Source: Oscillospiraceae bacterium (GTDB taxonomy: Bacteria; Bacillota; Clostridia; Oscillospirales; Ruminococcaceae). From it: a DNA stretch of 64,000 nt. The first letter of the stretch is position 1. Each line of letters opens with the position of its first letter. Below the pieces are notes generated by a model. That model searched no databases, was not told the DNA's origin, and worked only from the letters and a program-made list of their open reading frames with translations. Location of the stretch: the NCBI GenBank assembly GCA_030539275.1, contig JAUNSK010000007.1, positions 1 to 64,000 of the forward strand. Reading direction: 5' to 3'. Shown here one piece after another: positions 1 through 64,000 of the stretch. A program made the position numbers and the translations under genes.

Positions 1-7
1 AACGCAT

Positions 8-50
8 AAAAATACCCCCTTTACTGGTGTTGTCCAGTAAAGGGGGTACA
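8..50 (-). terminator. Rho-independent terminator after gpmI
   Basis: A 15-bp perfect inverted repeat (arms at about 10-24 and 31-45, each carrying CCCCC or GGGGG) has a six-base loop. Read on the minus strand it is followed by a short T run. It lies about 70 bases beyond the gpmI stop, so it probably ends the glycolytic transcript. A second perfect 8-bp palindrome at 77-94 lies between it and the stop codon. Confidence 0.8.
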
Positions 51-117
51 TATCATTGAGACCCACTTTTTTTTTACAGCTGTTTTAACAGCTGATTATT
101 TATAACGTTCATATTAA

Positions 118-1629
118 TTACTTAATAAGTGAAGTTCCTGTCATTTCAGCCGGCTTTTCAAGGCCCAGGAGTTTAAGCATTGTCGGAGCTATATCAGCCA
201 GAACTCCGCCTTCCCTGAGTTCACAGTCCATGCCTGCTACTATGAAAGGTACAGGATTTGTTGTATGAGCTGTAAACGGTGAACCGTCGCCCTCGTACAT
301 CTGATCTGCATTTCCGTGGTCAGCAGTAATGAGTGCTGTACCGCCCTTTGCAAGTATAGCATCTACTGTTCTGCCAAGGCAGGTATCAACAGCTTCAACA
401 GCTGCCTTTGCAGCATCAAACACTCCAGTATGTCCTACCATATCACAGTTAGCATAGTTGAGTATTATAACATCGAACTTGTCGCTGTTGATGCACTCAA
501 CGACCTTGTCACATACCTCATATGCGCTCATTTCAGGCTTAAGGTCATAAGTTGCAACACTTGGTGACTTGATGAGTTCTCTGCTCTCGTTTGAGTAAGG
601 AGCTTCAACACCGCCGTTGAAGAAAAATGTTACATGAGCATATTTCTCGGTTTCAGCGATTCTCAGCTGTGTAAGTCCCTTTTCGGCAATATACTGACCG
701 AATGTGTTGGACAGTGACTGAGGCTTGAAAGCTACTTCAACATTTGGCATTGTAGCATCATACTGAGTAAAGCATACAAAGTGAACATTGAATCTTTTTC
801 TTGCAAATCCGTTGAATTCATCATCAACAAAAGTTCTTGTGATCTCTCTTGCTCTGTCAGGACGGAAGTTAAAGAAGATAACGCTGTCATTTTCCTTTAT
901 CATGCCATCCTTGCTGCATACAGTCGGGATTACAAACTCATCTGTAACATCAGCAGCATATGATTTTTCCATTGTATCTACAGGACATGGGTTTTCGTTG
1001 CCGACACCGTTTACCATTGCATTATATGCCTTTTCAACTCTGTCCCAGCGATTGTCACGGTCCATAGCATAATAACGGCCGCTGACAGTAGCTATTTCAC
1101 CGACTCCGATTTCCTTCATTTTAGCAACAAGTTCTTCGATAAATTCTTTTCCGCTTGTCGGAGGAACATCACGGCCGTCCATAAAGCAGTGAACAAATAC
1201 CTTTTTAAGTCCCTGTTTCTTTGCCATTTCGAGGAGTCCGTAAAGGTGTGAGTTGTGGCTGTGTACTCCGCCGCTTGAAAGAAGACCCATCAGGTGAAGT
1301 GCACTGTCATTTTTTCTGCAGTTCTGGGCAGCGGCAATAAATGCTTCATTATTAAAGAAGTCACCGTCCTGAATAGACTTTGTGATTCGTGTAAGTTCCT
1401 GGTATACTATACGGCCTGCACCGATATTTGTATGTCCTACCTCAGAGTTGCCCATCTGTCCGTCAGGAAGACCGACATTGAGTCCTGAAGCTCCGATAAG
1501 TGTATGAGGACATTCTTTAAAGTACTTGTCTATATTAGGCTTTTTTGCAGCTGAAATTGCGTTGCCGTAATTTTCCGGATTATATCCGAAGCCGTCAAGT
1601 ATCAGTAAAGCTACTGGCTTTTTGCTCAT
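118..1629 (-). CDS. gpmI: 2,3-bisphosphoglycerate-independent phosphoglycerate mutase
   Basis: This cytoplasmic glycolytic enzyme interconverts 3- and 2-phosphoglycerate using Mn2+. The 503-residue length is normal for the family. The alkaline-phosphatase-superfamily metal site starts at LILDGFG (Asp12), and the phosphorylated serine lies in MGNSEVGH (Ser62). The C-terminal metal motif [11 protein letters not shown] is present. The start at 1629 has an AAAGGA ribosome site just upstream. It lies downstream of pgk and tpiA in the same direction. A second, unrelated-subfamily mutase is encoded at 39725-40933, so the organism seems to carry two cofactor-independent enzymes for this step. Confidence 0.97.
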
Positions 1630-1651
1630 TATTATTCCATTCCTTTCAGAT

Positions 1652-1693
1652 ATACCTCACGCCGGTGCCTTAAAAAGGTACTGGCGTGAATCG
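1652..1693 (-). other. Intergenic hairpin between tpiA and gpmI
   Basis: The two arms TCACGCC and GGCGTGA enclose a second pairing CCTT/AAGG, giving a long interrupted stem. There is no T tract behind it, so it is more likely an mRNA-stability or processing element, or a weak attenuator, between tpiA and gpmI than a full terminator. The role is inference. Confidence 0.45.
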
Positions 1694-1709
1694 TAGTTAT
1701 ATGATTTAA

Positions 1710-2477
1710 TTACTTTGATGCTTCTTCAAGAAGTACTGCAAACTTTTCAGCTACGAGTGAAGCGCCGCCGATAAGTCCGCCGTCAACATCAGGCTGAGCA
1801 AGAAGCTCTGCACAGTTCTTTTCATTCATAGAACCGCCGTACTGGATTGTCATAGCGTCAGCTGTAGCCTGGTCATAGAGCTTTGCTACTGTAGCACGGA
1901 TAAGAGCGCATACTTCATTTGCCTGTTCAGCTGTAGCTGTTTTTCCTGTTCCGATAGCCCATACTGGTTCGTATGCTATAATAACATTTGCAGCCTGTTC
2001 CTTTGTTATACCGCTGAAAGCGATTTTTGTCTGCATGGAAACTATTTCTTCTGTGATGCCTGCTTCACGCTCATCAAGAAGTTCGCCTACGCAGAGGATA
2101 ACCTTAAGACCTGCATCAAGAGCAGCCTTTGTTCTCTTGTTTACTGTCTGGTCTGTCTCACCGAAATACTGTCTTCTTTCGCTGTGACCGATAATAACAT
2201 ATTCTACGCCCATCTCAGTAAGCATATCAGCTGATATCTCACCTGTGAATGCACCGCTCTTTTCAAAGTGGCAGTTTTCTGCACCGACCTTGATATTTGT
2301 GTTTGCAGTAAGTGAAACAGCTGTTTCAAGATTTGTGTAAGGAACACAGATAACAACGCCGCAGCTTGCTTTTTCAGCATATGGCACAAGAGCCTCGATG
2401 AGAGCCTTTGCTTCAGGTCTGTTTTTATTCATTTTCCAGTTGCCGGCAATAATAGCCTGTCTTAATTCTTTATTCAT
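1710..2477 (-). CDS. tpiA: Triosephosphate isomerase
   Basis: The enzyme interconverts dihydroxyacetone phosphate and glyceraldehyde 3-phosphate in the cytoplasm. All three catalytic residues are visible: Lys15 in AGNWKMNK, His98 in IIGHSERR and Glu170 in AYEPVWAIGTG. The phosphate-binding YGGS motif is near the C-terminus. At 255 residues it has the standard TIM-barrel length. An AAAGGAG ribosome site precedes the start. It sits between pgk and gpmI on the same strand. Confidence 0.98.
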   Translation of the reverse strand: MNKELRQAIIAGNWKMNKNRPEAKALIEALVPYAEKASCGVVICVPYTNLETAVSLTANTNIKVGAENCHFEKSGAFTGEISADMLTEMGVEYVIIGHSERRQYFGETDQTVNKRTKAALDAGLKVILCVGELLDEREAGITEEIVSMQTKIAFSGITKEQAANVIIAYEPVWAIGTGKTATAEQANEVCALIRATVAKLYDQATADAMTIQYGGSMNEKNCAELLAQPDVDGGLIGGASLVAEKFAVLLEEASK

Positions 2478-2558
2478 TTATAATATACTCCTTTTATAAT
2501 GTATGGATCATATAGCTCTTAAACATATAGTCTCAGAAAAATATATTAAATTTTTACA

Positions 2559-2587
2559 TTAAAAAGGCGGAGGGTTCCCCGCCTTAA
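2559..2587 (-). terminator. Terminator after pgk
   Basis: The arms AAGGCGG and CCGCCTT enclose a short GGG/CCC pairing. The minus-strand reading continues into a run of T. It starts only a few bases after the pgk stop. Complete termination here would require a separate tpiA promoter; partial read-through is equally possible. Confidence 0.7.
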
Positions 2588-2593
2588 ATTTTT

Positions 2594-3805
2594 TTACTTA
2601 TCAGCAATAACTGCTACGCCAGGAAGAGTCTTGCCCTCTAAGTATTCAAGAGAAGCACCGCCGCCTGTTGAGATATGACTCATCTTGTCAGCGAATCCGA
2701 GCTGGATTACAGCTGCAGCTGAATCACCGCCGCCGATTATTGTTGTAGCATCTGTTTCAGCAAGAGCCTTTGCTACAGCGATTGTACCCTTTGCAAGTTC
2801 AGGGTTTTCAAAAACGCCCATAGGTCCGTTCCAGACTACTGTCTTTGCACTCTTAACTGCCTCAGCGAAAAGTTCCTGTGTCTTAGGACCGATATCAAGG
2901 CCCATCTTTTCTGCTGGGATCTGATCTACAGGGCAGCTTACTACTTCGATTGGTCCGTCGATCGGATCAGGGAATGAAGCAGCAACTACTGTATCAACAG
3001 GAAGAAGAAGCTGTTTGCCCTTTTCTTCAGCCTTCTTGAGCATTTCCTTGCAGTATTCGATCTTTTCGTTATCAACGAGTGACTGACCTACTTCATAGCC
3101 CTTAGCCTTCATGAATGTATAAGCCATACCGCCGCCGATGATAAGTGTATCACATTTTTCGATAAGATTTGAGATAACGTTGAGCTTGTCAGCTACCTTT
3201 GCGCCGCCGAGAATAGCAACGAATGGTCTCTCAGGTACTTCAACAGCATTTCCGAGGTACTTGATTTCCTTCTGCATAAGGTATCCTACAGCAGTATCCT
3301 TGATAAAATCTGTAATACCTGCAGTTGAGCAGTGAGCTCTGTGAGCTGAACCAAAAGCATCCATTACAAATACATCTGTAATTTCAGCAAGATCCTTGCT
3401 GAATGCTTCTTCGTTCTTTGTTTCTTCTTTTCTGAAACGTGTATTTTCAAGAAGTACAACGTCACCGTCGTTCATTGAAGCAACAGCCTTCTTAGCATTT
3501 TCGCCTACAACTTCATCATCCTTTGCAAATACAACTTCTTTGCCGAGGAGCTCAGAAAGTCTTGCAGCAACCGGTGCCAGTGAGAACTTATCTTCCGGAC
3601 CGTTCTTCGGTTTACCAAGATGTGAGCAAAGTATAACCTTTCCTCCGTCAGCAATAAGCTTCTTGATTGTAGGCAATGCAGCAACTATTCTGTTATCGTT
3701 TGTGATTTTGCCTTCCTTAAGAGGTACATTGAAATCACAGCGAACAAGAACTCTTTTGCCTTTAACATTAATATCATCAACTGTAACTTTGTTTAAACCT
3801 GCCAT
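2594..3805 (-). CDS. pgk: Phosphoglycerate kinase
   Basis: This glycolytic kinase makes ATP from 1,3-bisphosphoglycerate. At 403 residues it has family length. The N-terminal substrate-binding signature [13 protein letters not shown] is near residues 17-29, and the C-terminal nucleotide-binding GGGDSAAAV motif and final STGGGASLE segment are intact. An AAAGGA ribosome site lies upstream of the start at 3805. It is the first gene of the pgk-tpiA-gpmI run and is transcribed away from the DtxR-like regulator gene at 4070. Confidence 0.98.
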
Positions 3806-3871
3806 CGTTTAACTTCCTTTCAAATATCATATATTATCCGCGTTGTTTTACATTTAACAACGATTAATACT

Positions 3872-3900
3872 ATTTTATAATATTTTGACGTGTTTGACAA
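3872..3900 (-). promoter_or_regulatory. Probable pgk promoter
   Basis: Reading the minus strand, TTGTCA is followed by 17 bases and TAAAAT, a good SigA-type match about 70 bases upstream of pgk. The leader between them carries a small hairpin (CGTTGTT/AACAACG, 3841-3862). Confidence 0.5.
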
Positions 3901-3980
3901 GTATTATTTTAAAAAAAAATAAAATTTTATATTGTTATTATACAGTTAAAGTTTCACATTGTGAAAATGCACTAAATGTC

Positions 3981-4009
3981 TTGATTTTTACCGTTTTTCA
4001 TGTTAAAAT
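3981..4009 (+). promoter_or_regulatory. Probable promoter of the DtxR-like regulator
   Basis: TTGATT at 3981-3986 and TAAAAT at 4004-4009 are separated by exactly 17 bases. The start codon is 60 bases downstream. An imperfect TTTCACATTGTGAAA palindrome (3951-3965) lies just upstream and could be an operator. Confidence 0.5.
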
Positions 4010-4069
4010 TCTATATGCAGGAATGTTAATATTTTTTATTGATTCCACTAAAAAGAAAGGGGCTTTCAG

Positions 4070-4441
4070 ATGAATATTCATCAGTCGGGTGAGGATTATC
4101 TTGAAACAATATATATTCTCGACATGAGGACACATTATGTGCGCAGTGTTGATATAGCAGCGCATATGGGTTACACAAAGCCCAGTGTCAGCCGTGCAAT
4201 GAGTATCCTTAAAACACGTGGATACATTACTATGGCGGACGATGGTCAGATAAATCTGACAAAGGCCGGTCTTGCGAAGGCCAGGGAAATCTTCAGCAAA
4301 CATCAGATAATCAGAGACTTTCTTGAAAAAACCCTTGGTGTAAATAAAATAACCGCAGAAAATGATGCATGCAGAATCGAGCATGTTATAAGTGAGGAAA
4401 CTTATCTTAGGCTTAAGGAGTTTATTGAAAATACAAAATAG
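4070..4441 (+). CDS. DtxR/MntR-family metal-dependent regulator
   Basis: This 123-residue protein has the compact MntR layout: an N-terminal winged helix-turn-helix (about residues 5-65, with SGEDYLETIY at the start and the recognition region TKPSVSRAMSILK), then a dimerisation and metal-binding half. The family senses Mn2+ or Fe2+ and represses transport genes. His77 and the C-terminal DACRIEHVIS segment fit the metal-binding region. An AAAGGGG ribosome site precedes the ATG. It lacks the SH3-like domain of long DtxR proteins. No metal transporter is adjacent, so its targets cannot be read here. Confidence 0.85.
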   Translation: MNIHQSGEDYLETIYILDMRTHYVRSVDIAAHMGYTKPSVSRAMSILKTRGYITMADDGQINLTKAGLAKAREIFSKHQIIRDFLEKTLGVNKITAENDACRIEHVISEETYLRLKEFIENTK

Positions 4442-4450
4442 AATATATAC

Positions 4451-4499
4451 AAGAGGTTTTTACAAATATTTTTTTGTTTTGTAAATCCTCTTATTTTTT
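4451..4499 (+). terminator. Terminator after the DtxR-like gene
   Basis: The arms AAGAGG-TTTTTACAAA and TTTGTAAA-TCCTCTT form a long stem followed by ATTTTTTA on the plus strand. It separates the regulator from the secreted protease gene. Confidence 0.75.
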
Positions 4500-4523
4500 A
4501 ATCTGAAAGGCGTGAACTAATAT

Positions 4524-7500
4524 ATGTTTAAAAAAATACGCAGTACTGTTTTATCTTTTGCTGCAGCAGTAAGCGTAGCCGGCATGAATCTTTCAGTTTT
4601 TGCCTGGCCTGCAGCATATTCGGAAGAAGTCAGCTCAACTGCCTCAGGTACAAATAAAATATCAGCCGCTCCGATTAATGACGCAACTGCTGCTGCTGCA
4701 CAGGAAGGCGAAACTTACATAAATGCATTTGACACGTCTTCTTTTGCGCCTGTATCTGCCGACTATGATGAAAACTATCCGGTCAGTTATGATATGAGAG
4801 AATACGGACTTGTATCAGGTATAAAAAATCAGGGAGACAACGGAACATGCTGGGCATTTGCTTCTGCAGGTCTGCTGGAGACCCAGCTTATCAGAAATAA
4901 TCCTCTTATAGACATTTCAGAATGGCATCTGGCATACTTTAATTTCCACGGAGAAGGTGCAATGGAACCAGAAGGAGGTCTGCAGTTTTACAATGCGGGC
5001 GGACATCCCACATTTTCTACCGCAGCCTTTGCACAGGGAATCGGTCCTGTCAGTGAAAGAGTCCTGCCTTATGAAACACCGCAGGATGATATTGATGACA
5101 GCCTCAGATATCAGAGTGAATATCGCCTGAGGGAATCTCTTGTACTCAACTCCTACAGCAATTCAAAAGTTGCAGATTACAACAATATCAGGTTTTCCGT
5201 AAACCAGATAAAACACTTTATTACCCAGGATTCATGTGTATCAGTAGACTTCAGGTATGAAAACTCTTATAACCCTGCCACCTGTGCACAGTACTGCGAC
5301 ACGAAGAAAACACCGAATCATGCAGTAATAATCATAGGCTGGGATGACTCATTCGACAAAAACAACTTCCTTACTGCTCCTGAAAATGATGGTGCCTGGC
5401 TGTGCAAAAACAGCTGGGGTGATGACTGGGGTGACAACGGCTGCTTCTGGATATCATATGAGGACAGATCACTGACAGATACGAACTGCATGTTTCTTGA
5501 ATCAGCTGATGTATATGATCATAATTACCAGTATGATACTCTTGCATACACGGCATCAATAACTGCAGACAATGAAAACCGCAATTCTTCATATATGGCA
5601 AATATCTTTACAGCTGAGGATGATGACTATGTTACAGCTGTCGGTCTGTATACAACAGACAATAACGCATGCTATGAAATAAATGTCTGCACAGGACTTA
5701 CCGATGATAAAAATCCGTTATCAGGCAAAACATATAACTGCACATCAGGCACACAGACTTATGCCGGATATCATACAGTTACTCTTGATGAGCCTGTCAG
5801 AATAAACAAGGGCGAGAAGTTTTCCGTTACTGCAAAGCTTACAAATCCTCAGATTCCCTATCCGATACCTGTAGAAGCTTCTGTTATACTGGGAGACAAC
5901 AAGATAGGAATCAATTCCAGCGGTATTTCAAGAGAAAAGATATATGAATCATCCGCCGCAGGCGAAAGCTTTATCAGCTCTAACGGAACAAAGTGGACAG
6001 ACACCAAAGGGCTGACCCTGGAAACCACTTATGAAAATCCCATACTTACTGATTTTAACGTCGTATATTATGTCGGAAATGTATGTCTTAAAGCGTTTAC
6101 AAGCTCTGAAGGACTGGTAAAATTCTCACGTGACAGCGGTCCTGTAGCTTTCGGAGATACAGTTGAACTCTCAAGCGATTTTGACGGCGTGATATACTAC
6201 ACAACAGACGGCAGCGTACCGGATACAGACAGCACCGTATACTCCGGTCCTGTAGTTATTGATGAGGAAACTGATATTACAGCAGCACTCTGTTCAGACG
6301 GTACAATGGGACAGCCGGTTACAAGGCATTATACCCATGCCGCTTCTCTTCTGACAAGTATTACAGTCAATGATACTGTAATGGATCTCGGAAGCATTGA
6401 TAATCCCAATACCCAGCTCAGCTATAACCTTGAAGGAACCGGAGACAGCGTAGTTCTTTTCCCAACCGGTCAGGGCTCAATATCAGTCAACTCAAGCTCG
6501 GCAAAATCCGGTCATGACACTGAACCTATACTGGTCAGAAACGGATATACCAAAATAAAAATCTCATCAAGTGAACCCGGCAAAAAAAATACTGAATATA
6601 CTCTGACGGTTTTTAAAAACTATGCATCTGTTGATTATATAAATGAAATGATACTATTTGACGAAGAAACTACGGTTGTCAGCGCTCCCGACGGACATAT
6701 ATTCAGAGATAAAGACAGTATAAGCTCCTATCTTGGACAGTCTCTCACTGTTTGTGCAAACTCGCAGTCATATGAGCTTTTACTGACAAAAAGGATCGAT
6801 CTCACTCAGGCACTGGGAACTCCGTCAATTCTATATGGAGTAGAGGCAGTTACAAATATCTTCAGTGTATCAGGCTCTATGCAGTTCAGTGCATACCCAA
6901 ACATGGCCTCACCTTCCCCGATAAGCAGCAGAAAGTTCAATATTCTTTCTGACAGCTATTTCAAAGTTTATCCGGACTCAGACAAGGAACTGTATTTTCA
7001 GATTCCCGCAACCGAGACCTCCCCGGTCAGTACAATTTTTCATATGACTGTTCCTGAACGTCCGGACATAGACTATGATGATTTCAATATTTCCGGCATT
7101 ACCTCAAACAGCGTTGAGATAACATTAAAGGATGCTGTCAAAAACAGAGCAGAGTATTCAGTTGATCTGGACACTACTTCACTTGATATTGATAAATCTC
7201 TGGATCAAAAATTTAAAAATGATACAGAACTTGTTAATGATCTTGCACCCGGCAACAAATATATTGTAAGAGTAAGGTATTTAGCAGGTAACGAATGCTT
7301 TGCAACAAAAGTAAAAGTTATCAGGTTCACAACAGAAGGAGAAATTCCTGTTTGTTCATTTGACTATGAAACTGAAACAATCATTACTGATGACTACCGT
7401 TATTACATCAGAACGTGGGACGGCAAAACTCTCAAATGCTATGACAGCATAACAGATTATATCGGTACAGAGCTCTCCGTTTTCAGAAAGTCCTCACCGC

Positions 7501-8237
7501 TTGATCCGGTAATGATCCAGGTACCTGAGCGTCCTGCCATACCTGAAGTAGGCATAGACTATGAAAAAGGCAGGATCGACTATCTGTTTGATGACTCATA
7601 TACTTACGTCAGACTGACCGCACAGGGGTATATATACAGTTCTCCTTCATCAGTTTCATATATCAAGGGAGCTGATGGTTATATATGGATAGATGATCTG
7701 TATTCCAGAAGCTTCTCTGCAAACGATACTATTCTTATCAGAAAAAAAGCGACCTCAGATACATTTGCTTCAGAGTACTGCGTTATCAAAATTCCTGATT
7801 ACATAAGGACAGAGCAGTCTTTATGCAGTATCAGGTCTTATACAGACTCTTCTATAAGCATGTTTTATTATCCGGATCTTGAATATGCAATAAAAGAAGA
7901 CTACTACTATGATTACAGCTGGCAGGACTCACCTGTTTTTACAGGACTAAAACCAGAAACAAGATATCTTATAGCTGTCAGATTCAAGTCTACTAAACAG
8001 TCATTGAAAACCCAGTGCACATACAACAGCATCACAACACTGCCATCATCATATTTAAGCGGGGATCTTGATGACAACGGTACACTTTCAATGTCTGACT
8101 GCCTGATTCTGAAACAGATAATTCTTAACCGCACCGAGCCGGATTCCCAGCAGAAAAGGGCCTCTGACATGAATAACAACGAAACGGCCGATGTTTTTGA
8201 CCTGATCCGTCTGCACCGAAAGACACTTGAAGGATAA
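4524..8237 (+). CDS. Secreted papain-family (C1) cysteine protease with C-terminal dockerin
   Basis: This 1237-residue protein has a signal peptide (about residues 1-28), so it is exported. The peptidase domain spans about 84-325 with oxyanion Gln103, nucleophile Cys109 in GTCWAFAS, His266 in NHAVIIIGW and Asn296 in KNSWG. A lectin-like beta region follows. At about 535-610 lies a chitobiase/hexosaminidase C-terminal-type repeat (YYTTDGSVPD...YSGPV). Then come several beta-sandwich segments, one fibronectin-III-like. The last 60 residues form a type I dockerin with two Ca-binding repeats (GDLDDNGTLSMSDCLILKQ and DMNNNETADVFDLIRLHR). The dockerin predicts anchoring to a cellulosome-type scaffoldin. 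The substrate is unknown; it may trim cellulosome proteins or attack plant wall or host proteins. Confidence 0.9.
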   Translation: MFKKIRSTVLSFAAAVSVAGMNLSVFAWPAAYSEEVSSTASGTNKISAAPINDATAAAAQEGETYINAFDTSSFAPVSADYDENYPVSYDMREYGLVSGIKNQGDNGTCWAFASAGLLETQLIRNNPLIDISEWHLAYFNFHGEGAMEPEGGLQFYNAGGHPTFSTAAFAQGIGPVSERVLPYETPQDDIDDSLRYQSEYRLRESLVLNSYSNSKVADYNNIRFSVNQIKHFITQDSCVSVDFRYENSYNPATCAQYCDTKKTPNHAVIIIGWDDSFDKNNFLTAPENDGAWLCKNSWGDDWGDNGCFWISYEDRSLTDTNCMFLESADVYDHNYQYDTLAYTASITADNENRNSSYMANIFTAEDDDYVTAVGLYTTDNNACYEINVCTGLTDDKNPLSGKTYNCTSGTQTYAGYHTVTLDEPVRINKGEKFSVTAKLTNPQIPYPIPVEASVILGDNKIGINSSGISREKIYESSAAGESFISSNGTKWTDTKGLTLETTYENPILTDFNVVYYVGNVCLKAFTSSEGLVKFSRDSGPVAFGDTVELSSDFDGVIYYTTDGSVPDTDSTVYSGPVVIDEETDITAALCSDGTMGQPVTRHYTHAASLLTSITVNDTVMDLGSIDNPNTQLSYNLEGTGDSVVLFPTGQGSISVNSSSAKSGHDTEPILVRNGYTKIKISSSEPGKKNTEYTLTVFKNYASVDYINEMILFDEETTVVSAPDGHIFRDKDSISSYLGQSLTVCANSQSYELLLTKRIDLTQALGTPSILYGVEAVTNIFSVSGSMQFSAYPNMASPSPISSRKFNILSDSYFKVYPDSDKELYFQIPATETSPVSTIFHMTVPERPDIDYDDFNISGITSNSVEITLKDAVKNRAEYSVDLDTTSLDIDKSLDQKFKNDTELVNDLAPGNKYIVRVRYLAGNECFATKVKVIRFTTEGEIPVCSFDYETETIITDDYRYYIRTWDGKTLKCYDSITDYIGTELSVFRKSSPLDPVMIQVPERPAIPEVGIDYEKGRIDYLFDDSYTYVRLTAQGYIYSSPSSVSYIKGADGYIWIDDLYSRSFSANDTILIRKKATSDTFASEYCVIKIPDYIRTEQSLCSIRSYTDSSISMFYYPDLEYAIKEDYYYDYSWQDSPVFTGLKPETRYLIAVRFKSTKQSLKTQCTYNSITTLPSSYLSGDLDDNGTLSMSDCLILKQIILNRTEPDSQQKRASDMNNNETADVFDLIRLHRKTLEG

Positions 8238-8361
8238 TCTGTTATATAACACAAAAATAACATATCTTATATTTATAATATATTTTATTGCGGGTTACAA
8301 AATTATTTAAGTATCAGCAGGATATATTTTATTAATTATATTTCATGGAGGAAAGTTAATT

Positions 8362-9039
8362 ATGAGAATACTGATCATTGAAGATGAGGCTGCCCTCGCT
8401 GATGCACTGTCTCAGATACTACAGAAAAACAAATATATGACTGATGTTTGCTATGACGGACAAAAAGGCCTGGACTGTGCACTCTCAGGAATATATGATC
8501 TGATAATTCTGGACATAATGCTCCCTAAAATAAACGGATTTGATGTACTGCGCTGTGTCCGCATCAATAAGATAACGACCCCTGTCCTTCTGCTGACTGC
8601 CAAGGATGAAATAGCCGACAAGGTAAACGGTCTTGATTTTGGTGCTGATGATTATATGACAAAGCCATTTAACACCGAGGAGCTTCTTGCCAGAATACGT
8701 TCCCTCTGCAGGAGAGGAAACGGTGCCTTTTATGAACCTGTGATCTCATTTTGTGACATTTCACTCAACACATCTACCTATGAGATCATATGTTCAGGAA
8801 ATTCCCTTAAGCTTGGATTAAAGGAATTCAATCTGATGGAGCTCTTTATAAAAAACGGGACCTCAGTTCTCAGCAAAGAACAGCTTATTGACCGTGTCTG
8901 GGGATACGATTCTGACGCGGAGTACAATAATGTCGAGGTATATATATCATTTCTCAGGAAAAAACTGTCTCATTTAAAATCAGCAGTTACGATCAAAACT
9001 GTACGCGGAGTCGGTTACTGCCTTTCTTCAGGAGATTGA
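8362..9039 (+). CDS. OmpR-family response regulator
   Basis: The 225-residue protein has a receiver domain (acidic pocket IIEDEA, phospho-acceptor Asp51 in LIILDIMLP, Lys in MTKPF) and a C-terminal winged-helix DNA-binding domain ending in the signature KTVRGVGYCL. A GGAGG ribosome site precedes the ATG. The gene for its kinase starts four bases after the stop, so they form an operon. Its targets are unknown; the convergent transport operon next door is one candidate. Confidence 0.93.
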   Translation: MRILIIEDEAALADALSQILQKNKYMTDVCYDGQKGLDCALSGIYDLIILDIMLPKINGFDVLRCVRINKITTPVLLLTAKDEIADKVNGLDFGADDYMTKPFNTEELLARIRSLCRRGNGAFYEPVISFCDISLNTSTYEIICSGNSLKLGLKEFNLMELFIKNGTSVLSKEQLIDRVWGYDSDAEYNNVEVYISFLRKKLSHLKSAVTIKTVRGVGYCLSSGD

Positions 9040-9043
9040 TGTC

Positions 9044-10900
9044 ATGATTAAAAAGCTTAGAATGAGATTTGTTTTTGTAAACATGCTTATGCTTACATTA
9101 GTTCTGTTTGCTACACTAAGCGGCATCTATATCCTTATGGTAAATTCAGAAGTCAAGATGTCTGAAGAAATTATGGATACGCTTATTGATAATCACAGAA
9201 AAAATATCCGTGATTCAGATCAGCACTTTTCTGATCCCCCTGTCAATTCCGACAGCAATACAAACAGAGTACTGTCTGCTGATCCGGTTTCTTATGATCT
9301 TAACTGCCAGGCCTCTGTTGTACTTCTGAATGATTTCAGAGATGATCAGAATTATTCATTTGAACCTTATTCTGATCCGGGCTGGGAAAGCTATTGGAAA
9401 GATTACTTCGAACATGCTCCTAAACCAGAAAACCCCGTTTATCCTCCACAATGGCCTGTCTGGCCCCAATGGACACAGCCGGTATGGGAAAACCCGGAAC
9501 CACCTTATTCTAAACCTGATCATGATAAGCCTGTCCAGACGGACACCACAACTGCCAGGCCTGAAGTAACTACACAACCACCTGCTGTTACTCAGGAAAG
9601 CGTTATCGTTTCAGAACATACTGAGGATACTGAGCCGGAAATACCACAGGCGGCAGGTGAAGAAATAACCAGCACTCAGCCTACTTCAACGACTGTTCCG
9701 GAATCTTCATCCGTATCTTCACAGCCGCAGTCTTCTGCTTCTAAGAGTACTTCCACAGGCACGCAAACTGCTGTGCCGGCCGATAAACCTATACAGGAAA
9801 CCATCCCCCGTGAGCCGAAACATGATATATCTGCCAAGTATAACGGAAATCTGATAAGGTCAAATATATTTGTGGTACTGGATATTAAGAAAAATATCAC
9901 AGATATATCATATCAGTATTTTCAGAATGATACCAGGGAAGAACTTGAGGCATATGATGCACAGCTCAAAACTGCAGTAAAAGAGATCATGAAAAGCTCC
10001 GAAACAAAGGGAAAATATGAAATTGAGTCAATTTCATACAGATATAAAATTACAAGTACGCCTGACCACAAATCATATTATGTGCTTTTGCTTGACAGAT
10101 CGATTGAGATCTCAACGCTCAAACGTCTGAGATATACTTTCATAATCATAGGCTGTATAGGAATAGTAGCATTTTTCTTTATCAGTCTTGCTATTTCTGC
10201 ATGGGCTGTAAAACCGACAGCCATTGCATGGACAAAGCAAAAACAGTTTATCGCTGATGCCTCACACGAACTTAAGACTCCGCTGACAGTAATATCGGCA
10301 AATACTGATGTACTTCTTGCAAATCCATGTGACTATATAATGAATCAGGAAAGATGGATAAAGTACATCAAATCTGAAACTGTCAGAATGACCAAGCTCG
10401 TCAACGAACTCCTGTACATTGCAAAATCCGATTCAAACGAGATAAAAATGGAGAAAACCGAATTTGATATCTCTAATCTGATATCCAGTGTATGCCTTGT
10501 TTTTGAACCACTTGTTTTTGAATCCGGACGAACACTGCTAAGTGATATTACACCCCATTTAAAATATTTCGGTGATGAGGACAGGATCAAGCAGCTGATT
10601 ACTATTCTTCTTGACAACGCTGTCAAATATTCTATCGTTCACACAGAAATAACTGCCTCGCTCTTCAGGAACAATCAGGGCAGAGTTAAATTCTGTATTT
10701 CAAACAAATGTGAGAATATACAAAAAGAAAATCTGCCGAAGTTATTCGACAGATTCTATAGACTTGATGATTCACGCAACAGTGAAAAAGGAGGCAACGG
10801 TCTGGGTCTCAACATTGCACAGACTATAGCTGAGGCACACTCAGGCTCCATAAGTGTTCAGTACAATTATGGAATAATCTCCTTTACAGTTACATTTTAA
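9044..10900 (+). CDS. Sensor histidine kinase with long Pro/Thr-rich extracytoplasmic region
   Basis: The 618-residue kinase has a first membrane helix at about residues 8-32 and a second at about 365-390. Between them are over 300 extracytoplasmic residues, including a low-complexity stretch (about 115-265) rich in Pro, Thr, Ser and Glu that looks like a wall-spanning linker. No HAMP domain is evident. The HisKA box has His408 in ASHELKTPL. The HATPase part carries DNAVKYS and GGNGLGLNIA. It is co-transcribed with the upstream response regulator. Its stop codon overlaps the stop of the convergent lipoprotein gene by four bases (TTAA). The ligand is unknown. Confidence 0.92.
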   Translation: MIKKLRMRFVFVNMLMLTLVLFATLSGIYILMVNSEVKMSEEIMDTLIDNHRKNIRDSDQHFSDPPVNSDSNTNRVLSADPVSYDLNCQASVVLLNDFRDDQNYSFEPYSDPGWESYWKDYFEHAPKPENPVYPPQWPVWPQWTQPVWENPEPPYSKPDHDKPVQTDTTTARPEVTTQPPAVTQESVIVSEHTEDTEPEIPQAAGEEITSTQPTSTTVPESSSVSSQPQSSASKSTSTGTQTAVPADKPIQETIPREPKHDISAKYNGNLIRSNIFVVLDIKKNITDISYQYFQNDTREELEAYDAQLKTAVKEIMKSSETKGKYEIESISYRYKITSTPDHKSYYVLLLDRSIEISTLKRLRYTFIIIGCIGIVAFFFISLAISAWAVKPTAIAWTKQKQFIADASHELKTPLTVISANTDVLLANPCDYIMNQERWIKYIKSETVRMTKLVNELLYIAKSDSNEIKMEKTEFDISNLISSVCLVFEPLVFESGRTLLSDITPHLKYFGDEDRIKQLITILLDNAVKYSIVHTEITASLFRNNQGRVKFCISNKCENIQKENLPKLFDRFYRLDDSRNSEKGGNGLGLNIAQTIAEAHSGSISVQYNYGIISFTVTF

Positions 10901-12879
10901 CGTGCTTTCAGGAAAAAAAGCTTTTCGCTGTCACAGTCATCATAATCATAAGCAGCACATATCAGTGTATCATCCGATACAGGACAAACAATCTGGATAT
11001 CTATTCCCAGGCTTTCTTCTGAAAGATCCAGAAGTTTTACATTTTCACTTGTTTTGCTGTCCCATCCATAAAAAATGTTATTTGTCTGATAAAAGAAATC
11101 GAATCTTCCTGCACCGCTGTACAGAAACGGTTCATCCTGCTGCGATATTTTACTTGTATACAGCTCTTTGCCTATTAAACCGTGTTCAAGCAATGCAATT
11201 ATATGCTGTTCACTGCTGTAATAGCTGAGAGCTGTTGTGTTGTCTGAAAGCTTCAGTATCTGCGGACTGTAATATCCTTCCGGAATTACTGTACTGCTGA
11301 TACTCATCGATTCCTGATCAATCAGCATCACTTTCCAGCATGACATGTCTTCATTTTCTGTGTTCATAAGAACATATACATATTCATCGTCAGCTAAAAT
11401 AGTCTTAACTGTAACAGGCTCTGATATATCTGCTGCTTTGCCAAGACTTCTGCTGAATTTAAATTTTCCATCCTGTGAATATACGCAAATGAAGTATTCA
11501 ACAAGATAATTCTCCTGCGTATCCTCCGTTTGATCAGCAGCCTGGGTTTCACTGACAGGTTCTGTGATCTTGCTGTTGAGACAATATATATCACCATTTT
11601 CCGATACATATGTCTGCTGGGCATAGAAATCGTTATCCGTTTCGCTAACAGCAGTCTGATCAAGTAACCTGCCGTTCGTATCAGCTCTGAACATATATGG
11701 ACGGACATCATCACTTACCTGTGAACTGAACAGGATCATGTCAGCATATGAACTTGATATACTGCTGAGTGAATAAATACTGTCTATATCTGTACCATAT
11801 ACAGCTATCTTAACCGGTTCTTCGCTTTCAGAGGACAGTCCGTACAGATAATCATCACTGTTTTTTTCAAAAAGTATATCATAGTCTGAGCATGGCGGAT
11901 ATATTGTACTCACGTCATGAAGCTCATATTCTTGGAGCTGATTTCCGTTTGTGTAATCCAGCTTATATACATTTATTTTTGTTTCTTTATTTTTACCCGG
12001 AACAAGAATTATATTTCCATCAGGTGCAGTAAAAAGATCAGCTATGCTTCCATATGTATTTTCTATCTCATACTTAAGCTTCATGTCCTTGTCAACTGCA
12101 TATAACTTATATACAGGCTGTTTTTCATCCGGAATCATCTGAGATGACAAAAAAATCTTGTCGTCAATAACATATGTAAGAATATAATATCCTTCTTTTG
12201 TCTCAGTTATGTTTTCTACCCGTTCAAACTCTTCAAACTTAAGCTTATCACCGAGCTGAATGTCTGATACAGGATTAAGTCTGGTATCAAAAACCTTTAT
12301 ATCTGATTTTACATTTTCAGAGCTGCCTGTAACCGTAAGCATAATAATATGGGATGTCTGCTCATCAAATATCATTTTTTTAACAATTACGCCGTCATCG
12401 AGTTTTGTCTGTGCGGTTATCTTGCCGGTTGCGCAATCAGCTGCTGCAGCAATTGTATTATACTCTTCATCTGAATATATGTATATGGTCTGATTATCTG
12501 TAAGCAGCACATGATCTATATAAGTACTGTCTACTCCGCATATTGTTTTGCTTATCTTCCCTGTTTTTGTATCGAAAATACATTCGGAAGTCTCAGTAAT
12601 ATTGTTCTGAACACAGCCGGAAAAATATACACTGCCGTTTGTGTACTGAAGAGTCTGAATGTAATCAAGTCCTTCAGGAAGCTCCGCTTCCTGCATTTTA
12701 CAACCATCAAACAAGGCTTTTTCATCTTCTTCCGGTTCGTCTGTCTGAACGGTCGTTGCTGCCGGAGTTGTCTGCTCGATTTGACTGCTGCTGTCAGGAA
12801 TATTTTTATTACAGCTGCATAAAAGAGCCGCTGCAAGAATAATTGTAAATCCGCTTAGTACTGATTTATAATATTTCAT
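10897..12879 (-). CDS. Propeller-like lipoprotein, paralogue of the N-terminal part of the neighbouring solute-binding fusion
   Basis: This is an exported lipoprotein with a lipobox ending LLCSC close to the N-terminus. The chosen start is the ATG at 12879, which has a GGGTGGAG ribosome site; an in-frame GTG lies nine bases upstream. The 660-residue mature part has repeated short beta segments and no known catalytic motif, consistent with a beta-propeller. Similar phrases appear in the 12947-16114 product: LPEGLDYIQTLQYTNGSVYFSG against MPEGMDYVENIRYSNDKIYLTG (each split by context), and YSGAGRFDF against YEGAGSYDF near the domain end. It therefore corresponds to the propeller half without the solute-binding half. 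It is the last gene of the six-gene operon. Confidence 0.7.
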   Translation of the reverse strand: MKYYKSVLSGFTIILAAALLCSCNKNIPDSSSQIEQTTPAATTVQTDEPEEDEKALFDGCKMQEAELPEGLDYIQTLQYTNGSVYFSGCVQNNITETSECIFDTKTGKISKTICGVDSTYIDHVLLTDNQTIYIYSDEEYNTIAAAADCATGKITAQTKLDDGVIVKKMIFDEQTSHIIMLTVTGSSENVKSDIKVFDTRLNPVSDIQLGDKLKFEEFERVENITETKEGYYILTYVIDDKIFLSSQMIPDEKQPVYKLYAVDKDMKLKYEIENTYGSIADLFTAPDGNIILVPGKNKETKINVYKLDYTNGNQLQEYELHDVSTIYPPCSDYDILFEKNSDDYLYGLSSESEEPVKIAVYGTDIDSIYSLSSISSSYADMILFSSQVSDDVRPYMFRADTNGRLLDQTAVSETDNDFYAQQTYVSENGDIYCLNSKITEPVSETQAADQTEDTQENYLVEYFICVYSQDGKFKFSRSLGKAADISEPVTVKTILADDEYVYVLMNTENEDMSCWKVMLIDQESMSISSTVIPEGYYSPQILKLSDNTTALSYYSSEQHIIALLEHGLIGKELYTSKISQQDEPFLYSGAGRFDFFYQTNNIFYGWDSKTSENVKLLDLSEESLGIDIQIVCPVSDDTLICAAYDYDDCDSEKLFFLKAR

Positions 12880-12946
12880 ATACTCCACCCTTCAAAAACA
12901 ATTATAAGATGCGCAGGCATATGCCTGTGCATCTTATATTATTATA

Positions 12947-15900
12947 TCAGCTTATTTCCTTTAAGTAAAGTGCTGCTTTGCTCTGGATTGCTTTGGCAGC
13001 TTCCTGTGCTGTTGTACCATCTTCAAGGAATGTGTTGAACTGCTCATCAATTATATCATTTATTTTTGAATCAATTACTGAGTGTCTTGTTGAATCAGAT
13101 ATTAATCCGACAAGTTTCTGAGCCGATTCAGTGTCTATCGGCTTTATTTCTATTTCTTCGCCGTCAGAACCAATTGTATATGAACTGCCGTTATCAGAGA
13201 TCTGGGCATTCTTTATGGTTTTATCCATTGCGGATTTCTTAAGAGGGAAAGAACCACTAGTATAATTATCTTCCGTTGGGTTCTGATAATCATCCATAAG
13301 GAAGTTTTTCACAAATGACCAGGCAGCTTCCTTTTTGTCTGATTTCTCTGATATACCTACTGTAACTACCGGAATAATTAAAGTTCCGTTTCCTTCAGAT
13401 GTAGGAATACCTTTTAACACTGCAGCTTCACGGATACTGCCCTGCTGAAGAGAATTAAAATCTTCAAAGCCGCCGGTCTTCAATATCTCTGCATAACACT
13501 TGTTATCTTTGAAACGACTTGCATTATCCGATTCGTCATACTTCTCTTTTGCCTCGATCTCTTTGTCTTCCTTTATACCGTCCTTCTTGATAAATTCCAG
13601 AAGACTTATAAATGTTTCATTATCAAAGTTACAGGTCTTTGCTTTGAAATCAACAAACTCTGACAGATTTTCTTTTACAAGAGTATACAGGAGATCTTCG
13701 TAAGTTGTTTTATAGAAAATACTCTTGCCGGATTTGCTGTCAGCAAACTTAAGAAATTCATCAATTGTCCATCCCGGATCCTCCCCGAGCTCTGATGCCT
13801 TTCCTACTATCGTCTGGATTCCGAACTGAGGAACAAGCTGATATAATTTATTGTCTGTTGTATACATATCAAAGATATTTGTATAATAGTCTTCTTTCTT
13901 TATATCTTTGTCATTGTCAATAAAAGTGTTCAGATCTGTAAGAAGTCCCTTTGCAATATATGATTCCATGTCCGTTTCATAATTTCCTATTATAATGTCA
14001 GGTATATCACCTGAAATTATATCAGTGTTTAAATTATTGACCCCTGATACATATTTGTCATCCTTATATGAGCTGAATTTTGAATAGTCGGTGATCTGTA
14101 TTCTGTAATCCGGGTTTTCCTTATTGAACTTTGTTATTGTATCAATAACCGAGCCATATGTAATGTCAATTCCTGCTGCAGTAATGATCTGTCTGCTCTG
14201 GATCTGTTTAAGTGTTTCTTCATCAACCCTGTTAAGAATGTATACCTTTGACGAACCATCCTGCCTGTCAAAAGCTGAGCAGACTATAGTATTATCATCA
14301 ACCGGATAAAAGCCCTGTACACTTATACTTATATCAGAATCTACCCAGTTGATGATCTCTGTATGCTTTTTATCCTTAACAGAATAACCATAAACAGCGT
14401 CCTCGTTTGAAAAATAAAAATCGTATGAACCTGCTCCTTCGTACAGTTCTCCGCCGTTTCCGATAGCTGCATTATCCATTTCAATACTTTCACCAAGTTT
14501 ATTGTTTTCATAGTCTATCGGCTGAATTTTCATTTCATCATCATATGACATTACATAGTCTGCATCTGCTGTAGTAATTACGTTGTTGATATAATTTGAT
14601 TCACCCGCATCGATCGTTGCCTTGAGTTTTCCGTCAGCATCAACAACAGATATATTTGCCTTCGCTCCGTCCTCACCGTAAGTCTGGGATTCAAGTAATA
14701 ATGTTCCGTCGTCTTTAACAACCATTTTTTCAATATATGCCTCAGAATCAAGATCAAGATCATCAAGATCTACTGATTCGGAAAAATCTCCGTTTTCATC
14801 ATAAACAAGTACGCTGTAATCATTGTCCTGTGTATAGTCTCCTGTTTCTTCGTCCTTAACAGAATTGCTTACGGTCTCAAGTGCATACAGCCTGCCGTCT
14901 GAACCTAAAGTTGTCAGATTTACATAACCGCTGTTACTTACGTTTTCATTCAGATTGATTTCTTTTGAAATACTTCCGTCCAGATCCATAATTTCGATAG
15001 TCTGGCCATTGTCATTTCCGTATGTTGTAGTATTCATGAAGAGACTGCTGCCATAGAAAGAGGTTGTTGAATACATAAATGAAGAATCAAATTCATCTGA
15101 AAAGTCAAACAGCTTGGCAGATTCCTCATTTTCAAACTTATACCCATAAATAGATGATTCATCTGCATACACTACATCATAGCCTCCTGCAGTTCCATAG
15201 CACATCTGGGCATCAGGAATCTCATATCTGCCCACAGTTGAACCGTCCTGAGAACTTATTTCATTAAACATCATCAATCCGGATGAGAATTTATCAATAC
15301 TGCTGAGGATCAGATTCCCGTTTGGTGCTATGAAACACTGTGATACGTATCCGGCATCATCCATGTCATCAGCAGTGTAAATGACATCTAATTCAGAACT
15401 CAGCTTATAGACAGACGGAGAACCACTCTCAGATGAGTAGTCCATTGATACGGCATAATATCCACCCTCTTTATCAGATATTACTGAGCTGATAGTAGAG
15501 TTTTTAGAGAGTCCGAGTTTTTCTGTCAGATCAATATCCTCCATGATATTAAGTGCCTTATCATAAATCTGAAGACTCACTTTTGAATTCATCATTTGGT
15601 ACTCAATTTTTACTGCACACAAGTTACCCTGTTCATTTAAGAAAACTGATGAAATATACTGATCCATACTGAGTTCCGTCTTTGCTGTTTCTTCTCCTGT
15701 AGTTCTGTCAAAAACAGACAGGAACTGACTTGACTCTGAATTTGCATAACTGACATATATCTTATCTTCAGTCATACAAGCACTCATAATATAACTGACA
15801 GCAGCGTTCAGCTTGATGTCGCTCATTGTCTTGTTTTCTATATCAAGTATTTTAGAAATATTCTCTCCTTCGCCGCCGTTTTTATATCCGGTAAGATAAA

Positions 15901-16114
15901 TTTTGTCATTAGAATATCTGATATTTTCAACATAATCCATACCCTCAGGCATATCAAGCTCTTTTGGCACAAAATAGTTCTCAATTTTTCTTGCACTGTT
16001 CAGTTTGGTAGTCTTTTTATTATCATCCTTTTTTGTACATCCTGCTGTACTTACAGCAAATGCCGCAGCAAGAAATACAGATAATACTCTTTTTGTTATA
16101 TCCAGTCTTTCCAT
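12947..16114 (-). CDS. Lipoprotein fusing a propeller-like domain to an ABC-type extracellular solute-binding protein
   Basis: The start at 16114 is preferred over an upstream in-frame start because a GAAAGGA ribosome site sits at the right distance and a typical lipoprotein signal (lipobox AVSTAGC) follows directly. The product is 1055 residues. About residues 45-635 resemble a beta-propeller and match the neighbouring lipoprotein. About 640-1055 form a family 1 (carbohydrate-type) solute-binding protein, with features such as DIPDIIIGNYETD, GLLTDLNTFIDND, WTIDEFLKFAD and AAWSFVKNFLMDD. It presumably delivers a ligand to the permeases encoded upstream in the same operon. The fusion is unusual; the ligand cannot be told from the sequence. 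Confidence 0.82.
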   Translation of the reverse strand: MERLDITKRVLSVFLAAAFAVSTAGCTKKDDNKKTTKLNSARKIENYFVPKELDMPEGMDYVENIRYSNDKIYLTGYKNGGEGENISKILDIENKTMSDIKLNAAVSYIMSACMTEDKIYVSYANSESSQFLSVFDRTTGEETAKTELSMDQYISSVFLNEQGNLCAVKIEYQMMNSKVSLQIYDKALNIMEDIDLTEKLGLSKNSTISSVISDKEGGYYAVSMDYSSESGSPSVYKLSSELDVIYTADDMDDAGYVSQCFIAPNGNLILSSIDKFSSGLMMFNEISSQDGSTVGRYEIPDAQMCYGTAGGYDVVYADESSIYGYKFENEESAKLFDFSDEFDSSFMYSTTSFYGSSLFMNTTTYGNDNGQTIEIMDLDGSISKEINLNENVSNSGYVNLTTLGSDGRLYALETVSNSVKDEETGDYTQDNDYSVLVYDENGDFSESVDLDDLDLDSEAYIEKMVVKDDGTLLLESQTYGEDGAKANISVVDADGKLKATIDAGESNYINNVITTADADYVMSYDDEMKIQPIDYENNKLGESIEMDNAAIGNGGELYEGAGSYDFYFSNEDAVYGYSVKDKKHTEIINWVDSDISISVQGFYPVDDNTIVCSAFDRQDGSSKVYILNRVDEETLKQIQSRQIITAAGIDITYGSVIDTITKFNKENPDYRIQITDYSKFSSYKDDKYVSGVNNLNTDIISGDIPDIIIGNYETDMESYIAKGLLTDLNTFIDNDKDIKKEDYYTNIFDMYTTDNKLYQLVPQFGIQTIVGKASELGEDPGWTIDEFLKFADSKSGKSIFYKTTYEDLLYTLVKENLSEFVDFKAKTCNFDNETFISLLEFIKKDGIKEDKEIEAKEKYDESDNASRFKDNKCYAEILKTGGFEDFNSLQQGSIREAAVLKGIPTSEGNGTLIIPVVTVGISEKSDKKEAAWSFVKNFLMDDYQNPTEDNYTSGSFPLKKSAMDKTIKNAQISDNGSSYTIGSDGEEIEIKPIDTESAQKLVGLISDSTRHSVIDSKINDIIDEQFNTFLEDGTTAQEAAKAIQSKAALYLKEIS

Positions 16115-16118
16115 CTTC

Positions 16119-17339
16119 TTAATTTCCTTTCTTCTGTAACTTAATATTATCCTCTTCGTATGATCTGATATAGTCTGATACACGCTTCTTATATGTGTAC
16201 TTATACATGAGTTTTTCGGTAAAGTCCTTAAGATGCCATGTACGCTCGCGGTTTACCCTCAGTAAAAACGCAAGAATTATCAGCAGAGATGCTGCTGCAC
16301 ATAAAAGCCTTATAAAAAACAGAGCGGTTAATCTGGCTGAAGTTATCAGGGCCGCATTTTCCCAGTACGGCAGTGCTACCGGTTTTGATACAACGGCTGT
16401 CCTGTCAAATGTTCTGACATTTTTCCAGAGATTCATTGTACTGTATCTGTTTGTGTTGTCACGGATAACACAAGCAAGAGCCTGTTCCTTCTTATCAATG
16501 TTTTTTTCAGTCATTGAATCAATACCATAGTATTTGAGAACAATGTTTTTCGCATAGTTATCAACCGGATCAGGAAGCACCGCTTCATATGTACCGAGCG
16601 TTTCACTTGCACCTGCTGCTTCAAGACTGCCGTAATGAATATACACGAGAGGTGCCTCAGGATACACATCCTTTGTTGCAGCGTTATTCTCACTTTTTAC
16701 TACTCCGTTTATAATAAACTCTGTACCAGAAATATAAACGGGAAGTCCTGTCACATCTGAAGAACTGTATATACTCCATGCTGCCTTTTCATCAAGAACA
16801 ACAGTGTTTGTACTGAGCTGATCCTGATATATATAGTTGCCGCTTATCAGTTCAAGCGGGTGAAATTCAAAAAAGTCGCCATCAACTCCGATAATGCTTG
16901 CATTGGCTGTATCACTGCTCTGAGCTGCAGCCGGCTTTTCAGAGTCTGAGAATCCATCCATGCCGTTATCCGGCGGCATATAAGTCACAGGATTTTTTGA
17001 CGATGATATCTGCACAACAGAGATCTGTGAACTGTATGCATCCGTCCACACCTGTGCATTTTCGTTTAGCGGCTTGTATGCCTCCTCATCCAGTGTTGCC
17101 TGTATACTCTCTCTGAGATTACAGGCTTCGGTTTTCGTATACATCTTTTCATCCGGCGGATAGAAAACTGAGATCTGGGCATACGGACTGCCGTCTGCTG
17201 ACCATCTGTCTGCCATAAGCTGCGATGAATGCACATCTTTAATTGATAAGGATGCCGCCGACGTCACAGAGTACAGCAAAACAGCAGCTGATAAATATAT
17301 TACGCGCCTTTTTCTGAATATATGTTTTTTTATTTTCAT
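16119..17339 (-). CDS. Membrane protein with a MacB-periplasmic-core-like domain but no FtsX or ATPase domain
   Basis: The 406-residue protein has an N-terminal membrane helix (about 13-32), a large extracytoplasmic region, one C-terminal helix (about 333-362) and a basic cytoplasmic tail. The segment SIIGVDGDFFEF...LISGNYIYQDQ...VVLDEKAAWSIY...GLPVYISGTEFIINGVVK has the spacing and motifs of the MacB/FtsX-type periplasmic core domain. The multi-helix FtsX permease and the ATPase seen in real MacB proteins are absent. Its stop is four bases before the next gene, and its start is four bases from the adaptor gene's stop, so coupling is likely. It may be a structural partner of the adaptor; this is inference. 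Confidence 0.65.
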   Translation of the reverse strand: MKIKKHIFRKRRVIYLSAAVLLYSVTSAASLSIKDVHSSQLMADRWSADGSPYAQISVFYPPDEKMYTKTEACNLRESIQATLDEEAYKPLNENAQVWTDAYSSQISVVQISSSKNPVTYMPPDNGMDGFSDSEKPAAAQSSDTANASIIGVDGDFFEFHPLELISGNYIYQDQLSTNTVVLDEKAAWSIYSSSDVTGLPVYISGTEFIINGVVKSENNAATKDVYPEAPLVYIHYGSLEAAGASETLGTYEAVLPDPVDNYAKNIVLKYYGIDSMTEKNIDKKEQALACVIRDNTNRYSTMNLWKNVRTFDRTAVVSKPVALPYWENAALITSARLTALFFIRLLCAAASLLIILAFLLRVNRERTWHLKDFTEKLMYKYTYKKRVSDYIRSYEEDNIKLQKKGN

Positions 17340-17343
17340 TTTT

Positions 17344-19200
17344 TTACCCCTCAGCTAATCTTACCTGATCTCCTGCTGAGAATGGTTTTGACGATGCTGT
17401 TATTACATAGTCAGCTGAATCACCGAATTCGCCGTTTACAGCACACTGCTTGTCATCCTCTGCGATGACAGTAACATTTACCTTCTTAACAATATATCTG
17501 TTGCCCAGCGGCGTACTTTTTGATTTTACAGAGTATACAAAACTTCCTGATGTATCCTTCTTTACTGCATTTTTCGGAAGCACCATATCATAGCTCTGTG
17601 ATGATTCACCGATCTCAAGCTTCAGATTCTGTCCTTCTGACATGTTGATTCCGTCAACAGAAAATGTTACAGTAAGTTTCGTAGGATCTTCCTTTCCTTT
17701 TACTACACTTCTGACTTTTACAGAAGTATCTTCAAAACCAGGAGTAATTACGTTTGCCTCAGTTCCCTTTTTAACAGACTTGCTCTGTTCCATCGAAATA
17801 TCAGCCTTTGCCGTAAATCCGTCATCCGATATATTTATAACCATCAGCTGATCACTCTGAGCAACGGTTACACCGGCTGTTACACTTATTTCTGATACTA
17901 CACCTTCAACAGGTGAGATGATCTCTGTTGATTTTTCCTTTGTGAGCATCTCATCCAGATCAGCCTGAAGCTTATCAATTTTTTTCTTCTGTGCTTCTAT
18001 TTCAAGTGCTGTCTGTGCATTTAAGACTTTGTCTTCTTTTATTTTTGCCTCCAGCGCATGTGTAGCTGTGTTAAGAGCAAGTCTTGCCTGAGATATTTCT
18101 GAATCGTAATCAATACCAGAGGAACCCGGCATCTCCTGTGACATGCCGGAAGAATCTGAGCTTAGTGAATTGAGCTCATTTGTGACTGATGTAAGCTGTG
18201 TCTGAAGGGAAGATTTTGTCTGCTGAGCTTTTAAGTCAAGTGCAGACTGAGCAGACGTAAGAGCATTGTCTTTCTCGGAAGCAGCAAAAGAAGCTGTGTT
18301 GATCTTATCTCTTAAACTGATAAGATTATTCAGATCCTCCTTTGCATATTTTATCTCGGTATGCTTATCCTCAATTTCTCTTTCTGATGAATTATCCTGT
18401 ATAAGTCTTGAAAGTTCTGTTTCCAGACGATCAACATTTCTCTGTCCTGCTGTAATATCACTGTCGATCGAGCCACCCTGGTACTGTGACTTTATCTGGG
18501 ACAGATCAGCCTGTGCATTTATGCTTTCTGTTTTTGCATTATTGAATGCATTGAGTTCATTTTCAATAGCTCTATACATATCAGAACTCAGAGCACTGTA
18601 TGTCTGTGATGCAAGTGATTCAATATCAGACTCCATCATTGATTTTCGTGCCGTAAGATCTGCAATTCTCAAAGAATTATCAACCGGTGCATCTGTAGAA
18701 TAAGACTGATTTTTCTGCTGGATTTTCTGGTCAAGGGTCTCACGTGCCTGAATAATTGCTGCATTAAGGTCAAAATAATCATCTGCAACTTTCATCAGAC
18801 TTTTTTCATAGGCCAGGTTTTCAGTATCTATCTGTTCCTGAAGTGCTTTTGCCTCTTCGCTGTCCTTTACTTCCTTAAGATAGAAAAGAACCTGTCCCTC
18901 CTTGACCTCCTGACCTTTCTTGACCGCTACTCTTTTTATATCTCTTGATTCATCAGCTGTCAGAGTATAGTTTTTATTAGCCTCAACCATTATATCAAGC
19001 TGATATTTTTTTGAAACAGAATCTCTCGACATGCTGACTACTGATACCTCAGCAAGCGACCAGTTCATAATTGTATTTGAGAAAAAAGTAAGAATAACCA
19101 TAATAATGAGAAAGATTATTATAACATTTTTTACCCATTCTCTTCTGTTTTTTACTTTTGGGTTTTTAGCTGTAATCTCTGTTGTCTCTGTATTATTCAT
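17344..19200 (-). CDS. HlyD/MacA-like membrane fusion (adaptor) protein
   Basis: The 618-residue protein has one N-terminal membrane helix (about 25-48). A first half of a lipoyl/barrel-sandwich domain follows (IKRVAVKKGQEVKEGQVLFYL), then a very long coiled coil (about 115-410, rich in Gln, Leu, Lys, Asp). The second lipoyl half is at STEIISPVEGVVSEISV (about 420) and beta-barrel parts follow to the end. This is the layout of adaptors such as MacA, YknX and HlyD, which work with export systems. Here it lies between sugar-importer-type permeases and a MacB-core-like protein. The coiled coil is long for a Gram-positive adaptor. Confidence 0.82.
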   Translation of the reverse strand: MNNTETTEITAKNPKVKNRREWVKNVIIIFLIIMVILTFFSNTIMNWSLAEVSVVSMSRDSVSKKYQLDIMVEANKNYTLTADESRDIKRVAVKKGQEVKEGQVLFYLKEVKDSEEAKALQEQIDTENLAYEKSLMKVADDYFDLNAAIIQARETLDQKIQQKNQSYSTDAPVDNSLRIADLTARKSMMESDIESLASQTYSALSSDMYRAIENELNAFNNAKTESINAQADLSQIKSQYQGGSIDSDITAGQRNVDRLETELSRLIQDNSSEREIEDKHTEIKYAKEDLNNLISLRDKINTASFAASEKDNALTSAQSALDLKAQQTKSSLQTQLTSVTNELNSLSSDSSGMSQEMPGSSGIDYDSEISQARLALNTATHALEAKIKEDKVLNAQTALEIEAQKKKIDKLQADLDEMLTKEKSTEIISPVEGVVSEISVTAGVTVAQSDQLMVINISDDGFTAKADISMEQSKSVKKGTEANVITPGFEDTSVKVRSVVKGKEDPTKLTVTFSVDGINMSEGQNLKLEIGESSQSYDMVLPKNAVKKDTSGSFVYSVKSKSTPLGNRYIVKKVNVTVIAEDDKQCAVNGEFGDSADYVITASSKPFSAGDQVRLAEG

Positions 19201-19231
19201 TTTAAATATCCTTTCATTGATCTGCTTGATT

Positions 19232-20146
19232 TTATCCTTTTATTCCGCCTGAATAAGTAATACCCTCTACAAGATAATCCTCTCCGTAAAAAAACATAAG
19301 CAGAGTAGGGATCATGTATATTACTGCAACTGCAAATGCAAGTCCGACATCTCCTGTGTTTATCTTTGAAAGAAAAACGCTCAGCGGATGATAGTCACTG
19401 TCTGACAGCATGATAAGCGGCTGTTCAACCATATTCCAGTAATCTATAAACAGCAGCAGTGAAACAGAAAATATCGCACTTCTTGAAAGAGGAAGGCATA
19501 TCTGTGTAAATATCTGAATTTCACCCGCACCGTCAAGCTTTGCAGCCTCAATGTACGATGATGGGATTCTTCTCATGATCTTTGCCAGAAGAAATACGCT
19601 GAACGGTGCAAATATGCCGGGAAGAATGATCGACCATCTTGTATTGAGAATTCCAAACCAGTCTGCTACGAGATAATTCGGAACAAGAGTTACCTGATAC
19701 GGCATAAGCATAAGTATTACGTAGACAAAGAAAAGAATCTCCTTGAACTTTCCCCTGTACCTTGCAAAACTGTATGCTGCAAGAAGTGCAACAAAAATCT
19801 GGAAAAACACTATAGGTGCCACCAGCAGTACTGAATTCCAGAATTTCATAAGATAATCCGAGGATTTGAAAAGAACTGTCTTGTACTGATCAAAGGTTAC
19901 CTTGTCCGGGATAATCTTAAGATTCAGTTTTTCTGAAATATATGTTTTCTTCTGTTCCTTGTCATCAAAGTTGCTGATCATCGCACCATAGTTGGCATTG
20001 ATCTCTTTTTCGGTCATAAATGAGTTTGCTATTGTCATTACTGTAGGAAAAAGAAAGATAACAGCACTGACGACTGCATATGCTGTAAGAAATATCTGAA
20101 GGACCCTTTTTCTGATTTTCCCGGCCCTGATGCCTGCTTTCTTCAA
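19232..20146 (-). CDS. Carbohydrate ABC transporter permease, MalG/YesQ type
   Basis: This 304-residue inner membrane protein has about six helices and the cytoplasmic EAA loop YIEAAKLDGAGEIQIFTQICLP (shown partly) that docks the ATPase. The start is a TTG at 20146, five bases after the end of the preceding permease stop, with a GGATGTGGAG ribosome site overlapping that gene's last codons. An enlarged extracytoplasmic loop after the first helix (about 45-85) is longer than in classic MalG. No ATPase gene lies in the operon, so a shared MsmK-type ATPase elsewhere is likely. Confidence 0.9.
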   Translation of the reverse strand: MKKAGIRAGKIRKRVLQIFLTAYAVVSAVIFLFPTVMTIANSFMTEKEINANYGAMISNFDDKEQKKTYISEKLNLKIIPDKVTFDQYKTVLFKSSDYLMKFWNSVLLVAPIVFFQIFVALLAAYSFARYRGKFKEILFFVYVILMLMPYQVTLVPNYLVADWFGILNTRWSIILPGIFAPFSVFLLAKIMRRIPSSYIEAAKLDGAGEIQIFTQICLPLSRSAIFSVSLLLFIDYWNMVEQPLIMLSDSDYHPLSVFLSKINTGDVGLAFAVAVIYMIPTLLMFFYGEDYLVEGITYSGGIKG

Positions 20147-20148
20147 AA

Positions 20149-21063
20149 CTACTCCACATCCTTTCCGAACCAGTACTCAACTACAAACAGTACAGCAATA
20201 ATCACTATCATAACGAGTGACATTATTATGGCGGCTGATGAGAGCTTCTGATACTCAAGCAGATTAAATGTATTGTTCATAAAGTGCTGAAGCATATATA
20301 ATGCATCATACGGATAATCACCTGTCAGAAGATATACTTCTCTGAATATTTTAAATGAATTAATGAGTGACAGAATTGTAACAAAGAGTATTGTGGGAGA
20401 AAGATACCTGAGCTTCAGATGGAAAAATTTATAACACGGGCCTGCTCCCTCAAGAGTTGCAACTTCCAGTATATCATTCGGGATATTGTTAAGCGCCGTC
20501 AGAAATAAAATCATGTTGTAGCCAAGGTTCTTCCACAGGAACATTATTATGACAACGACCATTCCCAGCCCGGATTTGAGCCAGTCAACATTCTCGATTC
20601 CCAGAACGTCAAGCATCTGGTTTACTGTGCCTGTCTTATAGAACATTATCTGCCATATCAGAACAACGGATGCAGTAGGTACCATCATAGGACAAAGAAA
20701 TGATGCCCTCAGCTGACTTTTGAAGGGAATTTTGCTGTCCAGCACCAGCGCAAGGATTATTGAGAGTACAACTGCCGCTGGTACCGCCACAGCAGAAAAA
20801 ATCAGTGTATTCCTGGCAGCCAGTGTGAATGCATCATTGTGAAGGATCTTCGAAAAGTTCTCCAGACCGACAAATTTTTTATTGATGGGGTTGTCCACGA
20901 CCGAATAAAAAACGACGACCAGGAAAGGCAGTATGTAGAACACGAGAACACCGGCTACACTAAGACCGAGAAATGACCACTCTGTAATTCTCTCGCTCTT
21001 TTTAAGAGTCATGCCTTTTTTCCGGTGTACAGCTACTGCTGTTGCAGAATCTTTTTTTTTCAT
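20149..21063 (-). CDS. Carbohydrate ABC transporter permease, MalF/UgpA type
   Basis: The 304-residue permease has six predicted helices and the EAA-type loop DILEVATLEGAGPCYKFFHL. It is the first gene of the operon and pairs with the next gene's MalG-type permease to form the channel of an importer. The sequence around PMMVPTASVVLIWQIMF is typical of the family. The substrate is not evident. The presence of adaptor and MacB-core-like proteins downstream is atypical for such importers. Confidence 0.9.
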   Translation of the reverse strand: MKKKDSATAVAVHRKKGMTLKKSERITEWSFLGLSVAGVLVFYILPFLVVVFYSVVDNPINKKFVGLENFSKILHNDAFTLAARNTLIFSAVAVPAAVVLSIILALVLDSKIPFKSQLRASFLCPMMVPTASVVLIWQIMFYKTGTVNQMLDVLGIENVDWLKSGLGMVVVIIMFLWKNLGYNMILFLTALNNIPNDILEVATLEGAGPCYKFFHLKLRYLSPTILFVTILSLINSFKIFREVYLLTGDYPYDALYMLQHFMNNTFNLLEYQKLSSAAIIMSLVMIVIIAVLFVVEYWFGKDVE

Positions 21064-21122
21064 TTTGTAATCACGTCTTTCTTTGCTGTTTCCTTTTTTG
21101 CTTATTAATGTCTATATTTTGT

Positions 21123-21141
21123 GTACTAATTATAATAGTAC
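21123..21141 (-). promoter_or_regulatory. Promoter and candidate operator of the transport operon
   Basis: A perfect inverted repeat GTACTA-ATTATAA-TAGTAC contains, on the minus strand, the -10 sequence TATAAT. It lies 60 bases upstream of the first permease gene. No good -35 box is present at 17 bases, which suggests activator dependence. A repressor or activator bound here would cover the -10 box. Confidence 0.45.
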
Positions 21142-21229
21142 ATTAGTCAGATAGTTTTACATAATAATAATACATCAAAATGTAGATTATGTCAAGATAA
21201 TTTCTGTAAACTTTTGTTTCAAACAATTA

Positions 21230-21270
21230 ATACTTTTACCCGCTGCAGGTAAGCTGCGGATAAAAGTATC
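21230..21270 (-). other. Hairpin after the hybrid kinase gene
   Basis: The arms AATACTTTTA-CCCGC and GCGG-TAAAAGTAT form a long stem just beyond the kinase stop, between it and the transport operon promoter. There is no clear T tract on the minus strand. It may stabilise the 3' end or act as a weak terminator. Confidence 0.45.
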
Positions 21271-21280
21271 AATAACTGTT

Positions 21281-23956
21281 TTAAATATTTATTCCGGAAC
21301 GATTCATGATAAATTCATTTTGAGATGAATCTGTACACTTGAGAAACTGATTCAGGACCCTGAACAGCATTTCCTTGTCAAATGGCTTTGACAGGTATCC
21401 GTTCATTCCGCTCTCCATTGCCTGCCTCTCATCATCATCTGAAGCATTGGCAGTCAGAGCTATGATCGGAACACAGTGAGCATCATCCTTTCCTGATGAC
21501 CTTATGCACTTTACTGCCTCATATCCATTCATCAGCGGCATTCTTATATCCATAAGGATAGCATCATATGTACCGGAAGGATTTACAGTAAAAGTATATA
21601 CAGCCTGTTTGCCGTTCATAGCAAGTTCTACTTCAAATCCAGCACTTTCAAGAAGTGCTTTTGAAAACTCTGCATTAAAGTCATTATCCTCTACCAGAAG
21701 CAGTTTTTTGCCTGTGAAATCTATATTTACTGACTTTGACTGGGATATCTGTCTCAGGTTTTCCTTCATATTGTCACACTTTTTGAAATTAACAGTAAAA
21801 AAGAACTTAGCACCCTTATTTTCTTCACTCTCGACATCAAGTTTTCCGCCCATAAGCTCCACAAGGTTTCTGCTGATAGCAAGGCCGAGACCGGTTCCGC
21901 CGAAGGATTTGGTAATATTGGGTTCTGCCTGTTCAAAGCTTTCAAATATCCTTTTCAGATTCTGCGGTCTTATTCCTATGCCGTTGTCTTCTACAGAAAA
22001 CTTAAGCTTTGCATACTCGTCAGTTGTCTGGATCTCATCGATCAGTACACTTATTGTACCGCTGAACGGAGTAAACTTAAGGGCATTTGATGCGAGATTG
22101 ATAAGTACCTGATTTATTCTCAGCTGATCTCCCATAAGCATATTTGATGCATAGTTTCTTATTATTGTAAAGTTTATGCATCTCTGTTCTGCCTGAGGTC
22201 TGATTAGAAGTTCAAATTCTTCAATAAGGTTATTCATGTCAAAAGCTTCATTTATGATGCTCATTTTACCGCTTTCGATCTTTGACATATCCAGAATATC
22301 ATTTACAAGAGAAATAAGATACCTTGTTGATATTCTTATTTTGTCAAGACATCCGTATACCTCATCGTTTTCAAATCTTTCATCATTCTCAATGACATAC
22401 AGTGCTCTGTCTGTCATTCCTTTTATTGCATTGATAGGAGTCCTTATCTCATGTGACATACGTGAGAGGAACTCTGACTTTGCCTTGCTTGCAAGGTCTG
22501 CATTTACCATGCTTATATGAGTTGATATGATTCTTGAAAGCTCCTTGAGAGTAGCTGCTTCATCTGCAAGCAGCTTTCTGTTCTTCTCATGTGTTTCAAA
22601 AATAAGCGAGCCCTTGAAAATACCCTCATTATAGATAGCCGAGAATATATACTGATTCTTGTCATTTTTATCAAAGAGCTTTCTCAACGGCTTTGACAGC
22701 TTTGAAGAGATCTTGGGAGTAAGCTGAAAGATTCCGTCATTTTCAAAATTGTCAAGCAGTACATTATAGTCCCTGCGGTTGAAATCATAGAGCTTGTTAA
22801 AATCTATAGGCTTTCCTTTTTCACACCAGTGATAGGTAAACTTATAGAACATGCTGTCGTCGTTTATTTCAAAGATTATTATTCTGCTGAAATTAAATGT
22901 CCTTGCAATTTTAGGAAGAAGCAGGTTGATAGCACTTTTAAGGTCCCTGGATTTTTCAAGAAGGGAGAACGCAAACGATATTATACTCTTGTTGTAGTTA
23001 GGACTCAGATCCATTATCGTGTCTACGCCCTTGTCAAGAAGAGTATCATCGAGTGCCTTTGAGTCAACAAGATGTGAGACCTCAGAATAAAGAAGACTCG
23101 AACCCTTCTTTGTTTTCTTGGCAAACATGAGAGTCTTGTATGCGAAGTTGAAGAGCTGTTCATATTTTTCAGAGTAAAAGGTATTTACTATTCCTATTGT
23201 ACAGGAAATGCTTATATCCTTCTCCTGTCCTGCATATATACTGTTTACTCTCTGACTGATCGATGTTCCGAATGTTTTTATATATGACTTGTTGGTATTT
23301 TTGGTAAATACCATAAACTCATCCCCGCCGAGCCTCACTACAATATCTGTCGGACGTACAATTGCACTCAGTTTCTGAGCTACCTCTTCAAGTATCGAAT
23401 TTCCGAACTCTCTTCCATAAAGATTGTTTACTTCAAAGAAACTGTCAACGTCTATTATACACAGGGCACACAGCTCGGCTTTCGGCTTGATCTTCAGATA
23501 CTGTTTGATGAGTTTTTCTCCGCTTTCTCTTGAAAACAATCCTGTCAGCTTATCCTTGCCGTCAGATTCCGGACCCAGGTGATCTCTGCTCTCTTCGCTG
23601 ACATCATTTCGTCTGACTGTCATGACCATTTTTACCTTGCGCGTATTTACCGAATCATAGAGCTCAATTTCACCGAAGCAGGATACAGTGATTACTGTTC
23701 TGTTTTTGATGATGATAGGATGCTCACATAAAAATTCTCCGTTCTTTGTAATATTGTCCCTTATGGATGTTATATAATCGTTATATGCTTCAGTAGGAAT
23801 CATACGGCTCATATAAAGACCTGTTACAATATCACTATGTTTAAATCCTGTAATATCGGTAAAGCGTTCATCTGCACTGACTATCCTGAAGTTATCATCT
23901 ATATCTACTTTTAATCGTGCATACTGGGTCTGCTTTACAATTATTTGTTCATTCAT
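21281..23956 (-). CDS. PAS-GGDEF-histidine kinase-receiver hybrid signalling protein
   Basis: The 891-residue soluble protein has, in order: a PAS-like domain (about 5-115), a GGDEF diguanylate cyclase domain with intact GGDEF at 210-214 and an RxxD inhibitory site five residues before it (RPTD), a GAF-like region (about 320-480), HisKA with His502 in RMSHEIRTP, HATPase with GGTGLGLAIS, and a receiver with Asp803 in ILMDIRMP. It can therefore be predicted both to make cyclic di-GMP and to run a phosphorelay. No membrane helix is seen. No Hpt protein or output regulator is adjacent. It lies upstream of the transport operon on the same strand, with about 220 bases between. Confidence 0.92.
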   Translation of the reverse strand: MNEQIIVKQTQYARLKVDIDDNFRIVSADERFTDITGFKHSDIVTGLYMSRMIPTEAYNDYITSIRDNITKNGEFLCEHPIIIKNRTVITVSCFGEIELYDSVNTRKVKMVMTVRRNDVSEESRDHLGPESDGKDKLTGLFSRESGEKLIKQYLKIKPKAELCALCIIDVDSFFEVNNLYGREFGNSILEEVAQKLSAIVRPTDIVVRLGGDEFMVFTKNTNKSYIKTFGTSISQRVNSIYAGQEKDISISCTIGIVNTFYSEKYEQLFNFAYKTLMFAKKTKKGSSLLYSEVSHLVDSKALDDTLLDKGVDTIMDLSPNYNKSIISFAFSLLEKSRDLKSAINLLLPKIARTFNFSRIIIFEINDDSMFYKFTYHWCEKGKPIDFNKLYDFNRRDYNVLLDNFENDGIFQLTPKISSKLSKPLRKLFDKNDKNQYIFSAIYNEGIFKGSLIFETHEKNRKLLADEAATLKELSRIISTHISMVNADLASKAKSEFLSRMSHEIRTPINAIKGMTDRALYVIENDERFENDEVYGCLDKIRISTRYLISLVNDILDMSKIESGKMSIINEAFDMNNLIEEFELLIRPQAEQRCINFTIIRNYASNMLMGDQLRINQVLINLASNALKFTPFSGTISVLIDEIQTTDEYAKLKFSVEDNGIGIRPQNLKRIFESFEQAEPNITKSFGGTGLGLAISRNLVELMGGKLDVESEENKGAKFFFTVNFKKCDNMKENLRQISQSKSVNIDFTGKKLLLVEDNDFNAEFSKALLESAGFEVELAMNGKQAVYTFTVNPSGTYDAILMDIRMPLMNGYEAVKCIRSSGKDDAHCVPIIALTANASDDDERQAMESGMNGYLSKPFDKEMLFRVLNQFLKCTDSSQNEFIMNRSGINI

Positions 23957-24559
23957 AATGTAACCCCTTACTGATCTTTAACATGCTCATTAAAAATGTG
24001 CGGCATAATAAGCTTATGCACAAAATACTGTAATAGTCCGGATTTTACACGGCGCATAAACCTTTTTTACTGTTATATATTCTGTCTGCTGATTTTAATT
24101 TACGAACATAGTATTTCAGAATTATTGTTATCTATTTAAGTAAATTATAGCACATAATGCTTAATAATACAATGAATATCGTTTATTATCTGACAGTTTT
24201 TTTTATTTTTCATAAAAATTTTGTCCTGATTCTGACTCAGATTAAAATTGAACGCAATATAAGATAAAAAGATGATCCCCCGTCAGGTACGGCTGCTGAA
24301 GAACGGTGTCAGGAACCTTAACTTTTCTGCCTTTTTTCTGATGCAGCATAACAGTCCGGCATCACACTGTGTATTGCCCCGGAAAACATAATATGATGCA
24401 TGCGTTGTCCGGGCACCGGTTATCAGCTGATTTATATTTTATCATATCTTGCTGCAACGCACAAAACCATGAACATGCATAATGACAAATACCTGCATCC
24501 CATTCACATTTTTCCAGGTTGAAAAACTACAATTTTTTCAGATTTTTTAAATGTTTATA
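23957..24559. other. Gene-free stretch with a GC-richer, hairpin-rich island
   Basis: No convincing gene was found. The flanks are AT-rich, but 24275-24430 is GC-richer and holds several inverted repeats: TTGCCCCGGA with TCCGGGCA (24374-24415), and GATGC with GCATC (24340-24364). It could be a structured leader RNA for either the hybrid kinase (minus) or the sodium-pump genes (plus), or an independent small RNA. It matched no riboswitch class I could recognise by eye. Confidence 0.4.
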
Positions 24560-24588
24560 TTGCATTGGATGAAAAATTGCGTTATAAT
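24560..24588 (+). promoter_or_regulatory. Promoter of the sodium-pump decarboxylase genes
   Basis: TTGCAT at 24560-24565 and a consensus TATAAT at 24583-24588 are separated by 17 bases. The start codon of the gamma subunit gene is 46 bases downstream. Confidence 0.7.
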
Positions 24589-24633
24589 AGTTTCATATGG
24601 TTTAATTTCAATATATGATAGGAGAGTTTTATT

Positions 24634-25020
24634 ATGCAAATGGAATGGACATACGTTATAGCTGTTGTTATAACCGGTCTGGCTGTTGTATTTCTTGCAC
24701 TTATTCTTCTGATTGTTCTTATTTCCCTGTTTGGAAAGTTTTTCGATTCCATGGAAGTCAGAAAACAAAAGAAGATCAGCGATTCACAGCCTGCCCAGAC
24801 AACACCTGACGTCCAGGAAACAATCACTGATGCAGACGTGCAGGATGAAGATGATGACGACGAAACAGTCGCAGTTATTGCTGCGGCGATCGCAATGATG
24901 GGTGCCGGTGAAGGCAAAAACTACAAGATAAAGTCTGTTAAGCCTGCCCGCAGCAAAAAGGCATCAGGCAGCTCTGTATGGAGCGCAGCTGGCCTTCGCG
25001 AAAATACACGTCCGTTTTAA
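24634..25020 (+). CDS. OadG-family sodium pump decarboxylase gamma subunit
   Basis: This 128-residue protein has one N-terminal membrane helix (about 5-33) followed by an acidic Asp/Glu-rich segment (about 65-82) and a basic tail. That is the layout of gamma subunits of biotin-dependent Na+-translocating decarboxylases, which hold the complex together. A GGAG ribosome site precedes the ATG. The beta subunit gene follows 36 bases later. Small gamma subunits are poorly conserved, so the call relies partly on the neighbour. Confidence 0.75.
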   Translation: MQMEWTYVIAVVITGLAVVFLALILLIVLISLFGKFFDSMEVRKQKKISDSQPAQTTPDVQETITDADVQDEDDDDETVAVIAAAIAMMGAGEGKNYKIKSVKPARSKKASGSSVWSAAGLRENTRPF

Positions 25021-25056
25021 TATTTGTTTCAAATAAAAATGAAAGGGTTTTAATCA

Positions 25057-26250
25057 ATGAGTGAAGTACTACACATTTTCACGGATACGATAAAGGACCT
25101 GGCTGCTACGAGCGGATTCGCCAATCTCGGCTGGCAGGATATATTAATGATCCTGATTTCCTTTGTATTTATGTATCTGGCTATTGCTAAAAAGTTCGAA
25201 CCTCTGCTGCTTCTTCCGATTGCATTCGGAATGCTGCTGACAAATCTGCCGCTCACTGCAATGTATCATCCGGATCTGTTTGCAGATCCGACAAATATCC
25301 AGTACGGTACTATTCTTCATGACGGAGGTCTTCTTGATCTTCTGTATCTCGGAGTTAAGCTTCAGATATTCCCTCCGCTGATATTCCTCGGCATCGGAAC
25401 CATGACAGACTTCGCACCTCTTATTTCAAATCCGAAAAGCTTTATTCTCGGCGCTGCTGCACAGGCAGGTATATTCCTGACATTTATCGGTGCTGCTGCT
25501 CTTGGATTTACTGCTGCTGAAGCTGGTTCAATCGCTATTATCGGCGGTGCTGACGGCCCTACTGCTATTTACGTATCAAGCAAGCTGCTTGGAGCAGGAG
25601 CTTCAATATCAACTGGTACTATAGCCCTTGCGGCATATACTTACATGGCGCTTGTTCCGATCATTCAGCCTCCTATAATGAGAGCTCTTACAACTAAAAA
25701 AGAACGTCTTGTCGTTATGGAAACACTTCGTCCGGTTTCAAAAACTGAAAAGCTTATCTTCCCTATCGCTGTTACTGTAATTATTGCTCTTCTTGTTCCT
25801 TCAGCCGCTCCTCTCGTAGGCATGCTGATGCTCGGCAACCTTCTCAAGGAAAGCGGAGTTTGTGACAGACTTGTAAATACAGCTCAGAACGCACTTATGA
25901 ATATCGTTACAATATTCCTTGGCGTTTCAGTTGGTGCTACAACTACTGCGGACAAGATCCTCAACTGGGAATTCGGTAAGGTAATCATCCTCGGTGTTAT
26001 TGCATTCGGCGTTGGTACAGCATCCGGCGTTCTCTTCGGAAAGATCATGTGCGCTGCTACACACGGCAAAGTTAATCCGCTCATCGGTTCAGCAGGTGTT
26101 TCAGCTGTTCCTATGGCTGCTCGTGTTTCTCAGAAAGAAGGCGCAAAAGAAAATCCTACAAACTTCCTTCTCATGCATGCTATGGGACCGAACGTTGCAG
26201 GTGTTATCGGTTCAGCAGTTGCTGCCGGTGTTCTTTTAAGTATTATCTAA
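25057..26250 (+). CDS. oadB: Sodium-translocating decarboxylase beta subunit
   Basis: The 397-residue integral membrane protein matches OadB/GcdB/MmdB beta subunits, which couple decarboxylation of carboxybiotin to Na+ export. Visible family features are the conserved IGGADGPTAIY segment with its Asp, FLGIGTMTDFAPLISNPKS and the glycine-rich GVSAVPMAARVSQ region near the C-terminus. It follows the gamma-type subunit gene. The carboxyltransferase and biotin carrier genes are not nearby, so the substrate (oxaloacetate, methylmalonyl-CoA or glutaconyl-CoA) cannot be assigned. Confidence 0.93.
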   Translation: MSEVLHIFTDTIKDLAATSGFANLGWQDILMILISFVFMYLAIAKKFEPLLLLPIAFGMLLTNLPLTAMYHPDLFADPTNIQYGTILHDGGLLDLLYLGVKLQIFPPLIFLGIGTMTDFAPLISNPKSFILGAAAQAGIFLTFIGAAALGFTAAEAGSIAIIGGADGPTAIYVSSKLLGAGASISTGTIALAAYTYMALVPIIQPPIMRALTTKKERLVVMETLRPVSKTEKLIFPIAVTVIIALLVPSAAPLVGMLMLGNLLKESGVCDRLVNTAQNALMNIVTIFLGVSVGATTTADKILNWEFGKVIILGVIAFGVGTASGVLFGKIMCAATHGKVNPLIGSAGVSAVPMAARVSQKEGAKENPTNFLLMHAMGPNVAGVIGSAVAAGVLLSII

Positions 26251-26275
26251 TAATCAACGACACATGTCATAATAA

Positions 26276-26315
26276 ATGCCTGCATCAGATAATGTAATAT
26301 CTGATGCAGGCATTT
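26276..26315 (+). terminator. Terminator after oadB
   Basis: A 15-bp inverted repeat (ATGCCTGCATCAGAT and its complement) with a short loop is followed by TTTTATTATT on the plus strand. Confidence 0.8.
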
Positions 26316-26324
26316 TATTATTAT

Positions 26325-26375
26325 CTGAAAAAGCTGCATATGCAGATATTATTCTTGCATATACAGCTTTTTTTA
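26325..26375. terminator. Bidirectional terminator between oadB and the VanY-like gene
   Basis: The arms AAAAGCTG-ATATGCA and TGCATAT-CAGCTTTT form a stem that is followed by a T run on both strands. It lies just beyond the end of the convergent VanY-like gene. Confidence 0.7.
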
Positions 26376-26377
26376 TA

Positions 26378-27502
26378 TCAATATGAAGTTGATGATGCCG
26401 CTGACGTAACAGCAGATGATGATGTGCCTGCCGGGATCTGTGTGACAGATCCTGTTTCAGATGATGCGGGATCAGGTACAGTCGTAGTTTTAAGTTCAGC
26501 TCCTGCTTCAGTAATAGTAACAATAAAGCCATCTACATTGTTTCCCGAAATATCATATTTCCTGTCTACCGGAATAGGTACCTTTGTCTGGCCTTCCTGT
26601 GCCGGTACATAGTAGATCTCATAATCGTATCCATAAACACTGTACCTCAGGTGATCTTTTGAAAATTCATATTTTTTCAGATAATCGATGTATTCTTCAA
26701 GACAAAGTTTCTGTTCATTCATAATAAATGAATGGGGAACTCCGACATATCTGAAATGCCATGGCTGATAGTCAACACCTGTTTTATCTGTTTTGTCCTG
26801 CGGATATCTTACAAGAAATCCGTACTTGTAACAGTTTGAGTTTACCCACGCAAAATCACCCGAAGCATCATATGGTGTAATCTTTCCGCTGCTGCTTACC
26901 AGTGTAAAATCCAATGCATATCCTGTATGATGTTCCGAAAATCCCGGCTGAGGCATATACTCCGGAGTTACATAGGAACTTTGTGTACCCTCATACAATT
27001 CTTTCTGCTGATCCAGTGTCCTGTATGCCGAAGTTATCGTCATATCATTTGTATTATACAATGTATAAAAGTCATCCATCATCTGATTAAGCTTCACAAG
27101 CAGCTCATTCTGGGCAATATGTGTAGGATAAGACAGCTTATAATGCTGTGCAGTCATTGAATCATAAATTGAAGAAGTAGAATCACTGATATCCGGGAAA
27201 TTGTACTTGTGTTCATCATTTACAAGCACAAGAGGCCCTTTTTCAATATCACCTGATGGTTTGTCAATTTCCCTGTATCTCTCGTTGTCAACCATTATTG
27301 ATTTATTTGATGTGGTCTCAGTAGTATATTGTCCGATATCAGGAGGCGAAGTTTCCGTTACAACAGAAATTATGCTCTCCAGATTATCCTCCGCATTCTT
27401 CTTGGCAGCATTTCTCTTCAATGAGTCAAATCCAAAGATGAAAATTATTATCAGAGCAAAAACCCCGAAAATTCTGGGATAGCTTATACGCCTGTTTTTC
27501 AT
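26378..27502 (-). CDS. VanY-family D-alanyl-D-alanine carboxypeptidase (M15B)
   Basis: The 374-residue protein has one N-terminal membrane helix (about 10-26), so it is anchored with its catalytic domain outside. The catalytic part (about 130-270) shows the M15 motifs SAYRTLDQQKELY, GFSEHHTGYALDF (zinc-binding His and Asp) and PWHFRYVG (second His). The family trims the terminal D-Ala of peptidoglycan stem peptides. A Thr/Ser-rich tail ends the protein. No vancomycin-resistance genes are nearby, so a general wall-remodelling role is likely. Confidence 0.92.
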   Translation of the reverse strand: MKNRRISYPRIFGVFALIIIFIFGFDSLKRNAAKKNAEDNLESIISVVTETSPPDIGQYTTETTSNKSIMVDNERYREIDKPSGDIEKGPLVLVNDEHKYNFPDISDSTSSIYDSMTAQHYKLSYPTHIAQNELLVKLNQMMDDFYTLYNTNDMTITSAYRTLDQQKELYEGTQSSYVTPEYMPQPGFSEHHTGYALDFTLVSSSGKITPYDASGDFAWVNSNCYKYGFLVRYPQDKTDKTGVDYQPWHFRYVGVPHSFIMNEQKLCLEEYIDYLKKYEFSKDHLRYSVYGYDYEIYYVPAQEGQTKVPIPVDRKYDISGNNVDGFIVTITEAGAELKTTTVPDPASSETGSVTQIPAGTSSSAVTSAASSTSY

Positions 27503-27829
27503 TTAATCATCCTTTATATATATAAAAATCTTATTTATTAATCTATGTAGTACTATTTTATAACATGAACTGATAAAAGTCAACATAAAACTAATTCTTT
27601 TTTTGTTGGTAACTACTGATGTTGCAAAAAATAAGCTTAAATATTATAAAATCTGACAAGAGATCAGTATTTTTCACTTTCCTGTATGCTTTTTTATCTA
27701 TAGTCAGAGTATGGCATATATGTAATCATAATGCAAAACATATAATTCATACAATTATATTTGTTGATTTATTGAATAGTATAAACGCTTAAAATATTGT
27801 ATAATAATAGAAAAACAGAGGTGGAATGT

Positions 27830-28960
27830 ATGACAGGTGTACGGGCTGATTTAAACAACAAATCATCTTATGACAACTATATTTTTTACAGGGTGATAAG
27901 AAAAAAAGTAAAACTCTTCAGAGGAATTTTTGTTCTGTCAGAATTATATTTCATTTTTCAGGCTTTTTCATTTTACTGGATAGGTATCTGCAATATTATC
28001 ATGCCCGCTCTGATTCTTATAATAATAAAAGACATATATCTAATTATTGTACATGACATCAGAAAATCTGTAATATCTGCAGCTGTTAATGCCACTGCCG
28101 TTATGATTATGACACTGCAGTATTTATTTAATACCAGACTCGGTATAGGTGAATTATTAATTTTTATTTTTCTGGAACTATTTTTACTGCCGTCACTATC
28201 AGCACATATCATTCTTTTCAGATATGAGTGCATAGAACAATCTCTTTCATCACTTGCGGACTATCCTTATTTTTTTTCATACAACAGCGGACCCGACAAC
28301 AAGCAGGAGTTTGCAGAGTTCGGCTCCGGCACAGGTGATAAGCTTCTTAAAAATGCTGTTAAAAATCATAATATATCAAAACAGATCCGTTTTATCAGAC
28401 TGGCTTGTGTAATCGGGATCTCAACAGGGATAATTCTTTGCTTATATTACACAGCAAGGCTTTCATCAGTTAGAAATACTCAGAAATACTCACCGCTCAG
28501 TCAGTACTCATATACAGATGAGCCATACATAAACATCGATCTCAGCCTTGCGTGGTGCGAGGATTGTGTAAAGGGCAATGCGTCCTGTGAATTCTGGGCT
28601 CTGCCTTCAGGATGTGACAAGCATGTATATCTTATAAGTGACAAACAGACTTTTGATATGCTTACATATGCACAATTCCCGGTAAATCTTAAAGGAAAGA
28701 TAGTCAAAGCGGACGAAAATGAAATATCAAACGCTGCATTATCAAAGGAGCTTTTAAATGAACGGTACGCTTTTCTGGGTGAAAAAAGCAAAGACTATCT
28801 TGACAGCATAACCAGAAGAGATATTTTTATTCAGATAATCAATACTGACAAGACAAGTGATCAGATACTTTACTCATTTCTGCTTATCCTGATCTCATTT
28901 GCTGTGCTTATTTTTACTGATACATTTATTATACGTAAATATCACACAGATAATTTTTAA
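27830..28960 (+). CDS. Multi-pass membrane protein of unknown function
   Basis: The start at 27830 is chosen because a GAGGTGG ribosome site lies directly upstream; an upstream TTG in frame has none. The product is 376 residues. It has about four helices in the first 150 residues, a soluble stretch, another helix (about 195-215), an extracytoplasmic region with several cysteines (WCEDCVKGNASCEFW), and a C-terminal helix. No known domain was recognised. It is flanked by its own upstream spacer and a terminator, so it is probably monocistronic. Confidence 0.7.
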   Translation: MTGVRADLNNKSSYDNYIFYRVIRKKVKLFRGIFVLSELYFIFQAFSFYWIGICNIIMPALILIIIKDIYLIIVHDIRKSVISAAVNATAVMIMTLQYLFNTRLGIGELLIFIFLELFLLPSLSAHIILFRYECIEQSLSSLADYPYFFSYNSGPDNKQEFAEFGSGTGDKLLKNAVKNHNISKQIRFIRLACVIGISTGIILCLYYTARLSSVRNTQKYSPLSQYSYTDEPYINIDLSLAWCEDCVKGNASCEFWALPSGCDKHVYLISDKQTFDMLTYAQFPVNLKGKIVKADENEISNAALSKELLNERYAFLGEKSKDYLDSITRRDIFIQIINTDKTSDQILYSFLLILISFAVLIFTDTFIIRKYHTDNF

Positions 28961-28965
28961 TCCTT

Positions 28966-28997
28966 GAAGCCACTGCTTAGGCAGTGGTTTTTTGTAT
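28966..28997 (+). terminator. Terminator after the unknown membrane protein
   Basis: The stem CCACTGC-TTAG-GCAGTGG is followed by TTTTTTG on the plus strand, right after the stop codon. Confidence 0.85.
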
Positions 28998-29067
28998 TCA
29001 TATGATATATAAATTATTTTCTTATGTAAGCATGATACAACAGTAGTGTTCAAAACTGATTTAAATG

Positions 29068-29096
29068 TTGAATATACACACAGATTATGATATAAT
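29068..29096 (+). promoter_or_regulatory. Promoter of trmL
   Basis: TTGAAT at 29068-29073 and TATAAT at 29091-29096 have exactly 17 bases between them. The TTG start of trmL is 42 bases downstream. Confidence 0.65.
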
Positions 29097-29137
29097 AAAA
29101 TAGTTGTGTAATTTTCTCGTAAGAAGGAGATGATATT

Positions 29138-29626
29138 TTGCATAAACTAAATATTGTACTTGTTGAACCGCAGATCCCGCAAAATACGGGAAACATTGCA
29201 AGAACATGTGCAGTCACAGGTGCATCACTTCATCTGGTAGAGCCTTTAGGCTTTCAGATAAACGATAAACAGCTCAAGCGTGCAGGACTTGATTACTGGG
29301 ATAAGCTCGACATAACATATTATAAAGATATGAATGATTTTTTTGAAAGAACAAACGGCAATTATTTTTATTTCACTACCAAGGGAAAGAAAGCACACAG
29401 TGATGTTTTGTACCCGTCTGATGCATACATAGTTTTCGGACGTGAGGACGCAGGACTCGATGAAAAGCTGTTATATGAAAACATGGACCATTGCGTACGC
29501 ATCCCGATGAGAAATACGCTGAGAAGTCTGAATCTTTCAAACTCGGTTGCAATTGCAGCGTACGAGGTTCTCAGACAATGGGATTATCCTGATCTAAGTT
29601 CGCAGGGCAGACTGACCAGATATTAA
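29138..29626 (+). CDS. trmL: tRNA (cytidine/uridine(34)-2'-O)-methyltransferase
   Basis: The 162-residue SPOUT-class enzyme methylates the wobble-base ribose of tRNA-Leu isoacceptors using S-adenosylmethionine. Motifs visible are EPQIPQNTGNIARTC (motif 1), FGREDAGL (motif 2) and IPMRNTLRSLNLSNSVAIAAYE (motif 3, partly quoted) forming the cofactor knot. The start is TTG at 29138, supported by an AAGAAGGAGA ribosome site seven bases upstream. The DegV gene follows 22 bases after the stop and is probably co-transcribed. Confidence 0.95.
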   Translation: MHKLNIVLVEPQIPQNTGNIARTCAVTGASLHLVEPLGFQINDKQLKRAGLDYWDKLDITYYKDMNDFFERTNGNYFYFTTKGKKAHSDVLYPSDAYIVFGREDAGLDEKLLYENMDHCVRIPMRNTLRSLNLSNSVAIAAYEVLRQWDYPDLSSQGRLTRY

Positions 29627-29648
29627 AAATATAATACGAGGTAAAAAT

Positions 29649-30524
29649 ATGAGTAAAATAAAATTAATTACTGATTCAGCATCAGATATAGACCATGAAA
29701 CAGCCGTAAAGAACGATATTCATGTTATCGGTTTTTCAGTTTCACTCGGTCAGAAATCATATATTGACGGGACAGATTTTACAACTGATGAGTTTTACAG
29801 GATGCTCGACAGTTCAAATGATTTCCCTAAAACTGCTCAGATAACTCCTATGCAGTTTGTTGATATCTATAAAGATTATTATGAAAAAGGCTATACTCAT
29901 CTTATCTATGTTTCTATTTCATCCACCGGCTCAGCAACTATCAACAATGCAAAACATGCGATCGATATGTTCTTTGACGATGTACCTGATGCACGTGACA
30001 AGATAAAAATCAGTGTTGTTGACTCACTCAACTACACTGCCTGCTATGGATATCCTCTGATCACAGCAGCATCTAAAATTAAAAAGGGACAGACTGCTGA
30101 AGAAATACTTGCCTATCTTGATGACTGGTTTTCAAGTGTAGAAATGTACTTTGTACCATATACACTTGAGTATGTCAAGCGTTCCGGACGTTTGTCCGCA
30201 GCTGCGGCATTTGTCGGTGAACTGCTCGGACTTAAGCCTGTAATAAAGATGGTCGACGGAGTTTCTTATGTTCCTGAAAAGATCCGCGGTGAAAAAAATA
30301 TTATTCCTAAGATAATCGAAATAGCAAAGAAAAACATGGTCCCGAGAACTCCGTATATCCTTCTCTCAGGAAGTCTTCCTGATGAATCTGCCCAGCTTGA
30401 AAAAGAGATCACAAAAGCTCTTGGATATGCACCGGAGTACAATCAGAAAATAGGCCCTACAATTTCGTCACATGCAGGGCATAAGGTCGTCGGCATAATA
30501 CTAAAAGGCAGTAAAAGAAGATAA
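29649..30524 (+). CDS. DegV family fatty-acid-binding protein
   Basis: The 291-residue protein shows the DegV layout: LITDSASDI at the N-terminus, the lipid-carboxylate contact region THLIYVSISSTGSATINNA, and the conserved YVKRSGRLSAAAAFVGELLGLKPV (partly quoted) helix. Family members bind fatty acids, and some (FakB) hand them to the FakA kinase for phospholipid synthesis. No FakA homologue is in the window. It is downstream of trmL and followed by a strong terminator. Confidence 0.94.
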   Translation: MSKIKLITDSASDIDHETAVKNDIHVIGFSVSLGQKSYIDGTDFTTDEFYRMLDSSNDFPKTAQITPMQFVDIYKDYYEKGYTHLIYVSISSTGSATINNAKHAIDMFFDDVPDARDKIKISVVDSLNYTACYGYPLITAASKIKKGQTAEEILAYLDDWFSSVEMYFVPYTLEYVKRSGRLSAAAAFVGELLGLKPVIKMVDGVSYVPEKIRGEKNIIPKIIEIAKKNMVPRTPYILLSGSLPDESAQLEKEITKALGYAPEYNQKIGPTISSHAGHKVVGIILKGSKRR

Positions 30525-30528
30525 TAAT

Positions 30529-30574
30529 AATATCTGCGTTTCATATAGCAAATGAAACGCAGATTATTTTTTTA
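30529..30574. terminator. Terminator after the DegV gene
   Basis: A 13-bp perfect inverted repeat (ATCTGCGTTTCAT and its complement) with a six-base loop is followed by TATTTTTTT on the plus strand. It also sits directly at the end of the convergent type VII-like cluster and may serve both. Confidence 0.9.
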
Positions 30575-30835
30575 TATGATTATAAGTTCACTTCCGCTTA
30601 CTATCCCATAATCACAAAGTTTTACTGAAGGATCAAGCGGTTTCGATGACAGTGATGTAAAAACAGCTGTGTTTTCCGGGATGCTGAACAGTTCACTGTT
30701 ATTTTCATATTCCATTATCTCTCTGAGTGCAAGTTTAACTGCCTGTGAGACTAACAGCCCGTCATCAGCGCAAAAATCATATCTCTTTGAAACAGCCGGA
30801 CAGTAAATGCCAATAAGTATTATCCTGTTATTCAT
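30572..30835 (-). CDS. EsaB/YukD-like ubiquitin-fold protein of a type VII secretion cluster
   Basis: This 87-residue protein has the compact ubiquitin-like layout of YukD/EsaB proteins: a first strand IILIGIYCP, a central helix (about 28-44), and a final GSELIII strand. In Firmicutes these proteins accompany EssC-type ATPases and are needed for type VII secretion. Here it is the last gene of a four-gene minus-strand operon headed by an EssC-like gene, and its start overlaps the stop of the preceding gene by eight bases. The context makes the family call fairly firm. Confidence 0.72.
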   Translation of the reverse strand: MNNRIILIGIYCPAVSKRYDFCADDGLLVSQAVKLALREIMEYENNSELFSIPENTAVFTSLSSKPLDPSVKLCDYGIVSGSELIII

Positions 30836-31307
30836 TTTTGTTCATTCCTTTATTAAGATACCCGATAAGTCCCGGCAGGTCAGTTCTTATCTTTTCAGAT
30901 GCAAAAATAATAAACCTGCTGTCAGGGTAATCATCACTGAGCTTAAGTTCAAGATCATCAGCACAACTGAGCGGTGTGATTATATAGTCACCCTCTGACA
31001 AGCTGTCAGGCTCTATAAGTAAAGATACGCCGTCATTCCAGTATATCCACAGACTTATTTCCTCATCACATGCCACACAGGATGCGCAAAATACCAGTTG
31101 GATAATATATCTGAATCCGCGGTCTAAATAAATATTTTCACCTGCAATTGTCAGCACACCCTTGTCAGCCAGTCCCTTGGCAGCATTCATGCAGTCTTCA
31201 CTGTCAAGATACATAAACCCGAATCCCTGATAAAGACTGTTTATATCTCCCAGCCTGTCAAGCAGAAATATCAGTTCTCTCTTCTTTAATCTGTACGATA
31301 CTGCCAT
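30828..31307 (-). CDS. Unknown protein in the type VII-like cluster
   Basis: This 159-residue protein has no membrane segment and no family that I recognise. It begins with a helix-rich part (about 1-50, with the pattern LLDRLGDINSLYQGFGFM and AAKGLADKGVLTIAG, reminiscent of a winged helix) and ends in alternating beta strands and helices. Its start touches the stop of the regulator gene upstream and its end overlaps the EsaB-like gene, so it is tightly coupled. A similarity to the EspG-type chaperone fold of ESX systems is possible but unproven. Confidence 0.6.
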   Translation of the reverse strand: MAVSYRLKKRELIFLLDRLGDINSLYQGFGFMYLDSEDCMNAAKGLADKGVLTIAGENIYLDRGFRYIIQLVFCASCVACDEEISLWIYWNDGVSLLIEPDSLSEGDYIITPLSCADDLELKLSDDYPDSRFIIFASEKIRTDLPGLIGYLNKGMNKNE

Positions 31308-32044
31308 CAGAAAATATTCTCCTTTAACGCTTCACTCATATATTTCTTTACCATCGGACTGTAAGAACGTGAAAAGAACACCTGTGAACCATCATTCATA
31401 TATATTGTCTTTTCACTGTAATTGATCTGATCAATAAATTTTGTATTTACAACAAAGCTTCTGTGAACACGCAGAAAATAATCAGGTGCACGAGACATGA
31501 CAGACTCGAGGCTGTCATAAAACTCAAAGATCTGACCGGCAGTCCTGAGTGTTATTTTTTTGCTCTGTACCTCGATTATGATTATCTGACGAAATGAGAC
31601 CTTATAGTCTATTGACCTTATCCTGAAACTGTAAAAGCTGTTGTCTGACTGATTTTCCTCAAGTCTGCTGTAATCTGCATATATCTCATCTATAACATAT
31701 CCGACCTGTTCCTGATTTGCCTGTACCGGGAGAATTGCAGCAGGTTTTGTATCATTGCCCATGAAACCGAACATTTCTTCAGCACACGAAACTACCAGTA
31801 CTATATAGTTGTCATCATTGGACTTTCTTATTGAAGCTGAAAGCTTACCAAGATACCGGTCCTTTCTGAGCATATACAGCATAATGCAGGTATACTCCGG
31901 CAGAGCATTGTATATCGTTGTGAAACTATAGTAGCTCTTTACACTTATACTTTCTCCGGCTGATTTTTTGACACAGCATTTACAAAGAGCTGATAACGAT
32001 TCAGCCTTTTCCTTTTCACTGTCATATATCAGAATATCAAACAT
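31307..32044 (-). CDS. LytTR-family regulator with a pseudo-receiver domain
   Basis: The 245-residue protein has an N-terminal receiver-like half (about 1-125) and a C-terminal LytTR DNA-binding domain (about 135-240, with FLRVHRSFVVNTKFI and SRSYSPMVKKYM). The receiver looks inactive: only one acidic residue is seen in the first pocket (IYDSEKE) and the strand expected to carry the phospho-acceptor Asp reads CIMLYMLRKD. It overlaps the end of the EssC-like gene by 16 bases. No partner kinase is adjacent. It probably regulates the secretion cluster by a phosphorylation-independent route. Confidence 0.85.
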   Translation of the reverse strand: MFDILIYDSEKEKAESLSALCKCCVKKSAGESISVKSYYSFTTIYNALPEYTCIMLYMLRKDRYLGKLSASIRKSNDDNYIVLVVSCAEEMFGFMGNDTKPAAILPVQANQEQVGYVIDEIYADYSRLEENQSDNSFYSFRIRSIDYKVSFRQIIIIEVQSKKITLRTAGQIFEFYDSLESVMSRAPDYFLRVHRSFVVNTKFIDQINYSEKTIYMNDGSQVFFSRSYSPMVKKYMSEALKENIF

Positions 32045-35000
32045 TCCTCTTCCCCTCTGCTTACATGTAAAAATACTTCAGCTGCCTTATACTTCATACA
32101 AAGCCCTGCAGCATCCCTGTACCCTACAAACTCTATTCCGTATCCCTGTGCCCTTTGAAAAAATGTCTCAGTTATTTCACTCATGCCGTCAAAACTGTCA
32201 TGTGAATATACACAGCTGCAAAATTCATACAGGCTTCCGAGAAACACCCTGTGGGTTACAGACAGCGGACGTTTCTGACTTTTTCTGCGTTCAAACTCTT
32301 TTCTGAGCTTAACGAGCATATCATATGCTCCCTGCATCCCTGCAAATACCTGAGCACCTTCAATGATGTATCTGTCATCCCCCTCAGGAATCCACTGCAG
32401 CACAGAAATATTTTCCTGAATAATAAGTGAAGCGGCTTTCAGGTAATCTTTTCTTGTACGTACATCAAGACATCTGCACAGACAGTCGTTTTCTCTGCCC
32501 TGACCATCATCTTTGTCACTTGCCGTATCTTTGTATCTGAGTACGATCTCACCGAACTTTTCTGACATGAACTTCCTGAGCACCGATTCACTGTTGTCAC
32601 AGGTAATCAGAGCTGTCTGAAACTCACAGGAACCGCGCGAATGAAGATAAACATAACCAGGATTATCACGAATACCATGAGCCGGTACATATGACAGCAG
32701 TTGCGCATATTCACTCACGTCTCCTGACCTGAGAGCAGCCTGTGTACCGAAATTTCTTCTTGTTCTGAGTTTCATGTCTGACAGATGTTTAATTGAAACA
32801 ATAAAATATATTCCATATCTGCAGCAGTCTCTTAAAATAAGTTCAAACTTGTCAGCAAACTGCGGATAAAGCCCGCTGAATGAATAGAAGCCGTCTATAC
32901 ATACAACAACTGCAGCCATATCAGAATATCTGGCATTGTATTCATTATAATTTCCGGCGCATTTCTGTGCAAAAGTTTTCTTTCTGATTTTCATTTGGGA
33001 GATCAGCTCATCCAGAAATGCAGCCAGTTCTTCTTCATCAGGCGGAGATAATATTTTAAGAGTATGAGGAAGCTTTGAGTATATACTGAACGCAGATGAT
33101 TCAAAATCCATCACTGCTATTTTAAGTCTTAAGGGTGAATAATTTGATACCATAGAATAGAGCATGGTATTTATAAGAGTTGTTTTTCCGCTTCCCGAAT
33201 CTCCTGAAATAAGAATGCTGCCGGATGAGCCTATATCGATAACAGCAGGATATATCTTCTGATTATCGGTATCATCTGCAAGTCCGGGTACACATATGAT
33301 CCCCTGCGAAAAGTCAGATTCACCTGGCATAAGGACGTCATCAAGCAAGATACTGTCTGCAGGAGGATCAAGCCATAACGGCGGCAGAGGATCTATCCTG
33401 TTCTCCCTGGCGGACTTCATTATAAAATCTGCAAGAATACCGGCCTGCGTATCACCTGCACCTGTTTCATCATTTACAGCTGCTGTGTGCAGAACCATTT
33501 CAGAAAGATCTGTATCTACCATCTTCATATATGAGGCATCATCATCCGTATATTTTCCTCCGGAATACGCTGTCTGGATCAGTTCAAAGATCTCATCATT
33601 TCCGACCTGTACATATGCCCTTCCCGCAATTTTAAGTGTTGATGCCTCAGGCCGTCTCAGCATCTCCAGACTGTCTGCTTTATCCTGGACCTTAAGACAT
33701 ATTCTGAAGCTTGAATTGCTCCATATCTGCTCATCGATAACTCCGGCAGGCTTCTGAGTTGCAAGTATAAGATGAATACCAAGACTTCTTCCTATACGTG
33801 AAATACTGATAAGCTCACTGATAAATTCCGGATTTTCCTTCTTAAGCTCCGCAAACTCATCAACAATGATGACAATATGAGGGAGCGGCATGCTTACAAG
33901 ACCTTTTAAATACATTTTCATATACTTATCAACATGACTGAGTTTATATTTTTTTAGCAGCTCCTGACGGCGTCTTATCTCGTTTTTTATTGCAGTACAG
34001 GCCCTGTATATAACTGATGACAGTCCTCTGGCCGTATCAAGATTTGTCAGTACACCTCTCACATGAGGCAGATTTTCAAACAGCTGTGACATTCCTCCAC
34101 CCTTATAGTCGATAAGGATCATTGAAACTTCATCCGGATGATAGTTCATGGCAAGAGAAAGGATTATATTCTGCAGCACCTCTGATTTTCCCGAACCTGT
34201 CATTCCTGCAACCAGACCGTGAGGACCGTGGTTTTTCTCCCCTATATCCAGAACAAATATTTTCTGCGCCGCATCTGTTCCCAGGTTTACCCTCAACCCT
34301 TCATATGCGTGATTGACATTATATCTCTGAGTAATACTGATTTTTTGTATCTGAGATATTTCATTAAGCTTGAAAAAGCTTATACAGTCCGGCAGCATAT
34401 GTCTGGTTACAGTATAATTTTTCTTGCCCGCAAGTCTTCGTGCAAATGTATCTGCAGTACTCATGTCTGTAAAATCCATTGTAACATTTCCTTTTGTGCC
34501 GCATCTGACTATTCCCCTGAATTTGTCAGTCAGTTCACAAGTCAGATGACATTCATTCATTGAAAAGTTTTCATCAGAGTTCAGGATAATAAATGTTGCT
34601 CCAAGATCGTATTTGCTGAACATATACTTATTAACCGCACTTTGCTGTGCTGAAGGCAGATCTGTACAGAAAATTATATAATGCGGGAAGAACCGCTCTG
34701 TATATCCCTGAACCCTCAATGCTGTTCTTTCAGACAACTTATCTGATATACAATACATAACATCTGTATATGTGCTTTCAGAACCGGAAATATATCTGAA
34801 ACTGTTCTCATCTGACAGACAGTGCGGCAGCCATCCCGCCCATCTGAAGCTGTCAATATCATCTGCTTTACACAGTATTGCAAGCTTAACATCCCGGGCA
34901 CTGTGTGAAGCTGCGGCACATACTATAAGTGAATATGCCATCATATACACCTCATCAGTATTGCCCTTTATCTGAATGATCCGCTCTTTTTTCAGATCTG

Positions 35001-36234
35001 CAAGGACAGGTACATCATCCATGAGAAGTATTTTGTCGATCGTATCTCTGTAATACATGACAGCTTCCTGAGGTGAAAGAGATATCTCTGATCTTACCCC
35101 TGCCGCTCCGATCCTGAGACATAGAAAATCATCACTGTCACGTCTTCTCACAAGATCATCCGGGCAGTACAAAAGATCTGCTGTGTACTGAGCACCAGGA
35201 TATCTTGATCTGAGTATCTCTGCATTTTGTCTTACTCTCTCCTCAAGCAAACTGAGCTGATGTCCGGCAAAGGCAGAATCAAGTTTTCTGTCTTTTATGA
35301 GCTTAACACACTTGGCAAGTTTTCCGGCAGCTTGTACAACAGCACACCATAGTACTGCTGCGGCCGCTGTCAGACCTGAAAAAAGAAATATAAGACCAGG
35401 CAGCGAAGGTTTCTGCAGATACACTGAAAACACGTATGTAAGCACTGAAGCTGATATAACTGATGTCAGTGCTGCTTCACCGTAATTTCTCACGTGTCCT
35501 GAATCGTCTGTATCATCATGGCTGCATGAAAGTACAACAGGCGACATGTCGGGAAGATCATGGCAGACAGGCGTTCTGATAACACTTTCCTTTTTCCCGC
35601 CGGGAGGCTCATATCCTCCTTTATATCTCTTGAGGCTGACATGTACGCTGTCACAGCAGTTCACGCAGATAATGTCGCCTAAAAAAATAATTTTTACTCC
35701 TGCAAGATATATGACATCAGATCTGTTGAGGCACTGTCTGGAAGAAGTACGTCTGCCGTTTATATATATTTCACCCTTTACGCAGGCTTCTATATAATAT
35801 CCGTTATCCTCACACAGTATATATGCATGCTCAGTATTAACCGCATGACTGTTTATACAGATATCATCAGCTGATGAACTTCCTATTTTTATTTCATTCT
35901 TTCCTTCAGTACTGTAGAGTAAAAATCTGTTGATGCTTATCCCGGCACGGCGTACCGCAACAGGGTATATTGCTGAGGATTTTCTTGACCTGAGACTGTA
36001 TATAAAACCGTCATACAGTCTTGCTGACATAATTTCGTGTCCGCGGTTATCAAGTACTGCTGCTGTATTATCCGATACTGCATACACGTCATCACCTGTC
36101 ACCTCAAAGCTTATACTGACCGGTACTGATTTATCCTTTTCATGTAAATCTATACTTATTTTCTTTTTGTTATGAAGGCACAGATGATACTCTGAAAGTG
36201 TATCACCGCTGGTAATATAAACAGTATAATTCAT
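32029..36234 (-). CDS. essC: EssC-like FtsK/SpoIIIE ATPase with FHA domain (type VII secretion)
   Basis: The 1401-residue membrane ATPase matches the EssC layout of Firmicutes type VII secretion. An N-terminal region contains at least one FHA domain (about 95-195, KIGSSSADDI...VNTEHAYI...INGRR). Two membrane helices follow (about 250-300). The first FtsK domain has Walker A GMTGSGKS (Lys683) and Walker B VIIVDEFAEL. The second has Walker A GDSGSGKTT (Lys1017). A third C-terminal ATPase-like domain (about 1250-1401) lacks a Walker A. EssC drives export of WXG100/LXG proteins. It is first in a four-gene operon; EssA, EssB, EsaA and WXG100 genes are not present here. Confidence 0.88.
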   Translation of the reverse strand: MNYTVYITSGDTLSEYHLCLHNKKKISIDLHEKDKSVPVSISFEVTGDDVYAVSDNTAAVLDNRGHEIMSARLYDGFIYSLRSRKSSAIYPVAVRRAGISINRFLLYSTEGKNEIKIGSSSADDICINSHAVNTEHAYILCEDNGYYIEACVKGEIYINGRRTSSRQCLNRSDVIYLAGVKIIFLGDIICVNCCDSVHVSLKRYKGGYEPPGGKKESVIRTPVCHDLPDMSPVVLSCSHDDTDDSGHVRNYGEAALTSVISASVLTYVFSVYLQKPSLPGLIFLFSGLTAAAAVLWCAVVQAAGKLAKCVKLIKDRKLDSAFAGHQLSLLEERVRQNAEILRSRYPGAQYTADLLYCPDDLVRRRDSDDFLCLRIGAAGVRSEISLSPQEAVMYYRDTIDKILLMDDVPVLADLKKERIIQIKGNTDEVYMMAYSLIVCAAASHSARDVKLAILCKADDIDSFRWAGWLPHCLSDENSFRYISGSESTYTDVMYCISDKLSERTALRVQGYTERFFPHYIIFCTDLPSAQQSAVNKYMFSKYDLGATFIILNSDENFSMNECHLTCELTDKFRGIVRCGTKGNVTMDFTDMSTADTFARRLAGKKNYTVTRHMLPDCISFFKLNEISQIQKISITQRYNVNHAYEGLRVNLGTDAAQKIFVLDIGEKNHGPHGLVAGMTGSGKSEVLQNIILSLAMNYHPDEVSMILIDYKGGGMSQLFENLPHVRGVLTNLDTARGLSSVIYRACTAIKNEIRRRQELLKKYKLSHVDKYMKMYLKGLVSMPLPHIVIIVDEFAELKKENPEFISELISISRIGRSLGIHLILATQKPAGVIDEQIWSNSSFRICLKVQDKADSLEMLRRPEASTLKIAGRAYVQVGNDEIFELIQTAYSGGKYTDDDASYMKMVDTDLSEMVLHTAAVNDETGAGDTQAGILADFIMKSARENRIDPLPPLWLDPPADSILLDDVLMPGESDFSQGIICVPGLADDTDNQKIYPAVIDIGSSGSILISGDSGSGKTTLINTMLYSMVSNYSPLRLKIAVMDFESSAFSIYSKLPHTLKILSPPDEEELAAFLDELISQMKIRKKTFAQKCAGNYNEYNARYSDMAAVVVCIDGFYSFSGLYPQFADKFELILRDCCRYGIYFIVSIKHLSDMKLRTRRNFGTQAALRSGDVSEYAQLLSYVPAHGIRDNPGYVYLHSRGSCEFQTALITCDNSESVLRKFMSEKFGEIVLRYKDTASDKDDGQGRENDCLCRCLDVRTRKDYLKAASLIIQENISVLQWIPEGDDRYIIEGAQVFAGMQGAYDMLVKLRKEFERRKSQKRPLSVTHRVFLGSLYEFCSCVYSHDSFDGMSEITETFFQRAQGYGIEFVGYRDAAGLCMKYKAAEVFLHVSRGEEECLIF

Positions 36235-36522
36235 ATTATGAAATCCATCTTTCGTCCTTTAATGTTAAAAGTTTATAATTTATGTATTTTTCTGCATGCA
36301 TTGATATTATACAGGATTATATTGTATATGTCAATAATTGCAATTATTAATACATAATATGACACAGGCAGGTTTGCTGAAAAAATTATATGAATTTTCT
36401 GTTATAAAAAAACTTGCAATATTTTAACTGTCATAGTATAATTATAATATTAGTATCTATACAGCCTGTATTTACAATCAGCTGTATTTATTATAAATTA
36501 TGTGCTGAAAGGAATGAATTCT
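36235..36522. other. Divergent intergenic region
   Basis: About 290 AT-rich bases separate the EssC-like gene from the PHP gene. No ORF or strong hairpin was seen. A TATAAT-like box at about 36440-36446 probably serves the PHP gene; promoter elements for the EssC operon are not distinct. Confidence 0.4.
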
Positions 36523-37368
36523 ATGAAAATCGACCTACATTGTCACACTACACTATCTGACGGTTCACTTGGAATCGAAGATGTGATCATACAGGCCAAG
36601 CGCACCTCTATTGACTTTTTATCAATAACAGATCATGATACACTCGCCTCTTTTTCCAGGGCTTCTGTTCTGGGAGAAAGATACGGAGTAAAAATAATAC
36701 AGGGCGTAGAAATGTCTGCCTGGGACAAAGAACGCAGTCAGAAGGTACATATCCTGTGTTATGCCCCAAAAAAACCTGACCGTCTGGAAGGTCTTTGCCT
36801 TAAATGCTGTGAGATCAGAAAATCATGCTCAAAGGAAATGATCGAAAAGGTCATGCAGAAATATCCTATAACCGCAGAAAATGTTCTGAAACACTGTACC
36901 GGAAGCAAAAGTATTTTCAAGCAGCACATAATGAGGGCTCTGATAGATTACGGATATGCACTCGAGTTTTATGGAAAGCTTAATGATGAACTGTTCAATA
37001 TGGAAAACGGAACATGTCTTGTGGAACGTGAATATCCTGATGTACGCTTTGTACTTGATCTTATTCACTCAGCACGCGGAGTAGCTGTTATGGCTCACCC
37101 GATGCTGTACAATAACACAGAACTGCTTGAAAAACTTGCCCAGGAAGGCAAAATTGACGGTGTGGAAGTAAATCACTATACTGCTGATGAAGAAGACAGA
37201 GCAAAGCTTATGCAGATAGCTGAGAAGTACAACCTTATTGTTACCGGCGGATCTGATTTTCACGGCCTGTACAACTCAACCCCTACATATATAGGCAGCG
37301 AGCTTACTACCAAGGAAAATCTTGACCGTATCATCAAGCTTGCCAATAAAAAAACTGACGCATAACTG
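36523..37368 (+). CDS. PHP-domain phosphoesterase
   Basis: The start at 36523 is favoured by a GAAAGGA ribosome site nine bases upstream; in-frame GTG and ATG codons lie 21 and 9 bases earlier. The product has 280 residues. The PHP metal-binding motifs are clear: DLHCHTTLSDG, SITDHDTL, GVEMSA, AHP and the final GGSDFHG. It resembles the YciV/TrpH (RNase AM, 3',5'-nucleoside bisphosphate phosphatase) group of cytoplasmic phosphoesterases. The malic enzyme gene follows 45 bases after the stop codon region and may be co-transcribed. Confidence 0.9.
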
Positions 37369-37413
37369 CAGTCTGTTTACACCAATAATTTTAATAACAA
37401 AGAGGTCATAAAA

Positions 37414-38601
37414 ATGGATATAATGGAAGAATCCCTTAAGAAGCATAAGGAACTTAACGGTAAAATCGAAATAATCTCCAGAACACACATCAACAGCCGT
37501 GAGGAGTTGTCTCTGGCTTATACTCCAGGTGTTGCCAGACCTTGTCTGGAAATTGAAAAGAACCCTGATCTCTCATATGAGCTCACCCGCAGAAGCAACC
37601 TTGTTGCAGTTATTACAGACGGTACCGCAGTTCTCGGACTCGGCAACATAGGCCCTCTTGCAGCAATGCCTGTAATGGAAGGAAAATGTGCTCTTTTCAA
37701 GGAATTTGCTGACGTTGACGCTTTTCCTCTGTGTGTTGACTCTATGGATACCGATGAGATCGTAAGAACGATCGAACTTATCGGCAAGAGCTTCGGAGGT
37801 ATAAATCTTGAAGATATTTCTGCACCAAGGTGCTTTGAAGTCGAAGCAAGACTCAAGGAAAAACTTGATATACCGGTATTTCATGACGATCAGCACGGCA
37901 CAGCTGTAGTTGCAAGTGCTGCTATGATCAACGCTTCAAAGGTATGCAAAAAGTCCATTTCTGATATGACTCTTGTTATAAACGGTGCCGGTGCTGCAGG
38001 TACTGCAATTGCAAAGCAGTTTCTCTCTCTCGGCATAGGCAATATCATTATGGTCGATATCGCCGGCATCATATGTGACGGTGACGAGTTTAAAAATCCT
38101 GCACATTATGAAATTGCAAAGCTCACAAACAAAAACAAGATAAGAGGCTCACTTGCTGATGCACTCAAGGGTGCTGATGCATTTATCGGTGTTTCCAAAC
38201 CTAACCTTGTTACAGCCGAAATGATACAGTCCATGGCTGACAAGCCGATAATATTTGCAATGGCAAACCCGACTCCTGAGATTATGCCTGACAAGGCAGT
38301 TGAAGCCGGAGCATTTATTGTAGGCACAGGAAGAAGTGACTTCCCTAACCAGATAAACAACGTAGTTGCTTTCCCTGGTATATTCAAGGGAGCACTTGCC
38401 GTAAGAGCTAAAGACATAAATGAAGACATGAAGCTTGCTGCTGCTTATGCAATAGCTGCAAGTGTAAGTGACGAAAAGCTTTCACGTGACAACATACTTC
38501 CTGATTCATTTGACAGAGAAGTTCCTAAGGCTGTTGCACGTGCAGTTGCTGATGCCGCAATCAAATCCGGCGTAGCAAGACTTACAGAGTACAATATTTA
38601 A
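37414..38601 (+). CDS. NAD(P)-dependent malic enzyme
   Basis: The 395-residue enzyme oxidatively decarboxylates malate to pyruvate and CO2. It has the short bacterial form: SLAYTPGVARPCLEI (substrate region with catalytic Tyr), the metal-binding segment FHDDQHGTAVV, and the dinucleotide-binding INGAGAAGTAIA. A GAGGT ribosome site precedes the ATG. It lies between a PHP phosphoesterase and a TSCPD protein gene on the same strand. With the decarboxylase sodium pump elsewhere in the window it fits fermentative C4-acid metabolism. Confidence 0.95.
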   Translation: MDIMEESLKKHKELNGKIEIISRTHINSREELSLAYTPGVARPCLEIEKNPDLSYELTRRSNLVAVITDGTAVLGLGNIGPLAAMPVMEGKCALFKEFADVDAFPLCVDSMDTDEIVRTIELIGKSFGGINLEDISAPRCFEVEARLKEKLDIPVFHDDQHGTAVVASAAMINASKVCKKSISDMTLVINGAGAAGTAIAKQFLSLGIGNIIMVDIAGIICDGDEFKNPAHYEIAKLTNKNKIRGSLADALKGADAFIGVSKPNLVTAEMIQSMADKPIIFAMANPTPEIMPDKAVEAGAFIVGTGRSDFPNQINNVVAFPGIFKGALAVRAKDINEDMKLAAAYAIAASVSDEKLSRDNILPDSFDREVPKAVARAVADAAIKSGVARLTEYNI

Positions 38602-38627
38602 TAATAAAAATTCAGAGGTGTTTGTTT

Positions 38628-38876
38628 ATGACTATTGACTATATTCCAAAGGGCGTCTGTTCAAGAAGGATGCTTATTGATGTTGAGGACGGAATAGTAA
38701 AAAATGTTTCTATTACAGGCGGCTGCAACGGAAATCTCAAGGGTATATCCGCACTTGTAACAGGCATGAAGGTTGAGGACGTTATTGACAAGCTTGAAAA
38801 TATTGAGTGCGGAATGAAAGGGACATCATGTCCCGATCAGCTTGCAAAAGCACTCAGACAGTCACTTGATAAGTAA
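38628..38876 (+). CDS. TSCPD-domain protein
   Basis: The start at 38628 is set by an AGAGGTG ribosome site; the longer in-frame TTG has none. The 82-residue product is essentially a single TSCPD domain: YIPKGVCSR, the glycine-rich GGCNGNLKGI and the terminal CGMKGTSCPDQLAKAL. The same domain occurs at the C-terminus of class II ribonucleotide reductases, but the free-standing form has no settled function. The conserved cysteines suggest redox or metal binding. The next gene starts at the base after its stop. Confidence 0.88.
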   Translation: MTIDYIPKGVCSRRMLIDVEDGIVKNVSITGGCNGNLKGISALVTGMKVEDVIDKLENIECGMKGTSCPDQLAKALRQSLDK

Positions 38877-39653
38877 ATGTTTGAGATCCACAACCATATA
38901 GTAAAGCTGTCGGGTTCACTGATATTTCTTGCTGCATGTGTTTTATTCATACTTCCGGTATTCAAAGGAATTGCGAATATCGGAAATATGTTCGGATTGT
39001 TTATTTCACTGCTCGGAACGGTTTATTTTACTTTCAACAGTGCTGCAGCACGACTGCTTGGACAAGCAGTTCAGACAAAAGCCGGCAGACCTTTGATCAT
39101 TATTTTTATATCATTTCTGGGAGCAGGAATTATAATCGCCGCAGTCCTGTCAATACTGATGGTTTCTGCTGTGTTATGTAAACCGGATGGATCCCATACA
39201 GCAATACTTCTCGGATGCAAGGTCAAGGGTTCATCCCCGAGTTATATGCTTGCAAGGAGACTTGATGCATCATACAGATATCTTACAGAGTATCCTGATG
39301 CAGTTATCATCGTATCAGGCGGACAAGGTGACAACGAAGAAATATCTGAAGCGCAGTGTATGAAAAATGATCTTATTTCCCGCGGTATAAAGGAAGACCG
39401 CATAATTTGTGAGGACAAGTCTGTAAATACTTATGAAAATATCAGCTTTTCAAAAAAAATTATGAATGACAGAGGACTCGGTGATGAAGCTGTCATTATT
39501 ACTGATTCATTTCATCAGTACCGTGCTTCTCTGATAGCCGGAAAATGCGGACTAAAGACATTCAGCTGCACATCATATACTCCGATGTATCTTATTCCTA
39601 CATACTGGGTAAGAGAATGGTTTGGTATAATACAACAGCTGGTATTAAAATAA
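38877..39653 (+). CDS. YdcF/DUF218-family membrane protein
   Basis: The 258-residue protein has three N-terminal membrane helices (about 12-32, 38-58, 72-98) and a C-terminal DUF218 domain with AILLGCKVKG, IIVSGGQGDNE, SEAQCMKNDLISRGI and DSFHQYRA. The family, which includes YdcF, SanA and ElyC, is linked to envelope polysaccharide or lipid carrier metabolism, but its reaction is not settled. The ATG follows the TSCPD gene's stop directly, so translation is coupled. Confidence 0.88.
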   Translation: MFEIHNHIVKLSGSLIFLAACVLFILPVFKGIANIGNMFGLFISLLGTVYFTFNSAAARLLGQAVQTKAGRPLIIIFISFLGAGIIIAAVLSILMVSAVLCKPDGSHTAILLGCKVKGSSPSYMLARRLDASYRYLTEYPDAVIIVSGGQGDNEEISEAQCMKNDLISRGIKEDRIICEDKSVNTYENISFSKKIMNDRGLGDEAVIITDSFHQYRASLIAGKCGLKTFSCTSYTPMYLIPTYWVREWFGIIQQLVLK

Positions 39654-39655
39654 AT

Positions 39656-39712
39656 AAACCCCCTATTGCAGCATACTGAACTTTCAGAAGCTGTAACAGG
39701 GGGTTTTGTTAT
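39656..39712. terminator. Bidirectional terminator
   Basis: ACCCCCT...CAGC pairs with GCTG...AGGGGGT and is followed by TTTTGTT on the plus strand. It lies between the converging YdcF-like and phosphoglycerate mutase genes. Confidence 0.8.
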
Positions 39713-39724
39713 TGCTGATTTAAT

Positions 39725-40933
39725 TTAGCCTTTAATGAACTTTTCCATTATTGTATAACCTGTTTCAATAAATATTCCGCTCTCTTTAGCTGTCGTCTCG
39801 CTGTATTCGCGGGGGCCGTTCTTTTTATTTGCTGAATCATATATCATAAACGGAATCGGATCATGTGTGTGTGTTTTAAGAGAAAGAGGAGTTGCATGGT
39901 CTGGTGTTACAAGAACCCTGAAGTCTCCCATTTCTGAAAGTGCCTTGACTACCGGTCCGAGAACTTCCTTATCGATGATCTCAATTGCCTTTTTCTTGTT
40001 CTGAGTCTCATTTCTGTGACCGCATTCATCGGGCGCCTCAATATGGATATATACAAAATCCTTGCCGTCTTCAAATTCTTTTATTGCAGCAGCAGCCTTG
40101 CCCTTAAAGTTTGTATCGATATAGCCTGTTGCACCTTCAACATTTACAACATTCATATCAGAGAACTTGCCTATTCCCTTAAGCAGATCAACTGCTGAGA
40201 TCATAGAACCCTTAAGGCCGTACTTTTCCATAAACGGATCAAGCTGTGCCTTAACGCCTTCACCCCAGAGCCAGATGCTGTTTGCAGGTCTCTTTCCATC
40301 TGCGATACGCTGTTTGTTGAGCGGATGATCACAAAGCAGGTCGTATGATTTTTTCATAAGCTCATAAAGCTTTGCTGCATTCGGATGAGATGGAATGTAC
40401 TGTTTTATCGGCTTGCCTGTTATATCATGAGGAGGTGTAAGTGTTCCTACGTTCATTGTTCCGTTATTCCAGATGAGACAATGTCTGTAGCTTACGCCGC
40501 TGTAAAATTTAAATTCATCATTGTCAAGTTTTTCAGCAAGATAATCAATGAGGACCTTTGCATCTTCTGTTGAAATATCCCCTGCACAGTAATCGACTAT
40601 TGTCTTGTCAGAATACTCTGCTTCATCGGTAAGAGTTACAAGATTGCATCTGAGAGACACATCAGTATCCTTCATATCAATACCTATGCTTCCAGCCTCC
40701 AGAGGTGATCGTCCGGTATAATACTTATGCGGATCATATCCGAGAACAGAAAGATTTGCAACATCGCTTCCAGGCTTCATATCATCTGATACTGTTTTTA
40801 CAAGGCCCACTAAACCATCCTTCGCAAGTGCATCCATATTTGGTGTGTATGCAGCTTCAAGAGGAGTTTTTCCGCCAAATGCGTCAATTGGATAATCAGC
40901 CATACCATCACATAGAACTACAAGATATTTCAT
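39725..40933 (-). CDS. apgM: Archaeal-type cofactor-independent phosphoglycerate mutase
   Basis: The start at 40933 has a GGAGGT ribosome site at ideal spacing; the open frame extends 22 codons further upstream without one. The 402-residue product is a member of the alkaline phosphatase superfamily group related to archaeal phosphoglycerate mutase: LVVLCDGMADYP, YTPNMDAL, PGSDVANLSVLGYDP (serine nucleophile region), and VTPDHATP with the metal-binding Asp-His pair. Homologues were sometimes named homoserine kinase by error. It would duplicate the activity of gpmI at 118-1629. Confidence 0.9.
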   Translation of the reverse strand: MKYLVVLCDGMADYPIDAFGGKTPLEAAYTPNMDALAKDGLVGLVKTVSDDMKPGSDVANLSVLGYDPHKYYTGRSPLEAGSIGIDMKDTDVSLRCNLVTLTDEAEYSDKTIVDYCAGDISTEDAKVLIDYLAEKLDNDEFKFYSGVSYRHCLIWNNGTMNVGTLTPPHDITGKPIKQYIPSHPNAAKLYELMKKSYDLLCDHPLNKQRIADGKRPANSIWLWGEGVKAQLDPFMEKYGLKGSMISAVDLLKGIGKFSDMNVVNVEGATGYIDTNFKGKAAAAIKEFEDGKDFVYIHIEAPDECGHRNETQNKKKAIEIIDKEVLGPVVKALSEMGDFRVLVTPDHATPLSLKTHTHDPIPFMIYDSANKKNGPREYSETTAKESGIFIETGYTIMEKFIKG

Positions 40934-41230
40934 AAATGTTACCTCCATTATTAGTTTCCTGCTAGTTATTATTTTATCATAATAACGTTTTTTTTGCAAT
41001 GATTTTTTAAACAGAAATAACCCTTAAAAAGACTTAGTATCTGTGAAAGTGCTGTTATTTGATCCATAAAAATATTAAGGTTTATTTTAACTGGAATTTA
41101 TAAGTTTTTACACCGTTAATTCCTTTTTTACGGTACTTTCTTAAAGCAAAACAAAATTATATTTAAATAAAGCGGCCTGTATCGGCCGCGTACTGTCAGA
41201 TACAGTATTCAATACAGGAAAGGCGGACAA

Positions 41231-41824
41231 ATGAATATAGGTGTGATCGCACTCCAGGGTGCGTATACTGAGCATATGCATATGCTCGAAAAATGCGGCT
41301 GTGAGGTATCTGAAATAAAGCGGCCGGATGAGCTGACAGATATACTCGACGGCATAATCCTTCCCGGCTCAGACTGCAGAGCTCTGAGTGCTGTACTTTC
41401 GGAACTTGGAATGCTTACGAAGCTTAAAATGATAATAAAAGAAGGACTTCCGGTGATGGGTACCTGTGCGGGGCTTTCTCTGCTTGCAAAAAACATTGCT
41501 GACTGTGATACTGAAAGAATAGGATCTATGGATATAACCGCGGTTTGCGGCTCATACAGAAAAAATCCGGGTATAGTTCACAAGGCATGTATGTTTGATA
41601 AAACAGGCATCATTCCTATGACATTTATACGTGCACCTTTCATATCTCAGGTGCATGGGAGCGCCAGAGTACTTGCTGTGTCAGACGGCAGAATCGTTGC
41701 TGCAAGAGACGGCAGTCAGCTTGCTGTGTCTTTTCATCCGCAGCTGGATGACAGCACACTTATTTACAGCTACTTCATTGATATGATAAAAAGCCAGGTC
41801 CGCAAAGACAATGACTCCGGCTAA
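41231..41824 (+). CDS. Divergent PdxT-like class I glutamine amidotransferase
   Basis: The 197-residue protein aligns along its whole length with PdxT, the glutaminase subunit of pyridoxal phosphate synthase: IGVIALQGAYTEH, GTCAGLSLLAK with nucleophile Cys79, FIRAPFI and SFHPQL with His169. Two hallmarks are altered. The glutamine-binding PGGEST motif reads PGSDCR, and the third member of the triad, normally Glu in FHPEL, is Gln171. No pdxS partner lies in the window. It may have lost glutaminase activity or taken another role. A GGAAAGG ribosome site supports the start. Confidence 0.82.
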   Translation: MNIGVIALQGAYTEHMHMLEKCGCEVSEIKRPDELTDILDGIILPGSDCRALSAVLSELGMLTKLKMIIKEGLPVMGTCAGLSLLAKNIADCDTERIGSMDITAVCGSYRKNPGIVHKACMFDKTGIIPMTFIRAPFISQVHGSARVLAVSDGRIVAARDGSQLAVSFHPQLDDSTLIYSYFIDMIKSQVRKDNDSG

Positions 41825-41960
41825 GACGTCATCTCCTGCTTACAGTATTTCTTGATTTTATCCGGCTGACCGTTTACAATAAACATAGGATATTTTTTAA
41901 ACATCATATGCCGTATACTGCTTACAAATCATTTGACAGACTAAGGAAGGACATAACACG

Positions 41961-42656
41961 ATGAACGATATACTGATTATTGACGATGATAAAGAGCTCT
42001 GCTCTCTTATGATAAAGTGTGTTGAACAGGAAGGACTTAAAGCATCTGCTGTACACAGCGGATGCAGCGGTCTGCTGATGGCCGATAATAACAGGGACAG
42101 CTGTTCACTTATTATTCTTGATGTAATGCTGCCGGATCTTGACGGTTTTCAGGTACTGCGAAAAATAAGAGAAAAAAGCAATGTTCCTGTTTTAATGCTT
42201 ACTGCCAGAAGCAACGAAGAAGATAAGGTTATGGGACTGCGCATTGGTGCAGATGATTATCTGACAAAGCCGTTCAGTATAAACGAACTTCTGGCACGTG
42301 TCAATTCGCTGATTCGCCGGTATACTACCCTGAATGCATCTGCAGATGCAGACATTCTTACACTTGGTAGTATGACAATAGATAAAGGAAACCGTACAGT
42401 TACCATCAGCGGAGAACTGACAGAACTTACAGGAAAAGAATTTGATCTGCTTGAATTTCTTGCACGCAACAAAGGACGTGTATATACTAAAAAACAGATC
42501 TATACTCAGGTCTGGGAAGAAGACTATGCCTTTGATGACAGTAATATAATGTCTTTTATCAGTAAATTAAGAAAAAAAATTGAGCCTGATCCTGAACATC
42601 CGCATTATATTCTGACTGTACGCGGTGTCGGCTACCGTTTCAACAAGGAGGCCTGA
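41961..42656 (+). CDS. OmpR-family response regulator
   Basis: The 231-residue regulator has a receiver with acidic pocket LIIDDDKE, Asp54 in LIILDVMLPD and the LTKPF lysine, and a C-terminal winged helix ending LTVRGVGYRF. Its gene is followed at once by the kinase gene and then an ABC transporter. Four 11-bp-spaced direct repeats upstream of the transporter (43605-43644) are a plausible binding site. It resembles regulators that respond to peptide antibiotics, but the signal is not proven. Confidence 0.93.
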   Translation: MNDILIIDDDKELCSLMIKCVEQEGLKASAVHSGCSGLLMADNNRDSCSLIILDVMLPDLDGFQVLRKIREKSNVPVLMLTARSNEEDKVMGLRIGADDYLTKPFSINELLARVNSLIRRYTTLNASADADILTLGSMTIDKGNRTVTISGELTELTGKEFDLLEFLARNKGRVYTKKQIYTQVWEEDYAFDDSNIMSFISKLRKKIEPDPEHPHYILTVRGVGYRFNKEA

Positions 42657-42657
42657 T

Positions 42658-43575
42658 ATGATTATTTTTCTGTTTATTGCTCTGTTATTGGCTTTGATCG
42701 TAATCATCTTCCTCCTTTCTGTCCTGCACAGCGTGCATAAAAAGCTTGCCCTTATAAAAGATGCCCTGGGAGATATTAAAACCGGAAATCTTAACAGACG
42801 TATTCTTGCAGACACAAATGATATGACAAAACAGATCTGCTTTGACATAAATGAGATAGCAACAAACAGTCAGTCCAGGCTCATACATCAAAAGAAGTCT
42901 GAGCAGGCATACAAACGCCTGATGACTAGTCTATCCCATGATGTAAAGACCCCTCTTGCTTCTTTAGTCGGTTATCTTGAGGCTGTAGAAAATAAGATCG
43001 TTACAGGAGAAGAAAAAGACGAATACATAAGTGTTGCATATGACAAGGCAAATCACCTCAAACATTTCGTAGAATATCTGTTTGAATGGGTTAAGCTTGA
43101 TTCAGGAGAGCAGATCTTTCATTTTGAACTTTTTGATCTGAATGAATTATCACGCAGTATTATTGCTGACTGGATCCCTGTTTTAGAAAATAATCATTTT
43201 GAATATGAATTTGAAATACCTGAAACCGAATATTTGATCCGAATTGACACAAACGCATATACGCGTGTTCTGAATAACCTGTTTTCAAATATCATAACTC
43301 ACAGCGACGGCAGCAAAATGTCTCTTCGTATCAGCGAAAACTCTCAGCGTGCAGAAATTATAGTATCTGACAATGGAAAAGGTATCAGTGACGATGACCT
43401 CCCCCATATTTTTGAAAGAATGTATCAATGCGACCATTCACGCTCTGCCAGAGGCAACGGTCTGGGACTTGAGATAGCTAAAAAGCTTATCAGCGTTCAC
43501 AAAGGAACTATTACAGCGAGAAGCACCCCGGGTGTGGAAACTGTTTTTACAATAATTCTTCCTGCATCCCTGTAA
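42658..43575 (+). CDS. Sensor histidine kinase of the peptide-resistance type
   Basis: The start at 42658 is fixed by an AAGGAGG ribosome site that overlaps the end of the regulator gene. The 305-residue kinase has one clear membrane helix (about 2-22) and practically no extracellular domain. HisKA has His94 in SLSHDVKTPL, and the HATPase part shows NNLFSNIITHS and ARGNGLGLEIAKKL. Kinases with minimal sensing domains placed beside lantibiotic/bacitracin-type ABC transporters often sense transport state rather than ligand directly; that parallel is inference. Confidence 0.92.
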   Translation: MIIFLFIALLLALIVIIFLLSVLHSVHKKLALIKDALGDIKTGNLNRRILADTNDMTKQICFDINEIATNSQSRLIHQKKSEQAYKRLMTSLSHDVKTPLASLVGYLEAVENKIVTGEEKDEYISVAYDKANHLKHFVEYLFEWVKLDSGEQIFHFELFDLNELSRSIIADWIPVLENNHFEYEFEIPETEYLIRIDTNAYTRVLNNLFSNIITHSDGSKMSLRISENSQRAEIIVSDNGKGISDDDLPHIFERMYQCDHSRSARGNGLGLEIAKKLISVHKGTITARSTPGVETVFTIILPASL

Positions 43576-43600
43576 AATTGCAGGGCTTTCTTTTGATCGT

Positions 43601-43657
43601 AAAACAAGATAAAAACAAGATTACGGCAAGGTTATGGCAAGGTTGATGATCTATACT
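43601..43657 (+). promoter_or_regulatory. ABC transporter promoter with four 11-bp phased direct repeats
   Basis: The core CAAG(A/G)T occurs four times, with first bases at 43605, 43616, 43627 and 43638, exactly 11 bp apart. The repeats are ACAAGATAAAA, ACAAGATTACG, GCAAGGTTATG and GCAAGGTTGAT. They run into a likely -10 box TATACT at 43652-43657 and cover the -35 position. One-turn-spaced direct repeats are typical operators for OmpR-family regulators, so the regulator at 41961 is the natural candidate. Confidence 0.65.
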
Positions 43658-43735
43658 GATAATTGTAAAAGAAAATACAGCACTTAAGATGCACTTATTG
43701 CAAAAACAGATTAAAAAGAAAAGAGGAAGTTTTAC

Positions 43736-44659
43736 ATGAATGAATATGTAATAGAAACAAAACAGCTGACAAAAGTATACTCTGAGCAGACTGCAGTAAA
43801 CGCAGTAAGTCTCCACATTAAAAAGGGGCAGATCTTCGGTCTGATAGGCCGCAACGGTGCAGGCAAAACCACAATTATGAAAATGATCCTTGGTCTTACT
43901 CCTGTAACATCCGGACAGGTCAATATATTCGGCAGCAATATCATAGGTCAGGAAAAGAAAGTATTCCCCCGTATCGGAGCTATTATAGAAACACCGGGAT
44001 TCTATCCTAATCTTACCGGAACGGAAAATCTGGAGATCTTTGCTCTGCTGCGCGGTACTGCTGCACCGCATGCTGTTGAAGACGCTCTGAAGATTGTTGG
44101 GCTGCCATATAAAGATAAAAAACTGTTTTGCAAGTATTCACTCGGAATGAAGCAGCGCCTTGGAATCGCTAACGCAGTTCTTCATGATCCGGAAATACTG
44201 ATACTTGACGAGCCTACTAACGGTCTTGATCCTATCGGCATAGCAGAAGTGAGAGATTTACTCAAAAAGTTAAGTGCGCAACGTGGAAAGACAATTCTTA
44301 TATCCAGTCATATTCTTTCAGAGATCTCATTACTGGCTGATGATATAGGAATTATTGACCATGGTATTCTTCTTGAGGAAAGCAGCATGAGTGAACTGAA
44401 AAAGAAAAACCGCAGATATATCCAGCTGCAGGTTTCAGATATTCCGAAAGCATCCCTGATATTGGAACGTCAGTTCTCCATCAGAGACTACTGTGTTAAG
44501 GACGATCATACTTTACAGCTTTTTGATACCTCTGCGGACATAGGTCAGATCAATAAAACCCTGATATCACAGGATGTTACTGTCAGCAGTTCTCAGCTTT
44601 GTAATGATACCTTAGAGGAATATTTTAAAAAAATCACAGGGGGCGAGGGCATTGCTTAA
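43736..44659 (+). CDS. ABC transporter ATP-binding protein, lantibiotic-protection/BcrA type
   Basis: The 307-residue ATPase has Walker A GRNGAGKTT, the signature LGMKQRLGIA (variant of LSGGQ), and Walker B LILDEPTNGLDP followed by the switch His in ISSHILSE. The C-terminal extension (about 215-307) is usual for BcrA/LanF-like subunits. It is followed by two permease genes, the first overlapping by eight bases. Such transporters expel or shield against membrane-active peptides. It lies directly downstream of a two-component system. Confidence 0.93.
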   Translation: MNEYVIETKQLTKVYSEQTAVNAVSLHIKKGQIFGLIGRNGAGKTTIMKMILGLTPVTSGQVNIFGSNIIGQEKKVFPRIGAIIETPGFYPNLTGTENLEIFALLRGTAAPHAVEDALKIVGLPYKDKKLFCKYSLGMKQRLGIANAVLHDPEILILDEPTNGLDPIGIAEVRDLLKKLSAQRGKTILISSHILSEISLLADDIGIIDHGILLEESSMSELKKKNRRYIQLQVSDIPKASLILERQFSIRDYCVKDDHTLQLFDTSADIGQINKTLISQDVTVSSSQLCNDTLEEYFKKITGGEGIA

Positions 44660-45383
44660 ACTGATACATACAGAATTTCTTAAACTCAGACGCAGAAAGT
44701 TTATTTTTATAATGATGCTTGCAGCACTGGTTATGCCGTTTTTTGCACTGCTGTATTTCAGATATTTCGGTCACGAAGGCATCGAACCAATGCAGTTTTA
44801 CAGAATATCTGCTTTCGGTTATACACTCTGGATAGTCCTGCCTTTTATCCTTGGAATACTCAGCACCGTAATTATGTACGACGAAAACCGCAATGATATG
44901 CTCAAACAGCTCTGGATCGTTCCGGTCAGCAAAATGGGGTATTTCTTCAGCAAATTTTTTATAGTACTTATTTACTCGGTATGCTTTATGTTAATTACAG
45001 CTGTCTTCTCGGTTGCATTCAGTGTATTATCCGGATATGTCTCTTTTGACTTCAACAGCGTGTTATTATTGTTTGGCAGAAGTCTTCAGACAGGTGTCCT
45101 TGTTGCTTTTGCTGTACTTCCTGTAGTGGCTGCTGCCGCAATGAGCAAAGGATATATTCTGCCGGTGTTTGCAGCACTGATATATAACTTTCTTGGATTC
45201 TTTACAGCATCGCTGAATATGTATCTTCACCCGTTATCAAGTACTGCAGTTATAATCATGCCGGACACATCTGCTGCATCACAGACAGAACCGGCAAATA
45301 TCCCGCTGGCTTTGCTTTGTATCGGCGTCTGGGGCACAGCCTCAGTACTTACGGCTTACACAGCACTTAAAAAAAGAAAGTGA
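44652..45383 (+). CDS. ABC transporter permease, LanE/MutE-like
   Basis: This 243-residue membrane protein begins at a TTG that overlaps the ATPase gene's end; a GGGGGCGAGGG purine-rich site precedes it. It has about six helices (first at about 18-36) and begins LKLIHTEFLKLRRRKFI, the usual start of lantibiotic-protection permeases. It should form the transmembrane half together with the next gene's product. Confidence 0.87.
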   Translation: MLKLIHTEFLKLRRRKFIFIMMLAALVMPFFALLYFRYFGHEGIEPMQFYRISAFGYTLWIVLPFILGILSTVIMYDENRNDMLKQLWIVPVSKMGYFFSKFFIVLIYSVCFMLITAVFSVAFSVLSGYVSFDFNSVLLLFGRSLQTGVLVAFAVLPVVAAAAMSKGYILPVFAALIYNFLGFFTASLNMYLHPLSSTAVIIMPDTSAASQTEPANIPLALLCIGVWGTASVLTAYTALKKRK

Positions 45384-45393
45384 GGTATGTATC

Positions 45394-46128
45394 ATGAAAA
45401 TATTACTCCTGACGGAATGCATGAAGCTTCGCCGCTCTAAAATAGTATGGATCTCAGTGGCCGCCGCATTTCTGATATCAGCCATAGTTTTTTTAGGCGG
45501 TACGGCAGAAAATGATAGCATTCGTCTTATAGACTCAGCCGGATGGTATATGTCAGTTGTTCAGCCAATGTCAACAATGTTTGTTATTCCTGCAGTCATT
45601 GCCCTTCTCGGCAGCTATATGATCTGCCGTGAAGAACAGGAGGACACAATAAAATCCCTTCGTCTGATCCCGATAAATGAAACAAAAATGACCGCCGCCA
45701 AAATGATCATTACATTTGCGTTCTGCATACTCATATACCTGCTGCTTTTTGTTATAACTCTTACTGCTGAAGCAATTCTTCACGTTCAGGATCTGTCAGT
45801 TTCTATTGCTGCAGGATATCTCACCGCATATATTATTGATGCAGCAGGTGTTTTTCTTGCTGTCTCACCTGTCATAGCTCTTGTTTCATACATGAAAAAA
45901 AGCTACTGGATCTCTTTAGTGATAGCCGAGATCTATTCTTTTGCCGGTCTGTTTATGAGTATGTCGAACACACTGAAGACCTTATATCCGATCACAGCGA
46001 TCTTTGGTGTATCCGGTTATTATGAAACGTCTGCAGTTAGTAAAACCGAAAGTATCGCTGTTTTGCTGGTATGCGGCTGCCTTTCTTTCGTCATTCTTAA
46101 AGGACTTAAATTTCATGAGGACAGATAA
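45394..46128 (+). CDS. ABC transporter permease, LanG/MutG-like
   Basis: The 244-residue membrane protein has six predicted helices and starts LLLTECMKLRRSKIVWIS, a form of the same family as the preceding permease. A GTGAGG ribosome region overlaps the upstream gene's end. Its 3' end (from about CATGAGGAC) is partly repeated 385 bp downstream at the edge of the second micropeptide unit, so a duplication began inside this gene. Confidence 0.87.
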   Translation: MKILLLTECMKLRRSKIVWISVAAAFLISAIVFLGGTAENDSIRLIDSAGWYMSVVQPMSTMFVIPAVIALLGSYMICREEQEDTIKSLRLIPINETKMTAAKMIITFAFCILIYLLLFVITLTAEAILHVQDLSVSIAAGYLTAYIIDAAGVFLAVSPVIALVSYMKKSYWISLVIAEIYSFAGLFMSMSNTLKTLYPITAIFGVSGYYETSAVSKTESIAVLLVCGCLSFVILKGLKFHEDR

Positions 46129-46189
46129 ACACCTGAAAATATGAAAACCGACTCAGCCTGAATACTGTTGATAGTTTTTACAACAGCAT

Positions 46190-46237
46190 AAAAAAACGGA
46201 GCCGCAGATACTTCAAAACGAAGAATCTGCGGCCCCG
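46190..46237 (-). terminator. Terminator of micropeptide unit 1
   Basis: The arms GGAGCCGCAGAT (46198-46209) and ATCTGCGGCCCC (46225-46236) enclose a CTTC/GAAG inner stem. On the minus strand six T follow. Compared with unit 2, one G-C pair is replaced by A-T with both sides changed, which supports selection on the fold. Confidence 0.85.
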
Positions 46238-46277
46238 GATATATGTCAGATATTATGTATCTAAAGTTGTTTGATAA

Positions 46278-46331
46278 TTATGCGCAGAATGAACGAAGCC
46301 ATTCGCAAAGTGAAGCAAATATGTTACACAT
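46278..46331 (-). CDS. 17-residue three-cysteine peptide, copy 1
   Basis: The predicted product is MCNIFASLCEWLRSFCA. An AGGAGG ribosome site (46341-46346) lies nine bases before the ATG, and a near-consensus promoter lies beyond it. The peptide is hydrophobic with no net charge. Its cysteines are at 2, 9 and 16, exactly seven apart, so they would line one face of a helix. It has no leader peptide. It is adjacent to, and opposite in direction to, a lantibiotic-type ABC transporter. I recognise no family. It could be a signalling peptide, a leaderless bacteriocin, a small membrane toxin or the coding part of a dual-function RNA. Confidence 0.72.
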   Translation of the reverse strand: MCNIFASLCEWLRSFCA

Positions 46332-46374
46332 AGTTTAGTACCTCCTGATTTATTTCCCTCTCTGGGATGACTTA

Positions 46375-46403
46375 ATTATAACACATTGGTTACACAATTG
46401 CAA
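46375..46403 (-). promoter_or_regulatory. Promoter of micropeptide unit 1
   Basis: On the minus strand TTGCAA (46398-46403) and consensus TATAAT (46375-46380) are 17 bases apart. The start codon is 43 bases downstream. Upstream and across the promoter a GT(A/T) step recurs every 11 bases (46382, 46393, 46404, 46415, 46426). Confidence 0.78.
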
Positions 46404-46572
46404 CAAAATAATTACGGAAAAATTACATGCTGGATATGGCAGATGTATTTTTTATTCTGACTCCTGTAAACATGTTATTATTAAAACATGAAAAATATTA
46501 TGAGGACGATATACTCCTGAAAATATGAAAAGCGACTCAGCCTGAATACTGTTGCCGGTTTTCACAACAGCA

Positions 46573-46622
46573 TAATAAAAACGGGGCCACAGATACTTCA
46601 AAGCGAAGAATCTGTGGCCCCG
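46573..46622 (-). terminator. Terminator of micropeptide unit 2
   Basis: The perfect arms GGGGCCACAGAT (46583-46594) and ATCTGTGGCCCC (46610-46621) enclose a CTTC/GAAG inner stem, followed on the minus strand by a T run. Confidence 0.88.
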
Positions 46623-46662
46623 GATATATGTCAGATATTATGTATCTAAAGTTGTTTGATAA

Positions 46663-46716
46663 TTATGCGCAGAATGAACGAAGCCATTCGCAAAGTGAAG
46701 CAAATATGTTACACAT
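46663..46716 (-). CDS. 17-residue three-cysteine peptide, copy 2
   Basis: This gene encodes the same 17 residues as copy 1 and the 54 bases are the same. It has its own AGGAGG ribosome site (46726-46731), promoter and terminator, so each copy is an independent gene of about 175 transcribed bases. Two complete units with separate signals argue against a chance ORF. Function is unknown; see copy 1 for possibilities. Confidence 0.72.
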   Translation of the reverse strand: MCNIFASLCEWLRSFCA

Positions 46717-46759
46717 AGTTTAATACCTCCTGATTTATTTCCCTCTTTGGGATGACTTA

Positions 46760-46788
46760 ATTATAACACACTGGTTACACAATTGCAA
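46760..46788 (-). promoter_or_regulatory. Promoter of micropeptide unit 2
   Basis: On the minus strand TTGCAA (46783-46788) and TATAAT (46760-46765) are separated by 17 bases. The 11-base periodic GT(A/T) steps end at 46767, 46778, 46789, 46800 and 46811, the two outer ones as GTAATT. Confidence 0.78.
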
Positions 46789-46837
46789 CAAAATAATTAC
46801 GGAAAAATTACATACTGGATATGGCAGACGTATTTTA

Positions 46838-47005
46838 TATACTATGTCATTGCTGCTGATCCATTTGCATTATTTGTCCTGACCTTTCCGGCGCTGAGAA
46901 GGTAAGCAGGAAATATTATTGAGATCAAATCAAGCAGGCGGACCTGCCGGACATACTGTGCCGGCTGGTCCGTTTTATGGTACTGCTGCCAGCCCGTGAA
47001 TTAAT
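46838..47005. other. Spacer with a hairpin
   Basis: No gene is seen. A stem GGACC-CCGG...CCGG-GGTCC at about 46941-46974 is followed by a short T run on the plus strand. It may be a weak terminator or a remnant of another unit. Confidence 0.35.
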
Positions 47006-47042
47006 AAAACCGTCAGGAGTCTGTTTCCCTGACGGTTTTTCT
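47006..47042. terminator. Terminator after the zinc-ribbon membrane protein gene
   Basis: AAACCGTCAGG pairs with CCTGACGGTTTTT around a short loop; T runs are present on both strands. Confidence 0.8.
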
Positions 47043-47046
47043 ATTA

Positions 47047-47829
47047 TCAGTCTTTATTAAGATCTGTTTTCGGCTCACGCTCACTGTCATTATCTGATAT
47101 AACACCAGGATCTGAGCCTTCATTCCCGGCAGACGGTGCAGAAATGTTTACTGCCTCACCAGCTGACTGCACAGGCGTGTCAGTATTTACAGGCGGTGTC
47201 TGTCTGACTGGCGCCTGATTATCCGGGAAAGGTAATGCAGTTCCTCCGGCTGCCAGTTTTGCATTTTCGCTGCGGCTGAATACAACAAGAGATGCAGCAG
47301 CAGTTGCGACAAGCAGGATCATAACTATGTAATATCCACCGCTGGCCGAGACCTTAAGTCCATATTGCTTATAGTCCTTCAGGTCATAATATCCTGTAAA
47401 TGACCACTTTGAAACAGCCAGCATAAAAGCTGACAGAAGTGAAGGAGCAAATGCGAACTTCTTTATACTCTTCACAAGACTTATTCCCAGTGCAGCTGCG
47501 GCACATATAAATGAAATAGTGATAAAAGCATTTCCGGGCTTGTCACCGCCTTCAGGATCCTTTTCTGATGCTTCTCCTCCTGCCATAAGCTGAAAACCCG
47601 AATAACTTTCCTCATATTTCTCACCGTATGCTGAACATGATACAGTAAAGAAAGGAAGTGCAAAGCATATCAGCGTAATCAGCATTGCGATCCTGACAGC
47701 AAGGATGGAACCATGCTTTTTATTTTTTACCTGCTCGTTTTTGAGCTTTAACTGTTCTTCATTAATTTTTTCTCCGCACTTCGGACAAAACATACCTTCA
47801 AAATCTGCTCCACATTTTTTACACTGCAT
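47047..47829 (-). CDS. Zinc-ribbon membrane protein of unknown function
   Basis: The start is the ATG at 47829, with an AAGGTGG ribosome site; a TTG one codon earlier is less likely. The 260-residue product opens with a zinc ribbon (CKKCGADFEGMFCPKCGE, two CxxC knuckles). Four predicted helices follow (about 45-66, 100-120, 128-145, 165-185), with an extracytoplasmic loop after the first, and a disordered Pro/Asp-rich cytoplasmic tail ends it. Such proteins are common in clostridia and have no established role. It is monocistronic. Confidence 0.8.
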   Translation of the reverse strand: MQCKKCGADFEGMFCPKCGEKINEEQLKLKNEQVKNKKHGSILAVRIAMLITLICFALPFFTVSCSAYGEKYEESYSGFQLMAGGEASEKDPEGGDKPGNAFITISFICAAAALGISLVKSIKKFAFAPSLLSAFMLAVSKWSFTGYYDLKDYKQYGLKVSASGGYYIVMILLVATAAASLVVFSRSENAKLAAGGTALPFPDNQAPVRQTPPVNTDTPVQSAGEAVNISAPSAGNEGSDPGVISDNDSEREPKTDLNKD

Positions 47830-48012
47830 CAAAAAACCACCTTATCTCTTAATTTATATGGCACCGGCCAGTATCATCGGGGTAAGTAAATGAATAAAAA
47901 CCCTGTCATATGCTGATCCTTTTTTCATCTTATAAATATGTATGAAGCTTAACCGGATATAATTATTATAACCCAGTCCCGGCTATTTGTCAATATTTTC
48001 TAAATGACTGTA

Positions 48013-48055
48013 AAAAAAGGCTGCAGTGCAAACCTTATGGTTTTTCACTGCAGCC
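48013..48055 (-). terminator. Terminator after pnp
   Basis: GGCTGCAGTG pairs with CACTGCAGCC, with an inner AACC/GGTT stem; the minus-strand reading ends in seven T. Confidence 0.92.
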
Positions 48056-48064
48056 CTGAATTTA

Positions 48065-50194
48065 TTACTTCTGCGCGTTCTTTGCTTCTATTTCAGCAAG
48101 TGCATCTTTTCTTGAAAGATTTATTCTGCCCTGATTGTCTATTTCCATTACCTTGACTACTATTTCATCACCGATAGAAACGATATCTTCTACCTTTTCA
48201 ACACGTGATTTGTCAAGCTTTGAAATATGAACAAGTCCGTCCTTGCCGGGTGCAATTTCAACAAAAGCACCGAACTGCATTATACGTACGACCTTGCCCT
48301 TGTAAATAGCTCCAACCTCAGGATCATGAACAATAGTGTTGATGATAAGAAGAGCCTTTGAAGTCTTTTCCTTATCAATACCTGAGATGAATACAGAACC
48401 ATCTTCGCTTATATCGATCTTAACTTCACATTCAGCAGAGATCTTCTGGATTACCTTACCGCCCTGACCGATAACATCTCTGATCTTATCTACTGGAATC
48501 TTTGTCTTAACCATCTTAGGCGCAAACTCATTTACTGAATCTCTTGGTTTGCTGATAGCCTTGAGCATTATTTCATCAAGAATATACATACGTGCTTTTC
48601 TTGTCTTTTCAAAAGCTTCCTTTATAATAGCTGGTGTAAGACCGTCAACCTTGATATCAACCTGGATAGCTGTAATACCGTTCTTTGTGCCGCCAACCTT
48701 GAAGTCCATATCTCCGAAGAAGTCCTCAAGTCCCTGAATATCTACCATAGTCATGAATTCATCACTGTCAGGCTTTGTGATAAGACCACATGATATACCT
48801 GCAACAGGTTCCTTGATAGGAACACCGGCATCCATGAGTGCAAGTGTTGATCCGCATATTGAACCCTGTGATGTTGAACCGTTTGATGAGAGAACTTCTG
48901 ATACAAGTCTGAGTGCATACGGGAAGTCTTCAACTGAAGGAATAACAGGTTCAAGAGCTCTTTCTGCAAGTGCGCCATGTCCTATTTCTCTTCTTCCTGG
49001 TCCGCGGCTTGGTTTTGTTTCACCAACAGAATATGAAGGGAAATTATACTGATGCATATATCTCTTTGTTTCTTCTTCATCAAGTCCGTCAATCTTCTGT
49101 GAATCGCTTACAGGACCGAGTGTAGCAACTGTAAGAACCTGAGTCTGTCCTCTTGTAAACAAACCTGAACCGTGAACACGAGGAAGAAGTCCTACCTCTG
49201 CAGCCAGAGGTCTGATTTCATCTATTGCTCTGCCGTCAACACGCTTACCTTCATACAGCCAGCTTCTTACGATCTTCTTCTGGAGCTTGTAGATGCATTC
49301 GTCTATCATAAGTTCCTTTTCAGGATACTCTTCGTCAAACTTTTCATGAATATCATCAACGATAGGTGCAAGTCTTTCTTCTCTGATATTTTTGTCATCA
49401 GTATCAAGAGCAGCCTTTACACGTTCACTTGCAAATGCTTCGATTGCATCAAACATGTCATGGTCAACTTCCTGAGATTCAAACTCAAACTTCTTCTTGC
49501 CTATCTGCTTCTGGATATCGCTGATAAATGCAACGATCTTCTTTATTTCTTCATGACCGAACAGAATAGCTTCGAGCATCTTGTCTTCAGGTACTTCTTT
49601 AGCACCTGCTTCGATCATAACGATCTTTTCCATTGAACCTGCTACTGTAAGGTTAAGGTCATTGTGTGCTCTCTGTTCAAGTGTCGGGTTAATTACAAGC
49701 TCACCGTCAACAAGTCCTACGCTTACGCCTGCAATAGGTCCGTTCCACGGAATATCAGAAATTGAGATGGCAATTGAAGTTGCGATCATTCCTACGATCT
49801 CAGGTGCGTTATCAGGTTCAACAGCAAGAACTGTCATAACAACTGAAACATCATTTCTCATATCCTTAGGGAAAAGAGGTCTGATAGGTCTGTCTACAAC
49901 TCTTGATGTGAGAATTGCCTTTTCAGTAGGCTTACCTTCTCTTTTTGTAAATGAGCCAGGAATCTTACCTACGGAATAAAGTCTTTCCTCATAATCTACT
50001 GAAAGAGGAAAGAAATCAACGCCCTCTCTTGGCTTTGCGCTTGCTGTAACATTGGCCATTACTACAGTATCACCGTATCTTACCCAGCATGAACCGTTTG
50101 AAAGTCCGCATACCTTACCGGTTTCAACAACAAGCGGTCTTCCGCCGAATGTTGTCTCAAATTTTCTGTACTGATCAAATGTTTTTAATCCCAT
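48065..50194 (-). CDS. pnp: Polyribonucleotide nucleotidyltransferase (PNPase)
   Basis: The 709-residue phosphorolytic 3'-5' exoribonuclease has two RNase PH domains (about 1-215 and 310-550), a linking helical domain, then KH (about 555-615, IRDVIGQGGKVIQKI) and S1 (about 622-695, GAIYKGKVVRIMQFGAFVEI partly quoted) RNA-binding domains. The active-site region GSTSQGSICGSTLALMDAG is intact. It is downstream of rpsO, the usual bacterial order. A GGAGG ribosome site precedes the ATG, and a long hairpin occupies the leader. Confidence 0.98.
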   Translation of the reverse strand: MGLKTFDQYRKFETTFGGRPLVVETGKVCGLSNGSCWVRYGDTVVMANVTASAKPREGVDFFPLSVDYEERLYSVGKIPGSFTKREGKPTEKAILTSRVVDRPIRPLFPKDMRNDVSVVMTVLAVEPDNAPEIVGMIATSIAISISDIPWNGPIAGVSVGLVDGELVINPTLEQRAHNDLNLTVAGSMEKIVMIEAGAKEVPEDKMLEAILFGHEEIKKIVAFISDIQKQIGKKKFEFESQEVDHDMFDAIEAFASERVKAALDTDDKNIREERLAPIVDDIHEKFDEEYPEKELMIDECIYKLQKKIVRSWLYEGKRVDGRAIDEIRPLAAEVGLLPRVHGSGLFTRGQTQVLTVATLGPVSDSQKIDGLDEEETKRYMHQYNFPSYSVGETKPSRGPGRREIGHGALAERALEPVIPSVEDFPYALRLVSEVLSSNGSTSQGSICGSTLALMDAGVPIKEPVAGISCGLITKPDSDEFMTMVDIQGLEDFFGDMDFKVGGTKNGITAIQVDIKVDGLTPAIIKEAFEKTRKARMYILDEIMLKAISKPRDSVNEFAPKMVKTKIPVDKIRDVIGQGGKVIQKISAECEVKIDISEDGSVFISGIDKEKTSKALLIINTIVHDPEVGAIYKGKVVRIMQFGAFVEIAPGKDGLVHISKLDKSRVEKVEDIVSIGDEIVVKVMEIDNQGRINLSRKDALAEIEAKNAQK

Positions 50195-50223
50195 ATTATT
50201 TCCGCCTCCATAATTTTTAATTT

Positions 50224-50298
50224 AAGGCAGTATATTTAGCAATAAATCAAACACTCAGTAAATGAATGCTTGGTTTAATGCTAAAACATCACTGCCTC
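50224..50298 (-). promoter_or_regulatory. Long stem-loop in the pnp leader
   Basis: AGGCAGT and ACTGCCT at the ends, TAGCA/TGCTA inside, and further pairings give an imperfect stem of over 25 pairs directly upstream of pnp. In E. coli, RNase III cleaves such a leader stem and PNPase then represses its own synthesis. A similar autocontrol here is inference from position and shape. Confidence 0.6.
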
Positions 50299-50332
50299 AG
50301 ATTTTCCTGAAAAATTTTTTTCAAGTAATGCT

Positions 50333-50371
50333 TAAAAGGCAGAAAGGATTACTCCAAACTGCCTTTTGTTA
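50333..50371 (-). terminator. Terminator or processing hairpin after rpsO
   Basis: The arms AAAAGGCAG and CTGCCTTTT follow the rpsO stop. The T run is short, so some read-through into pnp is likely. Confidence 0.7.
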
Positions 50372-50638
50372 TTACTTACGTAAACCAAGCTTGCTTACAA
50401 CAGCACGATATCTGTTGATGTCTTTCTTCATAAGGTAGTTAAGAAGGTTACGTCTGTGACCAACCATCTTAAGAAGACCTCTTCTTGAATGATGATCCTT
50501 CTTATGAACCTTAAGATGTTCAGTAAGATCATTGATTCTTCTTGTTAATATAGCTATCTGAACTTCAGGGGATCCTGTATCCTTTTCATGAGTTCTGTTA
50601 GCATCAATAACAGCTGTTTTTTCTTCTTTGAGTAACAT
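50372..50638 (-). CDS. rpsO: 30S ribosomal protein S15
   Basis: The start at 50638 ([11 protein letters not shown]) has a GAGGTG ribosome site; the frame stays open 12 codons further with no support. The 88-residue product has standard S15 length and the signature region [32 protein letters not shown] (partly conserved as LxxHLxxHxKDxHSRRGL). S15 binds 16S rRNA early in small-subunit assembly. It is followed by pnp. Confidence 0.98.
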
Positions 50639-50732
50639 TAGTTTCACCTCTTTGCAAATTTTAACCGATAACATAGGGTAAGGCAGGTAAATCTCCCTAT
50701 CGGGCTTTCTCCAGATCCCAAGTACACGGTAC
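50639..50732 (-). promoter_or_regulatory. rpsO leader with candidate S15-binding fold
   Basis: The roughly 95-base leader contains CCGAT-AGGG...CCCT-ATGTT-ATCGG, a stem with a five-base bulge just upstream of the ribosome site. S15 leaders in several bacteria fold to bind S15 and block translation. This is a positional and structural analogy only. Confidence 0.45.
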
Positions 50733-50739
50733 GAGTTAC

Positions 50740-50768
50740 ATTATATCACATAATATTTTTTTTGTAAA
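50740..50768 (-). promoter_or_regulatory. rpsO promoter
   Basis: On the minus strand TTTACA (50763-50768) and TATAAT (50740-50745) are 17 bases apart. Confidence 0.8.
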
Positions 50769-50774
50769 GTTTTT

Positions 50775-51614
50775 TTACGAAATAGTTTTTCCCTTTTTCC
50801 TCTTTTTGATCTCAACAGGTTTTTCCCTGCCGCCCATATCCTCAAAAACAGTCATATCAGGATCAGCCTCATAATCAGGAAGCTCAGGATTAACTTCGCC
50901 TCTTCTCTCATAATACGGGTTGATAACATACTTCTGAACTACAGGATAGCAGTTATAGCAGACAATAAATCCGATAAATGATGCCGGGAAAAACAGATAG
51001 AAAAGCAGAAACTGCAAATTAACAAAAACGAGAAGTATACACAGTGCAATTATAGCCAGTGAGAGGAATAATGTTCCGAGATTCTGCTTTGGTGCAAGGA
51101 ATGTCAGTGCCAGCGAATTCTTGATAACATTTTTCATAGACAGATCAGTTGACACCATCATCATATACATATAAAAGTTCATTATTGAAAACATGATCGC
51201 TGCACTCAGCGTCAGTGCAAATATAACATAATAGAGATTGTTTCCCGTTGCTGCTGCAAACCTCGGATACATATAGCATCCTGCAGTCACACCTGCAAAT
51301 GCAAGTACATCAAATATTCCAAGCAGCAGAGATCTGAAAAAGTTCTTTTTGAATGCTTCAAAAAAATCAGACCAGACATATGCATTTTTATCTATGGAAT
51401 AGTTTTTAAGAACCTTTGTAAGTCCTGCTGTAGCAGGTCCTATTGTAATAACAGGAATACAAAACAGTACATAAATAAAATTTATCGCAAACAGCTTCCA
51501 TATACGTACCCAGACGATTTCAAAGAACAGCGAAAATCTGCTCTTACCCATAGAGCTTTTGGAGATTCCTCTTCCGGACTTCTGAAAATCTCCCAAACCA
51601 AAAAAACCAGCCAA
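50775..51614 (-). CDS. YesL-like (DUF624) membrane protein
   Basis: The 279-residue protein has about five helices. The early segment WKLFAINFIYVLFCIPVITIGPATAGL (partly quoted) is the hallmark of YesL-like proteins, which often sit near carbohydrate transport genes and have no proven function. The C-terminus is hydrophilic, with an acidic patch and a basic end (KKRKKGK). It may be co-transcribed with the SpoIIM-like gene 78 bases upstream. Confidence 0.85.
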   Translation of the reverse strand: MAGFFGLGDFQKSGRGISKSSMGKSRFSLFFEIVWVRIWKLFAINFIYVLFCIPVITIGPATAGLTKVLKNYSIDKNAYVWSDFFEAFKKNFFRSLLLGIFDVLAFAGVTAGCYMYPRFAAATGNNLYYVIFALTLSAAIMFSIMNFYMYMMMVSTDLSMKNVIKNSLALTFLAPKQNLGTLFLSLAIIALCILLVFVNLQFLLFYLFFPASFIGFIVCYNCYPVVQKYVINPYYERRGEVNPELPDYEADPDMTVFEDMGGREKPVEIKKRKKGKTIS

Positions 51615-51692
51615 ATTTTCTACACTCCTTAATTTTATGCCGATGTATCACAGACATACATCAGCTGTCATGTTTTTTATTTAATAATATTT

Positions 51693-52310
51693 TTACGGGA
51701 TAAGCATGTCAGTTGTGAAGTATGTAATTACACAGTCAATAACTGCTGAAATAAGAACCAGGAACAACAGAACAGCAAATCTGATCATATACAGTTTAAG
51801 CTCCGGCCGTTCTTCATCATCAGGAAGTCTGCGGACTATATATAGAAAGCTGAGATTTGAGAACCTGACTGATTCTCTGACTGCCAGCAGAAGTATGACA
51901 GAAGTAAACAGAGCATGAGGAAGTACCATTATTATTACTGCAGGGACTGCCCTGCTTCCATACAGTCCATACATATATGATACTGCCATCCCAAGGGCTG
52001 CACCCCTGTAAAACAGAAGAGAGATCGAGATGAGCTGGGATATAGCACAGAATCCGGACAGCATAAGCAATATCACAAACATCGACGTCCATGATACTGA
52101 TCTGTAAAATACTGAAATTACAGACTGCTGCTGTGACAGTTTAATAAATCCATGACTCAGCTTGTCAGATAAAAATACTGCCTTGTTGTCAGTCAAACAG
52201 TAAAATATCGTACCTGCTGCAATTCCGGCTGCAAGCACACACATCAGAAGAGTGAGCACCCGCATACGCTTTATATCCTCCGGGGCATACTTTGTTTCTT
52301 TTAATGTCAT
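51693..52310 (-). CDS. SpoIIM-like membrane protein
   Basis: The ATG at 52310 has an AAAGGA ribosome site eight bases upstream and is preferred over the ATG three codons earlier. The 205-residue product has five or so helices, with the central FYRGAALGMAVSYMYGLYG and LPHALFTSVILLLAVRESVRF, matching the stage II sporulation protein M/DUF95 pattern. In Bacillus SpoIIM acts in engulfment with SpoIID and SpoIIP. Whether this organism sporulates cannot be told here. Confidence 0.8.
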   Translation of the reverse strand: MTLKETKYAPEDIKRMRVLTLLMCVLAAGIAAGTIFYCLTDNKAVFLSDKLSHGFIKLSQQQSVISVFYRSVSWTSMFVILLMLSGFCAISQLISISLLFYRGAALGMAVSYMYGLYGSRAVPAVIIMVLPHALFTSVILLLAVRESVRFSNLSFLYIVRRLPDDEERPELKLYMIRFAVLLFLVLISAVIDCVITYFTTDMLIP

Positions 52311-52471
52311 ATCCATCATCCTTTAACTTTTATTTTTCCTTGTATTTGTTTTCAGGAATAAAATTTTGTATTAGTAAAGAATATGTTTGTCCGGATTGAA
52401 ATATGACCATGAAAAATAAATGCACACAACCAGAAACCTGCGCCCGGATTTATATTTACATGCTTTTTTCT

Positions 52472-53278
52472 TTATTTGTTATTGTCTGATAATTCATATG
52501 CACGTTTTGTACAGCTGTCACATGCATTGATTACGACCTGTGTGAGATTTCCCTCATACAGTCTGTCAAGTCCTGCAAGGGTCGTACCGCCTGGTGAAGA
52601 TACCATTTTTATAAGCTCATCTATAGAATATCCTGAATCAGTTATCATCTTAGCTGAACCGGTAAGAGTTGCAGCGAAGAGCTCTGATGAAGTTTCTTCA
52701 GGTATATCCACGCTTTTTGCGTACTCTATAAAGCCCTTTGCAAAAAGATAAATAAAAGCCGGGCTGCTTCCGTTTATAGCTATTATCTCTTTCATCCTGT
52801 CAGCCGGGAGCACTGCTATCCTGCCGCATGCGGCAAATATGCTGCATATAAGTCCGAATTCCTCATCGCTTACAGGATCTACCTTTGCAAGTGCCGTAGC
52901 ACCGCAACCGAGCAGAAGAGGTGTGTTTGGCATAACAAGAACTGCCTTCAGATCATCTATAGTCTGACTCTTGAGATACTCACCGGTAATGCCTGCAGCT
53001 ATTGAAACAATAACCTTCTGATTTGTCACTGCAGGACGTATTGTCTCTAATACGCCGGGAAGCACCTGAGGCTTAACAGCCAGAAAGATATAATCGCACT
53101 TTTCAACAAGATCACACTCAGATGTACATATCATTGCACCTGTCCTGACTGCTTTTTCCCTTGCGCTTTCATTCACATCAAATGCATACAGTGTGATATC
53201 ATCTATATTACTGTTTGAAATACCGTTCATGATTGCGAATCCCATATTGCCTGTACCAAGAAAACCGATTTTTTTCAT
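52472..53278 (-). CDS. proC: Pyrroline-5-carboxylate reductase
   Basis: The start at 53278 has a GGAGG ribosome site; the frame is open for another 33 codons without one. The 268-residue enzyme makes the last step of proline synthesis. It has an N-terminal Rossmann fold (KIGFLGTGNMGFAIMNG), the segment VKPQVLPGVL, and the C-terminal dimerisation signature near VSSPGGTTLAGLDRL. No other proline gene is adjacent. Confidence 0.96.
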   Translation of the reverse strand: MKKIGFLGTGNMGFAIMNGISNSNIDDITLYAFDVNESAREKAVRTGAMICTSECDLVEKCDYIFLAVKPQVLPGVLETIRPAVTNQKVIVSIAAGITGEYLKSQTIDDLKAVLVMPNTPLLLGCGATALAKVDPVSDEEFGLICSIFAACGRIAVLPADRMKEIIAINGSSPAFIYLFAKGFIEYAKSVDIPEETSSELFAATLTGSAKMITDSGYSIDELIKMVSSPGGTTLAGLDRLYEGNLTQVVINACDSCTKRAYELSDNNK

Positions 53279-53573
53279 GTTTGTTCCTCCGGATAAAATA
53301 TTTTGACATTTATAATTATACACGACAGGGCCCAGATTATCAAGGATTTTTATTTTAAATTGCCTGAACGTGCGCAATGTTTTAATAATATTATGTCACC
53401 TATATATTTCAAGACATCGGGAGAAATCAGTGACATAAAAAAAACATATCAATATAGTGTAAAAACTCATCAAAATGGGATAAACAAAAAGGAATTTTTT
53501 GTGATACAATATGCTCATATAAAAATATCTCATTCTATTTTCATTCATTTTATTTATACTGGAGGATTAAAAA

Positions 53574-55364
53574 ATGAATTTCAAACCAAAAGGTTATCTC
53601 AGCCGTATAGTCGGTGCTGCAGCTGCAGCTGTTCTGACATTAATGCCTTTTTCAGCTTCAGCCCCTTCCTGTTCATTTGATGCCGGTGAAGTTTCCGCCG
53701 ATGCAGTTGCCGTTTCCAAAAAAACATCTGACTGTGATTATTCATTTAAAGTAGGCGAAAAGATTGACAGTGACAATCAGTACATTCTTGATCTGTCTGA
53801 TATTGCATCAGGAAGCACTATCTCTGAAATACTCATTGAAGTATCGACTTCTCAGGCTTCCTCCCAGGCAATGGTTGCCTATGGATGCCATGTAGCAGGA
53901 TATAATGAGGATGACTGGTTTTCAGATTCCGGAATAAGCTCAGGAAACATAATTGATTTTCTGTATACAGTTCCGCAGGAAGTATCATCAGTGTTCGGCA
54001 AAGATTTTACATCAATTAATATTCAGTACTGGTGGGGCTCAGAGGACAGCGTTACAGTCGAAAGTGTCGGAGTAAATGTTCTTGGCGGTACTGCAAGCAC
54101 GCTCAAGGGTGATCTTAATGCTGACAAGAAGATCAATGTTGCCGATCTTGTTATTCTGCAGAAATATTTACTCGGCAGTGAAGAACTAAAAAATGAAAAT
54201 GCAGCCGATTACAATAATGACAGTGCAGTTGATCTGCTTGATTTTATTCTGATAAGAGACAAGATCATCAGGGCAGAAGCAGATAAACCGATAATCACAG
54301 ATGAAAGTGCCATAGAGTTTGTAAAGAATATAAAAATCGGCTGGAATCTCGGAAACACCCTCGATACATATGGCATAACAAAAGGACTGTTTCCTAACGG
54401 ATGGATAACAGATCCGACCATCGCCCAGTTCGAGACATCATGGAACAATCCTATAACATCAAAAGAAATGATCGATGCTGTAAAGGCTGCCGGTTTCAAT
54501 ACAGTACGTGTTCCTGTAAGCTGGGGTGAAAAAATGGGTAATGGTCCTGACTATACCGTTGATCCTGCATGGATGTCTCGTGTAAATGAAGTAGTTGACT
54601 ATGTTATAGACAATGACATGTACTGCATTCTTAATGTACATCACGACGACTACTGGATGATCCCTACTGCTGCAAATTACAGCAAATCAGAAGCCCAGCT
54701 CGATAAGCTCTGGGAACAGATAGCAGAAAACTTCAGATCATATGATGAACACCTTATTTTTGAAACAATGAATGAACCTCGTCTTGTAGGTGATGCAACA
54801 GAATGGATGGGCGGAACATCAGAAGCAAGAGACTGCATAAACAAGCTTAACCAGTCAGCACTTGACGTTATCAGAGGAAACGGCGGAAACAACGAGAAGA
54901 GATACGTTATGATGCCGACTTATGCAGCAGCAAATATTCCTCAGACTATCAATGACATGGTCGTTCCTGAGGATGACAAGGTAATAGTATCAATTCATGC
55001 ATATGCACCGTATTCGTTTGCACTTGATCCGAAAGGAACTGCAGAATGGAGCGGTACAGCAGCAGAAGTAAACGAGCTTGACTCAAACTTCAAAGCCCTT
55101 TACGATAAATTTATCAGTCAGAATATTCCTGTTGTAATAGGAGAATTTGCATCTCTTGAAAAGGGAAACAACACTCAGGACCGAATCCGCTGGGCTGAGA
55201 CATATACTACTCTTGCCTCAAAGTATGGTATACCATGCGTATGGTGGGATAACAATGCTTTCTCATCAGCTGATTCAAATATTGGCATTTTCAACCGCAG
55301 CACTCTTAAGTTTGAATTCCCAGGCATAGTGGAGGCTCTTATGAAAGGTGTAGCCGGAAGATAA
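53574..55364 (+). CDS. Secreted GH5 glycoside hydrolase with internal dockerin and an unassigned N-terminal module
   Basis: The 596-residue protein starts with a signal peptide (about 1-30). A beta-rich module (about 52-172, several Trp and Tyr such as QYWWGSED) is probably carbohydrate-binding but was not assigned. A type I dockerin follows at about 177-235 (GDLNADKKINVADLVILQKY and ADYNNDSAVDLLDFILIRDK). The GH5 domain is at about 243-596 with acid/base Glu401 in ETMNEP and nucleophile Glu524 in PVVIGEFA; GWNLGNTLD is typical of the GH5_4 endoglucanases/xyloglucanases. Placing the dockerin in the middle rather than at the end is less common. A GGAGG ribosome site supports the start. Confidence 0.93.
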   Translation: MNFKPKGYLSRIVGAAAAAVLTLMPFSASAPSCSFDAGEVSADAVAVSKKTSDCDYSFKVGEKIDSDNQYILDLSDIASGSTISEILIEVSTSQASSQAMVAYGCHVAGYNEDDWFSDSGISSGNIIDFLYTVPQEVSSVFGKDFTSINIQYWWGSEDSVTVESVGVNVLGGTASTLKGDLNADKKINVADLVILQKYLLGSEELKNENAADYNNDSAVDLLDFILIRDKIIRAEADKPIITDESAIEFVKNIKIGWNLGNTLDTYGITKGLFPNGWITDPTIAQFETSWNNPITSKEMIDAVKAAGFNTVRVPVSWGEKMGNGPDYTVDPAWMSRVNEVVDYVIDNDMYCILNVHHDDYWMIPTAANYSKSEAQLDKLWEQIAENFRSYDEHLIFETMNEPRLVGDATEWMGGTSEARDCINKLNQSALDVIRGNGGNNEKRYVMMPTYAAANIPQTINDMVVPEDDKVIVSIHAYAPYSFALDPKGTAEWSGTAAEVNELDSNFKALYDKFISQNIPVVIGEFASLEKGNNTQDRIRWAETYTTLASKYGIPCVWWDNNAFSSADSNIGIFNRSTLKFEFPGIVEALMKGVAGR

Positions 55365-55412
55365 TTTTATAAAGCTTTTACCAATCTTATTTATACAAAC
55401 CTCTTCCTTACG

Positions 55413-55454
55413 CAAAGTGCCGCAGTCTTACTGGCTGCGGCACTTTGTATTTTT
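55413..55454 (+). terminator. GH5 terminator embedded in the 3' end of the convergent regulator gene
   Basis: A perfect 13-bp inverted repeat (arms 55413-55425 and 55435-55447) is followed by TATTTTT on the plus strand. It overlaps the last codons of the regulator gene, whose stop is at 55428. Confidence 0.9.
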
Positions 55455-57143
55455 GTGCAATGATAGGTATCTGCCCGGTGAACATCCGTATTTCTCACGA
55501 AATCGCTTATAAAAGTATCCGAGGTTATTAAAGCCGCTCATGTAACATATCTGCGTAATTGGCTCCTTTGCGGCATCAAGAAGCCCTGCTGCATAGCTTA
55601 ACCTCAGTGAATTTATATGCTGCGTCGGTGAAAGCCCGGTGTATCTGCGGAATTCACGTGTGATATGCTCCTGTGACATATGTGATAATTCAAGGAGTCT
55701 GGGAAGACCTTCAATAAAGTTCTCCGGCTTGTCCATCTCACGCATAACATCTCTCATCCAGACAGGAATGCACCCGTGAGTAACGCATGACAGACCGTTC
55801 TCACTATACTTTTTCAGATACATAAGTGCATCTGAAATATTCTTGTTCCACAATCTGTATACCCCGCTAAGTATCTCAAAATCAATATCATACTCTATTA
55901 TAGAGAAGCCCAGAAACTGTTCATTGAAATGTACCGGTGAATAGAAAAGAATATGGCTTTCTTCCCTGTCACGAAGCAGTGATACCTCCAGATCGTCAGA
56001 GCTGACCGACAGGTATTTTGCAGTATCAGATCCTTCGTTCTTGTCAAGAAGAACAGTAATTTTTCCTGTATCAGACGGATTATACACACAAAGAACATAT
56101 CTGCGGAAGCCATTTATCAGATATGTAAGCGAATCAATGGCATCAACAAGCTCATTTATATCAGCAGCACTCATCAGACGTTCATTCATATTGCCGGATT
56201 CAAATTTTTCTGAATACTTCTGCCTTGAAACAATAAGATTTTTATGTTTTGTTACAAAAGCGCTGTCTGAACGGCCACATCCGCAGCTCCTGTTGCAGAT
56301 AAGCTTTCCACTCCCTATTTCAGGTTCATGAATATGTCTGTCGGATATCAGATTGAATAATCTCATAAAGCACTTCTGGCCTGCCTGGATATTAGGAAAG
56401 AGATATGTAGTTACCGTCGGAATGCTGAGCATCGAATCAATTACCGCATCAAAACCGGTTACAGCAATATCCTCAGGAATTCTTATATCATACCGGGCAA
56501 GAGTATTTATCAGCGATACTGCTGAATAGTCATTTACGCACACAACTGCCTCCGGGCGCTCCACACTGCCTGTTCCTATAGCTTTTCCAAGTCTGGCAGC
56601 AGCATCGACCCAGAAATCTCCGTCAAAAATACAGTCCTCGCCTGCTTCAAGCCCGTGAGCTCTCATCGCATCCTTATATCCCTCTGTACGCTCATCTGAT
56701 GTAAAATTGCCCCTGGTTCCTGCGAGACAATAAATCTTATGGAGATCATGAACGTCGATCAGATGTGATACAAGTTCACTGAAATGTTTTCTGCTGCTTA
56801 CGCAGAAACTTCGAAAACCGATATTATCTGACGGATCAGAGCATATACGCACCACGGGTACATGGCATTTGCGGTTTAATATATCTATAATTTTCTCTCT
56901 CATTCTGTCTGTCCAGATCTCTGCGTCCTCAAAAATCACACCGTCATAAACATCAAAGTTTATTTTGCTGTACAGCTGTTCCTCACCCGACTGATGCGGT
57001 ATCTCATCCTCACATTCTGAAAAGACATAGAAAACAGATATATTGCAGTCAAGCTTCTGAGCCTGAGAAATAATGCCTCGTACGAGTTCACTGTTATTAT
57101 GGTTGAGCTGACCGAGAATTACTGCTGCAGAATATCTTTTCAT
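55428..57143 (-). CDS. XylR-like regulator: LacI-type sensor domain plus AraC-type DNA-binding domain
   Basis: The 571-residue protein has an N-terminal periplasmic-binding-protein-like sensor (about 5-290, with VVCVNDYSAVSLINTL and DIAVTGFDAV, like LacI-family cores), a middle region of about 170 residues, and a C-terminal AraC double helix-turn-helix (about 470-565, ITREFRRYTGLSPTQHIN and ICYMSGFNNLGYFYKRF). This order resembles E. coli XylR, which binds xylose and activates xylan or xylose genes. It is flanked by GH5 and xylanase genes, so control of these by a sugar released from plant wall is likely. Confidence 0.88.
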   Translation of the reverse strand: MKRYSAAVILGQLNHNNSELVRGIISQAQKLDCNISVFYVFSECEDEIPHQSGEEQLYSKINFDVYDGVIFEDAEIWTDRMREKIIDILNRKCHVPVVRICSDPSDNIGFRSFCVSSRKHFSELVSHLIDVHDLHKIYCLAGTRGNFTSDERTEGYKDAMRAHGLEAGEDCIFDGDFWVDAAARLGKAIGTGSVERPEAVVCVNDYSAVSLINTLARYDIRIPEDIAVTGFDAVIDSMLSIPTVTTYLFPNIQAGQKCFMRLFNLISDRHIHEPEIGSGKLICNRSCGCGRSDSAFVTKHKNLIVSRQKYSEKFESGNMNERLMSAADINELVDAIDSLTYLINGFRRYVLCVYNPSDTGKITVLLDKNEGSDTAKYLSVSSDDLEVSLLRDREESHILFYSPVHFNEQFLGFSIIEYDIDFEILSGVYRLWNKNISDALMYLKKYSENGLSCVTHGCIPVWMRDVMREMDKPENFIEGLPRLLELSHMSQEHITREFRRYTGLSPTQHINSLRLSYAAGLLDAAKEPITQICYMSGFNNLGYFYKRFREKYGCSPGRYLSLHKNTKCRSQ

Positions 57144-57541
57144 CTTATCATACCCGCCTTATATAAAATTCGTTTATTTTTCGACAAAATAGATTAAATA
57201 TATATTGTGATTTTTCTGATTCATTTATATATATAATATACATAATAATCCAGTGTCATTCTGATAATATAATAATAAAGCATAGTTTATGTTTTTTCAA
57301 GATAGCAATCATATAAATAATTGCTGAATTATTATGAAATATTAGAATAACAGCTATATATAGAATTTCATAAGTTTGCTATTTAAGCTTAACTTATTTA
57401 TAAAATCAATTAAATAATTAATTATTTTTATGTTTATTTAGCTGATTATCATTTCATTTTTGTGGAAACTACATATTTATGTCAATTCTGTTTGTCTATA
57501 ATAATGCTTTTAAATTTTACTTCTCATTTTTTAGCCAGTAG
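57144..57541. other. AT-rich gene-free region between regulator and xylanase
   Basis: About 400 very AT-rich bases carry no ORF with a ribosome site. The stretch should contain the promoter of the regulator (minus) and upstream activating sites of the xylanase gene, but no distinct motif besides the inverted repeat at 57542 was seen. Confidence 0.5.
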
Positions 57542-57611
57542 AAATTGCGTTTCGCAATTTTTGACTATAAAAATGTGTCATATTGACTTTAATTTATAAG
57601 TATAGTACACT
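57542..57611 (+). promoter_or_regulatory. Promoter and candidate operator of xylanase copy 1
   Basis: A perfect inverted repeat AAATTGCG-TTT-CGCAATTT lies at 57542-57560. A promoter follows with TTGACT at 57583-57588, a 17-base spacer and TACACT at 57606-57611. The half-site CGCAATTTTT recurs at a matching position upstream of xylanase copy 2. The divergent XylR-like regulator is the best candidate to bind it. Confidence 0.55.
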
Positions 57612-57637
57612 ATAAGCCAAAGGAAGGTGGTTAATAA

Positions 57638-60199
57638 ATGAAACAAAAACTACTAAGTTGTTTCATCGCAGTTTTAATGTGTTTCACCCTGATTCCTGCC
57701 GGGGCTGTTACTGCCGCAACAGTTCTGACTGAGAATAAAACGGGAAACGCAGACGATTATGACTACGAGCTCTGGAAAGACTACGGCACTACCAGCATGA
57801 CACTTAATGCAGGCGGTACTTTCAGTTGTCAGTGGAGCAATATCGGCAATGCTCTTTTCCGTAAAGGAAAGAAATACGGATCCTCACCGAGCTGGCAGTC
57901 ACTCAAAGGTATCAATGTTGATTACAGCTGTGACTATAATCCAAACGGAAACTCATATCTTTGTGTTTACGGCTGGACCAAAGAACCTCTGGTTGAATAC
58001 TATATCGTAGACAGCTGGGGCAGCTGGCGTCCACCAGGATCTTCTCCGAAAGCTCAGATCACAGTTGACGGCGGTACATATGATGTTTACGAGACTACTC
58101 GTGTAAATAAGCCGTCAATCATAGGAGACACAACATTCCAGCAGTACTGGAGCGTTCGTACTACAAAGCGTACAAGCGGTACAATTTCTGTAAGCAAGCA
58201 TTTCGAAGCATGGGAAAAGCTCGGAATGAAAATGGGAAACATGTATGAAACTGCCCTTACAGTTGAAGGCTACCAGTCAAGCGGCAGCGCAAACGTTACT
58301 AAGAACAACATTACTTTCGGCGAAACCCAGACGACTGATCCTCCGGTTACCACAAAGCCTTTAGACGGCGATACTCCTGTTGGTTCAGGCACTGGCGTAT
58401 CTGATACATTTGAAGGTACAGGCAGCAGCTGGACAGGACGCGGCGATGTAAATGTACTTCTTACAAGCAGTTACAAGCACGGCGGAAGCAAATCAATGGC
58501 ATGTACAGGAAGAACCGATTCATGGAACGGTTTATCTTGTGCATCAAGCGAACTTAAGGCCGGCGGTTCCTATACTTTTGATTCCTATGTAAGCTATGAC
58601 AACAGTGCTTATCCTTCACATGGTTTCACATTTGGTGTTCAGTATGATGACAGCACAGGCACAACACAGTATGACAATATTGGTAATGCAACTGTTTCAT
58701 CAGGCAAATGGTCACTTCTTTCAGGTGACTTCACAATTCCGTCAGGTGCATCAAACATTTCTCTGTATGTACAGACAGAATATACTGAATCCGCTACAGC
58801 AGAAGATCTTATTGACTTCTACCTTGATGATGTAACGCTTACTTCATCAGGTTCAATAACACCGCCTGTTACTACACCTGGTACTACAACTCCGGGAAGC
58901 GGTACAACCGGCAACCAGAATTCAAAGTATCTTAAAGAAGCATTCGGTGATTTCTTCAGGATCGGTACATCAGTCAGCCCTAATGAGCTCAGCTCAGGCG
59001 GAGACTTTATCAAGAAACACTTCAACAGCATCACTCCTGAAAATGAACTTAAACCGGATTCAACTCTTAACCAGCAGGCAAGCCAGCAGATGGGCAATAA
59101 TGTAAACCCGCAGGTTTCTCTGAGCTATGGTGCAAAACAGACTCTTAAGTTCTGTGAGGACAACAACATTGCACTTCGTGGTCATACACTTGTATGGTAC
59201 AGCCAGACTCCTGACTGGTTATTCCGTGAAAACTTCTCAAACAACGGAAGCTACGTTTCAAAAGACATTATGGACCAGCGTCTTGAAAACTACATCAAGA
59301 ACGTTATGAATGCAATCGCAACTGAATTCCCTAAACTTAATGTTTATGCATGGGATGTCTGCAACGAATTATTTGTAAATGACGGCGGCGGACTCCGTCC
59401 GGCTGACAACTCGAACTGGACCAGAATCTACGGTGATGACAGCTTTGTTATGAAGGCATTCACATATGCAAGAAAATATGCTCCTAAGGGATGCAAACTC
59501 TTCCTCAATGATTACAACGAATATATTCCTGCAAAGACAAATGATATCTACAACCTGGCTATGAAGCTTAAGGAAGCAGGCGTTATCGATGGTATCGGAA
59601 TGCAGTCTCATCTTGATGTTTCATACCCAAGTGCCCAGGTATACAAAACTGCTCTTGAAAAGTTCTTAAGCACAGGCCTCGAAGTTCAGGTTACTGAGCT
59701 TGATATCACATGCGGCGATGCATCTGCACAGGCTAAGCTCTTCGCTGATATATTCCAGCTTTGCGTTGACCATGCTTCACAGATCGGCGCTGTTACAGTC
59801 TGGGGTACACATGACTCAATCAGCTGGCGCAGCAGCCAGAACCCGCTGCTCTTTGGAGCTAACTATTCTGAAAAACAGGCCTACAAATCAGTTCTTGAAG
59901 TTGCACAGAAAGCAACTCCGGCAACTACAACAACTACTACTCCGAAGGTTACAACAGTAACAACTACAACAACTCCGAAAACCACAACACCTGCTACAAC
60001 GACTACTAAACTTCAGCAAAACCTTAAGGGTGATGTTGATTGTAACGGTACTGTTAATGCAACAGATGTAGTGAAGATTATTCAGGCTATGCTCGGAAAG
60101 ATCACACTTTCATCAGAAGGTCTTGCTAACGCAGATATTAACGCAGACAACAGACTTTCAATTATTGATGTTATTAAAATTAAAAATATGCTTCTTTGA
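57638..60199 (+). CDS. Bifunctional GH11-CBM22-GH10 xylanase with dockerin (XynD-like), copy 1
   Basis: This 853-residue secreted enzyme cuts the beta-1,4-xylan backbone. It has a signal peptide (about 1-27) and an N-terminal GH11 domain (about 28-228) with nucleophile Glu120 (PLVEYYIVD) and acid/base Glu210 (TVEGYQSSG). A CBM22 module follows at about 253-402. After a Thr-rich linker comes GH10 (about 428-770) with acid/base Glu577 (WDVCNE) and nucleophile Glu687 (VTELDI). A second Thr-rich linker leads to a type I dockerin (about 792-853). The order matches R. flavefaciens XynD-type enzymes apart from the dockerin. The ribosome site is AAGGAAGGTGG. Its terminator is at 60212. A second copy starts at 61858. 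Confidence 0.96.
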
Positions 60200-60209
60200 T
60201 AAGTAAGCA

Positions 60210-60256
60210 AAGTTTCCGGATTCTGAAAAACAGTTCAGAATCCGGAATTTATTTTA
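60210..60256 (+). terminator. Terminator of xylanase copy 1
   Basis: TTCCGGATTCTGAA pairs perfectly with TTCAGAATCCGGAA around a short loop; TTTATTTT follows on the plus strand. Confidence 0.9.
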
Positions 60257-60263
60257 AACAAGA

Positions 60264-60307
60264 AAATCATCATACATGCTTCGTGCGGATGTATGATGAT
60301 TTTTTTA
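60264..60307. terminator. Second, bidirectional terminator
   Basis: AATCATCATACAT pairs with ATGTATGATGATT around an 11-base loop. A strong T run follows on the plus strand and a shorter one on the minus strand, so it may also end the SGNH hydrolase transcript. Confidence 0.85.
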
Positions 60308-60325
60308 GTATTCAGTAAAGTTTTT

Positions 60326-61411
60326 TTATTGGCAAAGACCAAATTCAGCAGCTATAAAAATAAGTTTTTTATTTTTTACTCTTAGCTCCACTATATGATT
60401 TTCACAGCTGGAAAAACTGCATACTTTTTTTATAACCGGATTGTTCCAGCCATACACACTGCTTCCCTGGAGTTCATCAACAAGCGTATTGTCGACAAAT
60501 ACCTGAGCATCTGCATATCTTACCTCACGGTCATGCATATATGCAATAAACAGATGCCTGAATGAAGCCTCAAATCTGATAACAGCACCACCGGATACAT
60601 TTTTAGTTGTTGCCAGAGCATTGTCAAACTGTTCTATACCTTTTACAGGTTCAAATCCAACCAGTTTAATTTTCGTTCTTTCCGGATCAAGTGCACAGTA
60701 ATCTGAATAATCAACTCCATAAAGAGGTTTCCACTCGCTGCAGCTTATGTCCGGTTCAGACTGTGAGATCTTCTCAAAAAGGTTTATCATGCAGTCAGCA
60801 ATAAACCTGTGTCCCCATATACTCGGATGTGCAAAATCAGGTGAATACAGGTTCCACTGAATTTCATCGGAGTCAAGAAGCATTTTGAGCGAATCTGCAA
60901 CGCTGACCATCGGCAGATCATAGTTTTCGCCGACCTTTTTCATGTAAGCCTGGCACGTGTAAAATGAGCTGTTTATCATGAATACAGAAATTACTGCAGG
61001 TGATTGCGGAAGGTCCAGCAGTCTGCGGATAAGGCTCTCATATGCTGTAATATGATCACTGCCGCATTCATTATTAACGGCATATTCAACGATCACTATA
61101 TCAGGGTTTATTCCAGTTATATATTTGTCTGTAATTGAAAGGCCTAAAAATGAGTTCTCGCTTGCCAGCGCCATATTTACATAATTTATTTTCAGCATAG
61201 GATACTTATTGCACAAATATCTGTGAAGCAGCACACTATATGACTGCGTCAGGATCTTTTCACCGTCCCATCCCTGAGTAACTGAACCTCCGAGAAATGC
61301 AATCGTTATTTCTTTTTTCTGTGTTTTCTCCAGTATCGTTTTTAATCTGTAGTTGTTTCCGTATGAACAAAGTGATTTTTCCACAGCTTCTTCATATCTG
61401 GCCTGATCCAT
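60326..61411 (-). CDS. SGNH/GDSL-family hydrolase
   Basis: The 361-residue protein has an SGNH esterase core (about 35-220): the serine block IAFLGGSVTQGW with Ser43, a glycine/asparagine region around NMALASENS and VEYAVNNECG, and the Asp-His pair in SPDFAHPSIWGH. The C-terminal 130 residues are beta-rich. No signal peptide is visible, so it is probably cytoplasmic. Its place between two xylanase genes suggests deacetylation of xylo-oligosaccharides taken up by the cell, but the substrate is inference. Confidence 0.85.
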   Translation of the reverse strand: MDQARYEEAVEKSLCSYGNNYRLKTILEKTQKKEITIAFLGGSVTQGWDGEKILTQSYSVLLHRYLCNKYPMLKINYVNMALASENSFLGLSITDKYITGINPDIVIVEYAVNNECGSDHITAYESLIRRLLDLPQSPAVISVFMINSSFYTCQAYMKKVGENYDLPMVSVADSLKMLLDSDEIQWNLYSPDFAHPSIWGHRFIADCMINLFEKISQSEPDISCSEWKPLYGVDYSDYCALDPERTKIKLVGFEPVKGIEQFDNALATTKNVSGGAVIRFEASFRHLFIAYMHDREVRYADAQVFVDNTLVDELQGSSVYGWNNPVIKKVCSFSSCENHIVELRVKNKKLIFIAAEFGLCQ

Positions 61412-61802
61412 ATCATATCACACTGCTTTCATATAATTTTGAGTAGTAGTAATAAAAATTTTATTAAAATAATTATAATTCTTCTTTAATTTAATCATAT
61501 ACCATAATCAGCTATTTTTCAATACTTTATGATGCTATATACACATTATACAGTATAAAATTATGTGTATACATGTTATAATTTCTAATCTATTTATATA
61601 TTTTTGTAATCATTTTCATCATTTTTCATTGCTTATATAGTATATAAAAATACAATTTTAAAAGAATATCATTTTTTATTTTATGCTTTCTGTTGAATAT
61701 TAACAATAATTTTTCTATTGTTTTTTCTGTTATTAACAGTGGTGTGTTTTTATGAACAATAGATAATTTTTAGCGCAATTTTTGGTTACAAAATGTTCAT
61801 GC
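61412..61802. other. AT-rich gene-free region upstream of xylanase copy 2
   Basis: About 390 bases without an ORF. It resembles the region before copy 1 only near its right end (CGCAATTTTT at 61774-61783 and the promoter). The rest has diverged or is unrelated. Confidence 0.5.
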
Positions 61803-61831
61803 TTGACAAAACACTTTATAAATAGTAAACT
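61803..61831 (+). promoter_or_regulatory. Promoter of xylanase copy 2
   Basis: TTGACA at 61803-61808, a 17-base spacer and TAAACT at 61826-61831. The CGCAATTTTT half-site 29 bases upstream of the -35 box matches copy 1, but the other half of the inverted repeat is missing. Confidence 0.65.
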
Positions 61832-61857
61832 GAAAATCAAAGGAAGGTGGTTAATAA

Positions 61858-64000
61858 ATGAAACAAAAACTACTAAGTTGTTTCATCGCAGTTTTAATGT
61901 GTTTCACCCTGATTCCTGCCGGGGCTGTTACTGCCGCAACAGTTCTGACTGAGAATAAAACGGGAAACGCAGACGATTATGACTACGAGCTCTGGAAAGA
62001 CTACGGCACTACCAGCATGACACTTAATGCAGGCGGTACTTTCAGTTGTCAGTGGAGCAATATCGGCAATGCTCTTTTCCGTAAAGGAAAGAAATACGGA
62101 TCCTCACCGAGCTGGCAGTCACTCAAAGGTATCAATGTTGATTACAGCTGTGACTATAATCCAAACGGAAACTCATATCTTTGTGTTTACGGCTGGACCA
62201 AAGAACCTCTGGTTGAATACTATATCGTAGACAGCTGGGGCAGCTGGCGTCCACCAGGATCTTCTCCGAAAGCTCAGATCACAGTTGACGGCGGTACATA
62301 TGATGTTTACGAGACTACTCGTGTAAATAAGCCGTCAATCATAGGAGACACAACATTCCAGCAGTACTGGAGCGTTCGTACTACAAAGCGTACAAGCGGT
62401 ACAATTTCTGTAAGCAAGCATTTCGAAGCATGGGAAAAGCTCGGAATGAAAATGGGAAACATGTATGAAACTGCCCTTACAGTTGAAGGCTACCAGTCAA
62501 GCGGCAGCGCAAACGTTACTAAGAACAACATTACTTTCGGCGAAACCCAGACGACTGATCCTCCGGTTACCACAAAGCCTTTAGACGGCGATACTCCTGT
62601 TGGTTCAGGCACTGGCGTATCTGATACATTTGAAGGTACAGGCAGCAGCTGGACAGGACGCGGCGATGTAAATGTACTTCTTACAAGCAGTTACAAGCAC
62701 GGCGGAAGCAAATCAATGGCATGTACAGGAAGAACCGATTCATGGAACGGTTTATCTTGTGCATCAAGCGAACTTAAGGCCGGCGGTTCCTATACTTTTG
62801 ATTCCTATGTAAGCTATGACAACAGTGCTTATCCTTCACATGGTTTCACATTTGGTGTTCAGTATGATGACAGCACAGGCACAACACAGTATGACAATAT
62901 TGGTAATGCAACTGTTTCATCAGGCAAATGGTCACTTCTTTCAGGTGACTTCACAATTCCGTCAGGTGCATCAAACATTTCTCTGTATGTACAGACAGAA
63001 TATACTGAATCCGCTACAGCAGAAGATCTTATTGACTTCTACCTTGATGATGTAACGCTTACTTCATCAGGTTCAATAACACCGCCTGTTACTACACCTG
63101 GTACTACAACTCCGGGAAGCGGTACAACCGGCAACCAGAATTCAAAGTATCTTAAAGAAGCATTCGGTGATTTCTTCAGGATCGGTACATCAGTCAGCCC
63201 TAATGAGCTCAGCTCAGGCGGAGACTTTATCAAGAAACACTTCAACAGCATCACTCCTGAAAATGAACTTAAACCGGATTCAACTCTTAACCAGCAGGCA
63301 AGCCAGCAGATGGGCAATAATGTAAACCCGCAGGTTTCTCTGAGCTATGGTGCAAAACAGACTCTTAAGTTCTGTGAGGACAACAACATTGCACTTCGTG
63401 GTCATACACTTGTATGGTACAGCCAGACTCCTGACTGGTTATTCCGTGAAAACTTCTCAAACAACGGAAGCTACGTTTCAAAAGACATTATGGACCAGCG
63501 TCTTGAAAACTACATCAAGAACGTTATGAATGCAATCGCAACTGAATTCCCTAAACTTAATGTTTATGCATGGGATGTCTGCAACGAATTATTTGTAAAT
63601 GACGGCGGCGGACTCCGTCCGGCTGACAACTCGAACTGGACCAGAATCTACGGTGATGACAGCTTTGTTATGAAGGCATTCACATATGCAAGAAAATATG
63701 CTCCTAAGGGATGCAAACTCTTCCTCAATGATTACAACGAATATATTCCTGCAAAGACAAATGATATCTACAACCTGGCTATGAAGCTTAAGGAAGCAGG
63801 CGTTATCGATGGTATCGGAATGCAGTCTCATCTTGATGTTTCATACCCAAGTGCCCAGGTATACAAAACTGCTCTTGAAAAGTTCTTAAGCACAGGCCTC
63901 GAAGTTCAGGTTACTGAGCTTGATATCACATGCGGCGATGCATCTGCACAGGCTAAGCTCTTCGCTGATATATTCCAGCTTTGCGTTGACCATGCTTCAC
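61858..64000 (+). CDS. XynD-like GH11-CBM22-GH10 xylanase, copy 2 (cut by the window end)
   Basis: The reading frame is open from the ATG at 61858 to the end of the window, giving 714 visible residues that include all of GH11, CBM22 and both GH10 catalytic glutamates. By eye I found no base difference from copy 1 over about 2.14 kb, including 20 bases before the start. The offset is 4220 bp. The linker and dockerin fall outside the window. Two such copies would raise xylanase dosage under slightly different promoters. Confidence 0.95.

Follow-up and report, generated by a model that had tools for sequence, protein, structure and literature searches.

Several described systems resemble the short gene reported here. 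Cyclic lactone autoinducers of the AgrD type are short peptides with a key cysteine. PSMs, which are linked to the Pmt exporter, are leaderless, short and amphipathic, as are the members of the present family, and we know of no conserved cysteines in them. Type I toxins are alike in size, in the occurrence of tandem copies and in their short structured mRNA; to our knowledge, cysteine ends are a feature neither of known type I toxins nor of SpoVM. SpoVM (see PMC4307972) has no signal peptide and is located at the membrane surface as a very short amphipathic helix. At the RNA level, 5'-terminal stem-loops stabilize the ompA and papA mRNAs of E. coli and the aprE leader RNA of B. subtilis, according to the titles of works cited in PMC3997798.

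The gene examined here differs from each of these systems. Compared with AgrD, six longer relatives gave no NCBIfam match, and no partner enzyme or receptor recurs among the families listed for the immediate neighbors. The likeness to SpoVM lies in the very short amphipathic helix and the missing signal peptide; however, the same six relatives matched neither Pfam nor NCBIfam. Compared with PSMs and Pmt, NCBIfam again gave no match for the six relatives, the ABC ATPase in the window scored below the PmtC cut-off (162 bits against 375), and exporters adjoin the gene in a few genera only. Cysteines at both ends and the absence of an excess of antisense promoters set the gene apart from type I toxins. 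The layout of ompA, papA and aprE, with a 5'-terminal stem-loop preceding a strong ribosome site, is found here too. However, those stem-loops precede longer genes, whereas here they precede a micropeptide family, with arms that co-vary across genera and with a hairpin repeated for each open reading frame (ORF) in one genome (G009); stabilization in the present case would be by analogy. From sequence comparison, the gene almost certainly belongs to an unannotated micropeptide family of Clostridia with a cysteine near each end.

Organization of the twin units

The window, i.e., the whole stretch of DNA analyzed, comprises 64,000 nucleotides of an Oscillospiraceae bacterium (contig JAUNSK010000007.1). 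A 385-bp unit is present in it twice, at 46192-46458 and 46577-46843, as direct repeats with 96% identity and a spacing of 385. Genome-wide blastn search with the unit returned only these two copies, the third row of the output being the terminator stem matching itself. Both copies carry, on the minus strand, a promoter, AGGAGG, an ATG nine bases downstream of it, the codons for the 17-residue peptide MCNIFASLCEWLRSFCA, a stop codon and a terminator; the 17 codons and the stop are identical between the copies.

In the upstream copy (copy 2), the consensus scan placed the -35 element TTGCAA at 46783-46788 and, after a 17-base spacer, the -10 element TATAAT with its TG extension at 46760-46765 (promoter 46788-46760, minus strand). 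Folding and arm comparison revealed a 5'-UTR hairpin, TCCC-AAAGA-GGGA, at 46740-46752, which starts 7 nt after the -10 element. It is followed by the AGGAGG ribosome binding site at 46726-46731, the ORF at 46663-46716 (identified from the sequence, its relatives and the coding test), a 3'-UTR motif, TACATA ... GACATA, at 46627-46644, and an intrinsic terminator with a 12-13 bp hairpin and a T-run at 46577-46622. The corresponding minus-strand elements of copy 1 are TTGCAA at 46398-46403 and TATAAT, with the same spacer and TG extension, at 46375-46380 (promoter 46403-46375), a hairpin TCCC-AGAGA-GGGA detected by folding at 46355-46367, AGGAGG at 46341-46346, the ORF, identified from the sequence and its relatives, at 46278-46331, the motif at 46242-46259 and the terminator, detected by folding, at 46190-46237. 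The 3'-UTR motif was recognized in both copies from the sequence and from motif counts.

A preliminary description of this DNA had proposed two 385-bp repeats with complete gene signals, namely the promoter, the ribosome site at its nine-base distance, the MCNIFASLCEWLRSFCA codons and a strong terminator, and every one of these elements was recovered in both copies. The terminator hairpin with its T-run was clear in whole-transcript folds (z -5.7 and -4.6, with 0 of 200 shuffles as good), although a simple consensus terminator scan of the window listed none.

The units are flanked by a plus-strand operon that converges on them and ends at 46128, and by a minus-strand gene at 47047-47832 for which Pfam and NCBIfam, within the limits used, gave no match. 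Elsewhere in the window, a GH5 cellulase with a type I dockerin is located at 53574-55364, and the host is therefore likely to be cellulosome-making. A 1401-residue protein encoded at 32029-36234 on the minus strand resembles, by eye, an EssC/FtsK-type ATPase of type VII secretion.

Relatives, distribution and coding evidence

Among 297 genomes of the family, a back-translated pattern with up to three mismatches matched two, that of the window and G270. The latter belongs to another genus and encodes the peptide MCNIFTRLCELLSYFCA behind the same leader as the window units. The unit is more than a chance arrangement, because both the leader and a selected frame recur in this relative from a different genus. 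Since 17 residues are too few for a protein search, sequence models were used: R1, built from three sequences (the two window copies and that of G270), and the broader R2 and R3. The searches covered 396 family genomes, two sets of 295 and 384 genomes from the order, 11 from the genus, 38 carriers and 162 from the class. A locus was counted as a member when examination revealed a short ORF of the MCNIFASLCEWLRSFCA kind together with a ribosome site.

The same layout was found in at least 40 genomes from 26 genera and five families (f1, f9, f14, f24 and f86) of one class. These carriers comprise 27 of the 396 family genomes, two more genomes of f1, ten genomes of the order outside f1, and one genome (G903) from another order of the class. 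The counts include one member (L130 in G033) added by a re-scan of 16 loci at contig ends, and leave out eight of the 40 genomes matched in one family search (G044, G122, G129, G226, G246, G303, G316 and G344); the G303 match, from another search, is an ordinary gene. Weak model matches turned out to be ordinary genes at 15 of 29, 4 of 16, 16 of 26 and 7 of 8 loci in four sets, and two of the 28 order loci L047-L074 passed a filter of at least three cysteines at a fixed position. A scan of named genomes yielded six metagenome contigs and no added members; four were assigned to Oscillospiraceae, one to an uncultured Ruminococcus and one to unplaced Clostridia, and three of the six contig titles name deer, goat or sheep gut.

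Within the genus, occurrence is patchy, with two of 11 genomes carrying the gene in a model search with weak matches screened. Most carriers have one locus per genome, counting strong matches and leaving out weaker second ones. Tandem copies were found in two species of the genus: those of the window and those of G009, where three cassettes of hairpin, SD and ORF follow a 121-base period behind one promoter (L095, G009:C215, contig 45348-45718). In G336 (L126), the first peptide ORF is followed by a second, different one of the same kind, MCNFNFSYIIDIIKNCFGGCR. Blastn with the unit gave no match in 10 other genomes of the genus, in phages or in plasmids. Four sequence patterns matched 0 contigs in phage and viral collections at the sensitivities used, and a fifth gave six chance matches, none with the peptide.

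Substitution patterns indicate that the reading frames are under selection and that the locus is a protein-coding micropeptide gene. In 13 pairs, which share members, substitutions at codon positions 1, 2 and 3 numbered 45, 29 and 86, and amino-acid identity exceeded that under random substitution in 11 of the 13 (p <= 0.023; the exceptions were G127/G202 and G207/G347). Length changes among members are in frame, and the selected frame spans 16-27 codons. The preliminary description had named a conserved RNA fold with a broken reading frame as a pattern that would speak against the peptide; among the examined loci, no leader was followed by a broken peptide frame, and hairpin loci without the peptide proved to be ordinary genes.

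A cysteine occupies residue 2 or 3 in every one of the 40 distinct peptides (14.8 in shuffles, at most 24), and each of the 40 has another among its final four residues (24.9 in shuffles, at most 34), figures that are to be read with the relatedness of the members in mind and with the fact that L049 and L057 were first spotted by a filter of at least three cysteines and L130 by one of at least one. Cys2 itself occurs in 35 of the 40 and is partly selected by the search, because the models contain the start region. The other five peptides all have Cys3, and selection therefore acts on the residue rather than on the letters ATGTG. Proline is absent from all 40. Among the 37 scored peptides, cysteine makes up 20.5% of residues, and the helical moment exceeded that of shuffles at p < 0.05 in 25, as expected of an amphipathic helix. 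The cysteines at 2, 9 and 16, on which the preliminary description had based a heptad arrangement, are present in MCNIFASLCEWLRSFCA; however, this exact spacing occurs in only five of 37 distinct peptides, and the general feature is a cysteine near each end.

The earlier statement that no named family has this sequence still holds for the collections searched. Pfam and NCBIfam gave no match for six longer peptides, the 17-mer itself being below scan length. At the gathering score, Rfam 15 gave 0 matches in the window and only a tmRNA and two tRNAs in 20 member loci; below threshold, there were two chance matches, and no Rfam family falls at the gene. The family is not named in the literature surveyed, including passages of PMC13376575 and PMC3997798. 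That it carries no label in the libraries searched may be because annotation readily overlooks genes of such small size.

Leader hairpin and untranslated regions

In 35 of 36 leaders with a recognized -10 element, a hairpin arm, identified by letter pattern, starts 5-8 nt after it (7 nt in 17 leaders, 6 in 10, 8 in 7 and 5 in 1; one was unmeasured). Because of this distance, the hairpin is placed at the presumed 5' end of the RNA. AAAT-like letters continue most leaders. Several arm classes were distinguished: TCCC/GGGA in the window, longer TCCG arms in G102, G296, G336 and G373, and TTGT-bulge-CT/AGACAA-like arms in other families. Pairing was stronger between a leader's own arms than between arms swapped with other classes (-6.85 versus -3.22 kcal/mol in 34 UTRs, leaving out the four without the 3' motif, G307, G301, G253 and G378). 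The permutation p over 12 class representatives was 0.0026, with G705 placed in the TCCG class and G557 badly split. By this comparison of sequences, the hairpin arms co-vary.

The UTR folded alone was significant (p <= 0.05) in only nine of 26 cases, and G307, G301 and G378 have no real hairpin, the UTR fold showing none or nearly none. Loop length ranges from 4 nt to more than 100 nt, and this variability speaks for an RNA element rather than a DNA operator. Long inserts inside the leader loop, from about 1540 on, with both arms and the ORF retained, were seen in L020 (G198) and L023 (G296). Similar hairpins were observed near the presumed start of ordinary genes among the weak matches (L125, L128, L162, L175, L176 and L178). 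The hairpin thus also occurs outside the family, as would suit a general 5' stabilizer rather than a family-only element. Openness of the stretch from SD to AUG did not exceed that of shuffles (0.43 versus 0.44).

Promoter-like sequences were present at 33 of 38 loci and terminator-like sequences at 36 of 38, as raw counts without a shuffle control. Between the stop codon and the terminator, ACATA was found in 16 of 36 3' UTRs against 2.5 expected, and GACAT in 13 of 36 against 1.5 expected; both are confined almost wholly to the window's family. No support was obtained for pairing between the start codon and the ACATA of the 3' UTR (own partners -7.6, swapped partners -7.8 kcal/mol), in a test that is weak because both sides are conserved.

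Neighboring genes and possible roles

The operon in the window encodes a VanRS-like two-component pair and an ABC system with two ABC-2 permeases. Its ATPase is nearest to the lantibiotic-protection family, at 234.6 bits with a cut-off of 309.75. A link between the peptide and a transporter of this type had been suggested in the preliminary description, and in that form it was not borne out: PF12730 (ABC-2 permease) was found in one of 75 immediate neighbors of 38 loci, the window's own. Transporters of another kind keep part of the suggestion alive. PF00664, the family of ABC exporter halves, accounts for four of the 75 immediate neighbors (G102, G296, G373 and G743), in three of 24 genera and two families and in differing orientation; L102, L106, L142 and L204 hold exporter pairs. 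Four baseline genomes together have 35 PF00664 genes in about 11.3 Mb. Assuming one gene per kb, this predicts 0.23 matches among 75 slots (P 1e-4), and 0.15 when each genus contributes one locus (P 5e-4). The adjacency is a lead and not proof, because the test came after the pattern had been noticed, and three of the four genomes behind the baseline had been selected for showing it. In a control of 108 ORFs farther out, PF00664 was absent among the 25 of 132 families listed, a list that might leave out a single match.

ABC ATPases as a whole, grouped as a blast cluster, were in no clear excess, at 5 of the 75 immediate neighbors and 11 of 332 ORFs elsewhere (Fisher p 0.19), and one of the five, in G431, is nearest to sulfonate uptake ATPases. 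All nine pairs of homologous immediate neighbors from different genera were ABC ATPases, with sides and strands differing. Within genera, neighbors are often common to the members; farther from the gene, 24 gene clusters recur in at least two genera, at scattered positions. In genus g20, three loci (L101, L107 and L140) have a conserved upstream neighbor of 154-179 residues, probably a TspO/MBR protein (matched three times). A partner protease or receptor of the AgrD type was not recognized as a recurring family among the 25 of 90 Pfam families listed for the 75 immediate neighbors. The nearest downstream ORF lies on the opposite strand at 23 of 37 loci and is co-directional at 14; neighbor ORFs were called mechanically, and in G270 a plus-strand ORF was taken where a 287-residue minus-strand ORF exists.

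We lean, tentatively, towards a stand-alone amphipathic micropeptide that works through its terminal cysteines, a role suggested by peptide and gene features. Each unit would be a gene in its own right, with a promoter, usually a 5' hairpin, a strong ribosome site, a frame and a terminator. The 5'-terminal hairpin may shield the short mRNA from decay, as in ompA and aprE, and so allow much peptide to be made. Removal of the initiator methionine would expose the N-terminal cysteine, and the peptide, lacking a signal peptide, could form a proline-free amphipathic helix on the inner membrane surface. The cysteines near its two ends would act together as a pair of thiols, either holding a metal or cofactor or joining two helices, and the tandem copies of the window genome and of another species in the genus would increase the dose. 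We infer membrane binding and metal or thiol chemistry from the composition of the peptides alone.

A close rival, possible though on balance unlikely, is a leaderless PSM-like, signaling or antimicrobial peptide shaped by its terminal cysteines and exported through an ABC exporter. The exporter halves above the genome baseline, in particular the pairs beside the gene in three genera, count for export and therefore against the explanation that we prefer; the restriction of cross-genus neighbor homology to ABC ATPases and the lantibiotic-protection-like ABC operon of the window point the same way. However, the exporter category was picked post hoc against a baseline chosen largely for such adjacency, ABC ATPases taken together show no clear excess and include a probable uptake type, orientation varies, most loci have no such neighbor, and no modifying enzyme or receptor recurs. 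The co-varying arms and the enriched ACATA and GACAT motifs would also suit a dual-function or mainly regulatory small RNA, whose hairpin and 3'-UTR ACATA act in trans or bind a protein and whose ORF is secondary. We regard this as improbable, given that the frame is selected, the cysteine ends are invariant and ACATA is almost restricted to the window's family.

Somewhat less probable still is a type I toxin, i.e., a small membrane-active peptide silenced by antisense RNA. The short amphipathic peptide, the short structured mRNA and the tandem copies in two species agree with such a toxin; however, antisense promoter-like sites, counted as sigma-70-like sites only, occurred at nine of 38 loci against 8.6 expected, the ribosome site is not hidden beyond shuffles, the phage, plasmid and viral collections gave no match at the sensitivities used, and we know of no such toxins with cysteine ends. 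A cysteine-sensing leader peptide or attenuator of a downstream gene is very unlikely. Cysteine codons followed by a terminator-like hairpin at 36 of 38 loci, and the co-directional minority of downstream ORFs, are what it would predict, but the majority of downstream ORFs lie on the opposite strand, and the only homologous immediate neighbors across genera are ABC proteins on differing sides and strands. Seventeen codons by themselves are weak evidence, and an ORF arising by chance on a repeated non-coding element might be considered on that account; it is hardly tenable, since a frame under selection in other genera already refutes it, and the invariant cysteine ends also speak against it.

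Compared with these alternatives, the stand-alone cysteine micropeptide, although held tentatively, remains our preferred explanation, and the family offers several points of access to it. Invariant cysteines at both ends and a co-varying hairpin are separate handles on the peptide and on the RNA, the exporter pairs adjoining the gene in some genera provide a direct test of export, and the transcript can be sought immediately in gut and rumen transcriptomes that already exist. In broader terms, and with confidence still somewhat short of even, the family may represent a thiol-peptide system that is broadly inherited in Clostridia, typically at one locus per genome, and lies outside known families. 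Its product would be a short helix, with a cysteine close to either end, translated from a short mRNA with a 5' hairpin, and would perform a metal, cofactor or redox task at the membrane surface or serve in cell-to-cell signaling after export by an ABC pair.
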